53,220 nt of DNA from a virus. Made by a program: the position numbers and the translations under genes. Under the pieces are notes generated by a model that saw only the letters and a list, made by a program, of their open reading frames with translations, searched no databases and was not told the origin of the DNA. Positions 1-53,220 of this stretch are shown here, one piece after another. Location of the stretch: IMG/VR virus record IMGVR_UViG_3300035670_000282, positions 1-53,220 of that record, one strand, 5' to 3'. Every line of letters starts with the position of its first letter. Position 1 is the stretch's first letter.

Positions 1-912
1 TGGATCTTCTAAACCATCATCTGTAGATTTAAACCATTCCCTATAGATTGGTAATGGAGGTACTCTAAGTTCTACTTGAGTAGGATCAGGAAGTAATTCA
101 GGAATAGTTCTACTAGATTCTAAATATTTAAAGATATGTACTTTCTGTACATCATCCCAGTAATAAGAAGTACCACCAGTATCTGTAGTTGTATATACAG
201 CTAGATACATGGTTTCTTCTGGAGGTAAAGGTACTCCAGTTATACTTTGAGTATATTGGTTATCATCATTAACATAAGTACCTTCCGGTACAAATCCCCA
301 ACCATCTTCAGTAATAGTATATGTTAAATTTATAGTAAGAGTATTAGTGTAAGTATTTCTATATGAACCAGCATACTCATAATTAGTAGTTCTAGTTATA
401 TTTCTAGTTTCTTCTGTAGTTGTAGTAGTTGTAGTTGTAGTACCATCAGGATTAGTTGTAGTAGTAGTTTCAGTTACAGTAACTGTAGTTTTATAATAAT
501 AAGTATCTCTATAACTTCCTGTATTAAATCCATATCCCATATTTTCAGCTAACCAAGTCTTAGCCCACACATCATCATCTGGTAATCCATAACCAAAAGC
601 TAAGATGGTTACACTACCTGAATGTTTAGTTTCTAAATACTTTATAAACTTATCTAAATTAGCATAAGTATATCTATAAGTTATATCAGGTAATTGGTGT
701 CTATACTTCTTTGGATCTTTAGCATAAGTTGTGTACTTCTCTAAAGAACCTCTAGGACCACTTAATGAAGCATCAAGAATAGTAGGTACTATCTGTCTAC
801 CAGTAAGTATTCCAGATACCATAACAGATACTAGATAATTCTTAGGAACATCTTCTAGAGCTTTACTAGAATCTACTCCATAATAGGTAACTTTCTTACT
901 AAATAAACCCAT
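1..912 (-). CDS. late virion-region protein, C-terminus cut by window edge
   Basis: The frame starts at an ATG at 912 and stays open to position 1, so at least 304 residues are encoded and the stop lies outside the window. The N-terminus reads MGLFSKKVTYYGVDSSKAL. Around residues 150-165 there is a threonine run flanked by TETTTTTNPDG, and the rest is Tyr/Thr-rich and looks beta-structured. It lies downstream of the capsid gene, where N4-like phages encode gp51-gp54-type structural or ejected proteins, so a virion role is inferred from position only. A hairpin terminator separates it from the gene before it. I do not recognise the family. Confidence 0.72.
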   Translation of the reverse strand, partial: MGLFSKKVTYYGVDSSKALEDVPKNYLVSVMVSGILTGRQIVPTILDASLSGPRGSLEKYTTYAKDPKKYRHQLPDITYRYTYANLDKFIKYLETKHSGSVTILAFGYGLPDDDVWAKTWLAENMGYGFNTGSYRDTYYYKTTVTVTETTTTTNPDGTTTTTTTTTEETRNITRTTNYEYAGSYRNTYTNTLTINLTYTITEDGWGFVPEGTYVNDDNQYTQSITGVPLPPEETMYLAVYTTTDTGGTSYYWDDVQKVHIFKYLESSRTIPELLPDPTQVELRVPPLPIYREWFKSTDDGLEDP

Positions 913-922
913 TAGAATTACC

Positions 923-951
923 TAAAAAATTCCCCTCAATTAAGAGGGGAA
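923..951 (-). terminator. intrinsic terminator between two late genes
   Basis: TTCCCCTC at 930-937 pairs with GAGGGGAA at 944-951 around a 6-nt loop. Read on the minus strand, the stem is followed by a run of six T (complement of 924-929). It sits just after the stop of the coiled-coil protein gene, so it should end or attenuate leftward transcription before the next gene. Confidence 0.75.
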
Positions 952-964
952 AATTAATTACCTA

Positions 965-1786
965 TTAAGTATTGGTTTTAGCTCTAGCCCAGAGTTCACT
1001 TATTACTGTATCTATTACACCACCAGAAGTATAGTTTCCTGGTTTACCTGTAATAGCTGGATCAGCAGTCATCATTACAGACCAACCATCTATAATGGTC
1101 TTAGCTGCCTTCTGCTCTGCATCTCTATTAAACCCAGTAGCCTGTTTATTATAAAGATCATATTGAGCTTTAATCAAACCACCAGAAGGATTAACAGTTT
1201 GTACTAATTCAGTAGCTTTCTTCTGTACTAATAGATCTTTCTCAGCTTTAATCTTATCTATCTGAGCAGTATTAACAGATACTGTAGAATTAGCTAAGTT
1301 GGTTTCATTAGTTATCTTAGCTCTTAACTCAAGAATCTGTTGTTCCATAAGAGCAATCTTCTTTTGCTCAGTAAGAACCATTTGAGTCTTAAGTTCAATT
1401 TCCTTAGTAGCAAGTTCAATTTCTTTTCCTTTTAGAACTAGCTCTTGCTGTCTAATAAGTAGTTCTTGATCTTTAATCTGTAGCTCTTTAGCTTTAAGTA
1501 AGATATTGGCATCTATCTCTGCTTCTTGCTTAATAGTTAAAGATGTTTGAGCTTTAATTAATTCTGCTTGAGCATCTGCTTGCTGTTTACCAAGAAGAAA
1601 CTGCATAGCCTGAGCCATAGCATACTGCATAGCTCCAAGATAAGCAGTTGCATAGTCAGATCCCTTAATTCTATCTTCCTGATACTGCTCTTCTAGTCTA
1701 GAACCAACAGCAGTCATTAATACATCAAATACACCTGTACCATCAACATAACCAGTAGTAAGATCTTCTATCTTAATTTCAGCCAT
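965..1786 (-). CDS. coiled-coil structural protein (N4 gp54-like position)
   Basis: The 273-residue product is dominated by a long uninterrupted helix from about residue 65 to 200, rich in Lys, Glu, Gln and Leu (for example KELQIKDQELLIRQQELVLK), which predicts an extended coiled coil. The ends are less charged. In N4-like phages a coiled-coil virion protein is encoded shortly after the capsid gene (gp54 in N4), and this gene has that position. It begins at an ATG that overlaps the TAA of the preceding gene by one base, indicating translational coupling. The assignment to gp54 is inference from length, helical character and order. Confidence 0.75.
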   Translation of the reverse strand: MAEIKIEDLTTGYVDGTGVFDVLMTAVGSRLEEQYQEDRIKGSDYATAYLGAMQYAMAQAMQFLLGKQQADAQAELIKAQTSLTIKQEAEIDANILLKAKELQIKDQELLIRQQELVLKGKEIELATKEIELKTQMVLTEQKKIALMEQQILELRAKITNETNLANSTVSVNTAQIDKIKAEKDLLVQKKATELVQTVNPSGGLIKAQYDLYNKQATGFNRDAEQKAAKTIIDGWSVMMTADPAITGKPGNYTSGGVIDTVISELWARAKTNT

Positions 1787-2397
1787 TACTCAGTACCTCC
1801 AGCCATAGCTTGCTTTCTAGCTAACTCTTTAAGTTGTTCCTTATTAAGAGGAGGTAGAATCTCAATAGCAAACTCAGGTACTAGTCTAGCTCTTCTAACC
1901 TTATTACCCTTATTGTCTAGTACTGTTTGGAATACTGAACACTTACGTTCCTTAAGAAACTCATACATAATCTTAGGAATATGCCAACCTTCAGCACCAG
2001 CATTGAAAGGTACATACTTCTTATAGGTTCCAACCTTTGCTGAACCAACAGAAATAATTTCACCTTCCCAGTCTTTCTTAGCTGGATTCATACAAGTAAT
2101 TCTACATCTAACTAGTTGGTCAGCTTCTCTCTTTCTATTCTTTACTTTTTCTTGTTGAAACTCTTTACTAGATAGTGCTTTTACTTTCTTTGGTTTAGCT
2201 TCCATTGGTTCTTCTTCTTCAGTATTCCCTTCTAAAGCATTATTAATCTTAGCTCTAAGCTTATCTACACCCGTATTAGGATGATATTTGATACCCATAA
2301 GGTCAGCCCTAGCCTTAAGTGCTTGAAGCTCATCAGTGGCTTCTACGTAGCTTACAGAGGTATCTTCTTCTACTTCATTCATCATTTCTTCAGACAT
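1786..2397 (-). CDS. conserved late protein with SAP-like N-terminal segment (gp55-like position)
   Basis: I chose the ATG at 2397 (MSEEMMNEVEED) because AAGGTAAG lies just upstream; an earlier in-frame codon lacks a clear ribosome site. This gives 203 residues. After an acidic start, residues about 22-55 (LQALKARADLMGIKYHPNTG, then KLRAKI) resemble the short helix-extended-helix nucleic-acid-binding fold seen in SAP-like domains. A basic Lys/Glu stretch and a compact domain ending in LPPLNKEQLKELARKQ follow. It lies between a capsid-adjacent HNH gene and the coiled-coil protein. Its role is unknown; the position matches small N4 virion or assembly proteins such as gp55. Confidence 0.72.
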   Translation of the reverse strand: MSEEMMNEVEEDTSVSYVEATDELQALKARADLMGIKYHPNTGVDKLRAKINNALEGNTEEEEPMEAKPKKVKALSSKEFQQEKVKNRKREADQLVRCRITCMNPAKKDWEGEIISVGSAKVGTYKKYVPFNAGAEGWHIPKIMYEFLKERKCSVFQTVLDNKGNKVRRARLVPEFAIEILPPLNKEQLKELARKQAMAGGTE

Positions 2398-2436
2398 GTC
2401 ACTTACCTTTTTATATGTGGGTGGAACCACGGTTAA

Positions 2437-3051
2437 TTAACTAATAGCATTATCAATATGATTCTGCCAAACAAATCCTCCTGCTGATTTCTTCTTTCCT
2501 TTACAAACTTTAATAATAGAACTTGGATCTATTCCTAATTCAAAAGCAGCTTCTCTAGCAGAAAACCAAATCTTAATAATCTTGCCAGTTTCTTTGTCTA
2601 TTTGGGCAGTTTTTATAGCTTTAGATTTAGCTGAATTTTCTTCTAAAGAAATCCATTGACAGTTTTCTTTGAAGTATCCTAATTTAGAAGATATTCGATC
2701 AATAGTTAAATCGTCACTATAACCTTCTTGCATATCTTCCCAAAAACCTTCAAAAGTATTCCATTTATCACAAACAGTTACTCCTTTAGCTCCATAATCT
2801 ACATAACTATCATGGTTTGGATTAGAGCAGCGTTGTTTCATATTTCCATGTATTCTTCTAGCTCTATCTAATGACTTATCAAACTTAGTTAATGGACTAC
2901 AGTTATTGCCAGTACTACCACAACTTTGTAATTTTAATCCATTGTAATAAGGTTTTTCTACTTCTTGATTACAGTAAGAGCATTTAAATAATCCAAATCT
3001 AACTTTTGAATTACCATACTCTCTCATATCTAACTTTCTAATCAATAACAT
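2437..3051 (-). CDS. free-standing HNH-type endonuclease next to the capsid gene
   Basis: The 204-residue product begins with a zinc-ribbon-like CSYCNQEVEKPYYNG segment and continues with a motif common in phage HNH homing nucleases: RIHGNMKQRCSNPNHDSYVD, then YGAKGVTVCDKW, and TIDRISSKLGYFKENCQW. The C-terminal third (SAREAAFELGIDPSSIIKVC) looks like a NUMOD-type DNA-binding helix-turn-helix. The gene is inserted between the capsid gene and its downstream partner and is probably mobile, cutting capsid-less relatives. Its start codon lies at the edge of a 12-bp hairpin. MREYG at 3027 is an alternative start. Confidence 0.85.
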   Translation of the reverse strand: MLLIRKLDMREYGNSKVRFGLFKCSYCNQEVEKPYYNGLKLQSCGSTGNNCSPLTKFDKSLDRARRIHGNMKQRCSNPNHDSYVDYGAKGVTVCDKWNTFEGFWEDMQEGYSDDLTIDRISSKLGYFKENCQWISLEENSAKSKAIKTAQIDKETGKIIKIWFSAREAAFELGIDPSSIIKVCKGKKKSAGGFVWQNHIDNAIS

Positions 3052-3085
3052 ACTGCCTACTCCTAATTAAAGAAGTAGGCAGTAT
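3050..3085 (-). promoter_or_regulatory. 12-bp perfect hairpin over the HNH gene start
   Basis: ATACTGCCTACT at 3050-3061 is the exact inverted copy of AGTAGGCAGTAT at 3074-3085. In the leftward mRNA the 3' arm contains the first bases of the HNH start codon, and the AGGAG ribosome site lies at the loop/arm boundary. The hairpin could therefore act as an attenuator after the capsid gene and as a lid on HNH translation. No T-run follows, so it is not a classical terminator. Confidence 0.65.
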
Positions 3086-3117
3086 AGTTCAAAAGTCCCT
3101 ATTTGTCAATGGAACCC

Positions 3118-4614
3118 TTACCACTCTGCAAGCGAGTAAGTTAGGGCAATGTGCTCCGGTCTAAGTACCATGAACCCATACCACCATTTTATACTGAAAA
3201 ATCCAGTCTCACCATAAGGATCTTGAGTGGTGTGATTCTGAGCAGGAGGTACATGCTTGGTCTTAAACTTAACAGACTTACCGCTAGTCTGGAAACCAAT
3301 AGTGGTAAAGGAACCACTACCAACAACCAGCATAGGATAAACATTATAAGCGAAACCAGCACCATCAGCAGTAGAAGCATAACGGAAGAGAGTAGTCTCT
3401 TCAGCAGCATCAGCTACAGCACTACCAGCAGCATCCCAATGCATCATCTCAGGAACAACAATGAAGCGATAGTTATCTACTGCACCTACTTCACCTCTAG
3501 CTACCTGACCAGCAGAAGCATAACTAGCTACAGGAATAAATGCCTTATTACCATGATAGTCAGTCATCTTCATAATAGTAGGAAGAAGCTCAGAACCAAT
3601 ATAGATATACCGAGCAGCATTAACTACCTTGGTATCAACCATACGGCTACCAGAGATGAGAGTAGTATTCTTAGGACAACGGTTGTTATCTAGCTCAATA
3701 GAGCCCTTAACAAGGTCATCATAAGTAATAACATCATTGTTAGCATAGGTAGCATCATCACCATTAATAGTAGCTACAGAAGTAGCAGCACCAGGATAAC
3801 GAACTACACCAGCAGCATTGAGAAGGTCAATCTGAAGCTGATCTTCAGTCATCTCATTAGCAGCCTTAACTACTTCCTGAGTCAGATGCATCATCAGCTC
3901 AGAGTCAGTATCAAAGTCCATAGAATCCTGAGTGTACTCAGTGAAGAAGCCGAACTTCTCAATAGTACCTTCAAGTTCAATACGCTTCATACCAACACGA
4001 TTGACTCTACCACCAGTTTCAGACAGAGTAGGAATCTTACCCTGAATAGTACCTACATCCTTACTAGAACCATAAAGATTACCATAGTTACTATCATCAG
4101 TAGCAGCAATAGAAGTAACAGTGTAATCAGCACCAATAGCAGTTACAAATGCAGCATAAGAAGCAGCAGCATCAGTAGCAATATTAGTAATTGCACCAGG
4201 AACATAGCCTTCATTAGCAGCCCAAGCATTAAAATTAGCTTGTGCTTCTAGCAGTGCAGCAGCAGCACTAGTAGTGGAATCACCACGGAAGTACATGGTT
4301 TGGGATACAGGTTGACCTGCTCTTAGAACAGAAATATATGCAACCTTCTTAGCAGTAGCAGAAGCTAAAGCACCAGTAGCATCAATACCCATATCGTTAA
4401 GGTTACGATCATCCAGAATAGGAAGATAGTGGTATTGCTTAATGGTCTTACCCATGTTCTTAGGCATAGCTCTGGCATTAGCCATCTGACCAAAGTAAGT
4501 TTCTTTAGCAGCTTCTACTAGAGCCTTCTTATAAATATAATCAGTACGAAGCTGATTACCTACAGTAGAAGAAGAACCTCCTACTGGATCGTTATACATC
4601 ATCCCATTAGCCAT
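3118..4614 (-). CDS. major capsid protein, N4 gp56 family
   Basis: The 498-residue product has the N-terminal pattern of the N4-gp56 capsid family: RTDYIYKKALVEAAKETYFG, then MPKNMGKTIKQYHYLPILDD. The middle carries EKFGFFTEYTQDSMDFDTDS and the C-terminal part carries KHVPPAQNHTTQDPYGETGF and WWYGFMVLRPEHIA. It should form the HK97-fold icosahedral shell. The gene follows the scaffold-like and portal genes, as in N4. Codon choice is a little richer in GC and more regular than in its neighbours, typical of a highly expressed gene. Open frames on the opposite strand here are shadows of this biased coding sequence. Confidence 0.95.
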   Translation of the reverse strand: MANGMMYNDPVGGSSSTVGNQLRTDYIYKKALVEAAKETYFGQMANARAMPKNMGKTIKQYHYLPILDDRNLNDMGIDATGALASATAKKVAYISVLRAGQPVSQTMYFRGDSTTSAAAALLEAQANFNAWAANEGYVPGAITNIATDAAASYAAFVTAIGADYTVTSIAATDDSNYGNLYGSSKDVGTIQGKIPTLSETGGRVNRVGMKRIELEGTIEKFGFFTEYTQDSMDFDTDSELMMHLTQEVVKAANEMTEDQLQIDLLNAAGVVRYPGAATSVATINGDDATYANNDVITYDDLVKGSIELDNNRCPKNTTLISGSRMVDTKVVNAARYIYIGSELLPTIMKMTDYHGNKAFIPVASYASAGQVARGEVGAVDNYRFIVVPEMMHWDAAGSAVADAAEETTLFRYASTADGAGFAYNVYPMLVVGSGSFTTIGFQTSGKSVKFKTKHVPPAQNHTTQDPYGETGFFSIKWWYGFMVLRPEHIALTYSLAEW

Positions 4615-4635
4615 GATAAATCACCTATAATAATA

Positions 4636-5712
4636 TTAAATATATTTACTACTCATAATCTTCTCAAACTCTTCATCACTCATATCAAGTGGGTTAAAGT
4701 CATCTGAAGCTTTAGTAGTCGCATTACTTTTTGTAGAACTAGCAGCTTTCTTCCGTTTTGCAACAGAAGGATCTACTTTATTGGTTGCTTTAATATTACT
4801 AGCAGTGAATGTTCCTGCTTGGGTTGGGTTATTAAAACCTCCCTGAGCTTGAATTGCATCACCCACTTGTTTATAAGCTTCAATATCAGATAGGCCAACA
4901 AGCCTGCCTAACATGCGCTCTCGTTCTACTACTGACTGGATCTTTTCATAGATACCAGCTTGTACATGTTCATTGATAATCTTAATTAAAACTGGATTAT
5001 CAAGAATTACTTTCTTACTTGGTTCATCCCACTTATTGCCAATAACATCAGCAGTCACTTTAAAAGATTCTGTGTCCTTAATTTCATCAAGTACAGAATC
5101 TAGTTCTAACTCTTTGTCACTAACAGTGTAAGCTTTGGGCTGATACTTTTCAGCATTATCCATATCTAAATCTAAAGGATCTATATTAGAATCTTTTAGA
5201 AATTTAGTTACCGCATTTGGATCTTTTCTACTTAGGTCAATTAGAAAACTAATCTTACCTTCATCTAAAAGTCCATTATTTTCTAAGAGCTTTACTATCT
5301 TTAGATTAGGCGCTAGAGCCTTCATCTTCTTAGTATAGTTAGCTCCCATTTGCATAAGCTGTCTAGCATCTTCAATACTAGAAACTTGCATCTCTTTACC
5401 ATTAGCTTTAAATGGAGCTAATAGCTTCTCATACTCTTGCTTATAATCTAACTCTGTAGCTTCCTCAGAGGCTGTAGAATCGTCTGTATCATCCTCATCA
5501 GTACTGTCCCCTTCCTCATCATCAGAAAGAGGCTCAGAGACCGTTTGGGAGGCTTCTACATCTTCTTCTTCATCGGTTCCTTCATCGGAGCTTTCTTCTT
5601 GTTGCACTTCTTCTTCATTGGAAGATTCCTCTAATTTAGAATAATACTCATCTATTTCATCATCTGGAATATCTAAAATATCTATTTCTTCTTCAGTTTG
5701 GTTCTCATCCAT
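4636..5712 (-). CDS. scaffold-like capsid assembly protein (gp57-like)
   Basis: The 358-residue product starts with about 95 very acidic residues (runs of Glu, Asp, Ser and Thr), followed by a helical, Lys/Glu/Leu-rich body and a basic tail segment (KRKKAASSTKSNATTK) before an acidic end. That layout, with a position directly upstream of the capsid gene and downstream of the portal, fits an internal scaffolding protein, as proposed for N4 gp57. No protease motif is visible. Function is inferred from composition and order. Confidence 0.78.
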   Translation of the reverse strand: MDENQTEEEIDILDIPDDEIDEYYSKLEESSNEEEVQQEESSDEGTDEEEDVEASQTVSEPLSDDEEGDSTDEDDTDDSTASEEATELDYKQEYEKLLAPFKANGKEMQVSSIEDARQLMQMGANYTKKMKALAPNLKIVKLLENNGLLDEGKISFLIDLSRKDPNAVTKFLKDSNIDPLDLDMDNAEKYQPKAYTVSDKELELDSVLDEIKDTESFKVTADVIGNKWDEPSKKVILDNPVLIKIINEHVQAGIYEKIQSVVERERMLGRLVGLSDIEAYKQVGDAIQAQGGFNNPTQAGTFTASNIKATNKVDPSVAKRKKAASSTKSNATTKASDDFNPLDMSDEEFEKIMSSKYI

Positions 5713-5713
5713 A

Positions 5714-6058
5714 TTAAGACTCCAGTTCCTCAGACATGAGTTCTTCTCTTACTTCTTCATCTTCTTTAAGAGACTTCTCAGCCATTCTACCTAACTGGAA
5801 TATAGTAGCTAAATATTGTCTGAAATAACCAATAGCCAGAATACTATTATCAATCTGTCTCTGATCTTCTGCACTCTGTAAACTAGGATCAGCCTTTAGT
5901 AATACTAATCTACTAGCTTCTTCTACAAAGTATCCATCATCAATAACTTTCTTAAAGTCCTTATTCTTAGTTAGCTTTAGTAGACTATTCATTTTGTCTA
6001 CAGTTTCCTTTCCCTGCTTAATACTAATTTCAATAGTTTCTATATTCTGGTCAGTCAT
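5714..6058 (-). CDS. small helical protein between portal and scaffold (gp58-like position)
   Basis: The 114-residue product is predicted all helical (KQGKETVDKMNSLLKLTKNK in the first third, then YFRQYLATIFQLGRMAEKSL) and ends in a Glu-rich tail. It is separated from the scaffold gene by one base, so the two are likely translated together. The position corresponds to N4 gp58. No enzymatic motif is visible, and a role in head assembly is only inferred. Confidence 0.7.
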   Translation of the reverse strand: MTDQNIETIEISIKQGKETVDKMNSLLKLTKNKDFKKVIDDGYFVEEASRLVLLKADPSLQSAEDQRQIDNSILAIGYFRQYLATIFQLGRMAEKSLKEDEEVREELMSEELES

Positions 6059-6113
6059 TTCGTGTGTCCTCTATAAAGAGATATATTAAAAGTAATTTAT
6101 TATTAGTAATAAA

Positions 6114-8273
6114 TCAAGTTTCTTTGGATTTAGCTTCCTGAGATTTAATTAAAGCATCTACTGCTTTTAAATCTAAGTTAGCTTTTCTATCAAATTCCTT
6201 CTTAGCTATCTCCTTCTCTACATCTACACCTCGTTCTTTATGAATGAAGTCTAGATCCTTTAGATCAGCTTCTGAACCAACTGCTCTAGCCTTAGCTAGT
6301 TCAGCTTGAGTCTTAGCTGACTTAAGTTCTACATCTACTTGGTTCTCTGCACCCTTAGCTCTTTCGTTCTGTACTTGTGCTTCAAGTAGAGCCATCTGTA
6401 GTTCTTGCATCTTCTGAGCCATAGGATCAGGCTGAGGTTGATATGTTTCAATCTTCTTAGCTAGATCAGGCATCTTTCTCAGTCTAGCTATATCAGCTAA
6501 TATCATTTGGCTCATATCCATAGGCATTGAATTACCCATAGTCTGAAGCATGAATGCTAATTCCTGAGCTTTCTGATTATCAGCTTCAGCAGTACTAATA
6601 GTTAATTTAAGATCAAAATTACCAGGAAGATCATCTCTCTTAACAGTTACAAACTCTTCATTAGTAACTCTTACTATTTCTTCCTCAGAAAGAAATTCAC
6701 CATTCATGGCTATAATCTTTCTACCTATCTCTACTATTCCATTAGCTAATCTTCTCAGAATACCTAGCTCTCTCTTAGATGCTGCATCTAATGCTCCTCT
6801 AATACCAGCAGCAACATCACCTAAAGCAGCAGAACCAATACCTGAACTATAAGCTTTTACACCAGTAAGTGATTCAGCTTCCATGTTCTGTAGATTAATC
6901 ATGTATTGTGCAGACTGAGGTATTTCAGGATATGTATGCATATACATAGCCTGTCTCGGATCTACATTAACATTAAATTCATAATCTAATCCCTTATCAA
7001 ACTTTCTTTTATTAGTTACATCTAAAGCATCCTTTCTTACTCCCATCTGTCCATTAGCACTTCTACCCATAATATCAATCATGCCACGGGTAACAGCACC
7101 TATAATCTTTTGGTTATCTTCTAATAATGCACCATCTGGTTCACCATAGATAGACTTACGAACAGGTAAATACTGTACTACTACAAAGGGTAATTTCTTA
7201 TCAGGGAATGGGTTTTCTTCCATTCTAATAATAGTATCACCAACCCATGTAACTACTATTGGTTCAGCAATACCATCTCCATCTATATCCCAGTATCCCC
7301 AATACTCATAAGCTACAAACTTCTGTCTAGGCTTATCTTTAAATCTAAAACCAGAATCATCCTCTGTTGCATAATCTGGTTCTTCAATAGGACTAAGTAG
7401 AGTAGATTCTTTAATCTTATCTAAGTTTTTATACTTACCATCTTTCTTTAATTCAGAAAGAGAAGTTTCAAAACTATAAATAATAAAATTAGCTTTATCT
7501 GTATCACCTTCACATGTGGGATCAATAATAACATTATTATAATCACAAATGTCAATAGTAGGTTGGTTTCTAATAACCTTAAGCTCTGTAACCATCTCAG
7601 TACCAGTTTGTACTGGTTGTAATGGCATACCAGCTTGCATACTCATCTGAATAGCCTGTTGCATCTCAGGAGGTATCTGTTGAGCAGCATTAGGATCTTG
7701 CTGTAAAGCTTGAGCCATAGCTTGTAACTGTTGTACATAAGCAGGATCTTGAGAAGGAACAAACTCAATAATAGGTTGTTCTACTTCTACTTCCTCTTCT
7801 TCATAATCCCAACCTACTCTACAAATTACTGTACCTTCATCTACAGCAGTTCTTACATATTCATCTATAAAACTAACCTTTTTAATCTTAGTATTGAATT
7901 GATTATTTAATACTAATTGGTTCTGTATAGCTGCTTGTTTGTCTTCCCAAGTAACAGGATTAACATCAAATAAATCTTCTGTAGATAAGAAAGCTTCTGA
8001 TAAAGCTGCATATCTCCATTCAGCTTGCTTCCTAATAAGCTTAGGAACAATCTTAGATCTACCTGGCTTAGACTCTACTAAAGCTTTACCTCTAACATAT
8101 AAATTATCTAACCAAGTATTAATCTTGGTTACTTGACCATCATGTGAGGTTTGAGATTCTTGGTAATCTTGTTTTAAATCACTTAACTTTGGTGGATTCT
8201 TCCATGAGGTAAAACCATCTTCTACTTCTTCTGTAGAATTATTTTCCTCTAGTTCTAATTCTTCATCATTCAT
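6114..8273 (-). CDS. portal protein (N4 gp59-like)
   Basis: The 719-residue product is close in size to N4 gp59 (about 760 residues). Typical portal features include WLDNLYVRGKALVESKPGRS near residues 50-70, a central region with QKFVAYEYWGYWDIDGDG, the segment FVVVQYLPVRKSIYGEPDGA, and a long helical C-terminal part rich in Gln and Ala (MAQKMQELQMALLEAQVQNE). It would form the dodecameric DNA channel at one capsid vertex. The gene precedes the gp58-, scaffold- and capsid-like genes. A Gln/Ala/Met-rich insertion near residues 180-220 is longer than I would expect. Confidence 0.93.
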   Translation of the reverse strand: MNDEELELEENNSTEEVEDGFTSWKNPPKLSDLKQDYQESQTSHDGQVTKINTWLDNLYVRGKALVESKPGRSKIVPKLIRKQAEWRYAALSEAFLSTEDLFDVNPVTWEDKQAAIQNQLVLNNQFNTKIKKVSFIDEYVRTAVDEGTVICRVGWDYEEEEVEVEQPIIEFVPSQDPAYVQQLQAMAQALQQDPNAAQQIPPEMQQAIQMSMQAGMPLQPVQTGTEMVTELKVIRNQPTIDICDYNNVIIDPTCEGDTDKANFIIYSFETSLSELKKDGKYKNLDKIKESTLLSPIEEPDYATEDDSGFRFKDKPRQKFVAYEYWGYWDIDGDGIAEPIVVTWVGDTIIRMEENPFPDKKLPFVVVQYLPVRKSIYGEPDGALLEDNQKIIGAVTRGMIDIMGRSANGQMGVRKDALDVTNKRKFDKGLDYEFNVNVDPRQAMYMHTYPEIPQSAQYMINLQNMEAESLTGVKAYSSGIGSAALGDVAAGIRGALDAASKRELGILRRLANGIVEIGRKIIAMNGEFLSEEEIVRVTNEEFVTVKRDDLPGNFDLKLTISTAEADNQKAQELAFMLQTMGNSMPMDMSQMILADIARLRKMPDLAKKIETYQPQPDPMAQKMQELQMALLEAQVQNERAKGAENQVDVELKSAKTQAELAKARAVGSEADLKDLDFIHKERGVDVEKEIAKKEFDRKANLDLKAVDALIKSQEAKSKET

Positions 8274-8279
8274 AAATAA

Positions 8280-10076
8280 TTACCAAGTAGTAAGAGGACT
8301 TCTAACCCAAGTATCAGTAGCTATACATACATAGATATAATTAGCATCCCATGTAATAGTACCAGCTATTCCTGTAGATGTAGCACTAGCAGGAGGATTA
8401 CTTGTGTGTAAAGTATCAAATAAGGTTTTCTCTTCAGCAGTTAAATGCTGGTATCCATCTACATTTAAACCAGATAGATTATTATGGCTTGGAATATCTA
8501 TAGCTGCAAATGCATGATCAAAAGCAGATCTAATGTTAACTATTGTACCTGTATCTTCATATATAGTAACTACACCTACTAATATGCCCATACTTGTTAA
8601 TACAGGAGGTAAGTTAGTAGGAGGAGCTTCATTAGTAGCTTCAGCTAGAGTAGCATATTGGTTCTGACCATAGACTACAGCATAAGCATTAGTAGCAGTA
8701 CCAAATACAGAATATATCCATTGATTAGAATAATACTTATTACTTAAAGTAGATAAACCAGTGTCTACTAGATTATATTGAGTTGGATTAATAATAGTAG
8801 CATTAGTAGCTACCCAATTAGTACCTTTATGGTAATAGGTAAAACTAGCTCCTTCTGCTAATGCTCCATGAATAAACTCATTTAAACCAAACCAATATTT
8901 ACCAGCAGTACATGAAATACTTAAACCAGTATGTGCAACTAATGCACCTTCTGCTCTAACAAACTTTTCTGTATAGAAACTTCTTTTTCTAAATTTAGCA
9001 TTACAGTCAGTATTATCATTACTAACATTTAGTATATTAACTGTCTCTCCATTTCTATAGATAATGGCTACAGGTATTTTATCAGAGACATTAATTTCTG
9101 TTGAATCAGTAGTAGATGCCCAAATAGGAGTACCAGCATTGTAATCCAAATAAACAAATGAAGTACTCAGATCAGGAATAATTAGAGAAGTATCTTCAGC
9201 AATTGAACCAGAATATAAGACTCCAGTACCATCTGAAGTAGATCTAATATAATACTCACCACCAGTAATACTTAACTGCCCACCACCAATATAGAATACT
9301 GCCATTGGTGAAGTAAAACCAGAACTATGAAATAATCCTATTACTTCTTGTAAGTTTTTATTATTAATAGGAGAACCAATAACATTACTATTAACTACAG
9401 AGTTTAATGGTTGAGTACCAGTATGGTTGGTTCTATCTCTATCAGAATCATGGAAATGAAGAGCAGTATTTAATTCACTAGTTAATGCATCTGCATCTGT
9501 AATAGTAATATTATTAACCTGAGCTGCTTCTTCTATACCATTTAATTTGGTTTCTAATTCAGTAGTAAAAGATGCTGTAGTATTACTAAGAGTTAAAGAA
9601 TAACCTTGAACAGTAGAATTAATATTACTTGTATAAAGTAAATTTGCAGTATCTATATTATCTAATTGGGTTTTATACTCAGTAGTAAATGAAGCAGTAG
9701 TATTATAAAGAATACTATTATAAGGCTGTACTAAGTTAAATTCTGTATTTTCAGGATTACCTATATTAGCTACATATAAGATATTGGGTTGATCTAAACC
9801 AATAACATCAGAAGCTTCTACTACCACATCATCTAAAGTAAAATGAATAGTAGTATCTTCTTCATGTGACTTACTAGCATATCTAGCATCACCTCTAGTA
9901 ATATTTAAATACTGAGGATGATCATCTGAACCAAGATTAATAGCTAAACTATGGTCTGCAATATAATTACCTAATGGAGGACCATCAGATAGTGTTTGAA
10001 CAATAATATCGCTAGTATCAGATACAGGAATAGTTACTTCATCAGATCCAATATCAGTAATAGTAACTGTAGTCAT
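8280..10076 (-). CDS. tail fibre protein with repeated shaft segments
   Basis: The 598-residue product has fibre-like features: an N-terminal beta-rich piece with DHSLAINLGSDDHPQYLN and RGDARYASKSHEEDTTIHF, the repeated unit NTTASFTTE near residues 125 and 165, and HDSDRDRTNHTGTQ near residue 210. These His/Asp-rich linkers occur in trimeric phage fibres and appendages. The C-terminal half is Tyr/Thr/Gly-rich and probably receptor-facing. The gene is followed immediately by the portal gene and preceded by a small beta-rich protein gene. Confidence 0.82.
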   Translation of the reverse strand: MTTVTITDIGSDEVTIPVSDTSDIIVQTLSDGPPLGNYIADHSLAINLGSDDHPQYLNITRGDARYASKSHEEDTTIHFTLDDVVVEASDVIGLDQPNILYVANIGNPENTEFNLVQPYNSILYNTTASFTTEYKTQLDNIDTANLLYTSNINSTVQGYSLTLSNTTASFTTELETKLNGIEEAAQVNNITITDADALTSELNTALHFHDSDRDRTNHTGTQPLNSVVNSNVIGSPINNKNLQEVIGLFHSSGFTSPMAVFYIGGGQLSITGGEYYIRSTSDGTGVLYSGSIAEDTSLIIPDLSTSFVYLDYNAGTPIWASTTDSTEINVSDKIPVAIIYRNGETVNILNVSNDNTDCNAKFRKRSFYTEKFVRAEGALVAHTGLSISCTAGKYWFGLNEFIHGALAEGASFTYYHKGTNWVATNATIINPTQYNLVDTGLSTLSNKYYSNQWIYSVFGTATNAYAVVYGQNQYATLAEATNEAPPTNLPPVLTSMGILVGVVTIYEDTGTIVNIRSAFDHAFAAIDIPSHNNLSGLNVDGYQHLTAEEKTLFDTLHTSNPPASATSTGIAGTITWDANYIYVCIATDTWVRSPLTTW

Positions 10077-10415
10077 TTACTTTAAATCCTTAAAACAAGT
10101 AACCTTACCTACATTGGCTAAACCAGTTCTAATAAGAGTAGTAGTCTCTCCATCTAGTACTCTCTTAATAGTTACATAATATTGCCCTGGAGGTATATTA
10201 ACTGACTCTTGAGAGGTTACTGGAATATAAGCAATACCATTAGCAGAATCAGTAGATAAAGCTACAGTAATAGATTTATTAAGTACTGGATCAACTGCTT
10301 CAGATTTAGCTAGAGTTAAAGTTAGTACAGCACCAGTAATATTAATTATTGGATTATGTCTAATCTTAACTTTAAAGCTATCTCCCTGCACAAAGTCTTT
10401 AATTGGTTTGATCAT
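10077..10415 (-). CDS. small beta-rich tail-associated protein
   Basis: The 112-residue product begins MIKPIKDFVQGDSFKVKI and continues with alternating hydrophobic strands (ITGAVLTLTLAKSE, NIPPGQYYVTIKRVLDGETT). This resembles the beta-sandwich N-terminal domains of phage baseplate and fibre-anchoring proteins (BppU-N-like). Its stop directly abuts the fibre gene start. A role in fibre attachment is inferred from the fold-like pattern and from adjacency. Confidence 0.68.
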   Translation of the reverse strand: MIKPIKDFVQGDSFKVKIRHNPIINITGAVLTLTLAKSEAVDPVLNKSITVALSTDSANGIAYIPVTSQESVNIPPGQYYVTIKRVLDGETTTLIRTGLANVGKVTCFKDLK

Positions 10416-10446
10416 GTAAGCCTCTGAGAGCGTCTGTGAGAGGACT

Positions 10447-10602
10447 TCAGCCCTTCACCTTACCTAGCCTAGGGTTCTTCTTCTTTGCAGCCTTAGAGGC
10501 GTTTCTGGAGCTTGCAGCGAGTATTGCATTAGCTGACTCTTTACTTACACCTTGCTTCTTCTGAATGTCTTTACTTACAGCTTTAAAACCAGGATGCTTC
10601 AT
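10447..10602 (-). CDS. small basic conserved phage protein, 51 aa
   Basis: ATG at 10602 to TGA at 10447 encodes 51 residues starting MKHPGFKAVSKDIQKKQGVS and ending KKKNPRLGKVKG. It is very rich in Lys, Ala and Ser and looks like one amphipathic helix pair with a basic tail. Short proteins of this MKHPGFKAV...NPRL type recur in podoviruses near lysis and tail genes, without a known role. It begins two bases after the stop of the holin-like gene, so it is part of the lysis operon. Confidence 0.8.
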   Translation of the reverse strand: MKHPGFKAVSKDIQKKQGVSKESANAILAASSRNASKAAKKKNPRLGKVKG

Positions 10603-10603
10603 A

Positions 10604-10987
10604 TCAATGTTCCCATGTCTTATTCTTAGATTTTTCTAAGTGTCTAGATGCCATCCAACCAGGAGCAGCACCAAATGTAGCACCTACAGCTAATTCACCT
10701 ACAGTACCCATAGAAAGTAACTGCTGCATAAGATCTATATTAAATAAACCAAATACAAATAAACCAAAAGAACCAATAGGTCTAGCTAGTGCTACTAATG
10801 CAGTAATAATCTTTACAAAAGCATCTGCATAAGGAGTAGTAGTCTGTTGAGCTAAAGCTGTTAATAGGTCATTTCTAATCTGTTCTTTATCTACTTCTAA
10901 TTGGTTCTTCTTATCTTTATCTTCTACATACTCAGAACCAACTTCAATAGCTTTATTGATTAGAGGTATTAGTGCAACAATACTCAT
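10604..10987 (-). CDS. holin-like membrane protein (3TM holin family)
   Basis: The start was set at the ATG at 10987 (MSIVALIPLINKAIEVG). A strong AGGAAGG site precedes it and the codon forms an ATGA overlap with the endolysin stop. This gives 127 residues. Hydrophobic segments lie around residues 55-75 (FVKIITALVALARPIG), 75-90 and 95-115 (GELAVGATFGAAPGWMASR). The ALARPIG turn is typical of the 'holin of three TMs' family first named from gene transfer agents. It would permeabilise the inner membrane at lysis and lies directly after the endolysin. Confidence 0.8.
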   Translation of the reverse strand: MSIVALIPLINKAIEVGSEYVEDKDKKNQLEVDKEQIRNDLLTALAQQTTTPYADAFVKIITALVALARPIGSFGLFVFGLFNIDLMQQLLSMGTVGELAVGATFGAAPGWMASRHLEKSKNKTWEH

Positions 10988-11796
10988 ATACCTTCCTCTC
11001 TTGAATGTCTTAATCTCTCTGAAATCACATATCCAGCTAGTAAACCAATGATAATACAAGCAGGGATGATGATATAGCTAGGTAAACCAGATACTCCAAT
11101 AGTACCTACACCTACTGCTGCTTGTGCTGCTGTAGAGGCTACCGTAGTGCTCTGTAGGGGCTTCTTACCATCTACCCTTACCTCACCTATTGGTTTAGTG
11201 CTTTTAAGCTCTCTCAGGGCTTCTGAGAAGCTCTCAGCATATCCTGCAATTAGCTTTGCCTTGTCAGTACCATTGATTACTCTTCTAGCATTAATATAGT
11301 CTGATTTAGCATGAGTAATATATACACCTAATCTCTTAGAAGTAAACCAACCTTCAATACTACCTTTAATTAGTATTTGAGCAGATATATTAGGTTCCAT
11401 TACTTTTTCTGGATAGGATACTAGATTAATACCTAATTCTTTACCAGCTTTCTCGTAATTGTATTTATGAGTTAATTGGACATATCCTCTACCAAAGAAA
11501 CCAGTATTCCAGTAAGGAGTATTAACTGATTTAAGCTTACCTGAATGATAAGCTCTTTCTAATCTTCTAATAGCTTCTGCATCTGTTTTAGCTAGAGTTT
11601 CTCTTACAGGCTGCATAGTATGAGCAGTCTCATGGTAAGCAGTAGCTAAGATATAGGCTAATTGGTTTAATGGTTGATGAGGGTATAGTTCAAACCAAGT
11701 ATCAATAATAATATCCATACCTTCTACTTGGGTTTGAGCTAACTTACCCTTGAATATAGAAGATCTAATATTAGAGTAGAAAGCAGTTAAGTTCAT
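10984..11796 (-). CDS. membrane-anchored GH19-like endolysin
   Basis: The 270-residue product has a glycoside hydrolase 19-type core: YHETAHTMQPVRE near residues 54-66 supplies the likely catalytic Glu, and FFGRGYVQLTHKYNYEKAG near 100-118 is the family signature. It should cut peptidoglycan. After a linker there is one clear membrane segment at about 234-256 (YIIIPACIIIGLLAGYVIS) followed by a charged tail. A C-terminal anchor is unusual, since phage endolysins more often have none or an N-terminal signal-anchor. Its stop overlaps the holin start by four bases. N4 encodes its muramidase (gp61) in the same area. Confidence 0.88.
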   Translation of the reverse strand: MNLTAFYSNIRSSIFKGKLAQTQVEGMDIIIDTWFELYPHQPLNQLAYILATAYHETAHTMQPVRETLAKTDAEAIRRLERAYHSGKLKSVNTPYWNTGFFGRGYVQLTHKYNYEKAGKELGINLVSYPEKVMEPNISAQILIKGSIEGWFTSKRLGVYITHAKSDYINARRVINGTDKAKLIAGYAESFSEALRELKSTKPIGEVRVDGKKPLQSTTVASTAAQAAVGVGTIGVSGLPSYIIIPACIIIGLLAGYVISERLRHSREEGI

Positions 11797-11797
11797 A

Positions 11798-12274
11798 TTA
11801 GATTCCTATTTTTAAGGCCCATACATATCCTGCTAATGTAACTAAAGCAGAACCAAGTAATGCTACAGACCAAAGAAGTATTTTACGAATACCTGCTGTT
11901 TCTTCATCCATGTGTTCATTAAGACTCTTACTAAATTTATCCATTCTATCTAGTAATATTTTTTGATTAGTAGCTCTTTGTTCAGAAGCATTATCAATAT
12001 CTTTCTTAATAATAAGAATATCCTTTTCTACTTCTTCTATTCTCCCTTCTACTTCTTCTACATCATCAGCCATGTGATTAATAGCTACCTTTAGTGCTTT
12101 GTCATAATCATTAACCACATCATGTATCCTTTTACGGATAATCTCATATTGATCATCATGTTTTTTAGATAAATCTCTTATACATTGTCCTTGTTCACTA
12201 AGCTGATTAATAATAAAAGATAAAGATGTTTGTACTGAGGATAAATCTCCGTATGGTAGTTTTTGTTCAATCAT
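11798..12274 (-). CDS. coiled-coil protein with C-terminal membrane anchor, lysis region
   Basis: The 158-residue product has a long amphipathic helix from about residue 40 to 125 (for example VEEVEGRIEEVEKDILIIKK) and a single membrane span near the C-terminus (ILLWSVALLGSALVTLAGYV). The gene ends one base before the endolysin start. The layout resembles accessory lysis proteins such as spanin-like or antiholin-like factors, but no lipobox or signal peptide is present, so its exact role stays open. Confidence 0.7.
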   Translation of the reverse strand: MIEQKLPYGDLSSVQTSLSFIINQLSEQGQCIRDLSKKHDDQYEIIRKRIHDVVNDYDKALKVAINHMADDVEEVEGRIEEVEKDILIIKKDIDNASEQRATNQKILLDRMDKFSKSLNEHMDEETAGIRKILLWSVALLGSALVTLAGYVWALKIGI

Positions 12275-12279
12275 TCGAT

Positions 12280-12531
12280 TTACTCTGAATAATGCTTCGG
12301 TAAATGTTTCCTATTTTTTTCTGATAAATAGGAAGAATAACAATGATCTTTTTGTAAGAAGAAAATTAAGTTAACTAATTTATAAGATGTAAACCAATAA
12401 ATAGAAACATCCTTGTTTCTATATAGCCTGGCAGATAAGGTTTCATCAGCATGTCCTAATACTATAACATTAAATAGCTGATCAATAGCTATCATTAAGT
12501 TATAGAGATACTGCTTGAATGAATAGCTCAT
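12280..12531 (-). CDS. small conserved phage protein, lysis region
   Basis: The 83-residue product contains LMIAIDQLFNVIVLGHADET followed by LSARLYR and ends SYLSEKNRKHLPKHYSE. I recognise this pattern (ALDQ..N...G..DETLS.R.YR) as a recurrent short protein near lysis cassettes of many phages and prophages, with no established function. Its start lies inside the end of the preceding gene, a 32-bp overlap, which suggests translational coupling. Confidence 0.72.
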   Translation of the reverse strand: MSYSFKQYLYNLMIAIDQLFNVIVLGHADETLSARLYRNKDVSIYWFTSYKLVNLIFFLQKDHCYSSYLSEKNRKHLPKHYSE

Positions 12532-13057
12532 CTGTTTCTTGTTCAGTTAAACCAAGAGCAGTAATTAAACCAAGTACTAATTCAGAATCTCTCTTAACTT
12601 CAGTAGCATATTCCCATTCTATTTGAGCAGCTTCTTTCTGAGGAGAATTCATAGCAGCAATAGCAGCATCTACATCAGCTAATTTATTAATACCTAATAG
12701 AGCTAGTCTAGCTTGTCTCATAGATACGGTATTAGGAACTGTAGCCTTAAATGCTGCTAATTGAGCAGCAGCTTCTTGTTCTGCTTTAGTATGTAGTACA
12801 CCTTCTTCATCAGTATAATCAGAGAAAGTATCTACTACTTCCCACTGCTGTTCGTAGTGTCCCTTATCAGTAAGGATAGGAGTAACTTCTCTAGCAGTTT
12901 GAATAATGGCTATATGCTCTGGTTTAGGAGCAGAGAATACTAGCTTATATTCACTAGTAGGTACAAATGGTTTAGGAAAAGAAACATTAGGATTAGCTTC
13001 TTTAATCTGTCTTTCAGTTACTGGATATTCACCAGTAGTAGTATTTATATAGGTCAT
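12500..13057 (-). CDS. tail-fibre-assembly-like protein
   Basis: The 185-residue product starts MTYINTTTGEYPVTERQIKE. Its C-terminal half has the helical pattern VSMRQARLALLGINKLADVD and EWEYATEVKRDSELVLGLI, seen in small proteins encoded next to phage fibres, including chaperone-like and structural 'tail fibre assembly' types. An AGGAATAAATA ribosome site precedes the ATG. It follows the large fibre/tail gene directly, consistent with helping to fold or attach that product. Confidence 0.68.
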   Translation of the reverse strand: MTYINTTTGEYPVTERQIKEANPNVSFPKPFVPTSEYKLVFSAPKPEHIAIIQTAREVTPILTDKGHYEQQWEVVDTFSDYTDEEGVLHTKAEQEAAAQLAAFKATVPNTVSMRQARLALLGINKLADVDAAIAAMNSPQKEAAQIEWEYATEVKRDSELVLGLITALGLTEQETDELFIQAVSL

Positions 13058-13066
13058 TATTTATTC

Positions 13067-14986
13067 CTACGCTATAGCTAAGAAAATATATGTAGCAGTA
13101 GATACATTGATATTAGTAGCCGTGTTTTGGTTTACTATAAATCCAGAGTTATCAGGATCAATAGAGTCATCAGTAGTTACCTCAGCAGCAGTGGTGTTGA
13201 GGCTAAGGTGAGGATCGTTTGCTGCTACTATGCCTCTAGCAGTATCCCACACGAACCAATCTCCTGTAGAATCTGTTCTCTTAATCAATACAAACCTAGC
13301 ACCTGTAGAGAATCCACAATCAATAGTTTGAGTTGATCCGTTTCCTGTGTATGATCCTACTTTGCTGATGCCGGGTTTGGTGGCCCAGAGGTAGGCGACA
13401 TAAGTACCACCTGATATATTTGGGTTAGATGTTCCAACAGTAAAAACAGAACTTGTCGGCTCAGTGTCATTCCATACGGTTGATGTAGTATTTGCGGCAT
13501 CAGTAGCATTCAGAGCTATGTTTTTTGTTCCTGTCAATGCGGAATGGTATCCATTCCAGTATGCGGTACTATCCCTTCTTTTTGCGATAATCATCTCAGG
13601 CGCCACGCCCAAGTTATGATCCACCGTCCTTGCTACACCTGTGCCGGTATAGCAAACCACATCAAAGAAACCGGGAGCGCGGGCAAAACCATAAGTTACA
13701 TAGTTGGCTCCACTCCAGTTAATAAAGCCTGACGACGAAGCCTCTGTGCCAGCAACGTAACCAGTGTTTGAAAAGTCAACAATCGCGTTTGGCTGAGAGT
13801 CTTCTGCACCTGTAGCCCAAGCTTGTAGCGTTGCAGTTTTTCCTCTTAGCTTGTCAATAAATCCAAACCCAAGGAATGAGTCAAAGCTTCCTGTCCGTCG
13901 GTCTTTAGACAGCAACAAGTCTGGCGACATACTTAGATTTACAGTCGTAGCAGCACCCGTCCCCGTCCGAGCAATCGCGTTATAAACCTCCGTCCCACTC
14001 TCAGGCGGCTTGTTGGGGCGGCGGATGGCTAGGTAGATGCCAGTGGCGACCACAGGTGCCGCATCAATAAGCTGAAATCCCGTTGATGTTGGGTGTCCTT
14101 TATCTGCCCCAACTACTTCCGAATTAGAAGCATTGGCATAGAGCATTTGGTCATTACTTGTACCATTTGCAAAACCTCTCATGGTATCAAAGATATTCCA
14201 TTGTCTCGTGGAGTCAGTAGTTAATTTAGTTAATACATACTGTGGCTCCCACCCCAACTCAACTGTAGCCCTTCCAAAAGTATCCGTAGTAAAACTCCCA
14301 CACTGAATAAACCCATCCGCATCAGTGTCGTGGGCGAAGAGGTAGGCGACGTAGGTTCTACCAGATGCGTTTGTAAGATTTGAATTGCCAACTTCAAAAG
14401 TAGAACTTGTTGGGTCTGCATCGCCCAATATCCCAGTACTAGACTGTTGGTCGGCTGTCATGTTTAGATATAAAAAATTATTTTGCCATGATGATAGACT
14501 TCGATGACCAACAACCCAGTCAGTTGTACTGTGGCTGGTACATTTAACAATAATCATCCCCGGTGCAATACCAAGACTATGTGCAATCTGCCTACCCGCT
14601 ACGCCATCCCCAGTATAAGTCGCCACATCAAAAAACTTAGGTGCTTTGCGGAAGGTCCATGATGCGTAGGTATAAGTGTTTGTGCCTATTGTTGTAAATC
14701 CTGAAGATGTGAAAGATTGTAGCCCGTAGGTGGTTAAATTAGCTTGTCCACTTGTTGTGTCTGACGAAAGGTAATTTCCACCGCCTCGCGTCGTGTCGTA
14801 TAGGGCATGCGTTTCAGCAAATCGCCCCTTAATCCAAACCATCCCACCTTCACCAGCCAGATCAATCCCGTTGGTGATGGTTTGTGTACTTCCATTACCT
14901 GTATACAAATAAGTAGAAAACACATCATCTACATATAGCTGCTGGGCAGCGTTACCAGCAGTGGATTGCAATGCTTTAGCTAACAT
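13067..14986 (-). CDS. tail protein with three repeated beta domains (DUF7483-like)
   Basis: The 639-residue product is built of about three related modules of roughly 200 residues. Each has a VASYTGNG-like or YTGTGVARTVDHNLG entry strand, a PEMIIAKRRDSTAYWNGYH-like core and an end such as GRTYVAYLFAHD, GGTYVAYLWATK or ATYIFLAIA. I associate this pattern with large appendage proteins of marine and environmental phages (DUF7483-type). From about 13350 to 14950 the DNA is visibly richer in GC than the flanking fibre genes, and codons such as CCC, GCG and CGC appear, suggesting recent import. It likely binds a receptor or surface glycan. Confidence 0.82.
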   Translation of the reverse strand: MLAKALQSTAGNAAQQLYVDDVFSTYLYTGNGSTQTITNGIDLAGEGGMVWIKGRFAETHALYDTTRGGGNYLSSDTTSGQANLTTYGLQSFTSSGFTTIGTNTYTYASWTFRKAPKFFDVATYTGDGVAGRQIAHSLGIAPGMIIVKCTSHSTTDWVVGHRSLSSWQNNFLYLNMTADQQSSTGILGDADPTSSTFEVGNSNLTNASGRTYVAYLFAHDTDADGFIQCGSFTTDTFGRATVELGWEPQYVLTKLTTDSTRQWNIFDTMRGFANGTSNDQMLYANASNSEVVGADKGHPTSTGFQLIDAAPVVATGIYLAIRRPNKPPESGTEVYNAIARTGTGAATTVNLSMSPDLLLSKDRRTGSFDSFLGFGFIDKLRGKTATLQAWATGAEDSQPNAIVDFSNTGYVAGTEASSSGFINWSGANYVTYGFARAPGFFDVVCYTGTGVARTVDHNLGVAPEMIIAKRRDSTAYWNGYHSALTGTKNIALNATDAANTTSTVWNDTEPTSSVFTVGTSNPNISGGTYVAYLWATKPGISKVGSYTGNGSTQTIDCGFSTGARFVLIKRTDSTGDWFVWDTARGIVAANDPHLSLNTTAAEVTTDDSIDPDNSGFIVNQNTATNINVSTATYIFLAIA

Positions 14987-15642
14987 TAGGCATAGCTCCC
15001 TACAATTGCACCATATAGAGTTGTACTAACTTTCCAGAATACTAGAGTATCAGCAGCAGTAAGAGTAGGAGCAGCATTACCAGTAGCAGTTACCCAAGTA
15101 GTAGTAGGCCAAGTAACCGTATGACTAGCACCATTGGTTAACATAAGTACAACAGAGTTACCAGCACTCAAGCTATCAGTAAATGTAGTATCACCAGTTA
15201 AAGCAGCAGTTTGAATAGAACCATTAGCGGGATTAAGTGCAATAGAACCAGATGTAGCTAAAGTAAATACTTCTTCTGTATAACCACCATCTAAGATTAA
15301 ATTAGTAATGGTTTTATTGGTTAATGTTTGGGTAGTACTAAGAGTTACTTCTCCATCTGCTCCATTATAAACATCAAATGTAGTAGATGAACTATCGCTA
15401 AAATAAATTGTATATGTATCTACAGTACCAGGAGTTCCATTACCAGTTGTTCTGCTAATAGAATCAATACCTACACCCTGTTCACCACTAGAATAAGCAA
15501 GACTACTCCAAATAGTAGTACCATCACCTACTTTAAATTTACCAGTATCTGTTTCTAATCCCATTTCACCTTGAGAGAGAGTAGGATTATTAGTTCCCCA
15601 ATTAGCTGCTGTATCCCTTCTAAATTGAATCTTTGTTGCCAT
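14986..15642 (-). CDS. tail fibre or tropism-determinant-like protein
   Basis: The 218-residue product opens with KIQFRRDTAANWGTNNPTLS then GEMGLETDTGKFKVGDGTT, the short attachment domain found at the start of many phage fibres (Mtd-N or hyaluronidase-like). It continues with a DTYTIYFSDSSSTTFDVYNG module and a beta-rich C-terminal domain. A related DTYTVNFSD...FTVYNGAD module occurs near the end of the 671-residue fibre gene upstream, so the two genes share a building block. The ATG shares a base with the stop of the next upstream gene. Confidence 0.8.
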   Translation of the reverse strand: MATKIQFRRDTAANWGTNNPTLSQGEMGLETDTGKFKVGDGTTIWSSLAYSSGEQGVGIDSISRTTGNGTPGTVDTYTIYFSDSSSTTFDVYNGADGEVTLSTTQTLTNKTITNLILDGGYTEEVFTLATSGSIALNPANGSIQTAALTGDTTFTDSLSAGNSVVLMLTNGASHTVTWPTTTWVTATGNAAPTLTAADTLVFWKVSTTLYGAIVGSYA

Positions 15643-16085
15643 TAAATACTACTCCCACAATCTATTACAAAATCATCTGAGGTAAAAATACTAGTACTAT
15701 TTCCACCATCTATATTTTTATCTGTATTAATAACTATATCTTCTGAACCAAGTAATGATTCACCATTAAAGGTTTTAAGATTAGTACCTGATACTAATAA
15801 TTCCTGTACTGTAGTACCTACATCAGAATCTACAAGTACATTAGATCCACCATTTTGTAGAGTACCTGTAAAATTAGCTGTAGCATCAGCATAATCAGCA
15901 GTAGTAGAACTATAAGGCTGTACTGTAGTACTAACATCTGTATCTACTAATACATTACTACCACCATTCTGAAGAGTACCAGTGAAATTAGCAGTAATAT
16001 CATCATACTTAGGTATCTGTAAACTTGTAATATCCTCCCTATAGAGAATATCATTAGCTAGTTTATTTGTAGATAATAAACTCAT
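15642..16085 (-). CDS. short fibre-like protein with an internal repeat
   Basis: The 147-residue product carries two nearly identical copies of ANFTGTLQNGGSNVLVD at about residues 32-48 and 70-86, each followed by a (S/G)TTVQ segment. This is typical of repeated shaft or linker parts of trimeric fibres. The frame overlaps both neighbours by one base, so it belongs to the tight fibre operon. Receptor binding or fibre linkage is inferred. Confidence 0.72.
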   Translation of the reverse strand: MSLLSTNKLANDILYREDITSLQIPKYDDITANFTGTLQNGGSNVLVDTDVSTTVQPYSSTTADYADATANFTGTLQNGGSNVLVDSDVGTTVQELLVSGTNLKTFNGESLLGSEDIVINTDKNIDGGNSTSIFTSDDFVIDCGSSI

Positions 16086-16408
16086 TATACTACCTCAAGA
16101 ATAGATGCTACTGCTTCTACATCTCCAGTAGCTGTAGCAGTAACTGCAATTACATCATCACCTTCTAGATTAATTGGTTTATCTAGAATAATTGTATTAT
16201 TAGCTGGAATAACTAGTCCTTTAGCAATATGCCTATAGGTAGTACCACCATCTACAGTTACTTCTACAGTAATAGTAGCATTATTTGTTCCATCAATATT
16301 GCTTAGAAATAAAGCATGGATTACAGCTTTAGAAGCAGAAGGACATACATAAAGAGTAGTCCTTGTAGTACTAACTGCTATACCAGCATTCTTAAATGTA
16401 TTAGCCAT
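16085..16408 (-). CDS. small beta-sandwich structural protein
   Basis: The 107-residue product begins MANTFKNAGIAVSTTRTTLY and contains the strands ATITVEVTVDGGTTYRHIA and NNTIILDKPINLEGDDVIAV. Proteins with this layout are common between fibre and neck genes of podoviruses and are thought to be virion parts, possibly head-tail or fibre adaptors. No enzyme motif is visible. It lies three bases from the large fibre gene upstream. Confidence 0.7.
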   Translation of the reverse strand: MANTFKNAGIAVSTTRTTLYVCPSASKAVIHALFLSNIDGTNNATITVEVTVDGGTTYRHIAKGLVIPANNTIILDKPINLEGDDVIAVTATATGDVEAVASILEVV

Positions 16409-16411
16409 TGA

Positions 16412-18427
16412 TTAGCCTCCAAAGACTATAGACATTGCTAAAGATTCATCCTTAGCTTGAATAATTAAATTATCTACTTCATTAGTAGAATACTTATCTA
16501 AATCTGTAATATCTGCTTCTACTAATACCACATCACCTGTTCTACCAGCAACTGTTAGTACTGCACTATCAGCACCATTATAGACTGTAAATGTAGAAGT
16601 ACTAGCATCACTAAAATTAACTGTATATGTGTCAGTAGCACCTGATTGAGCAGGTAAACCACTTACATCTGTAGTACTTGTAAATACAATAGAGGTAACA
16701 CTTACACCAGTATCACCAGTATCTCCCTTACCAAATGGTACTCCAGCAGACCAATCACCAGATGTATTACTTAACTTAAAATAAAGTGTACCTGTATCTA
16801 ATGCTAAGAAGCTAAATCCTAATGGTTGAGCATCATAGGTACTTCTATCAGCAAAATTACCCATAGCATTAACAGTAAAGGGATCTCCTTTATCCCCTTT
16901 AATACCTTGAGGAATACCTAGTGTAAGTACACCAGTTCCAGAGTTATAAGATGCAGAAGCTAAACTACCAGCTACTAGAGTTTGAGCAGTAGCACTTAAT
17001 GCTTCAATCTTATCTACTTCAGCAATAGCTATATTAGCTTGTGTAGTAGCTATACCAGCCTGTGTAGTAGCTGTAGTAGCAGCAGCTTGAGCTGTAGCAG
17101 CATTACTGGCAGCATTCTGAATAGCAACCAGATTATTAACTACTAACTCAATATAAGCTAGATTATTATATACAGTATTAATTTCAGGTAGAGCATCATT
17201 TACTGCATTGATAGCAGTAAGAGAATTATAAATATCAATTAATTTAGCAAGCTCTGCACCTACTGTATCTATTAAAGCTATATTAGTATATAAACCATCA
17301 ATATTAGTAATACTAACATACAGCCTATCAAGTGCTGTAATACTATCTTCCAATCTATCTAAATTAGTAATACTTGTATAAAGTCTATCTAACTGAGTAA
17401 TCTTACTATAAATAGAATCTAAACCAGTAATACTAAGTCTTACTCTATCTAAGTTAGCAATAGACAAATGAATACGATCTAATTCATCAATAGAATCATA
17501 TACTCTATCTAAATTTGTAATACTAGTAAATAGTCTATCTAGGTTAGTAATAGAAGTATGTAATCTATCTAAGTTAGATATAGAAGTATGTAGTCTAATT
17601 AATTTAGCTAATTCTGTATGTATTGCTAATAATTCAACAAGTACATTCTGTACTTCTAGCATTTGCTCTATATTATTAGCTAGAAGAATAATTTTTTGGA
17701 TATTATTACCAAGAGCAATAATATCCCCAATTCTTTGAGAAAGAGTTTGTAAAGCAGAAGTAGTTAATGCCCAATAGTAGAGAGGAGTAGCATTAACATA
17801 AGCTCCAGTAGTTACATGTAACTGGATTCTTTCAATATTAGAGTTAGTACCAGTAACATCTACTACTCTAATTAGAGTACCAGTTCTACCACCTACTTCT
17901 TCAATAATAGTTGTATCTTCTAACTTATTAGTAAAAGATACATTACTCATTAACTGATCTACAATAGATCCATGTGTAGATACTTGTATGGGTTGATTAT
18001 CATCATTAACAAAGGGTACTTCAATTACTACACCATCAACAAAAGTAACAGTAGCTTTATTGTAGTAAACAGTGGTAGTAGTATCCTGCCAAATAGTTTG
18101 TGCTTCTTCATAGGTAGTAGTAGCTTCAATGCCTACCTTATTAAGAGCAATATCAATATCTAACTTTCTATTACCAAAGTAATTACCTTTCTCTATATCT
18201 CTAGAAGCTGTACGAATTAATTCAGCAGAATTAATAACACCAGAGATATTATCAATATTGGCTAGAATCTCCTGAAGAAATAAAACCATTTCACTATCTG
18301 GATCTATAGAACCAAACAGCTCAATAGTTTCTAGATTATCTACAGCCTTACGAATAATATCAAAAGAACTATTAATATATTTATCTAATAGTTCAGCATC
18401 TGTACCTAATGATGCCCTTATACCCAT
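16412..18427 (-). CDS. long tail fibre / appendage with a 10-residue repeat shaft
   Basis: The 671-residue product has an N-terminal helical and beta part (to about residue 270), a central shaft of roughly 16 tandem 10-residue units such as LDRLHTSITN, LDRLFTSITN and LDRIHLSIAN, an Ala/Thr-rich helix (AATAQAAATTATTQAGIATT), then collagen-like GIKGDKGDP and GKGDTGDTG pieces and a DTYTVNFSD module. It would form an elongated trimer used in adsorption. It begins inside the last codons of the neck gene and probably contacts that protein. Exact homology to N4 gp65/gp66 or gp17 appendages is uncertain. Confidence 0.82.
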   Translation of the reverse strand: MGIRASLGTDAELLDKYINSSFDIIRKAVDNLETIELFGSIDPDSEMVLFLQEILANIDNISGVINSAELIRTASRDIEKGNYFGNRKLDIDIALNKVGIEATTTYEEAQTIWQDTTTTVYYNKATVTFVDGVVIEVPFVNDDNQPIQVSTHGSIVDQLMSNVSFTNKLEDTTIIEEVGGRTGTLIRVVDVTGTNSNIERIQLHVTTGAYVNATPLYYWALTTSALQTLSQRIGDIIALGNNIQKIILLANNIEQMLEVQNVLVELLAIHTELAKLIRLHTSISNLDRLHTSITNLDRLFTSITNLDRVYDSIDELDRIHLSIANLDRVRLSITGLDSIYSKITQLDRLYTSITNLDRLEDSITALDRLYVSITNIDGLYTNIALIDTVGAELAKLIDIYNSLTAINAVNDALPEINTVYNNLAYIELVVNNLVAIQNAASNAATAQAAATTATTQAGIATTQANIAIAEVDKIEALSATAQTLVAGSLASASYNSGTGVLTLGIPQGIKGDKGDPFTVNAMGNFADRSTYDAQPLGFSFLALDTGTLYFKLSNTSGDWSAGVPFGKGDTGDTGVSVTSIVFTSTTDVSGLPAQSGATDTYTVNFSDASTSTFTVYNGADSAVLTVAGRTGDVVLVEADITDLDKYSTNEVDNLIIQAKDESLAMSIVFGG
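17100..17610 (-). repeat. tandem 30-bp coding repeat (10-residue fibre units)
   Basis: Units of 30 bp read LDRL(H/F/Y)TSITN or degenerate versions. Roughly ten are clear and six more decayed ones follow (IDTVGAELAK, INAVNDALPE, INTVYNNLAY). Hydrophobic residues fall at positions 1, 4 and 8 of each unit. The copies differ at silent positions, so this is an old array kept by selection on the protein. Confidence 0.85.
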
Positions 18428-19119
18428 TGATTAATCTCCAGTTTAAGATTTCCCCTATGAGTAGTATTAAATACTCCTAGAGAATCAATTCGATTACATT
18501 CTAATTCATATTTCTGTAAATACAAATTAGCTTCAGGTCTTTCTTTACCTACCCTACTGTAGAGCTTATCACTTACATAGGCCACTAAGCACTCTAGAAG
18601 AGCCTCTGGAAGCTCTACATAAACACTTGATGGGTCAGCTATGGTTGGCTCTATTCTAGCTGGATACGCTCTATATTCAACTAGGAGAACATTCTCCTGT
18701 ATAGGGTAAGGTACTTGGATTCGATTATAGGAAGGAGTATAAAGAGACAGAGAATCATTTTCCATATTAAGAGGAAATTCATGGTATTCCTCTGTAAATA
18801 CTCTTTCTATCTTAATTACATCGTTATTAAAAGGTTCACTAGGATTATCCATTAAATAATGATACCTAACTTCAGGATTCTTTAAGGTGTAAGAGTACTT
18901 CTTATCTAAAATGTAATCACTGATATGTTCATAAAGCTCTATACCTACAGCTTTACTAAGAATAGGAAATCTTTTATGTAGATCAATCAAACCAAGATTG
19001 ATATTACTAATTACTTTAGGTAGATCTTTCTCCCTAATTCTACCTTCTTCATCTGAACCAATAGCTAAATTGGCTAAGTCTCCATACATCAGGTACTCAA
19101 GTATCTCAGACAATTGCAT
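18418..19119 (-). CDS. neck / head-tail connector protein (N4 gp67-like)
   Basis: The 233-residue product lies between the large terminase and the fibre genes, the position of N4 gp67. It has a helical N-terminus (MQLSEILEYLMYGDLANLAI), a central part with SKAVGIELYEHISDYIL and a beta-rich piece VLLVEYRAYPARIEPT, followed by a helical SDKLYSRVGKERPEANLYLQ segment. This resembles head-completion and tubular proteins of podoviruses. It would sit below the portal and anchor the tail. Function is inferred from order and general pattern. Confidence 0.82.
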   Translation of the reverse strand: MQLSEILEYLMYGDLANLAIGSDEEGRIREKDLPKVISNINLGLIDLHKRFPILSKAVGIELYEHISDYILDKKYSYTLKNPEVRYHYLMDNPSEPFNNDVIKIERVFTEEYHEFPLNMENDSLSLYTPSYNRIQVPYPIQENVLLVEYRAYPARIEPTIADPSSVYVELPEALLECLVAYVSDKLYSRVGKERPEANLYLQKYELECNRIDSLGVFNTTHRGNLKLEINQWV

Positions 19120-19133
19120 TACATTTAATCCAC

Positions 19134-20726
19134 TTAAACAATATAGGAGAGTATATTACCATCTTCTTCTGTTATGTCATCTTCCCACACATCATTCCCT
19201 TGCTCATCCTTGTGTACAGACTCAATACTTGGTTTCCAAGCCCTAATACTAGCAAGCATTGAGATAGTGTCAAGGAAATCATCGTGCTTAGACTTAAATT
19301 GACCTGGAGCTACTAGGGATACTTCATCGTACATCTCTAATAATTCAGGAGAAGTTCTCATTTCTTCAGGAAACCAAAGCTTGTGAGATTTAAACCAAGG
19401 CACCACTAAATTAAATCTTTGTATCTTATTTGTATTAGGTCTAATACCTGGTTTCTGATTATTCCCTTCACTAGCTAATGGGAAGTAGATATTTCTAGTC
19501 ATCATTTGTTCCATGATCCAAGGAATAAATCCTGCTTGCTGTCCTGATACTTCTATACCTACTGACTGAGGTTGATACTGTTGAGCCAATCTAAATAAAT
19601 CATCTACATTCTTATCCATTAATTGACGCTTACAAATACCATCAACCCATAACCAATCCCCATTATTGTTATAAGCCCAAACAGAAATAACTGAATAGTC
19701 ACTAGCATTATTAGCACTAGTAGCAAAGTCAGTAGTAATATAAAAATTAAACTTACCTTTATTCTCTAATACTTTAGATCTCTTATACCATATTAGATCA
19801 GAATCTAAAATAACTCTATCTTCTTCAGACATAATTCGATTCATCATCTCAGCATTAAAGTCATGTATTCTGCCTAAAGCCACAGCATCATCATACATCT
19901 CTTTTACAGCTTCATAAGGAAATCTATCTTCCCAACTACCTCTAAATTCCTCTTTACTACAAGGAAATTCTTCACATACTGGGTATACTGAAGCACTCCA
20001 TCTACCAGATTCAATAAGTTTATACAAAGGATCTGCTTGTGAAAATACTGTACCAATGGCTATCATCTTTCTTTTAGTAGGATGCATAGCTTTATCAGCA
20101 GCCTTATGAATTGTATTCTCTATATTAGCTATAACTGTAGGTGATTTAGCATCTGTATCTGAAAGTAAGTCATCCATAATACATAATTCAGGTCTATGTG
20201 ATCCAGTACTATTTGTAAATCTAGTACCACGAATACCCATTTGGGCACCTACTAGTTTAATACCAAGTCTATGACCTTCTCTATTTTCTAATTCTATAAA
20301 TGCGTCTGTAAATCTAGTATCAATTATGTACTGCTGTAAAAATTCACTATTACCCCAAGTCATTTCAATAGATTTACGCATAGTCTTTGCACCACCTTCT
20401 TGACTATCTAAAATAGCTAGAATGTAGTTAACAATCCCAAAGTTATCTAATTCACCAAATGTAGCAATATATAAAGGCAAGTATGTAGTGAGTAGAGTAC
20501 TTTTAGCAAAACCTCTATGACAGAGTACAGCAATTTTATTTGTCTTACTAAATATATTATCTAAAAGTTGATAATGTACTACAGGTGTTTTATTACTCTC
20601 ACCACCACCAGCATTAACCAACTTCATAAAATTAACAAACTTAAGACTAGCATCACTTGGAGTATAATTAACTAAATTAGAATAATTAACTTCATTTAAA
20701 TATTCTTCTACTTTCTTAATTGGCAT
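19134..20726 (-). CDS. terL: terminase large subunit (N4 gp68-like)
   Basis: The 530-residue product has the two parts of a packaging motor. The ATPase part has a Walker A variant HRGFAKST at residues 70-77 and a Walker B segment LCIMDD at 181-186. The nuclease part has YITTDFATSANNASDYS around residue 330 with the first acidic residue, SVGIEVSGQQAGF near 390, and the acidic KHDDFLDT near 482. The start at 20726 has a GGAAGAA site and lies inside the last codons of an HNH gene, so the two are coupled. It pumps DNA into the prohead and cuts genome ends. Confidence 0.95.
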   Translation of the reverse strand: MPIKKVEEYLNEVNYSNLVNYTPSDASLKFVNFMKLVNAGGGESNKTPVVHYQLLDNIFSKTNKIAVLCHRGFAKSTLLTTYLPLYIATFGELDNFGIVNYILAILDSQEGGAKTMRKSIEMTWGNSEFLQQYIIDTRFTDAFIELENREGHRLGIKLVGAQMGIRGTRFTNSTGSHRPELCIMDDLLSDTDAKSPTVIANIENTIHKAADKAMHPTKRKMIAIGTVFSQADPLYKLIESGRWSASVYPVCEEFPCSKEEFRGSWEDRFPYEAVKEMYDDAVALGRIHDFNAEMMNRIMSEEDRVILDSDLIWYKRSKVLENKGKFNFYITTDFATSANNASDYSVISVWAYNNNGDWLWVDGICKRQLMDKNVDDLFRLAQQYQPQSVGIEVSGQQAGFIPWIMEQMMTRNIYFPLASEGNNQKPGIRPNTNKIQRFNLVVPWFKSHKLWFPEEMRTSPELLEMYDEVSLVAPGQFKSKHDDFLDTISMLASIRAWKPSIESVHKDEQGNDVWEDDITEEDGNILSYIV

Positions 20727-21510
20727 TATATTTCTTCCAGGTAAATCCTAAATACTGTCTACCTAATCTTATAGCCTTATTGAGTGGAGATATATCTTTT
20801 TTATTTAAATACTCTTTTAACTTTTCTATTGAATCTATTTTAATTAGAACATTACCTTGATTATCATACTGAACATAGGTTGAACAAGCTTTCTTAAATA
20901 CAGGAATTTCAGGATTGTTACTATATTTCCACATCCATTGTTTAGCTGTTTGATATTTCTTACTACAGCTAACACATATTGTAGCTATTGGAACTCCTGT
21001 TTCCTCACTAGCAAAAGACATACTCTTATATGATTTAATAAAGTTTCCTTCTAAATCATACTGATCTACTGGAACCAATGTACTAATAATATTATCACCG
21101 TTTCTAGCATCAATATGGCTTTTCTTATTATTCTCTCTAAAAGAAACCAATCTAATATTAGCTAGGGTATAAGGTAGTTTATTATCTAACCTATCTACTG
21201 AAGGTCTTTCCCACTTTGAATAATTACTATTCTTCCAATTATTAAATAGTATTTTAAAATTAAATTGATTAGTTATCCACTCAAATAATTCTTTTCTAGA
21301 ATAATTAGGTAAGTTTTGATTTCTTTCTTTAGAACTATTAATTTGTTCAGAATAAATTACAGAACAAAGCCCTCTTTCAGTTCTCTTATACTTAGTAACA
21401 ATCTCTTTAGTACATTCTTTACACCAAGTTACTCTACCTGTACTGGTGTTTTTATTCTTATGGAAAGAATCAATACTTTTAGTTTCTTTACAGTTGGTAC
21501 AAGTAATCAT
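20716..21510 (-). CDS. HNH homing-type endonuclease overlapping the terminase gene
   Basis: The 264-residue product begins with a four-cysteine zinc ribbon (CTNCKETKSIDSFHKN, then CKEC) followed by an HNH-like core RPSVDRLDNKLPYTLANIRL. Further on it carries NUMOD/helix-turn-helix repeats (DQYDLEGNFIKSYKSMSFAS; QYDNQGNVLIKIDSIEKLKE) that bind DNA. It sits between the gp69-like gene cluster and the large terminase, and its last ten bases overlap the terminase start. It looks like a free-standing homing endonuclease that inserted in the packaging operon and adapted its end to keep terminase translation. Confidence 0.88.
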   Translation of the reverse strand: MITCTNCKETKSIDSFHKNKNTSTGRVTWCKECTKEIVTKYKRTERGLCSVIYSEQINSSKERNQNLPNYSRKELFEWITNQFNFKILFNNWKNSNYSKWERPSVDRLDNKLPYTLANIRLVSFRENNKKSHIDARNGDNIISTLVPVDQYDLEGNFIKSYKSMSFASEETGVPIATICVSCSKKYQTAKQWMWKYSNNPEIPVFKKACSTYVQYDNQGNVLIKIDSIEKLKEYLNKKDISPLNKAIRLGRQYLGFTWKKYNAN

Positions 21511-21604
21511 GCTAATTCTCCTATTAAAAATAAAAGTATAGCAGATTATTAAATATCTTTCAAGTTAAAAGATCTAATTTAGATATTCTATAACTGTCTT
21601 CTTA

Positions 21605-21823
21605 TCAGACATACATATCTCTAATTAATTTATTAAACCTATAACATAAATCCATATACTCATCCTCTGTAGCTGTCCTTACTATTACAATATCTCCACA
21701 TAAATAATATAACTTAAGATACCTATGAGTATCACAGCTAAACCAAAAAGTAAGAGTACTTCCATAGATTATAGTATCCTCATGTATTAGGATATTGTCT
21801 GGAATAATACGTCTTTCATGCAC
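21605..21823 (-). CDS. hypothetical small protein, GTG start
   Basis: The 72-residue frame begins with GTG at 21823, overlapping the end of the gene before it. Its sequence (RIIPDNILIHEDTIIYGSTL and DIVIVRTATEDEYMDLCYRF) is beta-rich with a helical end. I do not recognise it. Its place in a compact late operon with overlapping genes supports it being real. Confidence 0.6.
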   Translation of the reverse strand: MHERRIIPDNILIHEDTIIYGSTLTFWFSCDTHRYLKLYYLCGDIVIVRTATEDEYMDLCYRFNKLIRDMYV

Positions 21824-22037
21824 TATCAGTCATTTCTTCCATTAATTTAAATTTAGCTATCTCAAGTAAACCAAGAGCATTGATATAATTCATACCACTA
21901 CTATCAATATAAAGATTACCATCCTGGTTAGTACCTATAATAATAACTTCCTTTAGATTATTCATAGCTAACTCTAATGTTTCATTGGCTTCATCTGTTA
22001 CATCTTTAGAACCAACTAAACTAATTACTCTATTCAT
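21816..22037 (-). CDS. hypothetical small protein in the gp69-terminase interval
   Basis: The start was set at the ATG at 22037 (MNRVISLVGSKDVTDEANET), which has AAGGAG six bases upstream and forms an ATGA overlap with the tiny membrane-protein gene. This gives 73 residues. The sequence (LKEVIIIGTNQDGNLYIDSS, then NALGLLEIAKFKLMEEM) resembles small phage proteins with one beta sheet and two helices that recur near terminases without known function. Confidence 0.7.
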   Translation of the reverse strand: MNRVISLVGSKDVTDEANETLELAMNNLKEVIIIGTNQDGNLYIDSSGMNYINALGLLEIAKFKLMEEMTDSA

Positions 22038-22129
22038 TTGGGTCTCCTTGTAATGAGCCAATACTCATAAGCATAAAGAAGAAGTAATACTCCTACAACT
22101 ATTCCTGCTGATTCTAGTAATATACTCAT
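22034..22129 (-). CDS. 31-aa single-span membrane peptide
   Basis: ATG at 22129 to TGA at 22034 encodes 31 residues with one hydrophobic stretch (GIVVGVLLLLYAYEYWLI) followed by a basic RRPK tail. Both ends form ATGA overlaps, with the gp69-like gene upstream and the 73-residue gene downstream, which strongly supports translation. Its position in the packaging operon gives no functional clue. Confidence 0.72.
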   Translation of the reverse strand: MSILLESAGIVVGVLLLLYAYEYWLITRRPK

Positions 22130-22812
22130 TCTATTCTTTCCCCCTGAATAATCTTTGAATGAGCTACTTCTTTAGCATTAAGAGTACCTGATTCTATTAG
22201 TTCTCTTTGTTGTCTAGCTAATGCCATAGTAGCATCTCTTAATTCTTGGATACTTTTATCTTCTTTATAACTAATATCTAATTCTAATTTAGTTTCTGGT
22301 TTCTTAAGATGGTTAAGCAGACTATTAGCTGCATCAGTTCTAACCTTCTCACTATTAGCATTAAGCATTAAATGAGCTTGTACATTAATAGCTTTCTGAT
22401 ATATGTCTGCATTTAATACATGAGTAGGAACTAGTGTCTGTTCATATATTTTATTTACTAATTGGTTTTTATTATATGCAGTACTATAGGCACTAATATC
22501 TTTATTACTAGCACCTTCATCTATTAATCTTTGATACCTATCTGGGAATGTTTTAGCATAAGCTTCTATGTTAGATGAACCAAGTAGTTTATAACTAACA
22601 TATTTAACAGCATTAATATAATCCTGTATTTTATATCTACCATCACTAATAACATTAGTATAACCTAATAGGTTATCTCTAAATGATTCCCTTATTACTT
22701 CATCTCCCATAATATTATTAATATCTTTTAATACTTCCTCTGTAAGCTTACTCCTATGCTGCTTAGGTAAAGCTCTTTCAAATTGTTCTTGAGTTACTAG
22801 TTCTTTAGTCAT
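22126..22812 (-). CDS. N4 gp69-like protein, probable packaging partner
   Basis: The 228-residue product is helical. It opens MTKELVTQEQFERALPKQHR and KLTEEVLKDINNIMGDEVIR, continues with VISDGRYKIQDYINAVKYVS and ends in a helix before GERIE. It is the first late gene read leftward and lies one small cluster upstream of the large terminase, as N4 gp69 does. Proteins at this position are often taken as the small terminase or DNA-recognition partner, which fits a helical DNA-binding protein, but no clear HTH is visible. A GAGGCAG site precedes the ATG. Confidence 0.8.
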   Translation of the reverse strand: MTKELVTQEQFERALPKQHRSKLTEEVLKDINNIMGDEVIRESFRDNLLGYTNVISDGRYKIQDYINAVKYVSYKLLGSSNIEAYAKTFPDRYQRLIDEGASNKDISAYSTAYNKNQLVNKIYEQTLVPTHVLNADIYQKAINVQAHLMLNANSEKVRTDAANSLLNHLKKPETKLELDISYKEDKSIQELRDATMALARQQRELIESGTLNAKEVAHSKIIQGERIE

Positions 22813-22846
22813 TACTGCCTCTATGCTTGGTATTTAGACTGGCTTA

Positions 22847-22875
22847 ATTAAAAACCAAGAATAAGGAATAGTCAA
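22847..22875 (-). promoter_or_regulatory. candidate sigma-70 late promoter for the packaging operon
   Basis: On the minus strand TTGACT (complement of 22870-22875) is followed after exactly 17 bases by TTTAAT (complement of 22847-22852). The pair lies about 35 bases upstream of the gp69-like start. N4 late genes are known to be transcribed by host sigma-70 RNA polymerase helped by phage SSB, so a host-type promoter here is expected. Confidence 0.6.
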
Positions 22876-22917
22876 GGGGATTAGATAGATTAAATGAAAG
22901 AATGTATTAATAATATT

Positions 22918-23024
22918 ACTGGAGGGTTTATTAAAAAATTAAAAATTAGTATAAAGTTAGTACTTATACTACTGAAGGGTTTATCAAAAAATTAAAAATT
23001 AGTATGCAGTCAGTACTTTCATAC
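22918..23024. repeat. two tandem 53-bp repeats with hairpins
   Basis: Copy 1 (22918-22969) and copy 2 (22971-23024) share ACTG(G/A)AGGGTTTAT, AAAAAATTAAAAATTAGTAT and AGT(T/C)AGTACTT. Copy 1 ends in a GTATAA/TTATAC stem and copy 2 in a GTATG/CATAC stem, so pairing is kept although bases differ. N4 virion RNA polymerase recognises hairpin promoters near the early genome end; these are candidates for such sites or for end-processing signals. Confidence 0.65.
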
Positions 23025-23205
23025 AGTCAACCAACTTTCTAAATATCCCCCCCTATAAGAGCTGAGTAGTATCTTTATTCTTTATTCATCTCTACTGTAC
23101 TGTCTATGCTATAGCTCTACCTATCTATCCATCTCTGTATCTATACTCTATCTCTCCTCTCTACATCTACCTACCTATACCTACCTATGTATTAATACTA
23201 TTAAG

Positions 23206-23237
<32 letters not shown>

Positions 23238-23322
23238 TATAATACTATGTACTACATGTAACACTGTACTGATTCTCTCCTATCCTTGTCTGTCTCTACC
23301 TCAGTAGCTATGGTGTGTCGTA

Positions 23323-23348
23323 CTTAGTCTGCTCTTCTGGTGGAGTGG
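23323..23348 (+). promoter_or_regulatory. early leader motif, copy 1
   Basis: This copy reads CTTAGTCTGCTCTTCTGG followed by TGGAGTGG. It matches three further copies upstream of the next early genes in the core TCT(G/A)(G/A)TGGA(A/G/T)TGG. It ends 42 bases before the ATG of the first early gene. It may be an early promoter or a shared 5'-leader element. Confidence 0.6.
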
Positions 23349-23390
23349 TGCAATATCGCACTGTCTTCCTACTTGCAAGGGGAATCAACC

Positions 23391-23591
23391 ATGAACAACA
23401 ACAATCAGATGTCTGTCTTTGGTAGCATTAAACTCTTCATCAACTCCCTGATGAATGCTGCTACCCGTGCTGCTGTGACGTTAGACAAGTCCGTTGGGCT
23501 TGTAGAAAACGAAGTTGATAACTTGGCATCCTATCAACAAATTCGTCTGGCAGAAAACCAGAAGGAACTCTCTCTGCTAACAGCAGAGTAG
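23391..23591 (+). CDS. early protein, 66 aa, unknown function
   Basis: The start was set at the ATG at 23391, which has AGGGGAA upstream; an earlier in-frame ATG lies inside the leader motif. The 66-residue product starts MNNNNQMSVFGSIKLFINSL and is helical (NAATRAAVTLDKSVGLVENE), with no cysteine. It is the first rightward gene, has its own upstream motif and its own terminator, and uses more GC-rich codons than its neighbours. Such early proteins usually modify the host; I cannot assign a target. Confidence 0.75.
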   Translation: MNNNNQMSVFGSIKLFINSLMNAATRAAVTLDKSVGLVENEVDNLASYQQIRLAENQKELSLLTAE

Positions 23592-23601
23592 TTCCTAGCC
23601 T

Positions 23602-23634
23602 CATACCCATTCTTGGGTATGGGGTTATTTTTTT
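23602..23634 (+). terminator. intrinsic terminator of the first early unit
   Basis: CATACCCA at 23602-23609 pairs with TGGGTATG at 23614-23621 around a 4-nt loop, and the T-run at 23628-23634 follows. It lies 11 bases after the stop of the first early gene. Confidence 0.9.
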
Positions 23635-24308
23635 ACTTATACCTTTCATCACCTATTGATTCCCTATGTAACACCTCCTGTAAGCTCCTGTAGTGGCAGT
23701 AGAGCTACGATCTATGGTTAACCTATACCTACCTATAGGGTGTAGCCTATTAGAGCCTCACAGACGCTCAGGTTATCCACAGCTTATTCATTGGTAAGCG
23801 GATATATAACTGCTACTGCGCGTAAGTCATGTATATATCTCTTTGTGGATATACTGTATTTTTTTACCTCTCTAAATCAATAGCTTACTCATATATCTCT
23901 TTTGGGATATATACAAAGGTATTGACATGGTGGTTAAATATCTAAAGGGTGCTTATTAATCTATCTTAGGTTAACTACTAATCAATTCAGTGTAACACTT
24001 AATAACTTAGGTATATTACTAATCTACTCAGTAAAGCTATCTACCTCTGTAACACGTTTAGATAGCCAGGTAGTAGGAAGAAAGGTATATATATCATATA
24101 GATAGCCCTAAAATATATCAAAAATATTTTCAAATTTTTCCAAAAAACTTAACCCTATCTACATTCTCCTAATACCTATGCACTCTCCTAAGTCTTTCTT
24201 CTCTCCTAAACCCTAAACTCTCCCTATAACCATAGCTTTCCATTCTTAGTCATCTCTTCTGATGGATTGGGAATTGTCCCAGTTTAATCCCTATAGGAGG
24301 GAATATCC
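23635..24308. other. gene-free region with DnaA-like boxes and repeated octamer
   Basis: No frame with a credible ribosome site was found. The stretch holds TTATCCACA (23773-23781, a perfect DnaA box), ATATCCACA on the minus strand (23844-23852), an ATATATC/GATATAT hairpin near 23890-23912, three of four local copies of TGTAACAC (23667, 23991, 24048) and an A/T-rich tract at 24110-24150. It ends in the second early leader motif. The content fits an origin-like or genome-end control region, but that is inference. Confidence 0.55.
24244..24270 (+). promoter_or_regulatory. early leader motif, copy 2
   Basis: TCTTAGTCATCTCTTCTGAT then GGATTGG. It ends 38 bases before the ATG of the 82-residue early gene. 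CTTAGTCATCTC is identical to copy 3. Confidence 0.6.
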
Positions 24309-24557
24309 ATGAACAAAAAGCTTACTCCTACTACTACTGAAGATTTCAAGAAGGCTAATGGCTTCTTAAACTTTAAAGTAATCCTTACTGACAATAAGGG
24401 TATTGAGCATTCTATCAAAGTACCCGTCTTCGGACTTTACATTGATAATAAGGGGCATAAGGCCATTCTTTCAAAGCCTGAAAAGGCTATGGAGAATCTC
24501 AAGATTGAAATCACAGGGATTCATGTGATAGAGGAAGAAAAGGAGATTGATCTCTAA
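24309..24557 (+). CDS. early protein, 82 aa, unknown function
   Basis: The product starts MNKKLTPTTTEDFKKANGFL and has alternating strands (FKVILTDNKGIEHSIKVPVF) with an acidic C-terminus (EEEKEIDL). The AGGAGGG site is close to ideal. It stands alone between its own leader motif and its own terminator, which suggests strong early expression. No family is recognised. Confidence 0.8.
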   Translation: MNKKLTPTTTEDFKKANGFLNFKVILTDNKGIEHSIKVPVFGLYIDNKGHKAILSKPEKAMENLKIEITGIHVIEEEKEIDL

Positions 24558-24589
24558 TCCTCAGTCCTAAGCATGACGTTAAACTGCTT

Positions 24590-24620
24590 ATAAGCCCATT
24601 CATTTGGGCTTATTCCTTTC
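24590..24620 (+). terminator. intrinsic terminator of the second early unit
   Basis: ATAAGCCCA at 24590-24598 pairs with TGGGCTTAT at 24605-24613, followed by a T-rich TCCTTTC. It lies about 30 bases after the stop of the 82-residue gene. Confidence 0.8.
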
Positions 24621-24632
24621 TGGCTCTCCTGT

Positions 24633-24659
24633 ACTTAGTCATCTCCTCTAGTGGAATGG
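24633..24659 (+). promoter_or_regulatory. early leader motif, copy 3
   Basis: ACTTAGTCATCTCCTCTAGT then GGAATGG, ending 21 bases before the ATG of the sigma-region-4-like gene. It shares ACTTAGTC with copy 1 and TTAGTCATCTC with copy 2. Confidence 0.6.
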
Positions 24660-24680
24660 ATTAATTCACAGGAGACTAGT

Positions 24681-24896
24681 ATGGAAGAGTACATTGCTTT
24701 GCAGCAAGCATTAAATATGCTGCCTCCTCGCCAGAAGGAGATTGTTCTGGCAACAGTGGTATACAAGGAAGGTATATCTAAGTTGGCAAGGGAATACCAT
24801 ACCAAAGAGCATAGGATTAAGCTCATTCAGAAAAAAGGATTGCAGAAACTTCAGAAAATACTATCCCATGATCCTTGGAGATGGGTAGGTAACTGA
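24681..24896 (+). CDS. stand-alone sigma-70 region 4-like DNA-binding protein
   Basis: The start is the ATG at 24681, with AGGAG upstream. The 71-residue product is almost only one domain: LPPRQKEIVLATVVYKEGIS, then KLAREYHTKEHRIKLIQKKG and LQKLQKIL. This matches the order of region 4 in sigma-70 and ECF factors (LP.R...VL...Y.EG.S..E.A......I......L..L...L), the helix-turn-helix that contacts the -35 element and the beta flap. There is no region 2. It may bind host RNA polymerase or -35 DNA to redirect early transcription. It has its own leader motif and terminator. Confidence 0.8.
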   Translation: MEEYIALQQALNMLPPRQKEIVLATVVYKEGISKLAREYHTKEHRIKLIQKKGLQKLQKILSHDPWRWVGN

Positions 24897-24960
24897 AGGT
24901 CTGAGTAAGACTCCGAGTGTAGTGAGCTTGGGAACAGAAATCACTAAACCAAACAAAAGA

Positions 24961-24990
24961 AAACCAATAGATAAATTGGTTTTTCTTTCT
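24961..24990 (+). terminator. intrinsic terminator of the third early unit
   Basis: AAACCAAT at 24961-24968 pairs with ATTGGTTT at 24975-24982, then TTTCTTTCT follows. It lies about 65 bases after the stop of the sigma-like gene. Confidence 0.85.
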
Positions 24991-24999
24991 CTCCTTTCC

Positions 25000-25023
25000 T
25001 ACTGAAGTTCTCTGGTGGAATGG
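25000..25023 (+). promoter_or_regulatory. early leader motif, copy 4
   Basis: TACTGAAGTTCTCTGGTGGA then ATGG, ending 25 bases before the ATG of the DHH-like gene. The core TCTGGTGGAATGG fits the other three copies; the upstream half is more diverged. Confidence 0.55.
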
Positions 25024-25048
25024 TAAATAATCAATCTAGGGGATAGCC

Positions 25049-25834
25049 ATGCATAGAATCATATTAACCAAAGAAGTAAAACAACATCATCCTGACTTCT
25101 ACAGCATAGAGGCAGGAATTGCTGACAACATTCAGCACTTTGATCACCACCGGGAAGAACATAAGGTATACCCATCACCTTGTAATAATATTGCTATTAA
25201 ACCAATTAAGGATGATGGAAATATAAAGTATATTCAAATTAGTCACATAGATAGTGACACCCTTATTGGAATTGCCAGGTTACTAGGAGTTAACCACTTC
25301 CTAAGAGAACCATTGGATTTCAATACAATGGAATACATTGATCTCAATGGTTCCAAGGGGATAATTAAAGATAACTATACCTACCAATTCATGGTAGGAG
25401 TAGGAGTCTTAGCAAGAAAGCTAAACTTCCCTCGTATCACAGATGAACCAACAGATGTAACTGACATAGTACAGCAGATGCTGGATACATCTATATTCTC
25501 CTTTACCCAATACGGCAAATGCAGTATTGATAAGGCAGAAGCTGATTACAAGGAATGTAGGTACTCTCAGCAAGGCAATATGGGTTTATGGGTAGTAGAT
25601 GCTACCCATGACTTCAATCCATCTCGTCCTTATGAGGATGGAATACAGGTAGTAGTAGTATATCGTAGTCATTATAAGACTATTAGTATCTACTGCGATC
25701 CAGATTCTTCCTATGAGTTTGCAGGACAAACCATTGCAGGGATTGAATTCAATGGGCATGCAAAAGCTTGTGGAAGTCCCAGAGGTATGGAAATGACTCT
25801 AGAAAATGCTATTGAGGTATATAGCATTCTTTAA
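25049..25834 (+). CDS. DHH-type phosphoesterase-like early protein
   Basis: The 261-residue product has HFDHHREEHKVYPSPCN at about residues 30-46, matching the DHH signature, then HIDSDTLIGIARLLG near 68-82, which would supply a metal-binding Asp, and near the end FNGHAKACGSPRG followed by LENAIEV, resembling the GGH..A.G motif of the DHHA1 domain. DHH proteins cleave phosphodiesters in short RNA, cyclic dinucleotides or ssDNA. A role against host signalling nucleotides or in nucleotide recycling is possible but not shown. The N-terminal DxD motif of classical members is not obvious. Confidence 0.7.
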   Translation: MHRIILTKEVKQHHPDFYSIEAGIADNIQHFDHHREEHKVYPSPCNNIAIKPIKDDGNIKYIQISHIDSDTLIGIARLLGVNHFLREPLDFNTMEYIDLNGSKGIIKDNYTYQFMVGVGVLARKLNFPRITDEPTDVTDIVQQMLDTSIFSFTQYGKCSIDKAEADYKECRYSQQGNMGLWVVDATHDFNPSRPYEDGIQVVVVYRSHYKTISIYCDPDSSYEFAGQTIAGIEFNGHAKACGSPRGMEMTLENAIEVYSIL

Positions 25835-25875
25835 CCCCTTATGCCAAGGATGGCTAAACCAATTGGAGAATTACT

Positions 25876-26100
25876 ATGTTGATAGAGCGTACTAGCCCTA
25901 TTACTAGGGCAAATCACATCTGGGATATAGATGTGACTCAGCAGCAACTGGATAACTATTACTACATGGGTTATCTAGTACAACAAGCCTTTCCTCATTT
26001 ATCACCAGAGGAAAGGGAATTCATCAAAACAGGTATCACCCCAGAAGAATGGGATGATATGTTTAATGATGAAGATGACTGGGATGAAGATGAATATTAA
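25876..26100 (+). CDS. small acidic conserved phage protein
   Basis: The 74-residue product contains FPHLSPEEREFIKTGITPEE followed by WDDMF and a very acidic tail (NDEDDWDEDEY). The LSP.EREFI.TGITPEEW pattern recurs in small proteins of many phages, without a known function. A GGAGAA ribosome site lies before the ATG. Confidence 0.8.
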   Translation: MLIERTSPITRANHIWDIDVTQQQLDNYYYMGYLVQQAFPHLSPEEREFIKTGITPEEWDDMFNDEDDWDEDEY

Positions 26101-26125
26101 TTAAACTAACTGGAGGAGAAATCCT

Positions 26126-26245
26126 ATGAAAGTTGAATTTATTACTGAAGAGCTTCTAGTTCTTCAAGCTCAAGCAGGAGATAGGAAGTCCCAAGAAGTA
26201 TTGTTTAAATACTTAGCCTGGAAAGTATCACGGAGGATAAAGTAA
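26126..26245 (+). CDS. 39-aa peptide resembling the start of sigma region 2
   Basis: ATG at 26126, with an ideal GGAGGAGAAA site, encodes MKVEFITEELLVLQAQAGDR then KSQEVLFKYLAWKVSRRIK. The pattern eLl..AqaGD..a.e.Lf..y...v.r matches the first helix pair of region 2 in ECF sigma factors and the related short helix-turn-helix proteins of mobile elements (PF12645-type). It stops before the -10-recognition helix. Its TAA overlaps the next ATG by one base. Confidence 0.72.
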   Translation: MKVEFITEELLVLQAQAGDRKSQEVLFKYLAWKVSRRIK

Positions 26246-26325
26246 TGGAATGGATTTATCTTATTGGTTTCCTTTATGCAGTATTCCTGATAGGGGATAT
26301 TGTGATTAATACATTCTTTGAATAG
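26245..26325 (+). CDS. 26-aa membrane peptide
   Basis: ATG at 26245 shares a base with the stop of the previous gene and encodes 26 residues dominated by one span (WIYLIGFLYAVFLIGDIVI). A GGAGG six bases upstream makes translation likely. Its function is unknown. Confidence 0.6.
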   Translation: MEWIYLIGFLYAVFLIGDIVINTFFE

Positions 26326-26333
26326 GAGGATAT

Positions 26334-26570
26334 ATGGACAATATAATAGAACTATTTGATTCCTTTATAAATATTAATAAAGATCAAATTGTATTTATGA
26401 AAACAAAAGTTGAATGGGATCTAAGAGAAGTTAATGTATTCTTCTATATGACTAATAACATTAACATAAGAGATAAGTTTACATTTATGGACTTAGATCC
26501 ATCTGATCAATTTGATTTTGATCAAGAGTTTCATCATGCAGTGGAGAGATACTATGCTATTCGGAAGTAA
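26334..26570 (+). CDS. hypothetical protein, 78 aa
   Basis: AGGAGGATAT precedes the ATG. The product (MDNIIELFDSFININKDQIV, then VEWDLREVNVFFYMTNNINI) is rich in Asp, Phe and Ile, with a helical end. No family is recognised. It overlaps the next gene by 17 bases. Confidence 0.72.
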   Translation: MDNIIELFDSFININKDQIVFMKTKVEWDLREVNVFFYMTNNINIRDKFTFMDLDPSDQFDFDQEFHHAVERYYAIRK

Positions 26571-26712
26571 TATTCCACTAATCAAAAAGTTAGTGGATCT
26601 TTGGTGTATCGGAGGTAATCCAAAAGATTGGGAAGGAGAATGGAAATCTGAGTATGATTTTATCATGCTAGAGATTGATTATGAATATCTCTATTACCAA
26701 GACAAACTTTAG
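26554..26712 (+). CDS. hypothetical protein, 52 aa
   Basis: The start was set at the ATG at 26554, with GGAGAG upstream; earlier in-frame codons lack a site. The product MLFGSNIPLIKKLVDLWCIG continues with NPKDWEGEWKSEYDFIMLEI and is acidic and aromatic. No family is recognised. Confidence 0.65.
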   Translation: MLFGSNIPLIKKLVDLWCIGGNPKDWEGEWKSEYDFIMLEIDYEYLYYQDKL

Positions 26713-26720
26713 GAGGGTAT

Positions 26721-26885
26721 ATGTACAAACATACTCTGGAATTTCTATATTCAGAATTAGCTAATCAAATAGTAGTTCTTCTGGATAACCAAATAGAAGA
26801 AGTAATTGAAGTATTCGATAAGAATCCTCAAGAGCTTTTAAGCCAGCTAAACCTCCAATACAGGGAGTATTGGAACATAGCCTAG
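26721..26885 (+). CDS. hypothetical protein, 54 aa
   Basis: AGGAGGGTAT precedes the ATG at 26721. The product is a single amphipathic helical protein (MYKHTLEFLYSELANQIVVL, then DNQIEEVIEVFDKNPQELLS). No family is recognised. A hairpin follows the gene. Confidence 0.7.
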   Translation: MYKHTLEFLYSELANQIVVLLDNQIEEVIEVFDKNPQELLSQLNLQYREYWNIA

Positions 26886-26910
26886 GATAGGTATTGGTTC
26901 ATCAATTAAG

Positions 26911-26945
26911 TGCCTCTACGAAGCTTACGCAGGCTTCTAGAGGCA
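26911..26945 (+). terminator. long hairpin, probable terminator
   Basis: TGCCTCTA (26911-26918) pairs with TAGAGGCA (26938-26945), and after a one-base bulge GAAGC (26920-26924) pairs with GCTTC (26933-26937). TTCTTAT follows. The stem is strong but the T-run is weak, so it may attenuate rather than stop transcription. Confidence 0.65.
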
Positions 26946-26968
26946 TTCTTATATCAGGAGATAGATAA

Positions 26969-27307
26969 ATGAATGCAAAGAAAGAATTGATTGAAATGAT
27001 TGAGGATATTAATAAGAAACTACAGGATGTAGTAGCTTATAACATTACTATTGAAACAATAGTAGATTGGGATGAAGAACCAAATACTAATTGTTTCAAC
27101 ATTAAGGGAACCAATTTGACTGAAACAGAATTAAACCATATTGATATGGAATATGATGCTGGTTTCGGTAGTCAGGAACTCTTTGGAATAGTCTTGTTTA
27201 ATGATAATACTTGGCTTCAAAGGACTGAGTATGATGGTTCTGAGTGGTGGGAACACATGTATCCACCTACAATTCAACAAATACTGGAGATGGAATATGC
27301 AAATTAA
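26969..27307 (+). CDS. hypothetical protein, 112 aa
   Basis: A good AGGAGATAGATAA leader precedes the ATG. The protein starts with a helix (MNAKKELIEMIEDINKKLQD) and continues with acidic beta-rich sequence (VDWDEEPNTNCFNIKGTNLT; WLQRTEYDGSEWWEHMYPP). No family is recognised. It overlaps the next start by eleven bases. Confidence 0.75.
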   Translation: MNAKKELIEMIEDINKKLQDVVAYNITIETIVDWDEEPNTNCFNIKGTNLTETELNHIDMEYDAGFGSQELFGIVLFNDNTWLQRTEYDGSEWWEHMYPPTIQQILEMEYAN

Positions 27308-27503
27308 TACTTCAGACTATGTATTAATTATTAAGGAGCCTAATAAGCTCTTTAATATTGTTAAGGAGTATATAGAATCTATGGATCAAATGTACCCAGG
27401 ATGGGAATATACATGGGATAGCTTTGCAAATTATTGCATTGCTCATTACCAGGGAGAACTGGAAGGAGTATATTTCACTCCTGACTTCACCAAGCCCTAC
27501 TAA
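27297..27503 (+). CDS. hypothetical protein, 68 aa
   Basis: The start was set at the ATG at 27297 within the end of the previous gene, with GGAG upstream. The product MQINTSDYVLIIKEPNKLFN continues with YIESMDQMYPGWEYTWDSFA and ends TPDFTKPY. No family is recognised. It is the last small gene before the RNA polymerase genes. Confidence 0.7.
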   Translation: MQINTSDYVLIIKEPNKLFNIVKEYIESMDQMYPGWEYTWDSFANYCIAHYQGELEGVYFTPDFTKPY

Positions 27504-27512
27504 ACCTCCTAC

Positions 27513-27597
27513 AAGCTCATGGAAGAGCTTACCCTATACCCAACCATTCCTTTTAAAAGAAAACAGCTCTACAGTCATTCTGCGGCCTTACAGAGCT
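27513..27597 (+). promoter_or_regulatory. two hairpins in the leader of the RNA polymerase operon
   Basis: AAGCTC (27513-27518) pairs with GAGCTT (27525-27530), and AGCTCT (27565-27570) with AGAGCT (27592-27597). The second stem ends 12 bases before the ATG of the first polymerase subunit. They may control polymerase expression or end the upstream unit; neither has a long T-run. Confidence 0.45.
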
Positions 27598-27609
27598 ATT
27601 GGAGATACC

Positions 27610-28428
27610 ATGCAACAAACTCTATTGGAAGTAACTTATGGGAAACAATACATCAAGGAACTAATTAAGCAGGAAGTAAAGGAAATAGATCTCTCTGAGC
27701 TAATAGATAGTTTAATTGAATTTAAGCTAGAAGCAGGTAGAAATATTATGGTAAGTGCAGAACATATAGCAATAGAACTTACTGCACTTACAGCAGGATT
27801 TACTAAACCAATACAAGAAATAGTAAATGATCTGCATTATGTAATTAAAGAAAATAGTATTCTATCTAAGATAGAAGCTATTGGTTTATCCTTTGAATTA
27901 TTGTATCACTGCAATAAGATAGTATATGAAATCAAAGGGATAAATATAGTTAGCTATTATGACCTAGATGATATTACCTATAGAGCTATAGATAATAAAT
28001 CATTCATACCACCATTTGTAGAACCACCTATACCTTGGACTAGAAATGATGCAGGAGGATACCATAGTATCCAAGAGCATGTAGTACTAGGCCCATACTT
28101 CAATCATCATTCAGAAGAACAAGCTTTAGATGTTCTAAATATACTGCAAGATATTGAATGGAAACTAGATAAACATATTCTTCAATATGAAGAAGAGTCT
28201 AATAAACCATTTGAGAATGCAGATTCTGAAATACAATTTAATGCATTAAAAGAATCTAGTAAGAAAGTATATAAAGAATATGCCAATAAACCATTTTGGT
28301 TAATGTGGCAATTCGATAAAAGAGGTAGACAGTATTCATCTGGATACCACATAAATTTGCAGGCAAGTGGCTATAAGAAGGCAATTATGTCCTTCAATAA
28401 GAAGGAGCTTATTACAGGTAATCTTTAA
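27610..28428 (+). CDS. phage RNA polymerase, N-terminal subunit (N4 gp15-like)
   Basis: The start was set at the ATG at 27610 (MQQTLLEVTYGKQYIKELIK), with GGAG upstream, giving 272 residues, close to N4 gp15 (269). Near residue 235 the segment WQFDKRGRQYSSGYHINLQA matches the (T/D)xxGR motif of T7-like single-subunit RNA polymerases, which contacts template and product. The palm motifs are in the next gene. In N4 the two proteins form the heterodimeric RNAPII that transcribes middle genes, and the same division is seen here. The helical first part would be the N-terminal and thumb-like region. Confidence 0.9.
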   Translation: MQQTLLEVTYGKQYIKELIKQEVKEIDLSELIDSLIEFKLEAGRNIMVSAEHIAIELTALTAGFTKPIQEIVNDLHYVIKENSILSKIEAIGLSFELLYHCNKIVYEIKGINIVSYYDLDDITYRAIDNKSFIPPFVEPPIPWTRNDAGGYHSIQEHVVLGPYFNHHSEEQALDVLNILQDIEWKLDKHILQYEEESNKPFENADSEIQFNALKESSKKVYKEYANKPFWLMWQFDKRGRQYSSGYHINLQASGYKKAIMSFNKKELITGNL

Positions 28429-28451
28429 ATAAATGAAGCTTAGGAGCGGAT

Positions 28452-29426
28452 ATGCAAAAGATAAATCCAATGCAATACATAGCAGTAGCTATAGCTAATC
28501 ACTATGGTTTAGATAAGCTCTCTTGGGATGAGAGAATTAATTGGGTTAAAACCAATATGGATAATCTAGAGAACTTAGTTCCTAGTAGTCCTAAAACTAA
28601 GTACTTGTATATTAAAGCTGTTAAGGCTTTAAGGGATAGTCAAGCTGGTAAACCTACTGGATACATCATGGATCTTGATGCATCTTGTTCAGGTGTACAA
28701 ATAATGGCTGTATTAGGTAAATGTAAGACTTCAGCCTCTACTTGTAATTTAATTAATACAGGTAAAAGAGAAGATACCTACACAAGTGTTCTTAGTTCTA
28801 TTAATGGAGTAAACATTACTAGGACTCAGATTAAGGAAGCTATAGTACCAATGTTATATGGTTCTAAAGCCAAACCAAGAGAACTATTTGGTGAAGGAAC
28901 CAAAGAACTAAAAGCCTTTAATCAGGCTGTCTACAAGACAATTCCAATACTATCTAGCCTAAAACAATTAGCAGATGAATGTTGGAATAGTAATGCTACT
29001 GTTCACAGGTTTACAATGCCTGATGGACATGTAGTTAAACTTCCTACTCTTATTACTAGAGGATATTCGTTCAATAGTGGAAAGAATCCTGTCTTCTATT
29101 CTCACAAGGAAATAGGAATATCTAGCAATTCAACTCCACTACTTAGTGCAATAGTACATGCTACAGATGCTTATGTATCTAGACAAATGGTTAGAATGGC
29201 TAATAAGCAAGGGTTTCAATTAGCTCATATTCATGATTCTTATTTCACTAGTCCTGTATATATGCAGCAAGTTAGAGAGAATTATGTTCATATTATGTAT
29301 GAACTAGCTAAATCTACATTACTGGAAGATATAGTAGAAGAACTTACAGGTAAAAGAACAGAGTTTGAATACAGTAATCCTGATCTATACAAAGAAATTA
29401 GGTATGCTGAATACGCATTAAGCTAA
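28452..29426 (+). CDS. phage RNA polymerase, catalytic subunit (N4 gp16-like)
   Basis: The 324-residue product carries the T7-type catalytic motifs: motif A YIMDLDASCSGVQIMAVLG near residues 70-88 with the metal-binding Asp, motif B RTQIKEAIVPMLYGSKA near 120-136 with Lys and Tyr, and motif C LAHIHDSYFTSP near 256-267 with the second Asp. It follows the other subunit after 23 bases with an AGGAG site. Together they should transcribe the middle genes to the right. It is shorter than N4 gp16 (about 404). A terminator follows. Confidence 0.93.
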   Translation: MQKINPMQYIAVAIANHYGLDKLSWDERINWVKTNMDNLENLVPSSPKTKYLYIKAVKALRDSQAGKPTGYIMDLDASCSGVQIMAVLGKCKTSASTCNLINTGKREDTYTSVLSSINGVNITRTQIKEAIVPMLYGSKAKPRELFGEGTKELKAFNQAVYKTIPILSSLKQLADECWNSNATVHRFTMPDGHVVKLPTLITRGYSFNSGKNPVFYSHKEIGISSNSTPLLSAIVHATDAYVSRQMVRMANKQGFQLAHIHDSYFTSPVYMQQVRENYVHIMYELAKSTLLEDIVEELTGKRTEFEYSNPDLYKEIRYAEYALS

Positions 29427-29431
29427 TCATT

Positions 29432-29460
29432 AAGCCCTCTATATGAGGGCTTATTTTTTT
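29432..29460 (+). terminator. intrinsic terminator after the RNA polymerase operon
   Basis: AAGCCCTC (29432-29439) pairs with GAGGGCTT (29445-29452) around a 5-nt loop and is followed by ATTTTTTT. It lies five bases after the polymerase stop. Confidence 0.9.
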
Positions 29461-29527
29461 AATGTGGTTTGGTGAAAGAAATGAAAACTTTCATAAATAA
29501 ATGTGGTTTTGTGGTTTCAATGAAAAC
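29461..29527 (+). promoter_or_regulatory. paired 28-bp element, candidate middle promoter region
   Basis: Two copies, 29461-29488 and 29500-29527, share AATGTGGTTT at one end and ATGAAAAC at the other, spaced 39 bases. They fill the gap between a strong terminator and the next gene, so a new transcription start is expected here. N4 RNAPII promoters are AT-rich, which fits, but no exact match can be claimed. Confidence 0.5.
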
Positions 29528-29544
29528 AATAGTTGGAGAAAACA

Positions 29545-29700
29545 ATGAGCGAAGATAAAAGTCGAGTAAAGGTAGTTAAGTGTAAGTGTGACCATAAAGG
29601 ACAGGATAAACTTTATGGACAAGGTATGCGTCTAGCTAACCGTGGAGCTAGTGCTGATAAGCCTGTTTATACTTGTACTGTGTGTGGAGTGAAGCACTAA
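29545..29700 (+). CDS. zinc-finger-like small protein, 51 aa
   Basis: ATG at 29545 has GGAG upstream and gives MSEDKSRVKVVKCKCDHKGQ through CTVCGVKH. Paired cysteines (CKC and CTVC) suggest one bound zinc. The wording KGQDKLYGQGMRLANRG is typical of small conserved podovirus proteins. Its stop overlaps the next start (TAATG). Confidence 0.78.
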   Translation: MSEDKSRVKVVKCKCDHKGQDKLYGQGMRLANRGASADKPVYTCTVCGVKH

Positions 29701-29870
29701 TGAAAAAGCTATTTAAGGTTAAAGATCAATATTTTGATAATAAGATGGAAGCAAAAAAATACAGGGATGAACTTGGTGGTGTAGACAACAATGTATATGT
29801 TCAACTAGGTCCAGACCATCAAGGACCACATGGACAAAAAACTAAGTATAAAACATATAAAACTCGTTAA
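29700..29870 (+). CDS. small conserved phage protein, 56 aa
   Basis: The ATG at 29700 forms TAATG with the upstream stop. The product MKKLFKVKDQYFDNKMEAKK continues with GPDHQGPHGQKTKYKTYKTR. The GPDH.G.HG pattern is common in small phage proteins of unknown role. It is basic and lacks a domain I can name. Confidence 0.78.
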   Translation: MKKLFKVKDQYFDNKMEAKKYRDELGGVDNNVYVQLGPDHQGPHGQKTKYKTYKTR

Positions 29871-29892
29871 ATGAACCTTAAGGGGATAACAG

Positions 29893-30129
29893 ATGATTCG
29901 TACTGCACATGTTACTAATGCAGCAAATAAACTTATTGTGACGCATTATATGGAAACAGATGGCTGGCCTAAGTATGTAGACTCTCTGTTTAAGGGAGAT
30001 AAGATTACAGATCTTACTCCTAATCAGAAGACTTCATTGTATTATGCTGTTCGTAAATATGGTTTGGGCATTGAAACAAAGTTTTGTTTCGATAAAGAAA
30101 AACAAACTTTTACTTGTTATATATCGTGA
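29893..30129 (+). CDS. hypothetical protein, 78 aa
   Basis: AAGGGGATAACAG precedes the ATG. The product MIRTAHVTNAANKLIVTHYM continues with LTPNQKTSLYYAVRKYGLGI and is mixed helix and strand. No family is recognised. The stop forms a GTGA overlap with the next gene. Confidence 0.72.
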   Translation: MIRTAHVTNAANKLIVTHYMETDGWPKYVDSLFKGDKITDLTPNQKTSLYYAVRKYGLGIETKFCFDKEKQTFTCYIS

Positions 30130-30431
30130 ACAAGCAGCATAGTATTAAAGCTATCCTCTATGATAAGAAAGGAAATATTCTTTCTATTGGTTCAAATAGT
30201 TATACTAAAACTCACCCACTTCAAGCTAAATATGCTAACCAAGTGGGAGAACCAAAGAAGATCTTCTTGCATAGTGAAATTGATGCGATTATTAGATGTA
30301 AAGATTTATCTAAAGCTTATCGTATAGAGGTTTATCGTTTTTATAAAGATGGTAAACCAGCTAATGCTAAACCATGTAAGATATGTGAAAATGCTTTGAA
30401 TCAATTAGGAATACAAGTATGGCATACTTAG
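30126..30431 (+). CDS. compact cytidine-deaminase-fold protein
   Basis: The start was set at GTG 30126, which overlaps the upstream stop as GTGA. The roughly 101-residue product has the deaminase zinc pattern: HSEIDAIIRC (H[AS]E with the proton-shuttling Glu) and PCKICENAL (PCxxC). The short length and SNSYTKTHPLQAKYA upstream of the HSE are like the small nucleoside or nucleic-acid deaminases found in phages. Substrate cannot be told. A separate canonical dCMP deaminase is encoded at 40923-41345, so this is a second, divergent one. Confidence 0.8.
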   Translation: MNKQHSIKAILYDKKGNILSIGSNSYTKTHPLQAKYANQVGEPKKIFLHSEIDAIIRCKDLSKAYRIEVYRFYKDGKPANAKPCKICENALNQLGIQVWHT

Positions 30432-30676
30432 GTATTGAACAATACAATATAAAACAACTACTAACTGAAATGGTAGGATGTTCAGAATCTATTGAGATTC
30501 TTGAACAGACTATCAATAAAGAAAATCCTAGGGGATATATTGTTATTCAAGGATATGAGCCAAAAGCTGTAGAAACTCTTGCTTATCTTAAACAAAGATA
30601 CAAGTTTCTGGGTTTCTTAGCAAGATCTAGGGGAGCTAAGGATGCCATGTTTGATAAATATGGTATTACTCCTTAA
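30419..30676 (+). CDS. hypothetical protein, 85 aa
   Basis: The ATG lies 13 bases inside the end of the deaminase-like gene, so coupling is likely. The product MAYLGIEQYNIKQLLTEMVG continues with YIVIQGYEPKAVETLAYLKQ and ARSRGAKDAMFDKYGITP. It is alpha/beta with no recognised motif. Confidence 0.72.
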   Translation: MAYLGIEQYNIKQLLTEMVGCSESIEILEQTINKENPRGYIVIQGYEPKAVETLAYLKQRYKFLGFLARSRGAKDAMFDKYGITP

Positions 30677-30680
30677 AAAT

Positions 30681-30739
30681 AAGGAAACATGCTTTTATTA
30701 ATGATTCTTAGGAGGATCTAGATAATAGTATGTTTCCTT
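30681..30739 (+). promoter_or_regulatory. 10-bp stem enclosing 39 nt just before the tRNA genes
   Basis: AAGGAAACAT (30681-30690) is perfectly complementary to ATGTTTCCTT (30730-30739). The loop contains TTAGGAGGATCT. The stem ends three bases before the first tRNA and may be a processing or termination signal. Confidence 0.55.
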
Positions 30740-30742
30740 TCT

Positions 30743-30818
30743 GGGTCTATAGCACAATGGTTAGTGCAGCAAGCTCATAACTTGTTGGTTACTGGTTCAA
30801 GTCCAGTTAGACCCACCA
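30743..30818 (+). tRNA. tRNA-Met (CAT)
   Basis: The full cloverleaf can be drawn: acceptor GGGTCTA/TAGACCC, D stem GCAC/GTGC, anticodon loop CTCATAA, T arm ACTGG-TTCAAGT-CCAGT and encoded CCA. Anticodon CAT can also be modified to read AUA as Ile; sequence alone does not decide this. Confidence 0.93.
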
Positions 30819-30825
30819 AACAAAA

Positions 30826-30902
30826 CTCCTAGTAGTTCAGTTGAATAGAACAACTGCCTTCTAAGCAGTAGGTCACAGGTTTGAGTCCTGTCTAGGAGAC
30901 CA
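30826..30902 (+). tRNA. tRNA-Arg (TCT)
   Basis: Acceptor CTCCTAG/CTAGGAG, D stem GTTC/GAAC, anticodon stem ACTGC/GCAGT with loop CTTCTAA, T arm ACAGG/CCTGT and encoded CCA. It reads AGA, frequent in this AT-rich genome and rarer in many hosts. Confidence 0.93.
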
Positions 30903-30906
30903 ACAT

Positions 30907-30993
30907 GCTAGTATGGTGGAATAGGTATACACAACAGACTTAAAATCTGTCAGCAGAAATGCTATGTCGGTTCAAGTCCGACTACTAGCACCA
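30907..30993 (+). tRNA. tRNA-Leu (TAA)
   Basis: Acceptor GCTAGTA/TACTAGC, anticodon stem CAGA/TCTG with loop CTTAAAA, a long variable arm typical of Leu tRNAs, T arm GTCGG/CCGAC and encoded CCA. It reads TTA, a preferred leucine codon here. Confidence 0.93.
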
Positions 30994-31001
30994 ATTATCC
31001 A

Positions 31002-31082
31002 CTCAAGTAGGTGATGCAAAGTGTCGAGCTACGCTTAAAGTTCTAGAGATCCTACTTGAGATCCCTCCTGTGTCTCTAGAAC
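31002..31082 (+). ncRNA. candidate pseudoknot RNA downstream of the tRNAs
   Basis: Two perfect 10-bp stems are interleaved: CTCAAGTAGG (31002-31011) with CCTACTTGAG (31051-31060), and GTTCTAGAGA (31040-31049) with TCTCTAGAAC (31073-31082). If both form, this is an H-type pseudoknot with 28-, 1- and 12-nt loops; if not, they are alternatives of a switch. The 210 bases between the tRNAs and the ATPase gene hold no gene. Confidence 0.65.
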
Positions 31083-31204
31083 ATGCTCACTATCAAAATA
31101 ACCTAAAACTAAACTCTATAGTTTTTGGTTCATATCTAAATAACTAAACCCCTTATCTTCAATATAAGCCCTTTTATAGGGTAGTCAGCCTAAAGGTTAA
31201 ACCA

Positions 31205-31556
31205 ATGGATATAAATGAAGCTAGAATGGTAACTCCTAAACAGTTGCCTGAATTACTGGTGGATATAATCAAAGCAAAGCTAGTTCCTAATATCATCTCC
31301 TCACCTGGTTTAGGTAAGAGTGATATTGTTAGACAAGTAGCTAGTGAGCATAATCTTCAGCTCATTGATATGCGTTTATCCCAAATGGATGTAACTGACA
31401 TACTAGGCTTCCCCAATATCGTTAATGGTAGAAGTGCTTATCTACCTCCAGAGATGTTTCCTATTGAAGCAGATCCAATTCCTACTGATAAGAATGGTTG
31501 GATTCTATTTCTAGATGAACTGTCTAGTGCATCTCCAGCAGTACAAGCAGCATCCT
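31205..31556 (+). CDS. MoxR-like AAA ATPase, exon 1 (N4 gp24-like)
   Basis: Exon 1 encodes the nucleotide-binding half: Walker A SSPGLGKSD near residues 32-40 and Walker B WILFLDELSSASPAVQAAS near 99-117. Read on without splicing, the frame stops at 31564. Joining T31556 to A32505 gives AVQAASYQLILDRMTGKHNL, exactly the continuous sequence expected of MoxR-like proteins, for a 343-residue product. In N4, gp24 lies next to the VWA protein gp25, as here. MoxR/VWA pairs usually act as chaperones that remodel protein or nucleic-acid complexes; in N4 the role is not settled. Confidence 0.92.
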
Positions 31557-32504
31557 TAATTTAAGTTAGGAAGTAATTAATTACTAAGATGAAAATAAAC
31601 AAATGATATTAGTAATTAATTATGGAGAGCTTAAGGGTTTCATACTAGAAATAGTATGTCAAAACTTGCCTAAAACGGGAAACTCTGATTACATTATATA
31701 ATGCTTGCATTTTTAGTACAAGCTGGTATAATGTAAAGACAATCCGTTACTAAATAGGTAAAGTTATGGAAATTTGGAAAGACATAGTTGGTTATGAAGG
31801 TTTATATGAAGTTTCTTCATTAGGTAGAATTAAATGCCTAGAGCGAAAAGTAAACACTAAAGGAAATAGTTTAAGAACAGTAAAAGAAAGAATCCGTAAA
31901 CCTCAAATTAAACAAAATGGTTATCATATAGTTAATTTAGGTAATGGAAAAGGTAAAGTAACAACTTTTAGTGTTCATCAAATAGTTGCTCAAGCTTTTA
32001 TTCCTGGTTTTATTAAAAGTACTGAAATCAATCATATTGACGGTAATCCAGGTAATAATAATATTAAAAATTTAGAAATTAGTAATCCCTCACACAATCA
32101 ATTACACGCTATATCTTTAGGTTTAAAACCTAAATATGGAGTCACTTCCAAATACTATCGTGTCTCTTATTTAAAAAATCCAAAAGCTAAAAATAAATGG
32201 GCAGTCTGTATAAATCATCAAGGAAAATCATCTTATGGATGGAAAACTTTTTATACAGAATTAGAAGCTGCTCAGTATGCTGATAAACTTTTAGATTTAA
32301 TAGGGGATACAGTTAGACCCCGTAACTTTCCTTAAATGTCCAACGACTATCCCATTTTGGGAGTACACCTAAGCAGGTGGAAACGGCAAGAATCTTAACA
32401 AGTAATGTTGAAGATTTTGATATAGTCTGCTCTGCATAGAAATATGCAGCAGTTACCTTTTAAGGTAACGGCTAGAAATTAGCGATTTCTAGTGAACATA
32501 TAGG
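31557..32504 (+). ncRNA. group I intron in the AAA ATPase gene
   Basis: The 948-base insert starts after an exon T and ends in G, as group I introns do. Near its 5' side it has AAAACGGGAAACTCTGA (P3-P4-like), a 10-bp TTACATTATA/TATAATGTAA stem (31691-31736), then the HNH gene, and near its 3' side CAACGACTATCCC, GTACACCTAAGCAGGTGG and GATATAGTC (P3/P7-P8-like). The second intron of the window shares the GTACACCTAAG-AGGTGGAAA block. The borders were placed by protein continuity. Confidence 0.88.
31766..32335 (+). CDS. intron-encoded HNH homing endonuclease
   Basis: The 189-residue product starts with a NUMOD4 motif (IWKDIVGYEGLYEVSSLGRI) and has an HNH_3-type core (VHQIVAQAFIPGF then EINHIDGNPGNNNIKNLEI). 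It sits fully inside the group I intron and should cut intronless alleles of the ATPase gene to spread the intron. A C-terminal segment YYRVSYLKNPKAKNKWAVCI resembles AP2-like DNA-binding strands. Confidence 0.92.
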   Translation: MEIWKDIVGYEGLYEVSSLGRIKCLERKVNTKGNSLRTVKERIRKPQIKQNGYHIVNLGNGKGKVTTFSVHQIVAQAFIPGFIKSTEINHIDGNPGNNNIKNLEISNPSHNQLHAISLGLKPKYGVTSKYYRVSYLKNPKAKNKWAVCINHQGKSSYGWKTFYTELEAAQYADKLLDLIGDTVRPRNFP

Positions 32505-33184
32505 ATCAATTAATTCTAGATCGAATGACAGGGAAGCATAATCTACATAAGAATGTAGCTCTTATTGCAGCAGGAAATAAAATGTCAGATAAGGCTGTAG
32601 TAAGTCGTACATCTACAGCACTTCAATCTCGTATGGTTCATCTTGAGTTAAAGGTGAATAAGAATGATTGGATTGAATGGGCTGATACTCATGGAGTAGA
32701 TTACAGAGTTAAAGGCTTTATTGAATTTAAGCCTGACTTACTTCACAAGTTTGATCCAAACCATAGTGATGTAACATTCCCAGCACCTCGTACATGGGAT
32801 TTTACCAGTAGAATAATCAAAGACTGGAAAACCATTCCTGATAGTAAGCTTCCAATTCTAGCTGGTACTGTAGGTACAGGAGCAGCATTTGAATTTAAGC
32901 ACTACTGTAAGGAATACGATAATCTACCCACAATAAACCAAATACTGAATAATCCAGAGAGTATTACAGTTCCTCAAGAACCAAGTACTCTATTTGCTAT
33001 TACTTCTTTAATTAGTCATAACCTGACTCCTCAGACTGTTAGTAAAATTATTAAATTTATAAACAGACTACCAAAGGAGTTTCAGATTATTACTCTTCAA
33101 GGAGCTATTCGTATGGATAAGCTTCTATTAAAAGAAGAAGTAATTAAAGGATGGATTAGCAATAATTCTAGAGAGCTATTCTAA
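32505..33184 (+). CDS. MoxR-like AAA ATPase, exon 2
   Basis: Exon 2 continues the ATPase with YQLILDRMTGKHNLHKNVAL, then IAAGNKMSDKAVVSRTSTAL (sensor 1 and arginine-finger region) and the C-terminal lid (DFTSRIIKDWKTIPDSKLPI). The upstream part between 32505 and the ATG at 32525 belongs to the protein only after splicing. The TAA forms TAATG with the VWA gene, so the ATPase and its partner are translated together. Confidence 0.92.
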
Positions 33185-34278
33185 TGACATTGGAAGAATC
33201 CCTTAGTAAAGCTAAATTAGGAGTACTACTGAAAGGATCTGTATTCTTAACTACTATCATGCTAAGTATGAAGCATGAATTAGATGAATCAATACCTACA
33301 GCAGCTACTAATGGATTAATTGTTAAATATAATCCTAAATTCCTTAGTTCATTAAGTTATGAAAGGAGAATTGGATTAGTAGCACATGAAGTATGGCATC
33401 TTGCTCTTAACCACATGGTTAGGGGTAAAGATGCAGATCATCGAATCTATAACATGGCAGGAGATTATGTAATTAATCTTTTATTAGTTACTAATGGATT
33501 TGAGATACCTGAAGAAGGCTTACTAGATTATAAATATACTGGTTGGAGTACTGAAGAGGTTTATGATGATCTAATAGCTAATGCTATTGATGTACCATGT
33601 GATATGGATATTCAATATGCTACTGGTGAAGAAGAACAGGATATAGAACCTCAAATAACTGAGATATTAGTTAAAGCAGTAACTCAATCTAAGTTAGTAG
33701 GTGAAGCAGCAGGACTTATTCCTAATGAGATAACCAGATTAATTGATAGTTTAATTAATCCTAAGTTATCTTGGAATGATATTCTCTTTCAGTATTTAAC
33801 TAATAAGCAAAAGACTGAGATTAGTTGGAAGAAACCTAATAAGAGATTCTTCCCTAAACATATATTACCTACTCAATATTCAGATAGATTAGAGAATATA
33901 ACAATAGCTATAGATACATCTGGTTCTATTACAGATGAAATGCTAAGAAATATACTCTCTGAGATTAGATATATCCATGAAGTATTAAAACCAGAAGTAT
34001 TAAGAATTATTGATTGTGATTGTAGGATTAATAATATCTACGAGATAGATGAGTATACAGATATTATGGATCTTAAGTTTACAGGTGGAGGAGGTACTTC
34101 CTTTAGACCTGTATTGACTTATTGTGAAACCAATCCACCAACAGTTCTATTGTACTTCACTGACCTTTATGGTCATTTAAAGCAAGAAGAAACAGAGTAT
34201 GATCTCTATTGGATCTGTTACTCTAAACATCCTAAAGCACCATTTGGGACTACTATTTATTATGAACATACTAGTTAA
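33184..34278 (+). CDS. VWA-like protein with metallopeptidase motif (N4 gp25-like)
   Basis: The 364-residue product has an N-terminal metallopeptidase-like helix with HEVWHLALNHMVRG near residues 68-81 and a C-terminal von Willebrand A-like domain with a MIDAS motif ITIAIDTSGSITDEML near 238-253, then LKFTGGGGTSFRPVL. This combination is the DUF2201 layout. It directly follows the AAA ATPase, as N4 gp25 follows gp24. The two likely form one machine in which the VWA domain grips a target and the ATPase remodels it. Whether the HExxH is proteolytic is unknown. Confidence 0.9.
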   Translation: MTLEESLSKAKLGVLLKGSVFLTTIMLSMKHELDESIPTAATNGLIVKYNPKFLSSLSYERRIGLVAHEVWHLALNHMVRGKDADHRIYNMAGDYVINLLLVTNGFEIPEEGLLDYKYTGWSTEEVYDDLIANAIDVPCDMDIQYATGEEEQDIEPQITEILVKAVTQSKLVGEAAGLIPNEITRLIDSLINPKLSWNDILFQYLTNKQKTEISWKKPNKRFFPKHILPTQYSDRLENITIAIDTSGSITDEMLRNILSEIRYIHEVLKPEVLRIIDCDCRINNIYEIDEYTDIMDLKFTGGGGTSFRPVLTYCETNPPTVLLYFTDLYGHLKQEETEYDLYWICYSKHPKAPFGTTIYYEHTS

Positions 34279-34489
34279 GTTTGGATATGATAGTGCATAT
34301 ATTTTCCCTCACAAAGAAGGAATACAAGTAATAGAAGCATTAAGTAAAGCACTTAAATTTAAGGATGGCTATAGTTCTAATTCTACTATAGAAGATATAG
34401 AAGAAGGTACTATATCTTTCTCATTAATCTCTGATAATAGAATTAAAGAGATTAAGACAGCAATGCTTTTGAGTAATGAAAATGTATGA
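34262..34489 (+). CDS. hypothetical protein, 75 aa
   Basis: The start was set at the ATG at 34262, inside the end of the VWA gene (17-base overlap). The product MNILVKFGYDSAYIFPHKEG continues with VIEALSKALKFKDGYSSNST and ends in a helix. No family is recognised. Confidence 0.7.
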   Translation: MNILVKFGYDSAYIFPHKEGIQVIEALSKALKFKDGYSSNSTIEDIEEGTISFSLISDNRIKEIKTAMLLSNENV

Positions 34490-34961
34490 TCCAAACACTA
34501 TTAAACATGGGATTATTAATTATCTATACGAAGCTCCTAGACAAGCACTACAAGATGAAATAACCAAGATAGCAAATAAGAATCTTGAGATTCAAAAGAT
34601 TCCTAAAGGAAGCTATACCTATGTTCTATACCAAGGCAGAGCAATTAATAATCTTATTGTACCTAGAGGTATGCCAATGGGATATACCTCATTGGTTAAT
34701 GAATTGGTTCCCCATTATAGAATATTAAACCAAGAACTTACTGAGCTTAGACAAGAAAAAGAATTAGTCTCTAGTTTTATAAGTCAATTATTTTTGGTTT
34801 GTGATAATACAGTTACTATGAGAAAACTATTACCTAAAGAATTAGATAAATTCTTTGGTGATAGTAATTCATATTTAAGTGATAATCCTAAGCCTGTTAA
34901 TGAAAAATACATTCAGATAATCAAAGAAAGAATCTTGACTAATCTCCTTCTAAGGAAATAA
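34476..34961 (+). CDS. hypothetical coiled-coil-containing protein, 161 aa
   Basis: The product begins MKMYDPNTIKHGIINYLYEA, has a conserved-looking YVLYQGRAINNLIVPRGMPM segment and a helix YRILNQELTELRQEKELVSS that may form a coiled coil. It overlaps its upstream neighbour by 14 bases. No domain is recognised. Confidence 0.72.
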   Translation: MKMYDPNTIKHGIINYLYEAPRQALQDEITKIANKNLEIQKIPKGSYTYVLYQGRAINNLIVPRGMPMGYTSLVNELVPHYRILNQELTELRQEKELVSSFISQLFLVCDNTVTMRKLLPKELDKFFGDSNSYLSDNPKPVNEKYIQIIKERILTNLLLRK

Positions 34962-34962
34962 G

Positions 34963-35145
34963 ATGCAAGCCGTTAGATGTGAACAATGTGGCTTCTTTTG
35001 TTTAACAGAGAAACCAAAACTAGATTATGTGGAATACTGCCCTATTTGTAGTGGTATTACTTTCAGACAAAATATGAGTGATAAAGATGTCCAAAATCTC
35101 AGACAATATCTCAAGGATTATTTTCAAAGCGGACGAATTAATTGA
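34963..35145 (+). CDS. zinc-ribbon protein, 60 aa
   Basis: Four cysteines in a rubredoxin-like arrangement, CEQCGFFC (near residues 6-13) and CPICSG (near 27-32), should bind one zinc. The remainder is a helix. Small zinc ribbons are frequent in this section. It overlaps the next gene. Confidence 0.75.
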   Translation: MQAVRCEQCGFFCLTEKPKLDYVEYCPICSGITFRQNMSDKDVQNLRQYLKDYFQSGRIN

Positions 35146-35260
35146 TGATCTATCTAAATTAGCATTAATGAATAAAACCATTAATGTACATGAAGCAAGT
35201 AATTCACTAGTATCTTTAATAATCCAATTAGAAAAGTATAAGGAAAAGTTTAATGACTAA
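35087..35260 (+). CDS. hypothetical helical protein, 57 aa
   Basis: The start was set at the ATG at 35087 (MSKISDNISRIIFKADELID); a GTG nine bases earlier is possible. It is all helical and lies in a chain of overlapping genes (59 bases with the zinc ribbon and 8 with the MazG gene). No family is recognised. Confidence 0.65.
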   Translation: MSKISDNISRIIFKADELIDDLSKLALMNKTINVHEASNSLVSLIIQLEKYKEKFND

Positions 35261-35762
35261 TCAAGAAATTATCCTTCAGTATCTTAAGGGTTCATTTGAA
35301 CCAGTAAAAGCTCTACTCATAGCTGAAGATCTGGATATGTCCCGTAAGAGTGTTAAAAATGCTCTAGAAGAGCTTAAAAAGAAGGGACTGGTAGATTGGG
35401 ATAGGTTTGCTGGTTGGTATCCTGTACTGCCTCCTACAGCCCCTGTAGAGGTATCTACAGGCTATACCTGGGAAGAACTACAAGGTAAGATTCTTGTATG
35501 GGCAGACAGTAAAGGATTGCTTAAGAATCCTAATCCTACTGCTCAATTAGCTAAAACTTTAGAAGAAGCTGTAGAGACTCTACAAGCAGTAATTAAGAAA
35601 GATGAACTAGAAATTATTGATGGTTTGGGGGATATTCTAGTTACTATCATTATTGCAGCAGAACAGATGGGATATGATCTTCTAGATTGTGGAAATCATG
35701 CTTATTCTGTAATTAAAGATAGAACAGGAAAAAATGTAAATGGAATGTTCGTTAAGGACTAA
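35253..35762 (+). CDS. winged-helix / MazG-like pyrophosphohydrolase fusion
   Basis: Residues about 1-50 (MTNQEIILQYLKGSFEPVKA, DLDMSRKSVKNALEELKKKG, LVDWD) form a winged-helix pattern. Residues about 85-165 match phage MazG-like enzymes: QLAKTLEEAVETLQAVIKKD with the EExxE-type metal helix, and EIIDGLGDILVTIIIAAEQM with the DxxxD helix. MazG proteins hydrolyse NTPs or dNTPs, or lower (p)ppGpp. A DNA-binding-like domain fused to MazG is unusual. ThyX and dCMP deaminase in the same operon suggest a nucleotide-pool role. Confidence 0.85.
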   Translation: MTNQEIILQYLKGSFEPVKALLIAEDLDMSRKSVKNALEELKKKGLVDWDRFAGWYPVLPPTAPVEVSTGYTWEELQGKILVWADSKGLLKNPNPTAQLAKTLEEAVETLQAVIKKDELEIIDGLGDILVTIIIAAEQMGYDLLDCGNHAYSVIKDRTGKNVNGMFVKD

Positions 35763-35766
35763 TCCA

Positions 35767-35988
35767 ATGCAATACTCAATAGAAAGTGTGGATAAAGAAG
35801 ATGAAGGTTTTACTGTTAAAGTAAATGTTCCTGATCCTTTATCAATTATGCATTCTATTGAGTTCTTTATCCCTGTTACTGTATTTATAGAATCTGAAAA
35901 AACTCCTAAGCAACTTATTAATCAAGCTATCAGAGAAATATTAATAGGTGCTGAAATGGAGTACAAAACCAGTTGCACATTACATTAG
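35767..35988 (+). CDS. hypothetical protein, 73 aa
   Basis: The ATG at 35767 lies five bases after the MazG stop. The product MQYSIESVDKEDEGFTVKVN continues with MHSIEFFIPVTVFIESEKTP and a helix. The beta-rich N-terminal part resembles small phage proteins with no known role. Confidence 0.68.
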   Translation: MQYSIESVDKEDEGFTVKVNVPDPLSIMHSIEFFIPVTVFIESEKTPKQLINQAIREILIGAEMEYKTSCTLH

Positions 35989-35996
35989 GAATCAAT

Positions 35997-36866
35997 ATGA
36001 AAGGCATAGGTGGAATAGAAGCAAAGATAATTGCGGATTCAATAGCTAATGGAATTAGGCTTACTACCCTTCAATTAAAATATCCTAGATTTATCCATCA
36101 AGAGTTCTTAACTCATAGAATGTTTAGTAGAAATAGTTCTAGTAGTAGAGCTATACCTGTTGACAAGATGATTCAACAAGTTAAGACTAAGCCTGCACAT
36201 CCTATTCATTGGGGAAAGAATAAACCAGGAATGCAAGCTGAAACTCAAGTAGATTGTATCTTCTTAGCTCAGGATACTTGGTTAAGGGCAGCAACTAGTG
36301 CTGCATATAGCGCAACAGATTTACTTAATCAAGGAATCCATAAACAAGTAACTAATAGGATATTAGAGCCTTTTCAGTTTATGCATACAGTAGTTACTGC
36401 TACAGAGTGGAGGAATTTCTTTGAGCTTAGATTACATCCTGATGCTCAACCTGAAATTCAAGAACTAGCTAAGACAATGAAATCTGCTATGGATCATTCT
36501 ATCCCAATAGAGCTTAAATCAGATCAATGGCATCTTCCTTATATAAATGAAGAAGAACTTGATGGTTTAGACTTTCTAGTTAGTCTAGATACACTCAGAA
36601 AGGCTTCCGTAGCTCGCTGTGCAAGGACTTCTTACCTTAACCATGATAACACCCAGCCTAACCTAGAAAAGGATCTAGAGCTTGCTTACAAGCTCCTAGA
36701 AGCTGGTCATTGGTCTCCCTTTGAACATCAAGCTACTCCTATGACACATACAAAAGATATTTGGTCTGATGTAGGTCAAACTCACATGGATAAAAGTGGA
36801 AATCTATGGAGTGGTAACTTTAGAGGTTGGAATCAGTACAGACATTATCAAGATACAAATCAATGA
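35997..36866 (+). CDS. thyX: flavin-dependent thymidylate synthase ThyX
   Basis: The start was set at the ATG at 35997 with AGGA upstream, giving 289 residues. The signature THRMFSRNSSSSRAIP near residues 38-53 matches the ThyX motif RHRxxSxxxxSxR with its first Arg replaced by Thr. FEHQATPMTH near 242-251 and WNQYRH at the end are also typical. It makes dTMP from dUMP with FAD, NADPH and methylene-tetrahydrofolate. With the dCMP deaminase at 40923 it forms a thymidylate supply route. The stop overlaps the next start (ATGA). Confidence 0.95.
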   Translation: MKGIGGIEAKIIADSIANGIRLTTLQLKYPRFIHQEFLTHRMFSRNSSSSRAIPVDKMIQQVKTKPAHPIHWGKNKPGMQAETQVDCIFLAQDTWLRAATSAAYSATDLLNQGIHKQVTNRILEPFQFMHTVVTATEWRNFFELRLHPDAQPEIQELAKTMKSAMDHSIPIELKSDQWHLPYINEEELDGLDFLVSLDTLRKASVARCARTSYLNHDNTQPNLEKDLELAYKLLEAGHWSPFEHQATPMTHTKDIWSDVGQTHMDKSGNLWSGNFRGWNQYRHYQDTNQ

Positions 36867-37243
36867 AACGAGGAAAGAGACCTTTAAATCCAAGATATAA
36901 CAAAGGTGATGAAGTAGCAGGAATTACAATAGTAGAATACTTTGGTAGACACATGACATGTGAAAAGATGCAACACATGTATCTTGTTAAATGTGCTTGT
37001 GAAGAATTATTTACTACTCACCAAAAGAAACTAGTAATTAAGTGGGGAAACCAAGAAGAATTATCTTGTAAAAAATGTACTAATAAGAAAAGAGGACAAG
37101 GAAGTAATAACTGGACTGAACATGAACTTCATCTATTAAAAACTAGATATAGTAAGTTTTCTGTTAAGGAATTAACACAATTCTTAGATAGAAGTGAAAG
37201 TGCAATACTACACATGATACAAAGGTTGAAACTAACAAAATGA
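36863..37243 (+). CDS. zinc-binding protein with Myb/SANT-like domain
   Basis: The start was set at the ATG at 36863 (ATGA overlap with thyX), giving 126 residues. The N-terminal part has cysteines CEKM, VKCACEELF and CKKCTNKK, a zinc-ribbon pattern, with GDEVAGITIVEYFGR before it. The C-terminal part NNWTEHELHLLKTRYSKFSV, then KELTQFLDRSESAILHMIQR, is a Myb-like three-helix DNA-binding domain. The same zinc-ribbon layout recurs in the protein at 37750. Probably DNA-binding; its target is unknown. Confidence 0.82.
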   Translation: MKRGKRPLNPRYNKGDEVAGITIVEYFGRHMTCEKMQHMYLVKCACEELFTTHQKKLVIKWGNQEELSCKKCTNKKRGQGSNNWTEHELHLLKTRYSKFSVKELTQFLDRSESAILHMIQRLKLTK

Positions 37244-37392
37244 AAGAATTAATTTTAATTGCTTGGTTCTATTGGTATCCACCTCCTCCTATAGATTATA
37301 ACTTACCTCCTATTCATAATGATCCATTTCAATTCTATTATCCAATGTATATAGGCCCTATGTTACCCAAGGATAGAGAACTAGCATGTTAA
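37240..37392 (+). CDS. Pro/Tyr-rich small protein, 50 aa
   Basis: ATG at 37240 (ATGA overlap) to TAA at 37392 encodes MKELILIAWFYWYPPPPIDY, then further proline and tyrosine residues ending DRELAC. The first 13 residues are hydrophobic and could insert in membrane. No family is recognised. Overlaps on both sides support translation. Confidence 0.6.
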   Translation: MKELILIAWFYWYPPPPIDYNLPPIHNDPFQFYYPMYIGPMLPKDRELAC

Positions 37393-37772
37393 AGACTAAA
37401 CCAATAAGATCTACTTGGAGATTTAAATTCGATTTAGGTAATAAATTTAATAGACGTAATCGCCAATATAGAAAATGGGCAAGTGATTTTGTTGTTTATC
37501 TAATGCTAAAAGAAGCTGGAAGTAGAGCTAGAGTTAGATGGGCAAAAACAAAATACAATAGGTATTTTATGAGTAAGATAAAACTAAAACATCATTGGAC
37601 AGATAAACATATTACTTCTGAATACAATGAAGAAACCAAACAGATTATTTATACTGGTTGGGATGAAACTGGAGCAGATTCTGTATTCAGTTCTACAAAT
37701 AGAAAAGAAGTAGTACAGGCATTAGTAGATTATTCAGATAAGCTTAATTATGGAAACACCTCCTCAGTTTAA
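37386..37772 (+). CDS. hypothetical basic protein, 128 aa
   Basis: The product starts MLKTKPIRSTWRFKFDLGNK and is rich in Arg, Lys and Trp in its first half, then HHWTDKHITSEYNEETKQII and a C-terminal helix. The basic character suggests nucleic-acid contact, but no fold is recognised. It overlaps both neighbours. Confidence 0.7.
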   Translation: MLKTKPIRSTWRFKFDLGNKFNRRNRQYRKWASDFVVYLMLKEAGSRARVRWAKTKYNRYFMSKIKLKHHWTDKHITSEYNEETKQIIYTGWDETGADSVFSSTNRKEVVQALVDYSDKLNYGNTSSV

Positions 37773-38043
37773 TAAAGGTTATACCTTTGATCATTCCACT
37801 GTAAAAAAGATACTAGGTAGATTTCCTAGAAATCCAGGATCAGATAGATTAACTTGGTTCTATGAATTAAAGTGTCATTGCGGTAATATTTATAAACAAC
37901 ATCAAGATAACATCAAGAGACAGTTAAAAGATAGAAGACCTATTAAATGTAAGTCTTGTGTAGCTCCTATAGCTAAAAAGACAAATACTAATATTTATAT
38001 TAATTGGGGATATGATCCTAGTCTTCCTATGAGTAAATGGTAA
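37750..38043 (+). CDS. zinc-ribbon protein, 97 aa
   Basis: ATG at 37750. The product has LKCHCGNIYKQHQDNIKRQL and IKCKSC, giving a CxC...CxxC zinc site. The N-terminal KGYTFDHSTVKKILGR strand pair resembles that of the Myb-type protein at 36863, so the two may be paralogues, one without the Myb part. Its role is unknown. Confidence 0.75.
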   Translation: METPPQFNKGYTFDHSTVKKILGRFPRNPGSDRLTWFYELKCHCGNIYKQHQDNIKRQLKDRRPIKCKSCVAPIAKKTNTNIYINWGYDPSLPMSKW

Positions 38044-38240
38044 TGAGATTTAAACCAACTGAAAATTACCCTGCATGGGTTTGTTATAATTGTGGACATA
38101 ATGCTCAACCTGATCCACATAAAATTGCTAGTCTATCTACATGGCACATGAATACATGTGATGTATGTGGAAAGTTTGAGTCAGTAACTCAACCAAGAGA
38201 TTTTGGTTATCCTGATTTTAAGGTTAAAAAGAAGAAGTAA
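38043..38240 (+). CDS. zinc-ribbon conserved phage protein, 65 aa
   Basis: The start was set at the ATG at 38043 (MRFKPTENYPAWVCYNCGHN); another ATG is six bases earlier. CYNCG and CDVCGKFESVTQPRDFGYPD give a four-cysteine site. The DFGYPDF ending is a well-known pattern of small podovirus proteins. Function is unknown. Confidence 0.8.
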   Translation: MRFKPTENYPAWVCYNCGHNAQPDPHKIASLSTWHMNTCDVCGKFESVTQPRDFGYPDFKVKKKK

Positions 38241-38241
38241 C

Positions 38242-38355
38242 ATGTTTAAGCCTGAGTTTGAAAAGTTTAAAAAGAAACCAAAGCAATTTGGTTTAGATAA
38301 ACCTGGAAAGAAAACCAACAAGCCTAAACGTAAAAAGGATAAATACAATGACTAG
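38242..38355 (+). CDS. very basic 37-aa peptide
   Basis: ATG at 38242 follows the previous stop directly and encodes MFKPEFEKFKKKPKQFGLDK, then more Lys to KKDKYND. Nearly half of the residues are basic. It overlaps the next gene by eight bases. It could bind nucleic acid. Confidence 0.6.
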   Translation: MFKPEFEKFKKKPKQFGLDKPGKKTNKPKRKKDKYND

Positions 38356-38626
38356 TTCTAGTGAATTTACTAGCTATGAAGAATTTGAACTGACTGTAAC
38401 CTATAGAGCTGTACCAGCTTCAGGTGATGGTTGGCATGAACCAAGAGAAGAAGCATACATTGATATAGAAGATGTATGTATTGGTAAAGTGAGTATTCTA
38501 TCTGAATTATCTAAAGAACAGTTAGATCGTATTACTCTTCAGATTGAAGAAGATCTCAGTGCTGCTTATGAGGATTACTTAGAACAAAAAGCAGAAATGG
38601 AATGGGAACGTAGATATGGATACTAA
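38348..38626 (+). CDS. hypothetical protein, 92 aa
   Basis: The product starts MTSSSEFTSYEEFELTVTYR and is acidic, with a GDGWHEPREEAYIDIEDVCI strand pair and a helical end. This resembles small conserved phage proteins with a (V/I)xYxxxPGxPxxxxEP-type motif of unknown role. Confidence 0.75.
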   Translation: MTSSSEFTSYEEFELTVTYRAVPASGDGWHEPREEAYIDIEDVCIGKVSILSELSKEQLDRITLQIEEDLSAAYEDYLEQKAEMEWERRYGY

Positions 38627-38762
38627 TTTCATTAATCTATATGCTTTCTTAATTAAGAAGTATCTAGAAGCTGATCCTCAAGCTAGAGAACTATTGGTTA
38701 AGGAAATAGAATGGGTAAGGCAAACACTAAAGCGACAAGTCTCAAAACCAGGGTATCTCTAA
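38616..38762 (+). CDS. hypothetical helical protein, 48 aa
   Basis: ATG at 38616, inside the end of the previous gene, encodes MDTNFINLYAFLIKKYLEAD, then a charged helix. It overlaps the next gene too (52 bases). It is supported by gene packing only. Confidence 0.55.
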   Translation: MDTNFINLYAFLIKKYLEADPQARELLVKEIEWVRQTLKRQVSKPGYL

Positions 38763-38902
38763 AATTTGAATATCTGGTTAGAGAGTTTAATAACGCTCAA
38801 TCTATTAATGATATTAAGAGAGTAGAAAAAAGACTATTAGATCTTTATCTATTAATTAAGGACTACAGAGATGTCAATTTCAATTCAACAACTAGGCTCT
38901 AA
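38711..38902 (+). CDS. hypothetical helical protein, 63 aa
   Basis: The product MGKANTKATSLKTRVSLKFE continues with INDIKRVEKRLLDLYLLIKD and is basic and helical. A TAAGGAAATAGA leader gives a reasonable ribosome site. No family is recognised. Confidence 0.65.
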   Translation: MGKANTKATSLKTRVSLKFEYLVREFNNAQSINDIKRVEKRLLDLYLLIKDYRDVNFNSTTRL

Positions 38903-39194
38903 ATTTCTTATTACTAAACCCAATGTAAAAAAGTTTGAAAATACTTTTAATGAATCTATAAATTCTTTTCTTTTTACCCATGATTGGAATACAACTATGG
39001 AAGAAAAGAATATTACCAATATCTATATGGCTGGAGATTATCTAGACGTAATAGGCTTAAGAAAGATAGCTCCTTATGTTAAATCTGGTTCTTACTTAGA
39101 ATTTCAGAATGAATATGGTGAACGATTCAGGTATGTATTCAAGAATAAAGAAGTATATTATATTACTGCTACTATTAAATGGCCCAAGGTATGA
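38871..39194 (+). CDS. hypothetical protein, 107 aa
   Basis: The product MSISIQQLGSKFLITKPNVK continues with FLFTHDWNTTMEEKNITNIY and beta-rich YLEFQNEYGERFRYVFKNKE. It overlaps both neighbours. No family is recognised. Confidence 0.7.
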   Translation: MSISIQQLGSKFLITKPNVKKFENTFNESINSFLFTHDWNTTMEEKNITNIYMAGDYLDVIGLRKIAPYVKSGSYLEFQNEYGERFRYVFKNKEVYYITATIKWPKV

Positions 39195-39370
39195 TTAAAC
39201 AACCAAAAGATTATTGGGAATCTGAACGAGTAGATACAATCTCTAAGCTTGATGATATTAAAGCTATTAAAGAAGAGTTAAGAAACCATAAAAAGATGGT
39301 ATTAACTAGAAATATAGCTATAGCTATATTGGTTCTACATTTACTAGTTATTTATTCCATCTATATGTAA
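39179..39370 (+). CDS. single-span membrane protein, 63 aa
   Basis: A charged N-terminal half (WESERVDTISKLDDIKAIKE) is followed by a C-terminal membrane span (IAIAILVLHLLVIYSIYM). This is a tail-anchored layout, with the bulk in the cytoplasm. Its function is unknown. Confidence 0.72.
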   Translation: MAQGMIKQPKDYWESERVDTISKLDDIKAIKEELRNHKKMVLTRNIAIAILVLHLLVIYSIYM

Positions 39371-39539
39371 TTGCGTGGCACTACCCCAGCAGGCGGTGGG
39401 TAAGCATAGGAAAACACCTGCAATCATTAATAAGTGTCTCCTCCGAGTCCTTTCGCAAGCTTAGGTAATGATCGTTGAAATGTACGAGAACCATTAGTCC
39501 TAGTAATTTATATATTAATACCTCGTATAAATTACTAGG
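39371..39539 (+). ncRNA. structured intergenic RNA candidate with interleaved stems
   Basis: No gene lies between 39371 and 39569. Possible stems: TACCC (39382) with GGGTA (39398); GCAGG (39389) with CCTGC (39417); TTGCG (39371) with CGCAA (39454); ATCATTA (39423) with TAATGAT (39466); TACGAG (39483) with CTCGTA (39522); and a perfect 14-bp hairpin, CCTAGTAATTTATA (39499-39512) with its complement at 39526-39539. Several are interleaved, giving pseudoknots or alternative folds. The last stem may also end transcription. Confidence 0.55.
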
Positions 39540-39569
39540 CATTCTCTAACTAATTCCCCAAAGATTAAT

Positions 39570-39767
39570 ATGAAAGCTAAAAATTGTGATGAATGTCATC
39601 ATGCCATCTATAGAGGTGGTGACAATATGGAATGTAATAAGGGACATTACCCAAGATATTACAGACCTACTCTAATTATATCTGATGACTTTGGATGGAA
39701 AAGAGTATGTGATGATTTCAAACCCATACCTGTATATGGAGAAACCAATGAACATATCAGGGATTAG
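39570..39767 (+). CDS. zinc-binding small conserved protein, 65 aa
   Basis: The product starts MKAKNCDECHHAIYRGGDNM and continues CNKGHYPRYYRP, then KRVCDDF. The CDEC...C...C arrangement suggests one zinc site. Proteins of this type are common in podovirus middle regions. The next gene starts within its last 20 bases. Confidence 0.72.
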   Translation: MKAKNCDECHHAIYRGGDNMECNKGHYPRYYRPTLIISDDFGWKRVCDDFKPIPVYGETNEHIRD

Positions 39768-40641
39768 AGAAGATAGTAGATTATTACAACATTGGTATAA
39801 AACTAAATTTACTTCATTAAAACATATTAATAATATAGTTCAACAACCACTTTTAGTAATTCCTACAAATCTTCCTTTACCATCTGAATTTCCTACTAGT
39901 GCATTTAAATATTATTTAGATACTTTACCTAAAGAATTTAATGCAATTTATGATAACCATATTTATATTCAATATAAAAAATTCAATAGTGGCCAAGTTG
40001 TAGTTGTATTCACATTACAGCATTATAATTATATCGTTACATTAATTAACTCTGATTATTATAATTCTAAGTCATTAATAATTTTATTATTTGAGTTATC
40101 AACACAGACAAATATAAAATCAACGGTAGTAATAGAAAGTTTTTTAAATGAATATCATTATTATACTGATAAAGAAACAGGTAAAAATGAATTAGTTTCA
40201 AATCAAACAGGATTATCTGAAACTTTAAATACAGTATTAGGTTTATGTGCTGTAATGGCAAAAATGGCTATGGAAGCAGATGAGTATCCAGTCATTGTTC
40301 AAAGAGAAAAGAGAGATACTCAAAATATAACTTCTAAAAAATCTTGGAAGAGGAAAGATCTACCTAGATTAATCTTTATGAATGCTCCTAAAACTAAAGT
40401 TGTTTATACAAATGATATAAAGAACTCTTTAGGAGGTACTCATGCTTCTCCAATCTTACATCGTAGAAAAGGTCATCATAGAACCTTACGTCATCCTAAA
40501 TATAAAAATCATCCTAAATACATGGTTGAAGATGGTATTTATATTAGAGCTACATGGGTAGGAGATACAGAGTATTCCCATGAAGGTAATAGATACACTG
40601 TAATTATTAATGATCCAAATAAAGGTTTTGATAATGGTTGA
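39748..40641 (+). CDS. conserved phage protein with His/Arg-rich C-terminal motif
   Basis: The start was set at the ATG at 39748 (MNISGIREDSRLLQHWYKTK), with GGAGAA upstream, giving 297 residues. The last third carries GGTHASPILHRRKGHHRTLR, then IYIRATWVGDTEYSHEGNRY. This motif (HASPR.H.RRGHWR.L... WV.. TWVG) occurs in many phage and prophage proteins of unknown role. The N-terminal part is low-complexity, rich in Asn, Tyr and Ile. An antisense frame here is only a shadow. Confidence 0.75.
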   Translation: MNISGIREDSRLLQHWYKTKFTSLKHINNIVQQPLLVIPTNLPLPSEFPTSAFKYYLDTLPKEFNAIYDNHIYIQYKKFNSGQVVVVFTLQHYNYIVTLINSDYYNSKSLIILLFELSTQTNIKSTVVIESFLNEYHYYTDKETGKNELVSNQTGLSETLNTVLGLCAVMAKMAMEADEYPVIVQREKRDTQNITSKKSWKRKDLPRLIFMNAPKTKVVYTNDIKNSLGGTHASPILHRRKGHHRTLRHPKYKNHPKYMVEDGIYIRATWVGDTEYSHEGNRYTVIINDPNKGFDNG

Positions 40642-40942
40642 AAGAGTTATTAAATCACCAATTATTTCCATCCTAGATGGTAAATATGAAGTTACTTCAG
40701 ATAAGTACCAATGGATACTTAGATCTTACTATATGGGTGTAGATAAAGATAAGAATCCAAAGCTACAGTACAAAGAAACCTATTGGGCACATCTAGCACA
40801 TATTATGCGTCATATCTTAGATACTGAAGCTAAAGAACTAGAAGATTTAAACCAAGTAATAGATTTCTTTAAGACAGCTTCAGAAACTATTACCTATAAA
40901 TTAGCAGAAGATCTAACACCACATGGCTACAGAATTATCTAA
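40634..40942 (+). CDS. hypothetical protein, 102 aa
   Basis: The start was set at the ATG at 40634, overlapping the previous stop. The product MVERVIKSPIISILDGKYEV continues with a helical WAHLAHIMRHILDTEAKELE and ends GYRII. No family is recognised. Confidence 0.7.
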   Translation: MVERVIKSPIISILDGKYEVTSDKYQWILRSYYMGVDKDKNPKLQYKETYWAHLAHIMRHILDTEAKELEDLNQVIDFFKTASETITYKLAEDLTPHGYRII

Positions 40943-41345
40943 ATGGGACTATAGATTTCTACAATTAGTACAGCTAATTTCTACTTGGTCTAAAGATCCA
41001 AATACTAAAGTAGGAGCAGCTATTGTAGATCAATATAATAGGATTATTAGTACTGGTTACAATGGATTTCCAAGACATTTACCAGATGTATATAAAGATA
41101 GAGAACATAAGTTAGCTTATACAATTCATGCTGAAAACAATGCTATTTTATTTGCTAAGACAGACCTTACTAACACTACTTTATATTGTACCCATCCTTG
41201 CTGTACTCACTGTAGTTCTCTAATAATCCAAACAGGTATATCTAGAGTAGTTATTCCTACAGCTACTCCTGAGTTTATAGAACGATGGGGATTAGATGGG
41301 ATTAACTCATTACTTAATACAGGAATAAAAGTAGACGTATTATGA
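40923..41345 (+). CDS. deoxycytidylate deaminase
   Basis: The 140-residue product has WDYRFLQLVQLISTWSKDPN then TKVGAAIVD near the start, IHAENNAILFAK with the HAE zinc and catalytic motif near residues 68-79, and CTHPCCTHCSSLI with PCxxC near 88-100. It matches T4/T7-class dCMP deaminases of usual length. It converts dCMP to dUMP, the substrate of the ThyX encoded upstream. The stop overlaps the next gene's start. Confidence 0.93.
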   Translation: MATELSKWDYRFLQLVQLISTWSKDPNTKVGAAIVDQYNRIISTGYNGFPRHLPDVYKDREHKLAYTIHAENNAILFAKTDLTNTTLYCTHPCCTHCSSLIIQTGISRVVIPTATPEFIERWGLDGINSLLNTGIKVDVL

Positions 41346-41557
41346 GTGCATTAAAACATCAAGAAGGTGGTACACATTATCAATTAGCTATACAGCCTAT
41401 TGAGTACATACATAGAAATAATCTTGGTTTCATTGAAGGCAATATTATTAAATATGCTACAAGGCATAGAAGTAAAAATAAAGAAGAAGATGTAAAAAAG
41501 ATTATTCACTATGCACAATTACTACTGGAATTAGAGTATGGGATACCACATCAATGA
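41342..41557 (+). CDS. DUF3310-family small protein
   Basis: The 71-residue product has GGTHYQLAIQPIEYIHRNNL, then FIEGNIIKYATRHRSKNKEE and a helix KKIIHYAQLLLELEYG. This is the DUF3310 pattern (HY....IQP.e.i....l.f..GNiiKYv.R...K....Dl.Ka..y) common in phages, sometimes annotated as nucleotide-kinase-like, with no proven role. ATGA overlaps occur on both sides. Confidence 0.88.
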   Translation: MSALKHQEGGTHYQLAIQPIEYIHRNNLGFIEGNIIKYATRHRSKNKEEDVKKIIHYAQLLLELEYGIPHQ

Positions 41558-41706
41558 AAGTTAGTATTGTTAAAACAGGTAAGTTAATCTTTGAAGAAGT
41601 AACTAAGGTAGAACAGAATCCAGATGAAACAGTTACTGTTCATTTTGAATCTGGAGAGAAAATTACTATTACTCAAGAAGAAGCAAAGTCACTAGGTTTA
41701 CTATGA
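41554..41706 (+). CDS. small hypothetical protein, 50 aa
   Basis: ATG at 41554 (ATGA overlap) to TGA at 41706 (ATGA overlap with DNA polymerase) encodes MKVSIVKTGKLIFEEVTKVE, then TVTVHFESGEKITITQEEAK. It is beta-rich and acidic. Coupling on both sides supports translation. Confidence 0.68.
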   Translation: MKVSIVKTGKLIFEEVTKVEQNPDETVTVHFESGEKITITQEEAKSLGLL

Positions 41707-43151
41707 ATATATTTACACTTGGTTCTAATCCTAAAATAGCTTTACTTATTAAAGATACTCTATTACATAAACCAGATTTAATTAAGTACTATCAAGAACC
41801 AATTGGAATTGATCTATTAGTTATACCCTTAGCTAATTATTCCTCAGCTAAGTTAAGAGAAGAATATCTACAAGAAATTCTTCCTTATATAGATGAAGCC
41901 AATATTGAATTTATATTGGTTCCAGATACTAATTACTTTAAGAAGTTAACCAAAGTAAATAAGAGTGATCCTTATATTGGTTATATCTTAGAAGGTAAAA
42001 TCAAAGGATATGAAACCAAGAAGATAGCTTACTCATTAAGCTATGGTTCCCTTATTCATAAACCAGATAATGTTGATAAGATAAATACAGCTAACAAAGC
42101 TGTTAAGGATTACTTCAATAATACCTACCAAGAGATAGGTAAGAACATAATTCACTTTGAAGCTTATCCTTCTACCTTTCAAGAGATACAGGAATGGCTC
42201 TATAAGCTCCTGAGAAAGCCTACACTGGCTTGTGACATAGAGACCTATGGGTTAGCCTTAGTTGAGGCTGATCTAGCCTCTATTGCCTTCTCCTGGAGTC
42301 AGCATGAGGGTATAGCATTCCCTGTAAATGATTTCATTAAGCCAATGCTTAAAGAGTTCTTTGAGATCTATAAAGGTACTCTAGTATTCCATAATGCATC
42401 CTTTGATATTAGGAATATTATCTATAGGTGCTTTATGAAAGATCCACTAGATACTAAGGGATTGCTACATGGTTTAGATGTAATGTATAGAGATATGCAT
42501 GACACTAAGCTAATAGCCTATTTAGCTACTAATAGTACATCTGGTAATGAGCTTGGTTTAAAGAAACTAGCTTATGACTTTGCAGGTAATTATGCAGTAG
42601 ATGTAACTGATGTAAGAAAGATACCTATTAAGGATTTACTCAGATATAACCTTACAGACTGTTTATCTACTATGTATGTAGCTAATAAATATTCTCATAT
42701 CTTAGTAGCAGATAATCAGAAGACTATTTATAAAGAGCTTTATCTACCAAGTCTTAAGGTAATTACTCACATGGAATTAGTAGGTATGCCTATGGACTTA
42801 AACCAAGTAGAACAAGCAGAAGCTTCATTAACAGAAACAGTAAACAAATACAGAGAACAACTTAGTAATTGTCCTCTAATTAAAGAGTTTACTTGGAAGT
42901 TAAATAAACAATTATTCATAGAAACCAATAAGAAGTACAAGAAGAAGTTTAAACCTTTAGAAGAGTTTAATACTCAGTTTAATCCTGATTCATCAGTACA
43001 ACTACAAAAGCTTCTATATTCTGAAATGGGTTTTGAGATAGTTGATGTAACAGATAAAGGTAGTCCTGCTACAGGTAAAGATACCTTAGAGAAGATGCTT
43101 AATAAGCTAATGAAAGAATATGACATTACCGAGGAAGAATTAAATGAGTGA
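41703..43151 (+). CDS. family A DNA polymerase, N-terminal (3'-5' exonuclease) part
   Basis: The 482-residue product holds the proofreading domain: ExoI LACDIETYGLALVEAD near residue 174, ExoII TLVFHNASFDIRNI near 226 and ExoIII LRYNLTDCLSTMYVA near 313, then the thumb-like start MDLNQVEQAEASLTETVNKY. It ends DTLEKMLNKLMKEYDITEEE just where related polymerases continue into VLKALIELSKASKI. The polymerase core is in a separate frame from 43313. In N4 this is one protein (gp39). The stop at 43151 overlaps the start of a small zinc-ribbon gene. Confidence 0.92.
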   Translation: MNIFTLGSNPKIALLIKDTLLHKPDLIKYYQEPIGIDLLVIPLANYSSAKLREEYLQEILPYIDEANIEFILVPDTNYFKKLTKVNKSDPYIGYILEGKIKGYETKKIAYSLSYGSLIHKPDNVDKINTANKAVKDYFNNTYQEIGKNIIHFEAYPSTFQEIQEWLYKLLRKPTLACDIETYGLALVEADLASIAFSWSQHEGIAFPVNDFIKPMLKEFFEIYKGTLVFHNASFDIRNIIYRCFMKDPLDTKGLLHGLDVMYRDMHDTKLIAYLATNSTSGNELGLKKLAYDFAGNYAVDVTDVRKIPIKDLLRYNLTDCLSTMYVANKYSHILVADNQKTIYKELYLPSLKVITHMELVGMPMDLNQVEQAEASLTETVNKYREQLSNCPLIKEFTWKLNKQLFIETNKKYKKKFKPLEEFNTQFNPDSSVQLQKLLYSEMGFEIVDVTDKGSPATGKDTLEKMLNKLMKEYDITEEELNE

Positions 43152-43353
43152 GTATCCAACATGTCCTTATTGTGATTCTAAAAAGGTTTTAAGAGATTCT
43201 TACTCTTATTGGGATACTAATACTCAATATTGGAAAGTACATTCTGTTTATGACAACTTTATTTGTGAAGAATGTGGTGAAGAAGATATAGATCCAATTT
43301 GGATAACTCTAAATGAACAAACACCTAGCAATTCAGAAGGCCAAAGTACTTAA
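43144..43353 (+). CDS. zinc-ribbon protein nested between the two DNA polymerase parts
   Basis: The 69-residue product MSEYPTCPYCDSKKVLRDSY continues to FICEECGEEDIDPIWITLNE. Two CxxC pairs form a zinc ribbon. The frame overlaps the end of the exonuclease part by 8 bases and the start of the polymerase part by 41. It looks like a small gene that entered the polymerase gene and created the split. It might be an HNH relic, a polymerase accessory, or unrelated. Confidence 0.75.
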   Translation: MSEYPTCPYCDSKKVLRDSYSYWDTNTQYWKVHSVYDNFICEECGEEDIDPIWITLNEQTPSNSEGQST

Positions 43354-44425
43354 AGCATTAATTGAATTATCTAAAGCTTCTAAAATACTTACTACATTTA
43401 TCCCTGCATTTAAAAAAGCAATTCTAAAGAAAGATGGTACTGCTTACCTTCATGGTTCATTTAATATTGGAGGTACTGTATCAGGTCGTATGAGCAGTTC
43501 TCAGCCTAATATTCAGCAGTTGCCTAGTACAGGTAGTATTTACTCTAAACCAATAAAGAAATGTTTCTCTGCTCCTAAAGGTTATTTAATGGTAGGAGCA
43601 GACTTTACTTCTCTTGAAGATAAGATAGATGCCTTATTAACTAAAGATACAAATAAGTTGAAAGTTTATTTAGATGGTTTTGATGGGCATTGCTTACGAG
43701 CAGCATATTACTTTAGAGATCAACTCTCACATATTGATTTAAATTCTCCTGAATCTGTTAATACTATTAGTGAGACTCATAAGAAATTAAGACAGGCTAG
43801 TAAGGCTCCTTCATTTGCACTTACTTATGCAGGAACTTTTCATACTCTAATACATAATTGTGGATTCTCTGAAGAAGAAGCCAAGTCAATTGAAGCTAGA
43901 TACCATGAACTCTATAAAGAGTCAGACATTTATAAACAAAAACGATTGGAACAAGCTGCTAAAGACGGGTATGCTGAGGTTGCATTTGGATTAAGAGTAA
44001 GAACTCCATTACTCAAGCAAGTACTATGGGGAAGTAAGAATGTACCCTATGAAGCTCAAGCAGAAGCTAGAACAGTTGGCAATGCAATGGGACAATCTTA
44101 TTGCCAATTAACTAATAGAGCAGCTAATGAGTTTATGGATAGAGTATCTAAATCTGCTTACAGAAAAGATATTCATCCTATAGCTCAAATACATGACGCA
44201 ATATATCTATTAATCAAAGATGATCCAAAGATACTCAGATGGGTAAACCAGCATTTAATTGAATGTATGGAATGGCAGCGTTTACCTGAAATTCAACATA
44301 ATGAAGTAAAGCTAGGTGCTGAATTATGTGTTTATTACCCAACATGGGCTGATGAAACACCAGTACCTAATAGAGCTTCTTGGTCTTACATACTGGAGAT
44401 TTGGAATGAAATACACACCAGATAA
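43313..44425 (+). CDS. family A DNA polymerase, C-terminal (polymerase core) part
   Basis: The 370-residue product has SKASKILTTFIPAFKKAI near 20-37, SGRMSSSQPNIQQLPS near 58-73, motif A VGADFTSLEDKIDALL near 93-108, motif B KLRQASKAPSFALTYAGT near 156-173, with Tyr in the O helix, and motif C AQIHDAIYLLI near 290-300. All catalytic residues seem present. It starts at an ATG at 43313 with a poor ribosome site inside the zinc-ribbon gene, so its translation probably depends on ribosomes from upstream. It must associate with the exonuclease part to form a complete replicase. Confidence 0.92.
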   Translation: MNKHLAIQKAKVLKALIELSKASKILTTFIPAFKKAILKKDGTAYLHGSFNIGGTVSGRMSSSQPNIQQLPSTGSIYSKPIKKCFSAPKGYLMVGADFTSLEDKIDALLTKDTNKLKVYLDGFDGHCLRAAYYFRDQLSHIDLNSPESVNTISETHKKLRQASKAPSFALTYAGTFHTLIHNCGFSEEEAKSIEARYHELYKESDIYKQKRLEQAAKDGYAEVAFGLRVRTPLLKQVLWGSKNVPYEAQAEARTVGNAMGQSYCQLTNRAANEFMDRVSKSAYRKDIHPIAQIHDAIYLLIKDDPKILRWVNQHLIECMEWQRLPEIQHNEVKLGAELCVYYPTWADETPVPNRASWSYILEIWNEIHTR

Positions 44426-44588
44426 TTGTGAAATATTGGCAGATAAAGTAGTAGCAGATATGGATTTGGATACCCTGATGACTATTGCTTTTGATTATGT
44501 TTATGCAGCGTATATGGATGAACCAGATATTTTCTATCTAGATTTAGAGAATTACATAGATGACCCAGATATACAAAAAGCTGAGTAA
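44406..44588 (+). CDS. small acidic protein, 60 aa
   Basis: The start was set at the ATG at 44406 with GGAG upstream. The product MKYTPDNCEILADKVVADMD continues with MTIAFDYVYAAYMDEPDIFY and a very acidic end. Small proteins of this layout are often found downstream of phage polymerases. Its role is unknown. Confidence 0.7.
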   Translation: MKYTPDNCEILADKVVADMDLDTLMTIAFDYVYAAYMDEPDIFYLDLENYIDDPDIQKAE

Positions 44589-44883
44589 TGGAAGATATGA
44601 ACCAGTAGGATATGAATTTACTGGTTTCCCTGCTAATGGGTATTGGGTAGTAACTGATGGTAGAAATAATCTAATTGCTCCTCTAGAACACCCAAGACCT
44701 ATTAATTATTTAAGATTTGCTCAATATCAAGAAGATCTTGTAAAAAGTCTTCCTATTAATAGACCAAATTCACTTGTAGGTTTAATAGAACACATTCTAC
44801 TTAAGCTAGAAGAATTAAATTATGAACATATTCAAAATGAACAAAAGCTAATGAGCTTACTAACAGGAAATAACAATGCTTAA
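44560..44883 (+). CDS. conserved phage protein, 107 aa
   Basis: The product begins MTQIYKKLSNGRYEPVGYEF, then TGFPANGYWVVTDGRNNLIA and a helical C-terminal half. The NGRYEPVG.EF.GFPA.G.WVV.DG motif is shared with many small podovirus proteins of unknown function. It overlaps both neighbours. Confidence 0.75.
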   Translation: MTQIYKKLSNGRYEPVGYEFTGFPANGYWVVTDGRNNLIAPLEHPRPINYLRFAQYQEDLVKSLPINRPNSLVGLIEHILLKLEELNYEHIQNEQKLMSLLTGNNNA

Positions 44884-45844
44884 GAACTCAGACTCTAATC
44901 TACCTTTATCATTAACTGTATGGTTAGCACATGATAATTATGGATATACTAATAATCCAAAAGTGATTAGTGCTACTACTCTACTTAAACCAATTAAATC
45001 ATTGGTTCTCTCTCAGTTACCTGAAGCTCAAAGAGAAACAGATATAGCTTCTTTAATTCCATCTAGAATGGGTACAGCTATACATGAAGCTATTGAAGTA
45101 GCTTGGCTAGATAGACCATTGGAAGCTCTTACAGCTCTTGGTTATCCTCCTAACATGATTGCTAAGATAGTAATAAATCCTACTGTAGTAAAACCTGGAC
45201 AGATTCCTATTTACCTTGAACAAAGAGTAAATAAGAAGTTTGAGGATTATATCATTACAGGTCAGTTTGACTTTGTAGAGAATGGTGTATTAGAAGACTT
45301 TAAAACTACTAGTACATATAATTGGATTAGCCAATCCAATGCTGAAAAGTATGTACTACAAGGAAGTATTTATAGATGGTTAAATCCAGATATTATTACT
45401 GAAGACTACATGTATATCAGATACATCTTTACTGATTGGTCTTCTACTAAAGCTAAACAGGATAGTTCTTATCCTCAATCTAGAATCATATCTAATAAAT
45501 ATACTCTTAAATCTTTAGGAGAAATAGAACAGTTTATTAGATCTAGATTGAATCAATTAAAGCAATACATAGGTAAACCTCAAGAGGAATTACCTCCATG
45601 TACTCCTGAAGAGTTATGGCAGAAACCTTCTATATATAAATACTACAAGAATCCTCAAAAGAAAACTCGTAGTACAGCTAACTTTGATACCTACTATGAA
45701 GCTCACCAGAAATGGTTAGATGATCAATGTGTAGGAGAAATAGTAACTGTACCTGGAGAAGTTGTTTTTTGTAAATATTGCAATGCCTCTGGTATCTGTA
45801 ATCAAGCAAGAGCATATATGTTAGAAGGAAAGTTAGCACTATGA
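44876..45844 (+). CDS. PD-(D/E)XK nuclease with C-terminal cysteine cluster
   Basis: The 322-residue product shows the RecB/Cas4-like core: GTAIHEAIEVAW near residues 65-77 (His and Glu), ITGQFDFVENGVLEDFKTTS near 126-145 (Asp and DxK) and KYVLQGSIYRW near 156-166 (QxxxY). The C-terminal FCKYCNASGICNQA supplies three cysteines, as in Cas4/AddB-type iron-sulphur nucleases, but a matching fourth is not obvious. N4 encodes an exonuclease needed for replication in this area. It probably processes DNA ends in replication or recombination. Confidence 0.85.
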   Translation: MLKNSDSNLPLSLTVWLAHDNYGYTNNPKVISATTLLKPIKSLVLSQLPEAQRETDIASLIPSRMGTAIHEAIEVAWLDRPLEALTALGYPPNMIAKIVINPTVVKPGQIPIYLEQRVNKKFEDYIITGQFDFVENGVLEDFKTTSTYNWISQSNAEKYVLQGSIYRWLNPDIITEDYMYIRYIFTDWSSTKAKQDSSYPQSRIISNKYTLKSLGEIEQFIRSRLNQLKQYIGKPQEELPPCTPEELWQKPSIYKYYKNPQKKTRSTANFDTYYEAHQKWLDDQCVGEIVTVPGEVVFCKYCNASGICNQARAYMLEGKLAL

Positions 45845-46128
45845 TTCAAAAATTAGCTTTAACCATATTGGTTCCTAAATTAATTAACGAAATATATGAC
45901 TTTGTTAAATCCAAGTTAGTAGAAACAAAACCAACTAGAGATACTACCAAGATTACTCCTCAAATGAAAAGAGATATTAATCTCTGGTATAGCTGTTGGA
46001 AAGCTAATAAACCTGGATTTGAATTTAACAATAGAGATGAGTTTACTAAGTATGTTAATAGTAAGCTGGGTACTAATAAATCTGTAACAACTATATTTAG
46101 GTATATAAATAATGTTAGATCTGAGTAA
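45841..46128 (+). CDS. hypothetical protein, 95 aa, possible DNA-binding
   Basis: ATGA overlap with the nuclease gene. The N-terminal part is hydrophobic and helical (MIQKLALTILVPKLINEIYD). The C-terminal part LWYSCWKANKPGFEFNNRDE continues FTKYVNSKLGTNKSVTTIFR, a helix-turn-helix-like pattern. Role unknown. Confidence 0.7.
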   Translation: MIQKLALTILVPKLINEIYDFVKSKLVETKPTRDTTKITPQMKRDINLWYSCWKANKPGFEFNNRDEFTKYVNSKLGTNKSVTTIFRYINNVRSE

Positions 46129-46333
46129 AGCAGAATACTTTGAACCAGCAGAGAAACTAGTTAAGGTTCTTATTAATAAGACCCAAAACAATAATCCTCT
46201 GTTTTTTAGAACTCTAGTTGATTTCTACTTTTCACAAGTAGCTTCAATGATGCGATGTAGTATTGACACACATGACAGGGGTAATATTCCAGTCAATATT
46301 TACGCTATTAATTTAAGTCAAAGTGGTACGGGT
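46112..46333 (+). CDS. helicase-primase, exon 1
   Basis: Exon 1 encodes 74 residues, MLDLSKAEYFEPAEKLVKVL to AINLSQSGTG. Unspliced, the frame stops at 46342. Joining T46333 to A47308 gives NLSQSGTGKTYSSNIIEETV, a P-loop-like GTGKT, so the intron lies between the Gly and Lys codons of the nucleotide-binding loop. The spliced protein has 714 residues, about the size of the N4 replication protein Dns. The ATG overlaps the upstream gene by 17 bases. Confidence 0.9.
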
Positions 46334-47307
46334 TTAGTTTAAGCTCCTTTATGTAGTGATACATAAAGATAATCTCTCTAATTGCTGGAAACTCTTTAGA
46401 GCCAATCTAACTACAACATAAAGATGAAATATGCTTAAGTGTGAAAGTTTAAAAATAGATTGGATTAGACAATCAGCAGGTAAGCTCCGAATAGGAGAAA
46501 CTTCAACGACTAGCCTTATGGCGTACACCTAAGTAGGTGGAAATGGGAGATATCTTGATTAGTTTTACCATTTATGATATACTTAATTAAGTTTAACACA
46601 AAAGGTAAGACTCAAATGTGGAAAGATGTTGTAGGTTTTGAGGGGTATTATGAAGTATCAGATCAAGGTGAAGTCAGATCAGTAAAAAGAACTGTCCTGC
46701 AAAAAAATGGTAAACTCTCTACTTATCCAAGTCGATTACTTAAACCTGATACTTCTGGCACTAGTAAAACAATTTATTTAAGGGTATCTTTATCAAAGAA
46801 TAATAAAGTATCCCGACAACTTGTACATAGACTAGTAGCTCAAGCTTTTATCCCAAATCCTAATAATAAGCCTCATGTAAACCATGTAGATAATGATTCA
46901 TTAAATAATTCAGTATCAAATTTAGAATGGTGTACTCATTCAGAAAATATGATTCATGCTCAAAAGCAAAATAGATTATTTGAATCTCAATCTAAAGGTG
47001 GAAAGTTAGGTGGATCAAGAGCAGTTGAAAAAGTTAATAAAAAATTAGAAAGTATATTAAATACTACAGTAAACAACTGGTATGTAAATAAAGCTTTAGG
47101 TAAAGATAAGCATAATCATTATATACTTGGAGTTACCTGTGTTAACTGTAATACAGAATATACTAGAACATTAACTTATCTAACAAACTCTTTTACAACT
47201 TCTTGCATTAAATGTAAATCAAGATAAAGATATAGTCTGGTCTATATAGAGATATATAGCTGTATTTATACAGAGTAAGAATTAACGACTCTTACTGAAC
47301 ATAAACG
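46334..47307 (+). ncRNA. group I intron in the helicase-primase gene
   Basis: A 974-base insert begins after T and ends in G. It contains TTCAACGACTAGCC, GTACACCTAAGTAGGTGG, AAGATATAGTCTGGTC and a closing TAACGACTCTTACTGAAC, all in the order of group I cores. Unlike the first intron, the HNH gene comes after the GTACACCTAAG block and before the GATATAGTC block. Borders are set by protein continuity. Confidence 0.88.
46616..47227 (+). CDS. intron-encoded HNH homing endonuclease
   Basis: The start was set at the ATG at 46616 (MWKDVVGFEGYYEVSDQGEV), which has AAGGTAAG upstream and is the usual NUMOD4 start, giving 203 residues. The HNH_3 core is VHRLVAQAFIPNPNNKPHVN, then HVDNDSLNNSVSNLEWCTHS. 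The C-terminal part has paired cysteines (CVNC and CIKC) as a zinc finger. It should mobilise the second intron. It is related to the HNH in the first intron but clearly diverged. Confidence 0.92.
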   Translation: MWKDVVGFEGYYEVSDQGEVRSVKRTVLQKNGKLSTYPSRLLKPDTSGTSKTIYLRVSLSKNNKVSRQLVHRLVAQAFIPNPNNKPHVNHVDNDSLNNSVSNLEWCTHSENMIHAQKQNRLFESQSKGGKLGGSRAVEKVNKKLESILNTTVNNWYVNKALGKDKHNHYILGVTCVNCNTEYTRTLTYLTNSFTTSCIKCKSR

Positions 47308-49230
47308 AAGACTTACTCTTCTAATATTATTGAAGAGACTGTTATTAGACAATTCAAGGAAATATTTACTAATAGTACATTCCTTGGTTTAGCTGAAATT
47401 AGTCTTGCCAATCTAGCAGTACAAAGAGCTAGAAAGTATAACGAAGATCCAGATACTATGAGAGAAGCTCTTGAGAAGGAGTTTAACTCACTAGGTCCAT
47501 TAGTATTCTCATTTGACTCTGGTACTTCTCCAGCAGTTAAACAGATGAGGCATAAACTCCTAATGGCTGGAGCAGGTAGTATTAATTTAATAGTAGATGA
47601 AATTGGTTCTAATCTGGTTTCTAATACCGATGTATTAAATACATTCCTAGAACTTTATGATGTAGGAAAGATTAAACAGAAACTAGTTAAGAATACCAAA
47701 GATAATACTCGTACAGAAGAAATAGATGGTAGGACTCCTACTAATATGATGTTGTATGGTACTCCTTCTAAGTTATTAAATGGATCTAAGACTGAAGAAG
47801 AGTTCTACTCTATGTTAGAAACTGGTTATGCTAGAAGATGTTTATTTGGTTTTGCTAAGAAAGTAAATAAGCTCTATCAGTCCTCTCCAGAAGAAATCTA
47901 CGATATGTTAGTAGATAACTCTTCAGAACAATTCCTTGATGATCTATCTAATCATATTGGTTCTCTAGCTGATATTGTTCACTTTAATAAGAAGTTACAA
48001 ATGAGTAAAGATTTAGCCTTATTACTCATTGAATACAGACTGAGATGTGAACGTATAGCGGATAGTTTAAAAGACCATGAAGAGATCCTTAAAGCTGAAA
48101 TATCTCATAGATATTATAAAGCTCTGAAGTTATCTGGTGCTTATGCCTTCATAGAAGGTAATCCAGAAATAACAGAAGATAATCTATATGCAGCTATTAA
48201 GAGAGTAGAAGAATCAGGTGAAGCATTTACTGAAATTCTTACAAGAGAACGTAACTATGAAAAGTTAGCTAAGTATATTGCCTCTGTAGGTAAAGAAGTA
48301 ACTCAAGTAGATCTAGTAGAAGATCTTCCATTCTATAAGGGAAGTGAATCTTCTAAGAGAGACTTAATGAATCTAGCAGTAGCTTATGGCTATAAGCATA
48401 ATATTATTATTAAGAAGTCTTTCTCTGATGGTATTGAGTTCTTCCAAGGTGAGTCTATGGATGAAACAGATCTAAACCAATTAATCTGTTCATACAGCTT
48501 AGATATTGCTAAGGACTTTAAGGATGAAATAGCACCTTGGGATAAGTTATATAAGATGGTTACAGCAGATGGTATTCATTACACTGCACATCACTTTGAC
48601 AGTGGCTATAGGAATGCCTCTAAGGTCATACCAGGCTTTAATCTAGTCATAGTGGACGTAGACCAAGGTATCAAGCTAGACACTGCCAGAGAGCTTTTGG
48701 CAGGCTTTAAAGCACTATACGCAACTACCAAGAGGCATACTCCTGAAGAGAATAGATTCAGGATCATATTTCCTTTATCACATATCGTTAAGCTTAATCC
48801 TGCTACCTATAGTAAGTTTATGCTTAATGTATTTAATTGGCTTCCATTTGAAGTGGATAGTCAAACCAAAGATATATCCCGTAAATGGGAATCCTTTAAT
48901 GGTCAATACCACTATGAAGATGGAGAGCTATTAGATGCAATGCTCTTTATTCCTGAAACTAAGAAACAGGAAGATCAACATAAAAAAGTATTAGATCATG
49001 GCTCACTAGATAATCTACAAAGATGGTTCCTATTTAATACCAATTCAGGTAATAGAAATAATCAGCTATTTAAGTTAGGAACAGCATTACTAGATTCTGG
49101 TAAGAGCTTTAGAGAAGTAAGGGATTCAGTCCTTAACTTCAATAACCAACTATCTGATCCTCTATCTGAAGAGGAAATAGATAAAACAATAATGGTCTCC
49201 ATTATGAATAAACTTCAACAAAAACCATAA
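47308..49230 (+). CDS. helicase-primase, exon 2 (ATPase plus archaeo-eukaryotic-type primase)
   Basis: Exon 2 adds 640 residues. The first half carries the ATPase continuation (LIVDEIGSNLVSNTDVLNTF as Walker B-like, GRTPTNMMLYGTPSKLL as sensor) in the style of DUF3987 helicase-like proteins. The last third has FNLVIVDVDQGIKLDTAREL (DxD), YATTKRHTPEENRFRIIFPL (sxH-like) and NRNNQLFKLGTALLDSGKSF (PriCT-like), the features of archaeo-eukaryotic primase-polymerases. It would unwind and prime DNA beside the split polymerase and SSB. The first in-frame ATG of the exon is at 47458, but the reading frame begins at the splice point. Confidence 0.88.
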   Translation, partial: KTYSSNIIEETVIRQFKEIFTNSTFLGLAEISLANLAVQRARKYNEDPDTMREALEKEFNSLGPLVFSFDSGTSPAVKQMRHKLLMAGAGSINLIVDEIGSNLVSNTDVLNTFLELYDVGKIKQKLVKNTKDNTRTEEIDGRTPTNMMLYGTPSKLLNGSKTEEEFYSMLETGYARRCLFGFAKKVNKLYQSSPEEIYDMLVDNSSEQFLDDLSNHIGSLADIVHFNKKLQMSKDLALLLIEYRLRCERIADSLKDHEEILKAEISHRYYKALKLSGAYAFIEGNPEITEDNLYAAIKRVEESGEAFTEILTRERNYEKLAKYIASVGKEVTQVDLVEDLPFYKGSESSKRDLMNLAVAYGYKHNIIIKKSFSDGIEFFQGESMDETDLNQLICSYSLDIAKDFKDEIAPWDKLYKMVTADGIHYTAHHFDSGYRNASKVIPGFNLVIVDVDQGIKLDTARELLAGFKALYATTKRHTPEENRFRIIFPLSHIVKLNPATYSKFMLNVFNWLPFEVDSQTKDISRKWESFNGQYHYEDGELLDAMLFIPETKKQEDQHKKVLDHGSLDNLQRWFLFNTNSGNRNNQLFKLGTALLDSGKSFREVRDSVLNFNNQLSDPLSEEEIDKTIMVSIMNKLQQKP

Positions 49231-49242
49231 GGTGAATTAAAC

Positions 49243-49953
49243 ATGAGCATGTTCTCAAATCTATCTACAGAAAACTTACAACCAGAATCTGACTTTGTTC
49301 CAGGCAATAGTCGTTTATTTGAATCAGATATACATCCAATGACAGTTAAGTTGGCTTATGCTGAAGAATCTTCTGGTGGAGCATTAGGTGTAACCTTTGT
49401 ATTTACAAATGGTTCTAAGGAACTAAAGCAAACCTTCTATGTAACTACAGGAAAGGCTAAGGGACAGAAGCCTTACTATGAGAAGGATGGTAAGCAGTAT
49501 CCACTTCCAGGCATGAGTATGGTAAACAGTATCTGTCTCATGGCTACTGGAGAACCTCTAGATAAGCAAGAAACAGAAGAGAAGGTTATTCCTATTTGGG
49601 ATAACACTCAACGTAAGGAAGTACCTACTAAAAAGCAGGTACTCATGGATCTTCTAGGTAAGGATTTACTTCTTGGTATTCTCAAGGTAGTTGAACCAAA
49701 GAAAGCTAAAGACTCAATGGGTAATTGGGTTGATACTAGTGAATCTCGTACTTTCAATGAAGTAGACAAGGTGTTCCATCCTGAAAACCATAAGACTGTA
49801 ACTGAGATTCTAGCTCAGTCAGAAACTGCTGAGTTTTATGATAAGTGGATTGAAACCAATAAGGGAAATGTTAAAGATAGAACCAAGAAGTCTAATACTA
49901 CTGCTTCTACTCCTGCTACTAGTGCTTCTCCTAAGAAGTCACTATTCTCTTAA
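49243..49953 (+). CDS. single-stranded DNA-binding protein (N4 gp45-like)
   Basis: The 236-residue product starts MSMFSNLSTENLQPESDFVP and has SRLFESDIHPMTVKLAYAEE, MVNSICLMATGEPLDKQETE and KDLLLGILKVVEPKKAKDSM, the layout of N4-type SSB, with a low-complexity linker (TKKSNTTASTPATSASPKK) before the tip KSLFS. In N4 this protein also activates late host-polymerase promoters. It follows the helicase-primase after 12 bases. The gene downstream of the ATPase and resolvase ends in a very similar tip. Confidence 0.9.
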   Translation: MSMFSNLSTENLQPESDFVPGNSRLFESDIHPMTVKLAYAEESSGGALGVTFVFTNGSKELKQTFYVTTGKAKGQKPYYEKDGKQYPLPGMSMVNSICLMATGEPLDKQETEEKVIPIWDNTQRKEVPTKKQVLMDLLGKDLLLGILKVVEPKKAKDSMGNWVDTSESRTFNEVDKVFHPENHKTVTEILAQSETAEFYDKWIETNKGNVKDRTKKSNTTASTPATSASPKKSLFS

Positions 49954-49964
49954 TCCCTCCTCTA

Positions 49965-49988
49965 TAGCCTATGCATTAGCATAGGCTA
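49965..49988 (+). terminator. 9-bp hairpin after SSB
   Basis: TAGCCTATG (49965-49973) pairs perfectly with CATAGGCTA (49980-49988) around a 6-nt loop. The following CTCTCCCTT is pyrimidine-rich but has no T-run, so it may be an mRNA-stabilising or attenuating hairpin. Confidence 0.6.
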
Positions 49989-50010
49989 CTCTCCCTTATA
50001 AGGAATAAAT

Positions 50011-50307
50011 ATGTATATGAATGATGTTATTATTGCAGTTAACCCAGAACATTCTAATGAATTAGAAACTCTTGTTCACCATTATGAAGAGTATTCTAAG
50101 GTATATAAGAATGATAAGTTCTATTTCACCATTAATGATGTTCACTGGGAAGAAGAATATGGTGAATTAGAAGAAGCTATTATTAGCTTTCTACATCGTA
50201 TTAAAAAATTTGCCTTTATTCGTATGGGTGATGATATTAATGATCTTGAAGTACATGGTAATTTAAAAGACTTTTTACTAGAAGTATCAATTAGAGTAGA
50301 TTACTAA
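50011..50307 (+). CDS. hypothetical acidic protein, 98 aa
   Basis: AAGGAATAAAT precedes the ATG. The product MYMNDVIIAVNPEHSNELET continues with WEEEYGELEEAIISFLHRIK and HGNLKDFLLEVSIRVDY. It is acidic and alpha/beta. It shares a base with the RecA-like ATPase start. No family is recognised. Confidence 0.72.
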   Translation: MYMNDVIIAVNPEHSNELETLVHHYEEYSKVYKNDKFYFTINDVHWEEEYGELEEAIISFLHRIKKFAFIRMGDDINDLEVHGNLKDFLLEVSIRVDY

Positions 50308-51026
50308 TGAAAGAGAATGACCATTTAGTTCTAATATCAGGTAAATCCTCAACAGGTAAATCAGCTTCTCTCATGGGTATTGAACACCCTGAAGGAGTTA
50401 TTTACTCGAATTGTGAAAATAATAAAAAGTTACCATTCAAAAGTAAGTTTAAAGAATTTACTGTAACTGATCCTTTACAGATCTATCAGATCTTTGAAGA
50501 AGCTGAAAATATGGATGTACATACCATAGTAATAGATAGCTTAACCTATCTGATGGATATGTATGAAACTGTATATGTATTACCAGCTACAAACAGTATG
50601 AAAGAGTGGGGTAACTATGCTCAATTCTTTAAAAGGCTAATGAGCCAATATGTAGCTAAATCCAGTAAGAATGTAATCTTTACTGCACATACTAGTGATA
50701 TTATGAATGAAGCTGAAATGTCACAAGAAACCTTAGTAAAGGTTAAGGGTTCAGTAATGAACACTGGCATTGAAAGTTATTTCTCTACAGTTATATCCTG
50801 TAAAAAAACTCCTATTAAAACTCTATCTAACTATAAGAATACACTTCTTACTGTTACTCCTGAAGAAGAAGCATTAGGCTTTAAGTATGTTTATCAAACC
50901 AAGTTAACTAAAGAAACAGTTAATGAAAGAATGCGTAGTCCATTAGGTATGTGGAATACAGAAGAAACATACATAGATAATAATGTACAGTTAGTAATTG
51001 ATAGATTACATGATTACTATGACTAA
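50307..51026 (+). CDS. RecA-like AAA ATPase, Sak4-type
   Basis: The 239-residue product has Walker A LISGKSSTGKSASLMG near residues 8-23, Walker B HTIVIDSLTYLMDM near 71-84 and VIFTAHTSD near 125-133. This is the compact RecA core of phage Sak4/RadA-like recombinases and of ATPases found beside SSB in N4-like phages. It probably helps strand exchange or loads replication proteins with SSB. The resolvase gene starts just before its stop. Confidence 0.87.
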   Translation: MKENDHLVLISGKSSTGKSASLMGIEHPEGVIYSNCENNKKLPFKSKFKEFTVTDPLQIYQIFEEAENMDVHTIVIDSLTYLMDMYETVYVLPATNSMKEWGNYAQFFKRLMSQYVAKSSKNVIFTAHTSDIMNEAEMSQETLVKVKGSVMNTGIESYFSTVISCKKTPIKTLSNYKNTLLTVTPEEEALGFKYVYQTKLTKETVNERMRSPLGMWNTEETYIDNNVQLVIDRLHDYYD

Positions 51027-51486
51027 AGCTTGGTTAGCAGTAGACCCTGGATTAAAGGGTTACTTATGCTTATTGGTTCCAGACTTAAAGATTGTAGAAT
51101 TTAAACCAAATACTGAACAACCAAGAACTATATCTGCTTGGTTAAAAGATATAGACAGTAAGTACGAATTAGTAATAACTGTTATAGAAGATGTACATTC
51201 TATATTTGGTACTTCAGCTAAATCTAATTTTAACTTTGGATTTAATACAGGTTTAATTACTGGAATCATACAAGCTAATAGTTTACCTCTAGCTAAAATA
51301 CAACCTAAGAAATGGCAGAAAGCTATTGGTTGTAAAACATCAGGTAAAGAGTTAAAGAAAGAAGTAGCTCAGATAGCTTCTAATATTTATCCTTATGTTC
51401 TCCTATACGGATCTAGAGGAGGTTTACTAGATGGTAAATCAGATGCATTAATGATAGCGCATTATGCCTATCTAACTTATAGATGA
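51019..51486 (+). CDS. RuvC-like Holliday junction resolvase
   Basis: The start was taken at the ATG at 51019 (MTKAWLAVDPGLKGYLCLLV); earlier in-frame ATGs at 50998 and 51010 are possible. The 155-residue product has the RuvC acidic residues in place: AVDPGLKG, TVIEDVHSIFG and GKSDALMIAHYAY, with KKWQKAIG in the position that contacts the junction. It should resolve four-way or Y junctions before packaging. Its neighbours, the RecA-like ATPase and SSB, fit a recombination module. Confidence 0.88.
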   Translation: MTKAWLAVDPGLKGYLCLLVPDLKIVEFKPNTEQPRTISAWLKDIDSKYELVITVIEDVHSIFGTSAKSNFNFGFNTGLITGIIQANSLPLAKIQPKKWQKAIGCKTSGKELKKEVAQIASNIYPYVLLYGSRGGLLDGKSDALMIAHYAYLTYR

Positions 51487-51493
51487 GGATTCT

Positions 51494-51943
51494 ATGAATA
51501 TATATTTAAATAATAGTGAGCTTACAGAAGCTCTAATTAGTTATGTTAAAACTAGGTATGGTTTAGATGATAACAATGACTTTACTATTCAACTTAAAGC
51601 TGGTAGGAATTGGAAGACTAGAGTAAGTAAGGGTAATTCAGCAGTTATTACTGTAGCTGAAAGACGTGATCCTAATGCTCCAGTACAGCTAGAACTGCCC
51701 CTAGAAGAGCCTGTAAGCTCTCCAGAAGAGGTAAGTGCTACTCAGGTATTGGTAGAGCCTGTAGAAGCTGCTGTAGACGATTCTGCACCCTTTGAAGAGG
51801 ATGTCATTGAGGAAGATGAACCAGAAGATGAACCAGAAGAAGGAATAGAACCTCCTAAGTTCTTCTCTAATCCTTCACTTAAGGATATTGAGCAGATTAA
51901 GGAACCAGAAGATAAACCTTCCTTTAAGTCTCTCTTTGCATGA
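51494..51943 (+). CDS. acidic protein with SSB-like C-terminal tip
   Basis: The 149-residue product has a small folded N-terminal part (MNIYLNNSELTEALISYVKT), then a long acidic, proline-rich linker (EEDVIEEDEPEDEPEEGIEP) and ends KPSFKSLFA. The last residues closely resemble the SSB ending PKKSLFS. The linker plus tip is how SSB-family proteins recruit partners. It follows the resolvase gene, and its TGA overlaps the next ATG. Function is unknown; competition or cooperation with SSB for one partner is inferred. Confidence 0.75.
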   Translation: MNIYLNNSELTEALISYVKTRYGLDDNNDFTIQLKAGRNWKTRVSKGNSAVITVAERRDPNAPVQLELPLEEPVSSPEEVSATQVLVEPVEAAVDDSAPFEEDVIEEDEPEDEPEEGIEPPKFFSNPSLKDIEQIKEPEDKPSFKSLFA

Positions 51944-52107
51944 ATAAGTTAAAAGCTATACTATTAACTCCAGTAGTTATAGCAATAACTATTGTATTCA
52001 CCTTCCTTATACCAATACTTACATTTGGTTTTTTATTTCTAATAGTTGGTTACATTCTATATATGTTAATCAATGATTATTTAGAAGAACAAAACCAAGA
52101 TGAGTAA
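51940..52107 (+). CDS. two-span membrane protein, 55 aa
   Basis: ATG at 51940 (ATGA overlap) to TAA at 52107 encodes MNKLKAILLTPVVIAITIVF, then LTFGFLFLIVGYILYMLIND and an acidic tail. Two closely spaced hydrophobic segments suggest a hairpin in the membrane. It is the last AT-rich gene before a sharp rise in GC. Confidence 0.72.
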   Translation: MNKLKAILLTPVVIAITIVFTFLIPILTFGFLFLIVGYILYMLINDYLEEQNQDE

Positions 52108-52126
52108 TCCCCTTGCTAGTAATAGC

Positions 52127-52339
52127 TGACAGCCTGGAACAGACAGGCACTTAATAACTCGAACCTTTCCAAGCTAACCCTCGAAAGAGTGGATGGATGC
52201 AGGCGAAGTAGTTAGCACGACGATCCTGCCCTCGGCCATGCGGAGATGAACAGGCGAACCACCTGCCGGAGACATGGTATGCAAAGCCCAGTGCACGGGG
52301 CCTGTGGTGACAGCCGGGAGAGACCGGCACCTACTAACT
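52127..52339 (+). ncRNA. GC-rich structured RNA or repeat-bounded element
   Basis: The 213-base non-coding stretch is bounded by two copies of one motif: TGACA-GCCTG-loop-CAGGC-ACTTAATAACT (52127-52159) and TGACA-GCCGG-loop-CCGGC-ACCTACTAACT (52308-52339). The fifth stem pair changes T-A to G-C. Inside are CTC-GAAA-GAG (52180-52189), GCTAAC (52173)/GTTAGC (52211) interleaved with GCAGG (52199)/CCTGC (52225), a nested CCATGCGG/CCG-GAGA-CATGG arm with CAGG/CCTG (52236-52277), and GCCC/GGGC (52286-52301). No known RNA family is recognised. Confidence 0.65.
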
Positions 52340-52358
52340 TAACTAAGAGGTAATTACC

Positions 52359-52622
52359 GTGGAAGAAAGAGATTTTGGATGGGCATTACGTGGCCTAAAA
52401 CAAGGGCGCAAGCTGCGTCGTAGCGGTTGGAATGGGAAAGGCTTGAGTGTTGAGCTACAGGTTCCTGACGCCAACAGTAAAATGACGCTTCCTTACATCT
52501 TTATGAACTACCCTGCTACACCTGCAAGTGATACAGCACCACCAAATCACATCAATGCCAAAGTTCCGTGGCTCGCATCTCAGACCGATATGCTTGCCGC
52601 TGATTGGGAAATTGCAGAGTAG
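52359..52622 (+). CDS. DUF2829-family protein, GTG start
   Basis: The 87-residue frame begins at GTG 52359 with AAGAGG upstream. The product has FGWALRGLKQGRKLRRSGWN then GKGLSVELQVPDANSKMTLP, followed by VPWLASQTDMLAADWEIAE. This is the DUF2829 pattern (F..AL..LK.G..v.R.GWNGK, final W..S..D.la.DW). The family is common in phages with no known activity. GC content is far above the preceding genes, suggesting separate origin. Confidence 0.9.
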   Translation: MEERDFGWALRGLKQGRKLRRSGWNGKGLSVELQVPDANSKMTLPYIFMNYPATPASDTAPPNHINAKVPWLASQTDMLAADWEIAE

Positions 52623-52631
52623 AAATAAAAA

Positions 52632-52701
52632 CGCAGCAGAGCGCCATAGCTTGGGTTGATCGCTGAGGATGGTCGGAGGGTGCTAGCCCCTCCCTGCTGC
52701 G
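52632..52701 (+). ncRNA. 70-nt three-way-junction candidate
   Basis: CGCAGCAG (52632-52639) pairs perfectly with CTGCTGCG (52694-52701). Inside, AGCG (52640-52643) pairs with CGCT (52661-52664) and GGAGGG (52675-52680) with CCCTCC (52688-52693), leaving GAGGATGGTC as junction. It lies 20 bases before the next start codon, so it could be a 5'-leader element or a terminator of the DUF2829 gene. Confidence 0.6.
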
Positions 52702-52721
52702 CCCTATTTGGAGAGTAAGAA

Positions 52722-52916
52722 ATGACAGAAATGACGCACGGCGATTGGATCAGATATGTAGAGGAACTAACCGAACTCACTAATAGCATCGACCATCAAT
52801 TTAAGGGAGATAATTTAATCGAATACATTAATAGCATCGAACATCAAAGAGCCGAGTTGCTGGAGACGCTGGAAACACTAGCGGAGCATTTTGAGTATTA
52901 CATGGGCAACAACTAG
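52722..52916 (+). CDS. small protein, 64 aa, possibly truncated by an amber codon
   Basis: GGAGAGTAAGAA precedes the ATG. The product MTEMTHGDWIRYVEELTELT continues with LIEYINSIEHQRAELLETLE and ends MGNN at TAG. The same frame runs on for 20 sense codons (CRPLENAKAAIAKAKVDING) to TAA at 52977-52979. Endings such as A.AAIAKAK are typical of a family of small phage proteins, so the amber codon may be a recent nonsense change. Confidence 0.7.
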   Translation: MTEMTHGDWIRYVEELTELTNSIDHQFKGDNLIEYINSIEHQRAELLETLETLAEHFEYYMGNN

Positions 52917-52971
52917 TGCAGGCCACTTGAAAACGCCAAAGCAGCAATTGCCAAAGCGAAGGTAGATATAA

Positions 52972-53124
52972 ATGGATAATGACAATGTGTTTTTTATTGG
53001 TCTTATGGTAATCACCGTTTCAGTAGTGCTTGCTATTGCCATCGCTGGTATCTACGACAATCACCTAAACCACCAATGTAGAATGGACCCTATATGTCAG
53101 ATGAGCATGAGGTGTGAGAGATGA
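52972..53124 (+). CDS. single-span membrane protein, 50 aa
   Basis: ATG at 52972 encodes MDNDNVFFIGLMVITVSVVL, then AIAIAGIYDNHLNHQC and a Cys/Met/Arg-rich tail. One membrane span is predicted near residues 8-26. Its TGA overlaps the next ATG. Codon use is GC-rich, like its neighbours. Confidence 0.68.
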   Translation: MDNDNVFFIGLMVITVSVVLAIAIAGIYDNHLNHQCRMDPICQMSMRCER

Positions 53125-53220
53125 ACCATACACAAGGTCCTTGGGATTATGAATCCTTCGCACTAAGCGAAGAAATTGTATCAAACGACAAGGTAATAGC
53201 GACAGTGTATTCGAGGCATT
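53121..53220 (+). CDS. small phage protein, C-terminus cut by window edge
   Basis: ATG at 53121 (ATGA overlap) opens MNHTQGPWDYESFALSEEIV, then SNDKVIATVYSRH up to the edge. The M.HT.GPW....f....I......IA.V pattern starts a widespread family of short phage proteins with no known role. Confidence 0.72.
   Translation, partial: MNHTQGPWDYESFALSEEIVSNDKVIATVYSRH

What the first reader, a model, noticed from the sequence alone, without database searches (positions are those of the whole stretch)
52127..52339. GC-rich, densely folded non-coding element bounded by two covarying hairpin motifs
Two copies of one motif flank about 150 bases full of complementary segments. The copies keep TGACA, a 5-bp stem, a GA-rich loop and ACxTAxTAACT, while the stem's fifth pair differs as T-A versus G-C, so pairing is conserved rather than sequence. 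The interior has a GAAA tetraloop, a nested two-helix arm and two interleaved stems. GC is far above the left-hand neighbours. It could be a large phage RNA, a mobile unit bounded by hairpin repeats, or a site used by a recombinase. I recognise no known family.
Basis: partly seen in the sequence, partly recalled or inferred. Interest (0 to 1): 0.82.

Follow-up and report, generated by a model that had tools for sequence, protein, structure and literature searches.

The report
Widespread phage RNA leader hairpin motif

Summary
Each copy (52127-52148, 52308-52328) is UGACA, a 5-bp stem and a GARAGA loop. The interior folds no better than shuffled sequence and has no detected relatives. It has no Rfam match. 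The stem truly covaries: with pairing left free, 120 of 123 viral sites keep both free pairs (14% expected). With the loop left free, 88 of 93 sites are GARAGA. A second helix often abuts UGACA, and its last base predicts the loop's third base (Fisher p about 1e-27), so there is a tertiary fold. Placement is the best clue to function: tRNAs or tRNA-like RNAs begin 3-7 nt after the stem, and start codons cluster 20-29 nt after it (36 of 273 against 3 in the control). In the window the gap is 30 nt, to a Tad2-like (Thoeris anti-defence) gene. I infer a cis-acting leader/separator that sets or protects the 5' boundary of the next RNA unit. An HK022-put-like antiterminator and a ribozyme remain possible.

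The parts
52115..52126 (+). P1 of copy 1: hairpin GCTA-gtaa-TAGC that abuts the UGACA linker
   Evidence: Sequence and MFE of 52115-52151, -12.5 kcal/mol, z -2.6. Abutting P1 hairpins are enriched in other phages: 70 of 300 end at -1 against a background of 29.8 +/- 5.3.
52127..52148 (+). Motif copy 1: UGACA + stem GCCTG/CAGGC + 7-nt loop GAACAGA
   Evidence: CM hit 52126-52151, 34.5 bits, E 6.7e-7; 20 nt after the stop codon of ORF 51940-52107
52149..52307 (+). Interior of about 159 nt, non-coding, function unknown; contains CTCGAAAGAG and other local hairpins; may be a separate ncRNA unit
   Evidence: No homologue in the phage collection or in the fetched loci beyond the motif itself; whole stretch folds no better than shuffles
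52308..52328 (+). Motif copy 2: UGACA + stem GCCGG/CCGGC + loop GAGAGA, followed by ACC
   Evidence: CM hit 52307-52331, 38.7 bits, E 4.5e-8. Base -1 is G with loop GAGAGA, as the loop-helix rule predicts.
52346..52350 (+). Shine-Dalgarno-like AGAGG of the next gene
   Evidence: Sequence; the scan of start codons gives copy 2 to start = 30 nt
52359..52622 (+). Downstream gene (GTG start): Tad2-like, Thoeris anti-defence 2 domain protein
   Evidence: PF11195, E 4e-20, 72.6 bits (cut-off 25)

Best explanation
The motif is a cis-acting RNA fold that phages place at the 5' edge of the next unit of a transcript: a tRNA, a tRNA-like RNA, another ncRNA or an mRNA. Shown here: a 5-bp covarying hairpin (P2) with a GARAGA loop, the linker UGACA, often an abutting upstream helix (P1), tertiary coupling of P1's last base with the loop, transcription co-directional with the neighbouring genes or tRNAs, and near-fixed spacing to what follows. 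Inferred: the nascent RNA folds into P1-UGACA-P2, with the purine loop docked on P1; this compact fold acts as a unit separator that sets or protects the 5' boundary of the downstream RNA, by directing a cut beside P2 or by blocking nucleases. The spacings are about what the next machine needs (a 3-7 nt leader before a tRNA 5' end, where RNase P cuts; roughly 10 nt before a Shine-Dalgarno). In the window, copy 2 is the leader of the Tad2-like gene and copy 1 that of a non-coding stretch.
For: Unbiased covariation: 120/123 viral and 110/123 genome sites keep both free pairs. Unbiased loop: 88/93 GARAGA. Loop-helix coupling: -1 C goes with GAAAGA 91:1, -1 G with GAGAGA 78:35. P1 enrichment. tRNAs start within 40 nt after the motif in 29 of 438 cases, 0.46 expected, mostly 4-7 nt after it. 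tRNA or tRNA-like cloverleafs begin 3-7 nt after P2 in about 35 of 392 non-redundant sites, against 0-1 at the same offsets in two controls. Starts lie 20-29 nt after P2 in 36/273, antisense control 3. Arrays repeat the motif before successive units (L058, L037, L331, L345). It occurs in unrelated phages, including N4-like ones whose replication genes, by analogy with N4, are read by a phage RNA polymerase, which favours an RNA-level role over one tied to host polymerase.
Against: No transcript, end-mapping or cleavage data were available. Only about a quarter of motifs have an identified unit (tRNA, tRNA-like or start) at the fixed spacing. In several lambdoid or prophage leaders, copies stand in the early leader near intrinsic terminators, which fits antitermination as well. 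P1 is detectable as a simple hairpin in only a minority.
Confidence: 0.45

Rival explanations
1. A put-like processive antiterminator: the nascent two-helix RNA binds RNA polymerase and lets it pass terminators and Rho sites in untranslated stretches.
For: Copies lie between the repressor and the left operon in mEp390 and in an E. coli prophage, the place of nutL/putL, with an intrinsic terminator between copies in the latter; in the leader after a Q-like antitermination gene in phiEt88; at the start of the tRNA cluster region in Pokken. Some enrichment of terminators within 25 nt downstream (7 against roughly 1.6). HK022 put also has two stem-loops and needs no phage protein (PMC9378689).
Against: HK022 has no motif hit. 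The motif recurs before each unit and at fixed spacing, which a processive antiterminator does not need. It also occurs in N4-like phages with their own T7-type polymerase.
Confidence: 0.2
2. A new small self-cleaving ribozyme made of P1, UGACA and the GARAGA hairpin, cutting beside P2.
For: Conserved unpaired bases in two strands, a tertiary contact, a compact size, a scattered distribution in phages of many phyla, and fixed spacing to the new 5' ends it would make.
Against: Conserved positions tolerate substitutions (TGGCA, CGACA, AGACA, TGACT); no match to any Rfam ribozyme; cleavage was not tested.
Confidence: 0.12
3. A 3'-end cap of the upstream RNA: the motif protects the 3' end that RNase P makes when it cuts off the downstream tRNA or tRNA-like RNA, as the triple helix protects MALAT1 next to mascRNA.
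For: A tight motif-to-tRNA-like junction, 3-7 nt; a stable fold just 5' of the cut.
Against: Most motifs are not followed by a tRNA(-like) RNA, and many precede a Shine-Dalgarno instead; the sequence upstream is not conserved.
Confidence: 0.12
4. A mobile unit or recombination site bounded by hairpin repeats.
For: Two direct copies bound the stretch; other pairs lie 20-600 nt apart.
Against: Single copies are commoner, stems differ compensatorily between copies, strict orientation to tRNAs, no conserved interior.
Confidence: 0.02

Closest known systems
HK022 put RNA (putL/putR)
   Same: Phage leader RNA of two adjacent helices with tertiary structure and no dedicated protein; comparable position in some lambdoid left operons
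   Different: put is about 70 nt with two long stem-loops and sequence similarity among ten known members (PMC9378689); HK022 gives no hit to the motif model, and put is not known to repeat before tRNAs or single genes
Lambda-type nut sites (boxA-boxB)
   Same: Short phage hairpin with a purine-rich loop in early leaders, several copies per genome
   Different: No boxA-like word among the top enriched 6-mers beside the motif; 5-bp stem with GARAGA and a UGACA linker; found in phages of many phyla, which argues against one cognate N protein
Phage RNase III/RNase P processing sites (T7 early mRNA, phage tRNA operons)
   Same: Intergenic hairpins between units of a polycistronic transcript, just 5' of tRNAs or genes
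   Different: Those sites lack a common sequence motif with invariant linker and loop conserved across phyla (from knowledge)
MALAT1 3' triple helix next to mascRNA
   Same: A stable fold directly upstream of a tRNA-like RNA (from knowledge)
   Different: Different fold and kingdom; here most copies have no tRNA-like RNA behind them

Membership tests
Any of the 4227 Rfam 15 families | Covariance model match at the motif | tested here: not met
   No hit in the element at gathering score or E up to 10; none over the motif in 20 further loci, only tRNAs and one frameshift element
HK022 put RNA | About 70 nt, two long stem-loops, put sequence similarity | tested here: not met
   HK022 has no hit to model R1 (best 9.8 bits, E 5.3); the motif is 21-22 nt plus a variable P1
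HK022 put RNA | Lies downstream of early promoters and suppresses pausing/termination via the beta' zinc-binding domain | not testable with these tools
   Position fits in mEp390 and an E. coli prophage but not in tRNA clusters; activity needs an experiment
Lambda nut site | boxA next to boxB | tested here: inconclusive
   boxA words are not among the top enriched 6-mers within 80 nt; no dedicated search was made
Known self-cleaving ribozymes (hammerhead, hairpin, twister, pistol, hatchet and others) | Conserved core and fold of the class | tested here: not met
   No Rfam hit. UGACAG resembles the hairpin-ribozyme substrate strand, but the AGAA...GUCA strand is absent (from knowledge)
Self-cleaving ribozyme of a new class | Cleavage without protein | not testable with these tools
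   Requires an in vitro assay
Mobile element end | Conserved interior, flanked insertion, orientation independent of genes | tested here: not met
   Interior not conserved; orientation 130:1 to tRNAs
Protein-coding stretch | Homologous reading frame over the motif | tested here: not met
   Stem positions change in compensated pairs, flanks are unconserved, and most annotated phages show no feature under the match

The most novel reading that the evidence does not exclude
A phage-wide RNA punctuation mark: a conserved two-helix fold, independent of any phage protein, that cuts, caps or insulates each RNA unit of phage transcripts (genes, tRNAs and a set of tRNA-like RNAs with altered anticodon domains), possibly by self-cleavage.
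Probability: 0.3. Interest if true: 0.93.

Novelty: new variant of a known kind. Interest (0 to 1): 0.8.

Why it matters
A sequence- and structure-conserved RNA motif shared by unrelated phages of many phyla must meet something universal: the RNA itself, RNA polymerase, RNase P or the ribosome. It is missing from Rfam 15 and I found no description in the searchable literature. Its fixed placement gives a simple, testable handle on how phages partition long transcripts, and it leads to a set of tRNA-like RNAs in phages. It also marks candidate leaders of accessory genes, here a Tad2-like anti-defence gene.

Tried and rejected
Chance: rejected by free-position scans. Coding: rejected (no annotated gene in most cases). 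Large folded RNA: the 213-nt fold equals shuffles and the interior has no relatives. HK022 identity: no motif in HK022. K-12 Rac and Qin prophages: no significant hit; T4, P22 and LUZ7: none. A specific link to Tad2 genes: none of 80 Tad2 relatives has the motif at the leader position. A pseudoknot of UGACA or the loop with TGTCA/TCTTTC nearby: no enrichment. A constant long upstream RNA: not found, only lineage-specific upstream parts such as the alphaproteobacterial GAGTAGGC-hairpin set. The simple ORF caller gave spurious antisense ORFs over GC-rich sites, so the orientation claim rests on tRNAs and annotated records instead. Literature searches found no description of the motif. The pairing shown by model alignment A1 is by selection and is not used as evidence.

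Full report
What is there. The window is a virus record of 53,220 bases of an N4-like podovirus: a T7-type RNA polymerase domain (PF00940) at 28452-29423, a PriCT primase domain at 47458-49227 and a terminase-like ORF at 19134-20726 (terminase by my own reading). At its right end, after a 55-aa ORF that stops at 52107, come two copies of one hairpin and then a Tad2-like gene with a GTG start at 52359 (PF11195, E 4e-20). Copy 1 is TGACA-GCCTG-GAACAGA-CAGGC (52127-52148), directly preceded by the hairpin gcta-gtaa-tagc; copy 2 is TGACA-GCCGG-GAGAGA-CCGGC (52308-52328). The stretch as a whole folds no better than shuffled sequence (z -0.23), and the GC rise is shared with the following gene.

It is a family. 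BLAST of the stretch against phages returned only short matches, all to the motif, in cyanophages, Pseudomonas, Cronobacter, Klebsiella and Stenotrophomonas phages, mostly where nothing is annotated. Whole genomes carry one to a few, often clustered. Of 20 proteins near genome hits, several are phage proteins (replication initiation, terminase, repressor). An Anaerolineae CRISPR array has a spacer with the motif, as expected of a phage sequence. Phage P1 has a diverged copy at 71176-71200 between trnI and ban. T4, P22, HK022 and LUZ7 have none, nor do the K-12 Rac and Qin prophages.

Conservation without selection bias. A scan that fixed TGACAG.C.GGARAGAC.G.C but left two pairs free gave 123 unique viral sites, of which 120 pair at both positions and 3 at one; for genomes 110 of 123 (14% expected). 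A scan with the loop free gave 93 unique sites, 88 with GARAGA. With the 5' side free, sites lacking TGACA still look like NGRCA, with TGGCA, AGACA and CGACA commonest. A scan with all five pairs free gave 82 stretches, mostly chance, but 7 fully paired with several different stems. GARAGA can be read as two sheared G-A pairs capped by two purines, and the 7-nt variants as the same with one inserted base; that is inference.

A second helix and a tertiary contact. In 300 non-redundant sites, a helix of 5 bp or more with a loop of 3-30 nt ends exactly at -1 in 70, against 29.8 +/- 5.3 at control offsets. The base at -1 predicts the third loop base: C goes with A 91:1, G with G 78:35 (Fisher p 1.6e-27; the sites are not fully independent). 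The simplest reading is that the purine loop docks on the end of P1. In tandem copies the hairpin of one copy is the P1 of the next (L496, gap 20 nt).

Placement. Within 600 nt, tRNAs on the motif's strand outnumber antisense ones 130 to 1; 26 of 438 motifs have a tRNA in the first 25-nt bin downstream. A search for an acceptor stem joined to a T-arm found tRNA or tRNA-like cloverleafs 3-7 nt behind about 35 of 392 sites, 0-1 in controls. Many were not called by ARAGORN, because the acceptor and T-arm (TTCGANT) are intact while the anticodon domain is expanded or replaced (L276, L303, L319, L329, L505). L058 shows an array of motif-AACA-tRNA-like units. Elsewhere the motif precedes genes: start codons lie 20-29 nt after it in 36 of 273 sites, against 3 in the antisense control. 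In pairs the second copy often sits 24-31 nt before a start (window 30, L002 24, L282 24, L308 30, L356 31). Terminators within 25 nt are a smaller class. Annotated phages show co-directional genes on the upstream side in nearly all cases.

Mechanism. What is shown is an RNA-level motif with a compact two-helix fold placed at the 5' edge of a unit. What is inferred is that it sets or protects that edge. The put-like antiterminator is the strongest rival, since copies stand at the nutL/putL place in mEp390 and an E. coli prophage and in a late leader in phiEt88, and put also needs no phage protein (PMC9378689). Against it are per-unit repetition, fixed spacing, no hit in HK022, and occurrence in N4-like phages. 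A new ribozyme, and a cap of the upstream RNA, remain open.

Limits. Scans were capped; the genome set is biased to near-consensus stems; no expression data were available; unit assignments use simple ORF and tRNA criteria. The interior between the two window copies remains unexplained.

Noticed in passing
L276, L303, L319, L329, L505, L041, L088 (3-7 nt after the motif): tRNA-like RNAs with an intact acceptor stem and TTCGANT T-arm but an expanded or replaced anticodon domain, mostly not called by ARAGORN; possibly RNAs carried in a tRNA scaffold.
   Followed up: partly
L510 4028-4120, L514 2524-2690, L008, L504: In enteric phages the motif is followed by a second recurring hairpin, CACAACAxGAAAGCGCATT...AGTGCGCTTxxGTTGTG.
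   Followed up: no
L452, L375, L417, L300, L334, L335, L347: Alphaproteobacterial phages share a longer upstream part: GAGTAGGC, a covarying hairpin, then CTGCAACGTC-loop-GACG abutting the motif.
   Followed up: partly
L516 3837-4060 and relatives (L009, L124, L148, L470): Early leader with three motif copies around an intrinsic terminator and repeated GAGGAAAGACCAA words, shared by E. coli, Stenotrophomonas and other prophages.
   Followed up: partly
L361 about 885-905 (array 536-1461): A CRISPR spacer contains the motif, evidence that an Anaerolineae host met a phage carrying it.
   Followed up: yes
window 52359-52622: Tad2-like (Thoeris anti-defence) gene in a GC-rich segment that begins near 52.1 kb, probably an acquired accessory cassette.
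   Followed up: partly
window 46574-47227 (also 2437-3051, 20716-21510, 31766-32335): HNH homing-type endonuclease ORF (NUMOD4 + HNH_3 by Pfam at 46574) and three others that look alike; RNA polymerase and DNA polymerase each appear as two consecutive ORFs (27424/28452, 41703/43313).
   Followed up: no
window 52630-52710: Long imperfect hairpin after the Tad2-like gene (GCAGCAG...GGAGGG-tgctag-CCCCTCC...CTGCTGC).
   Followed up: no
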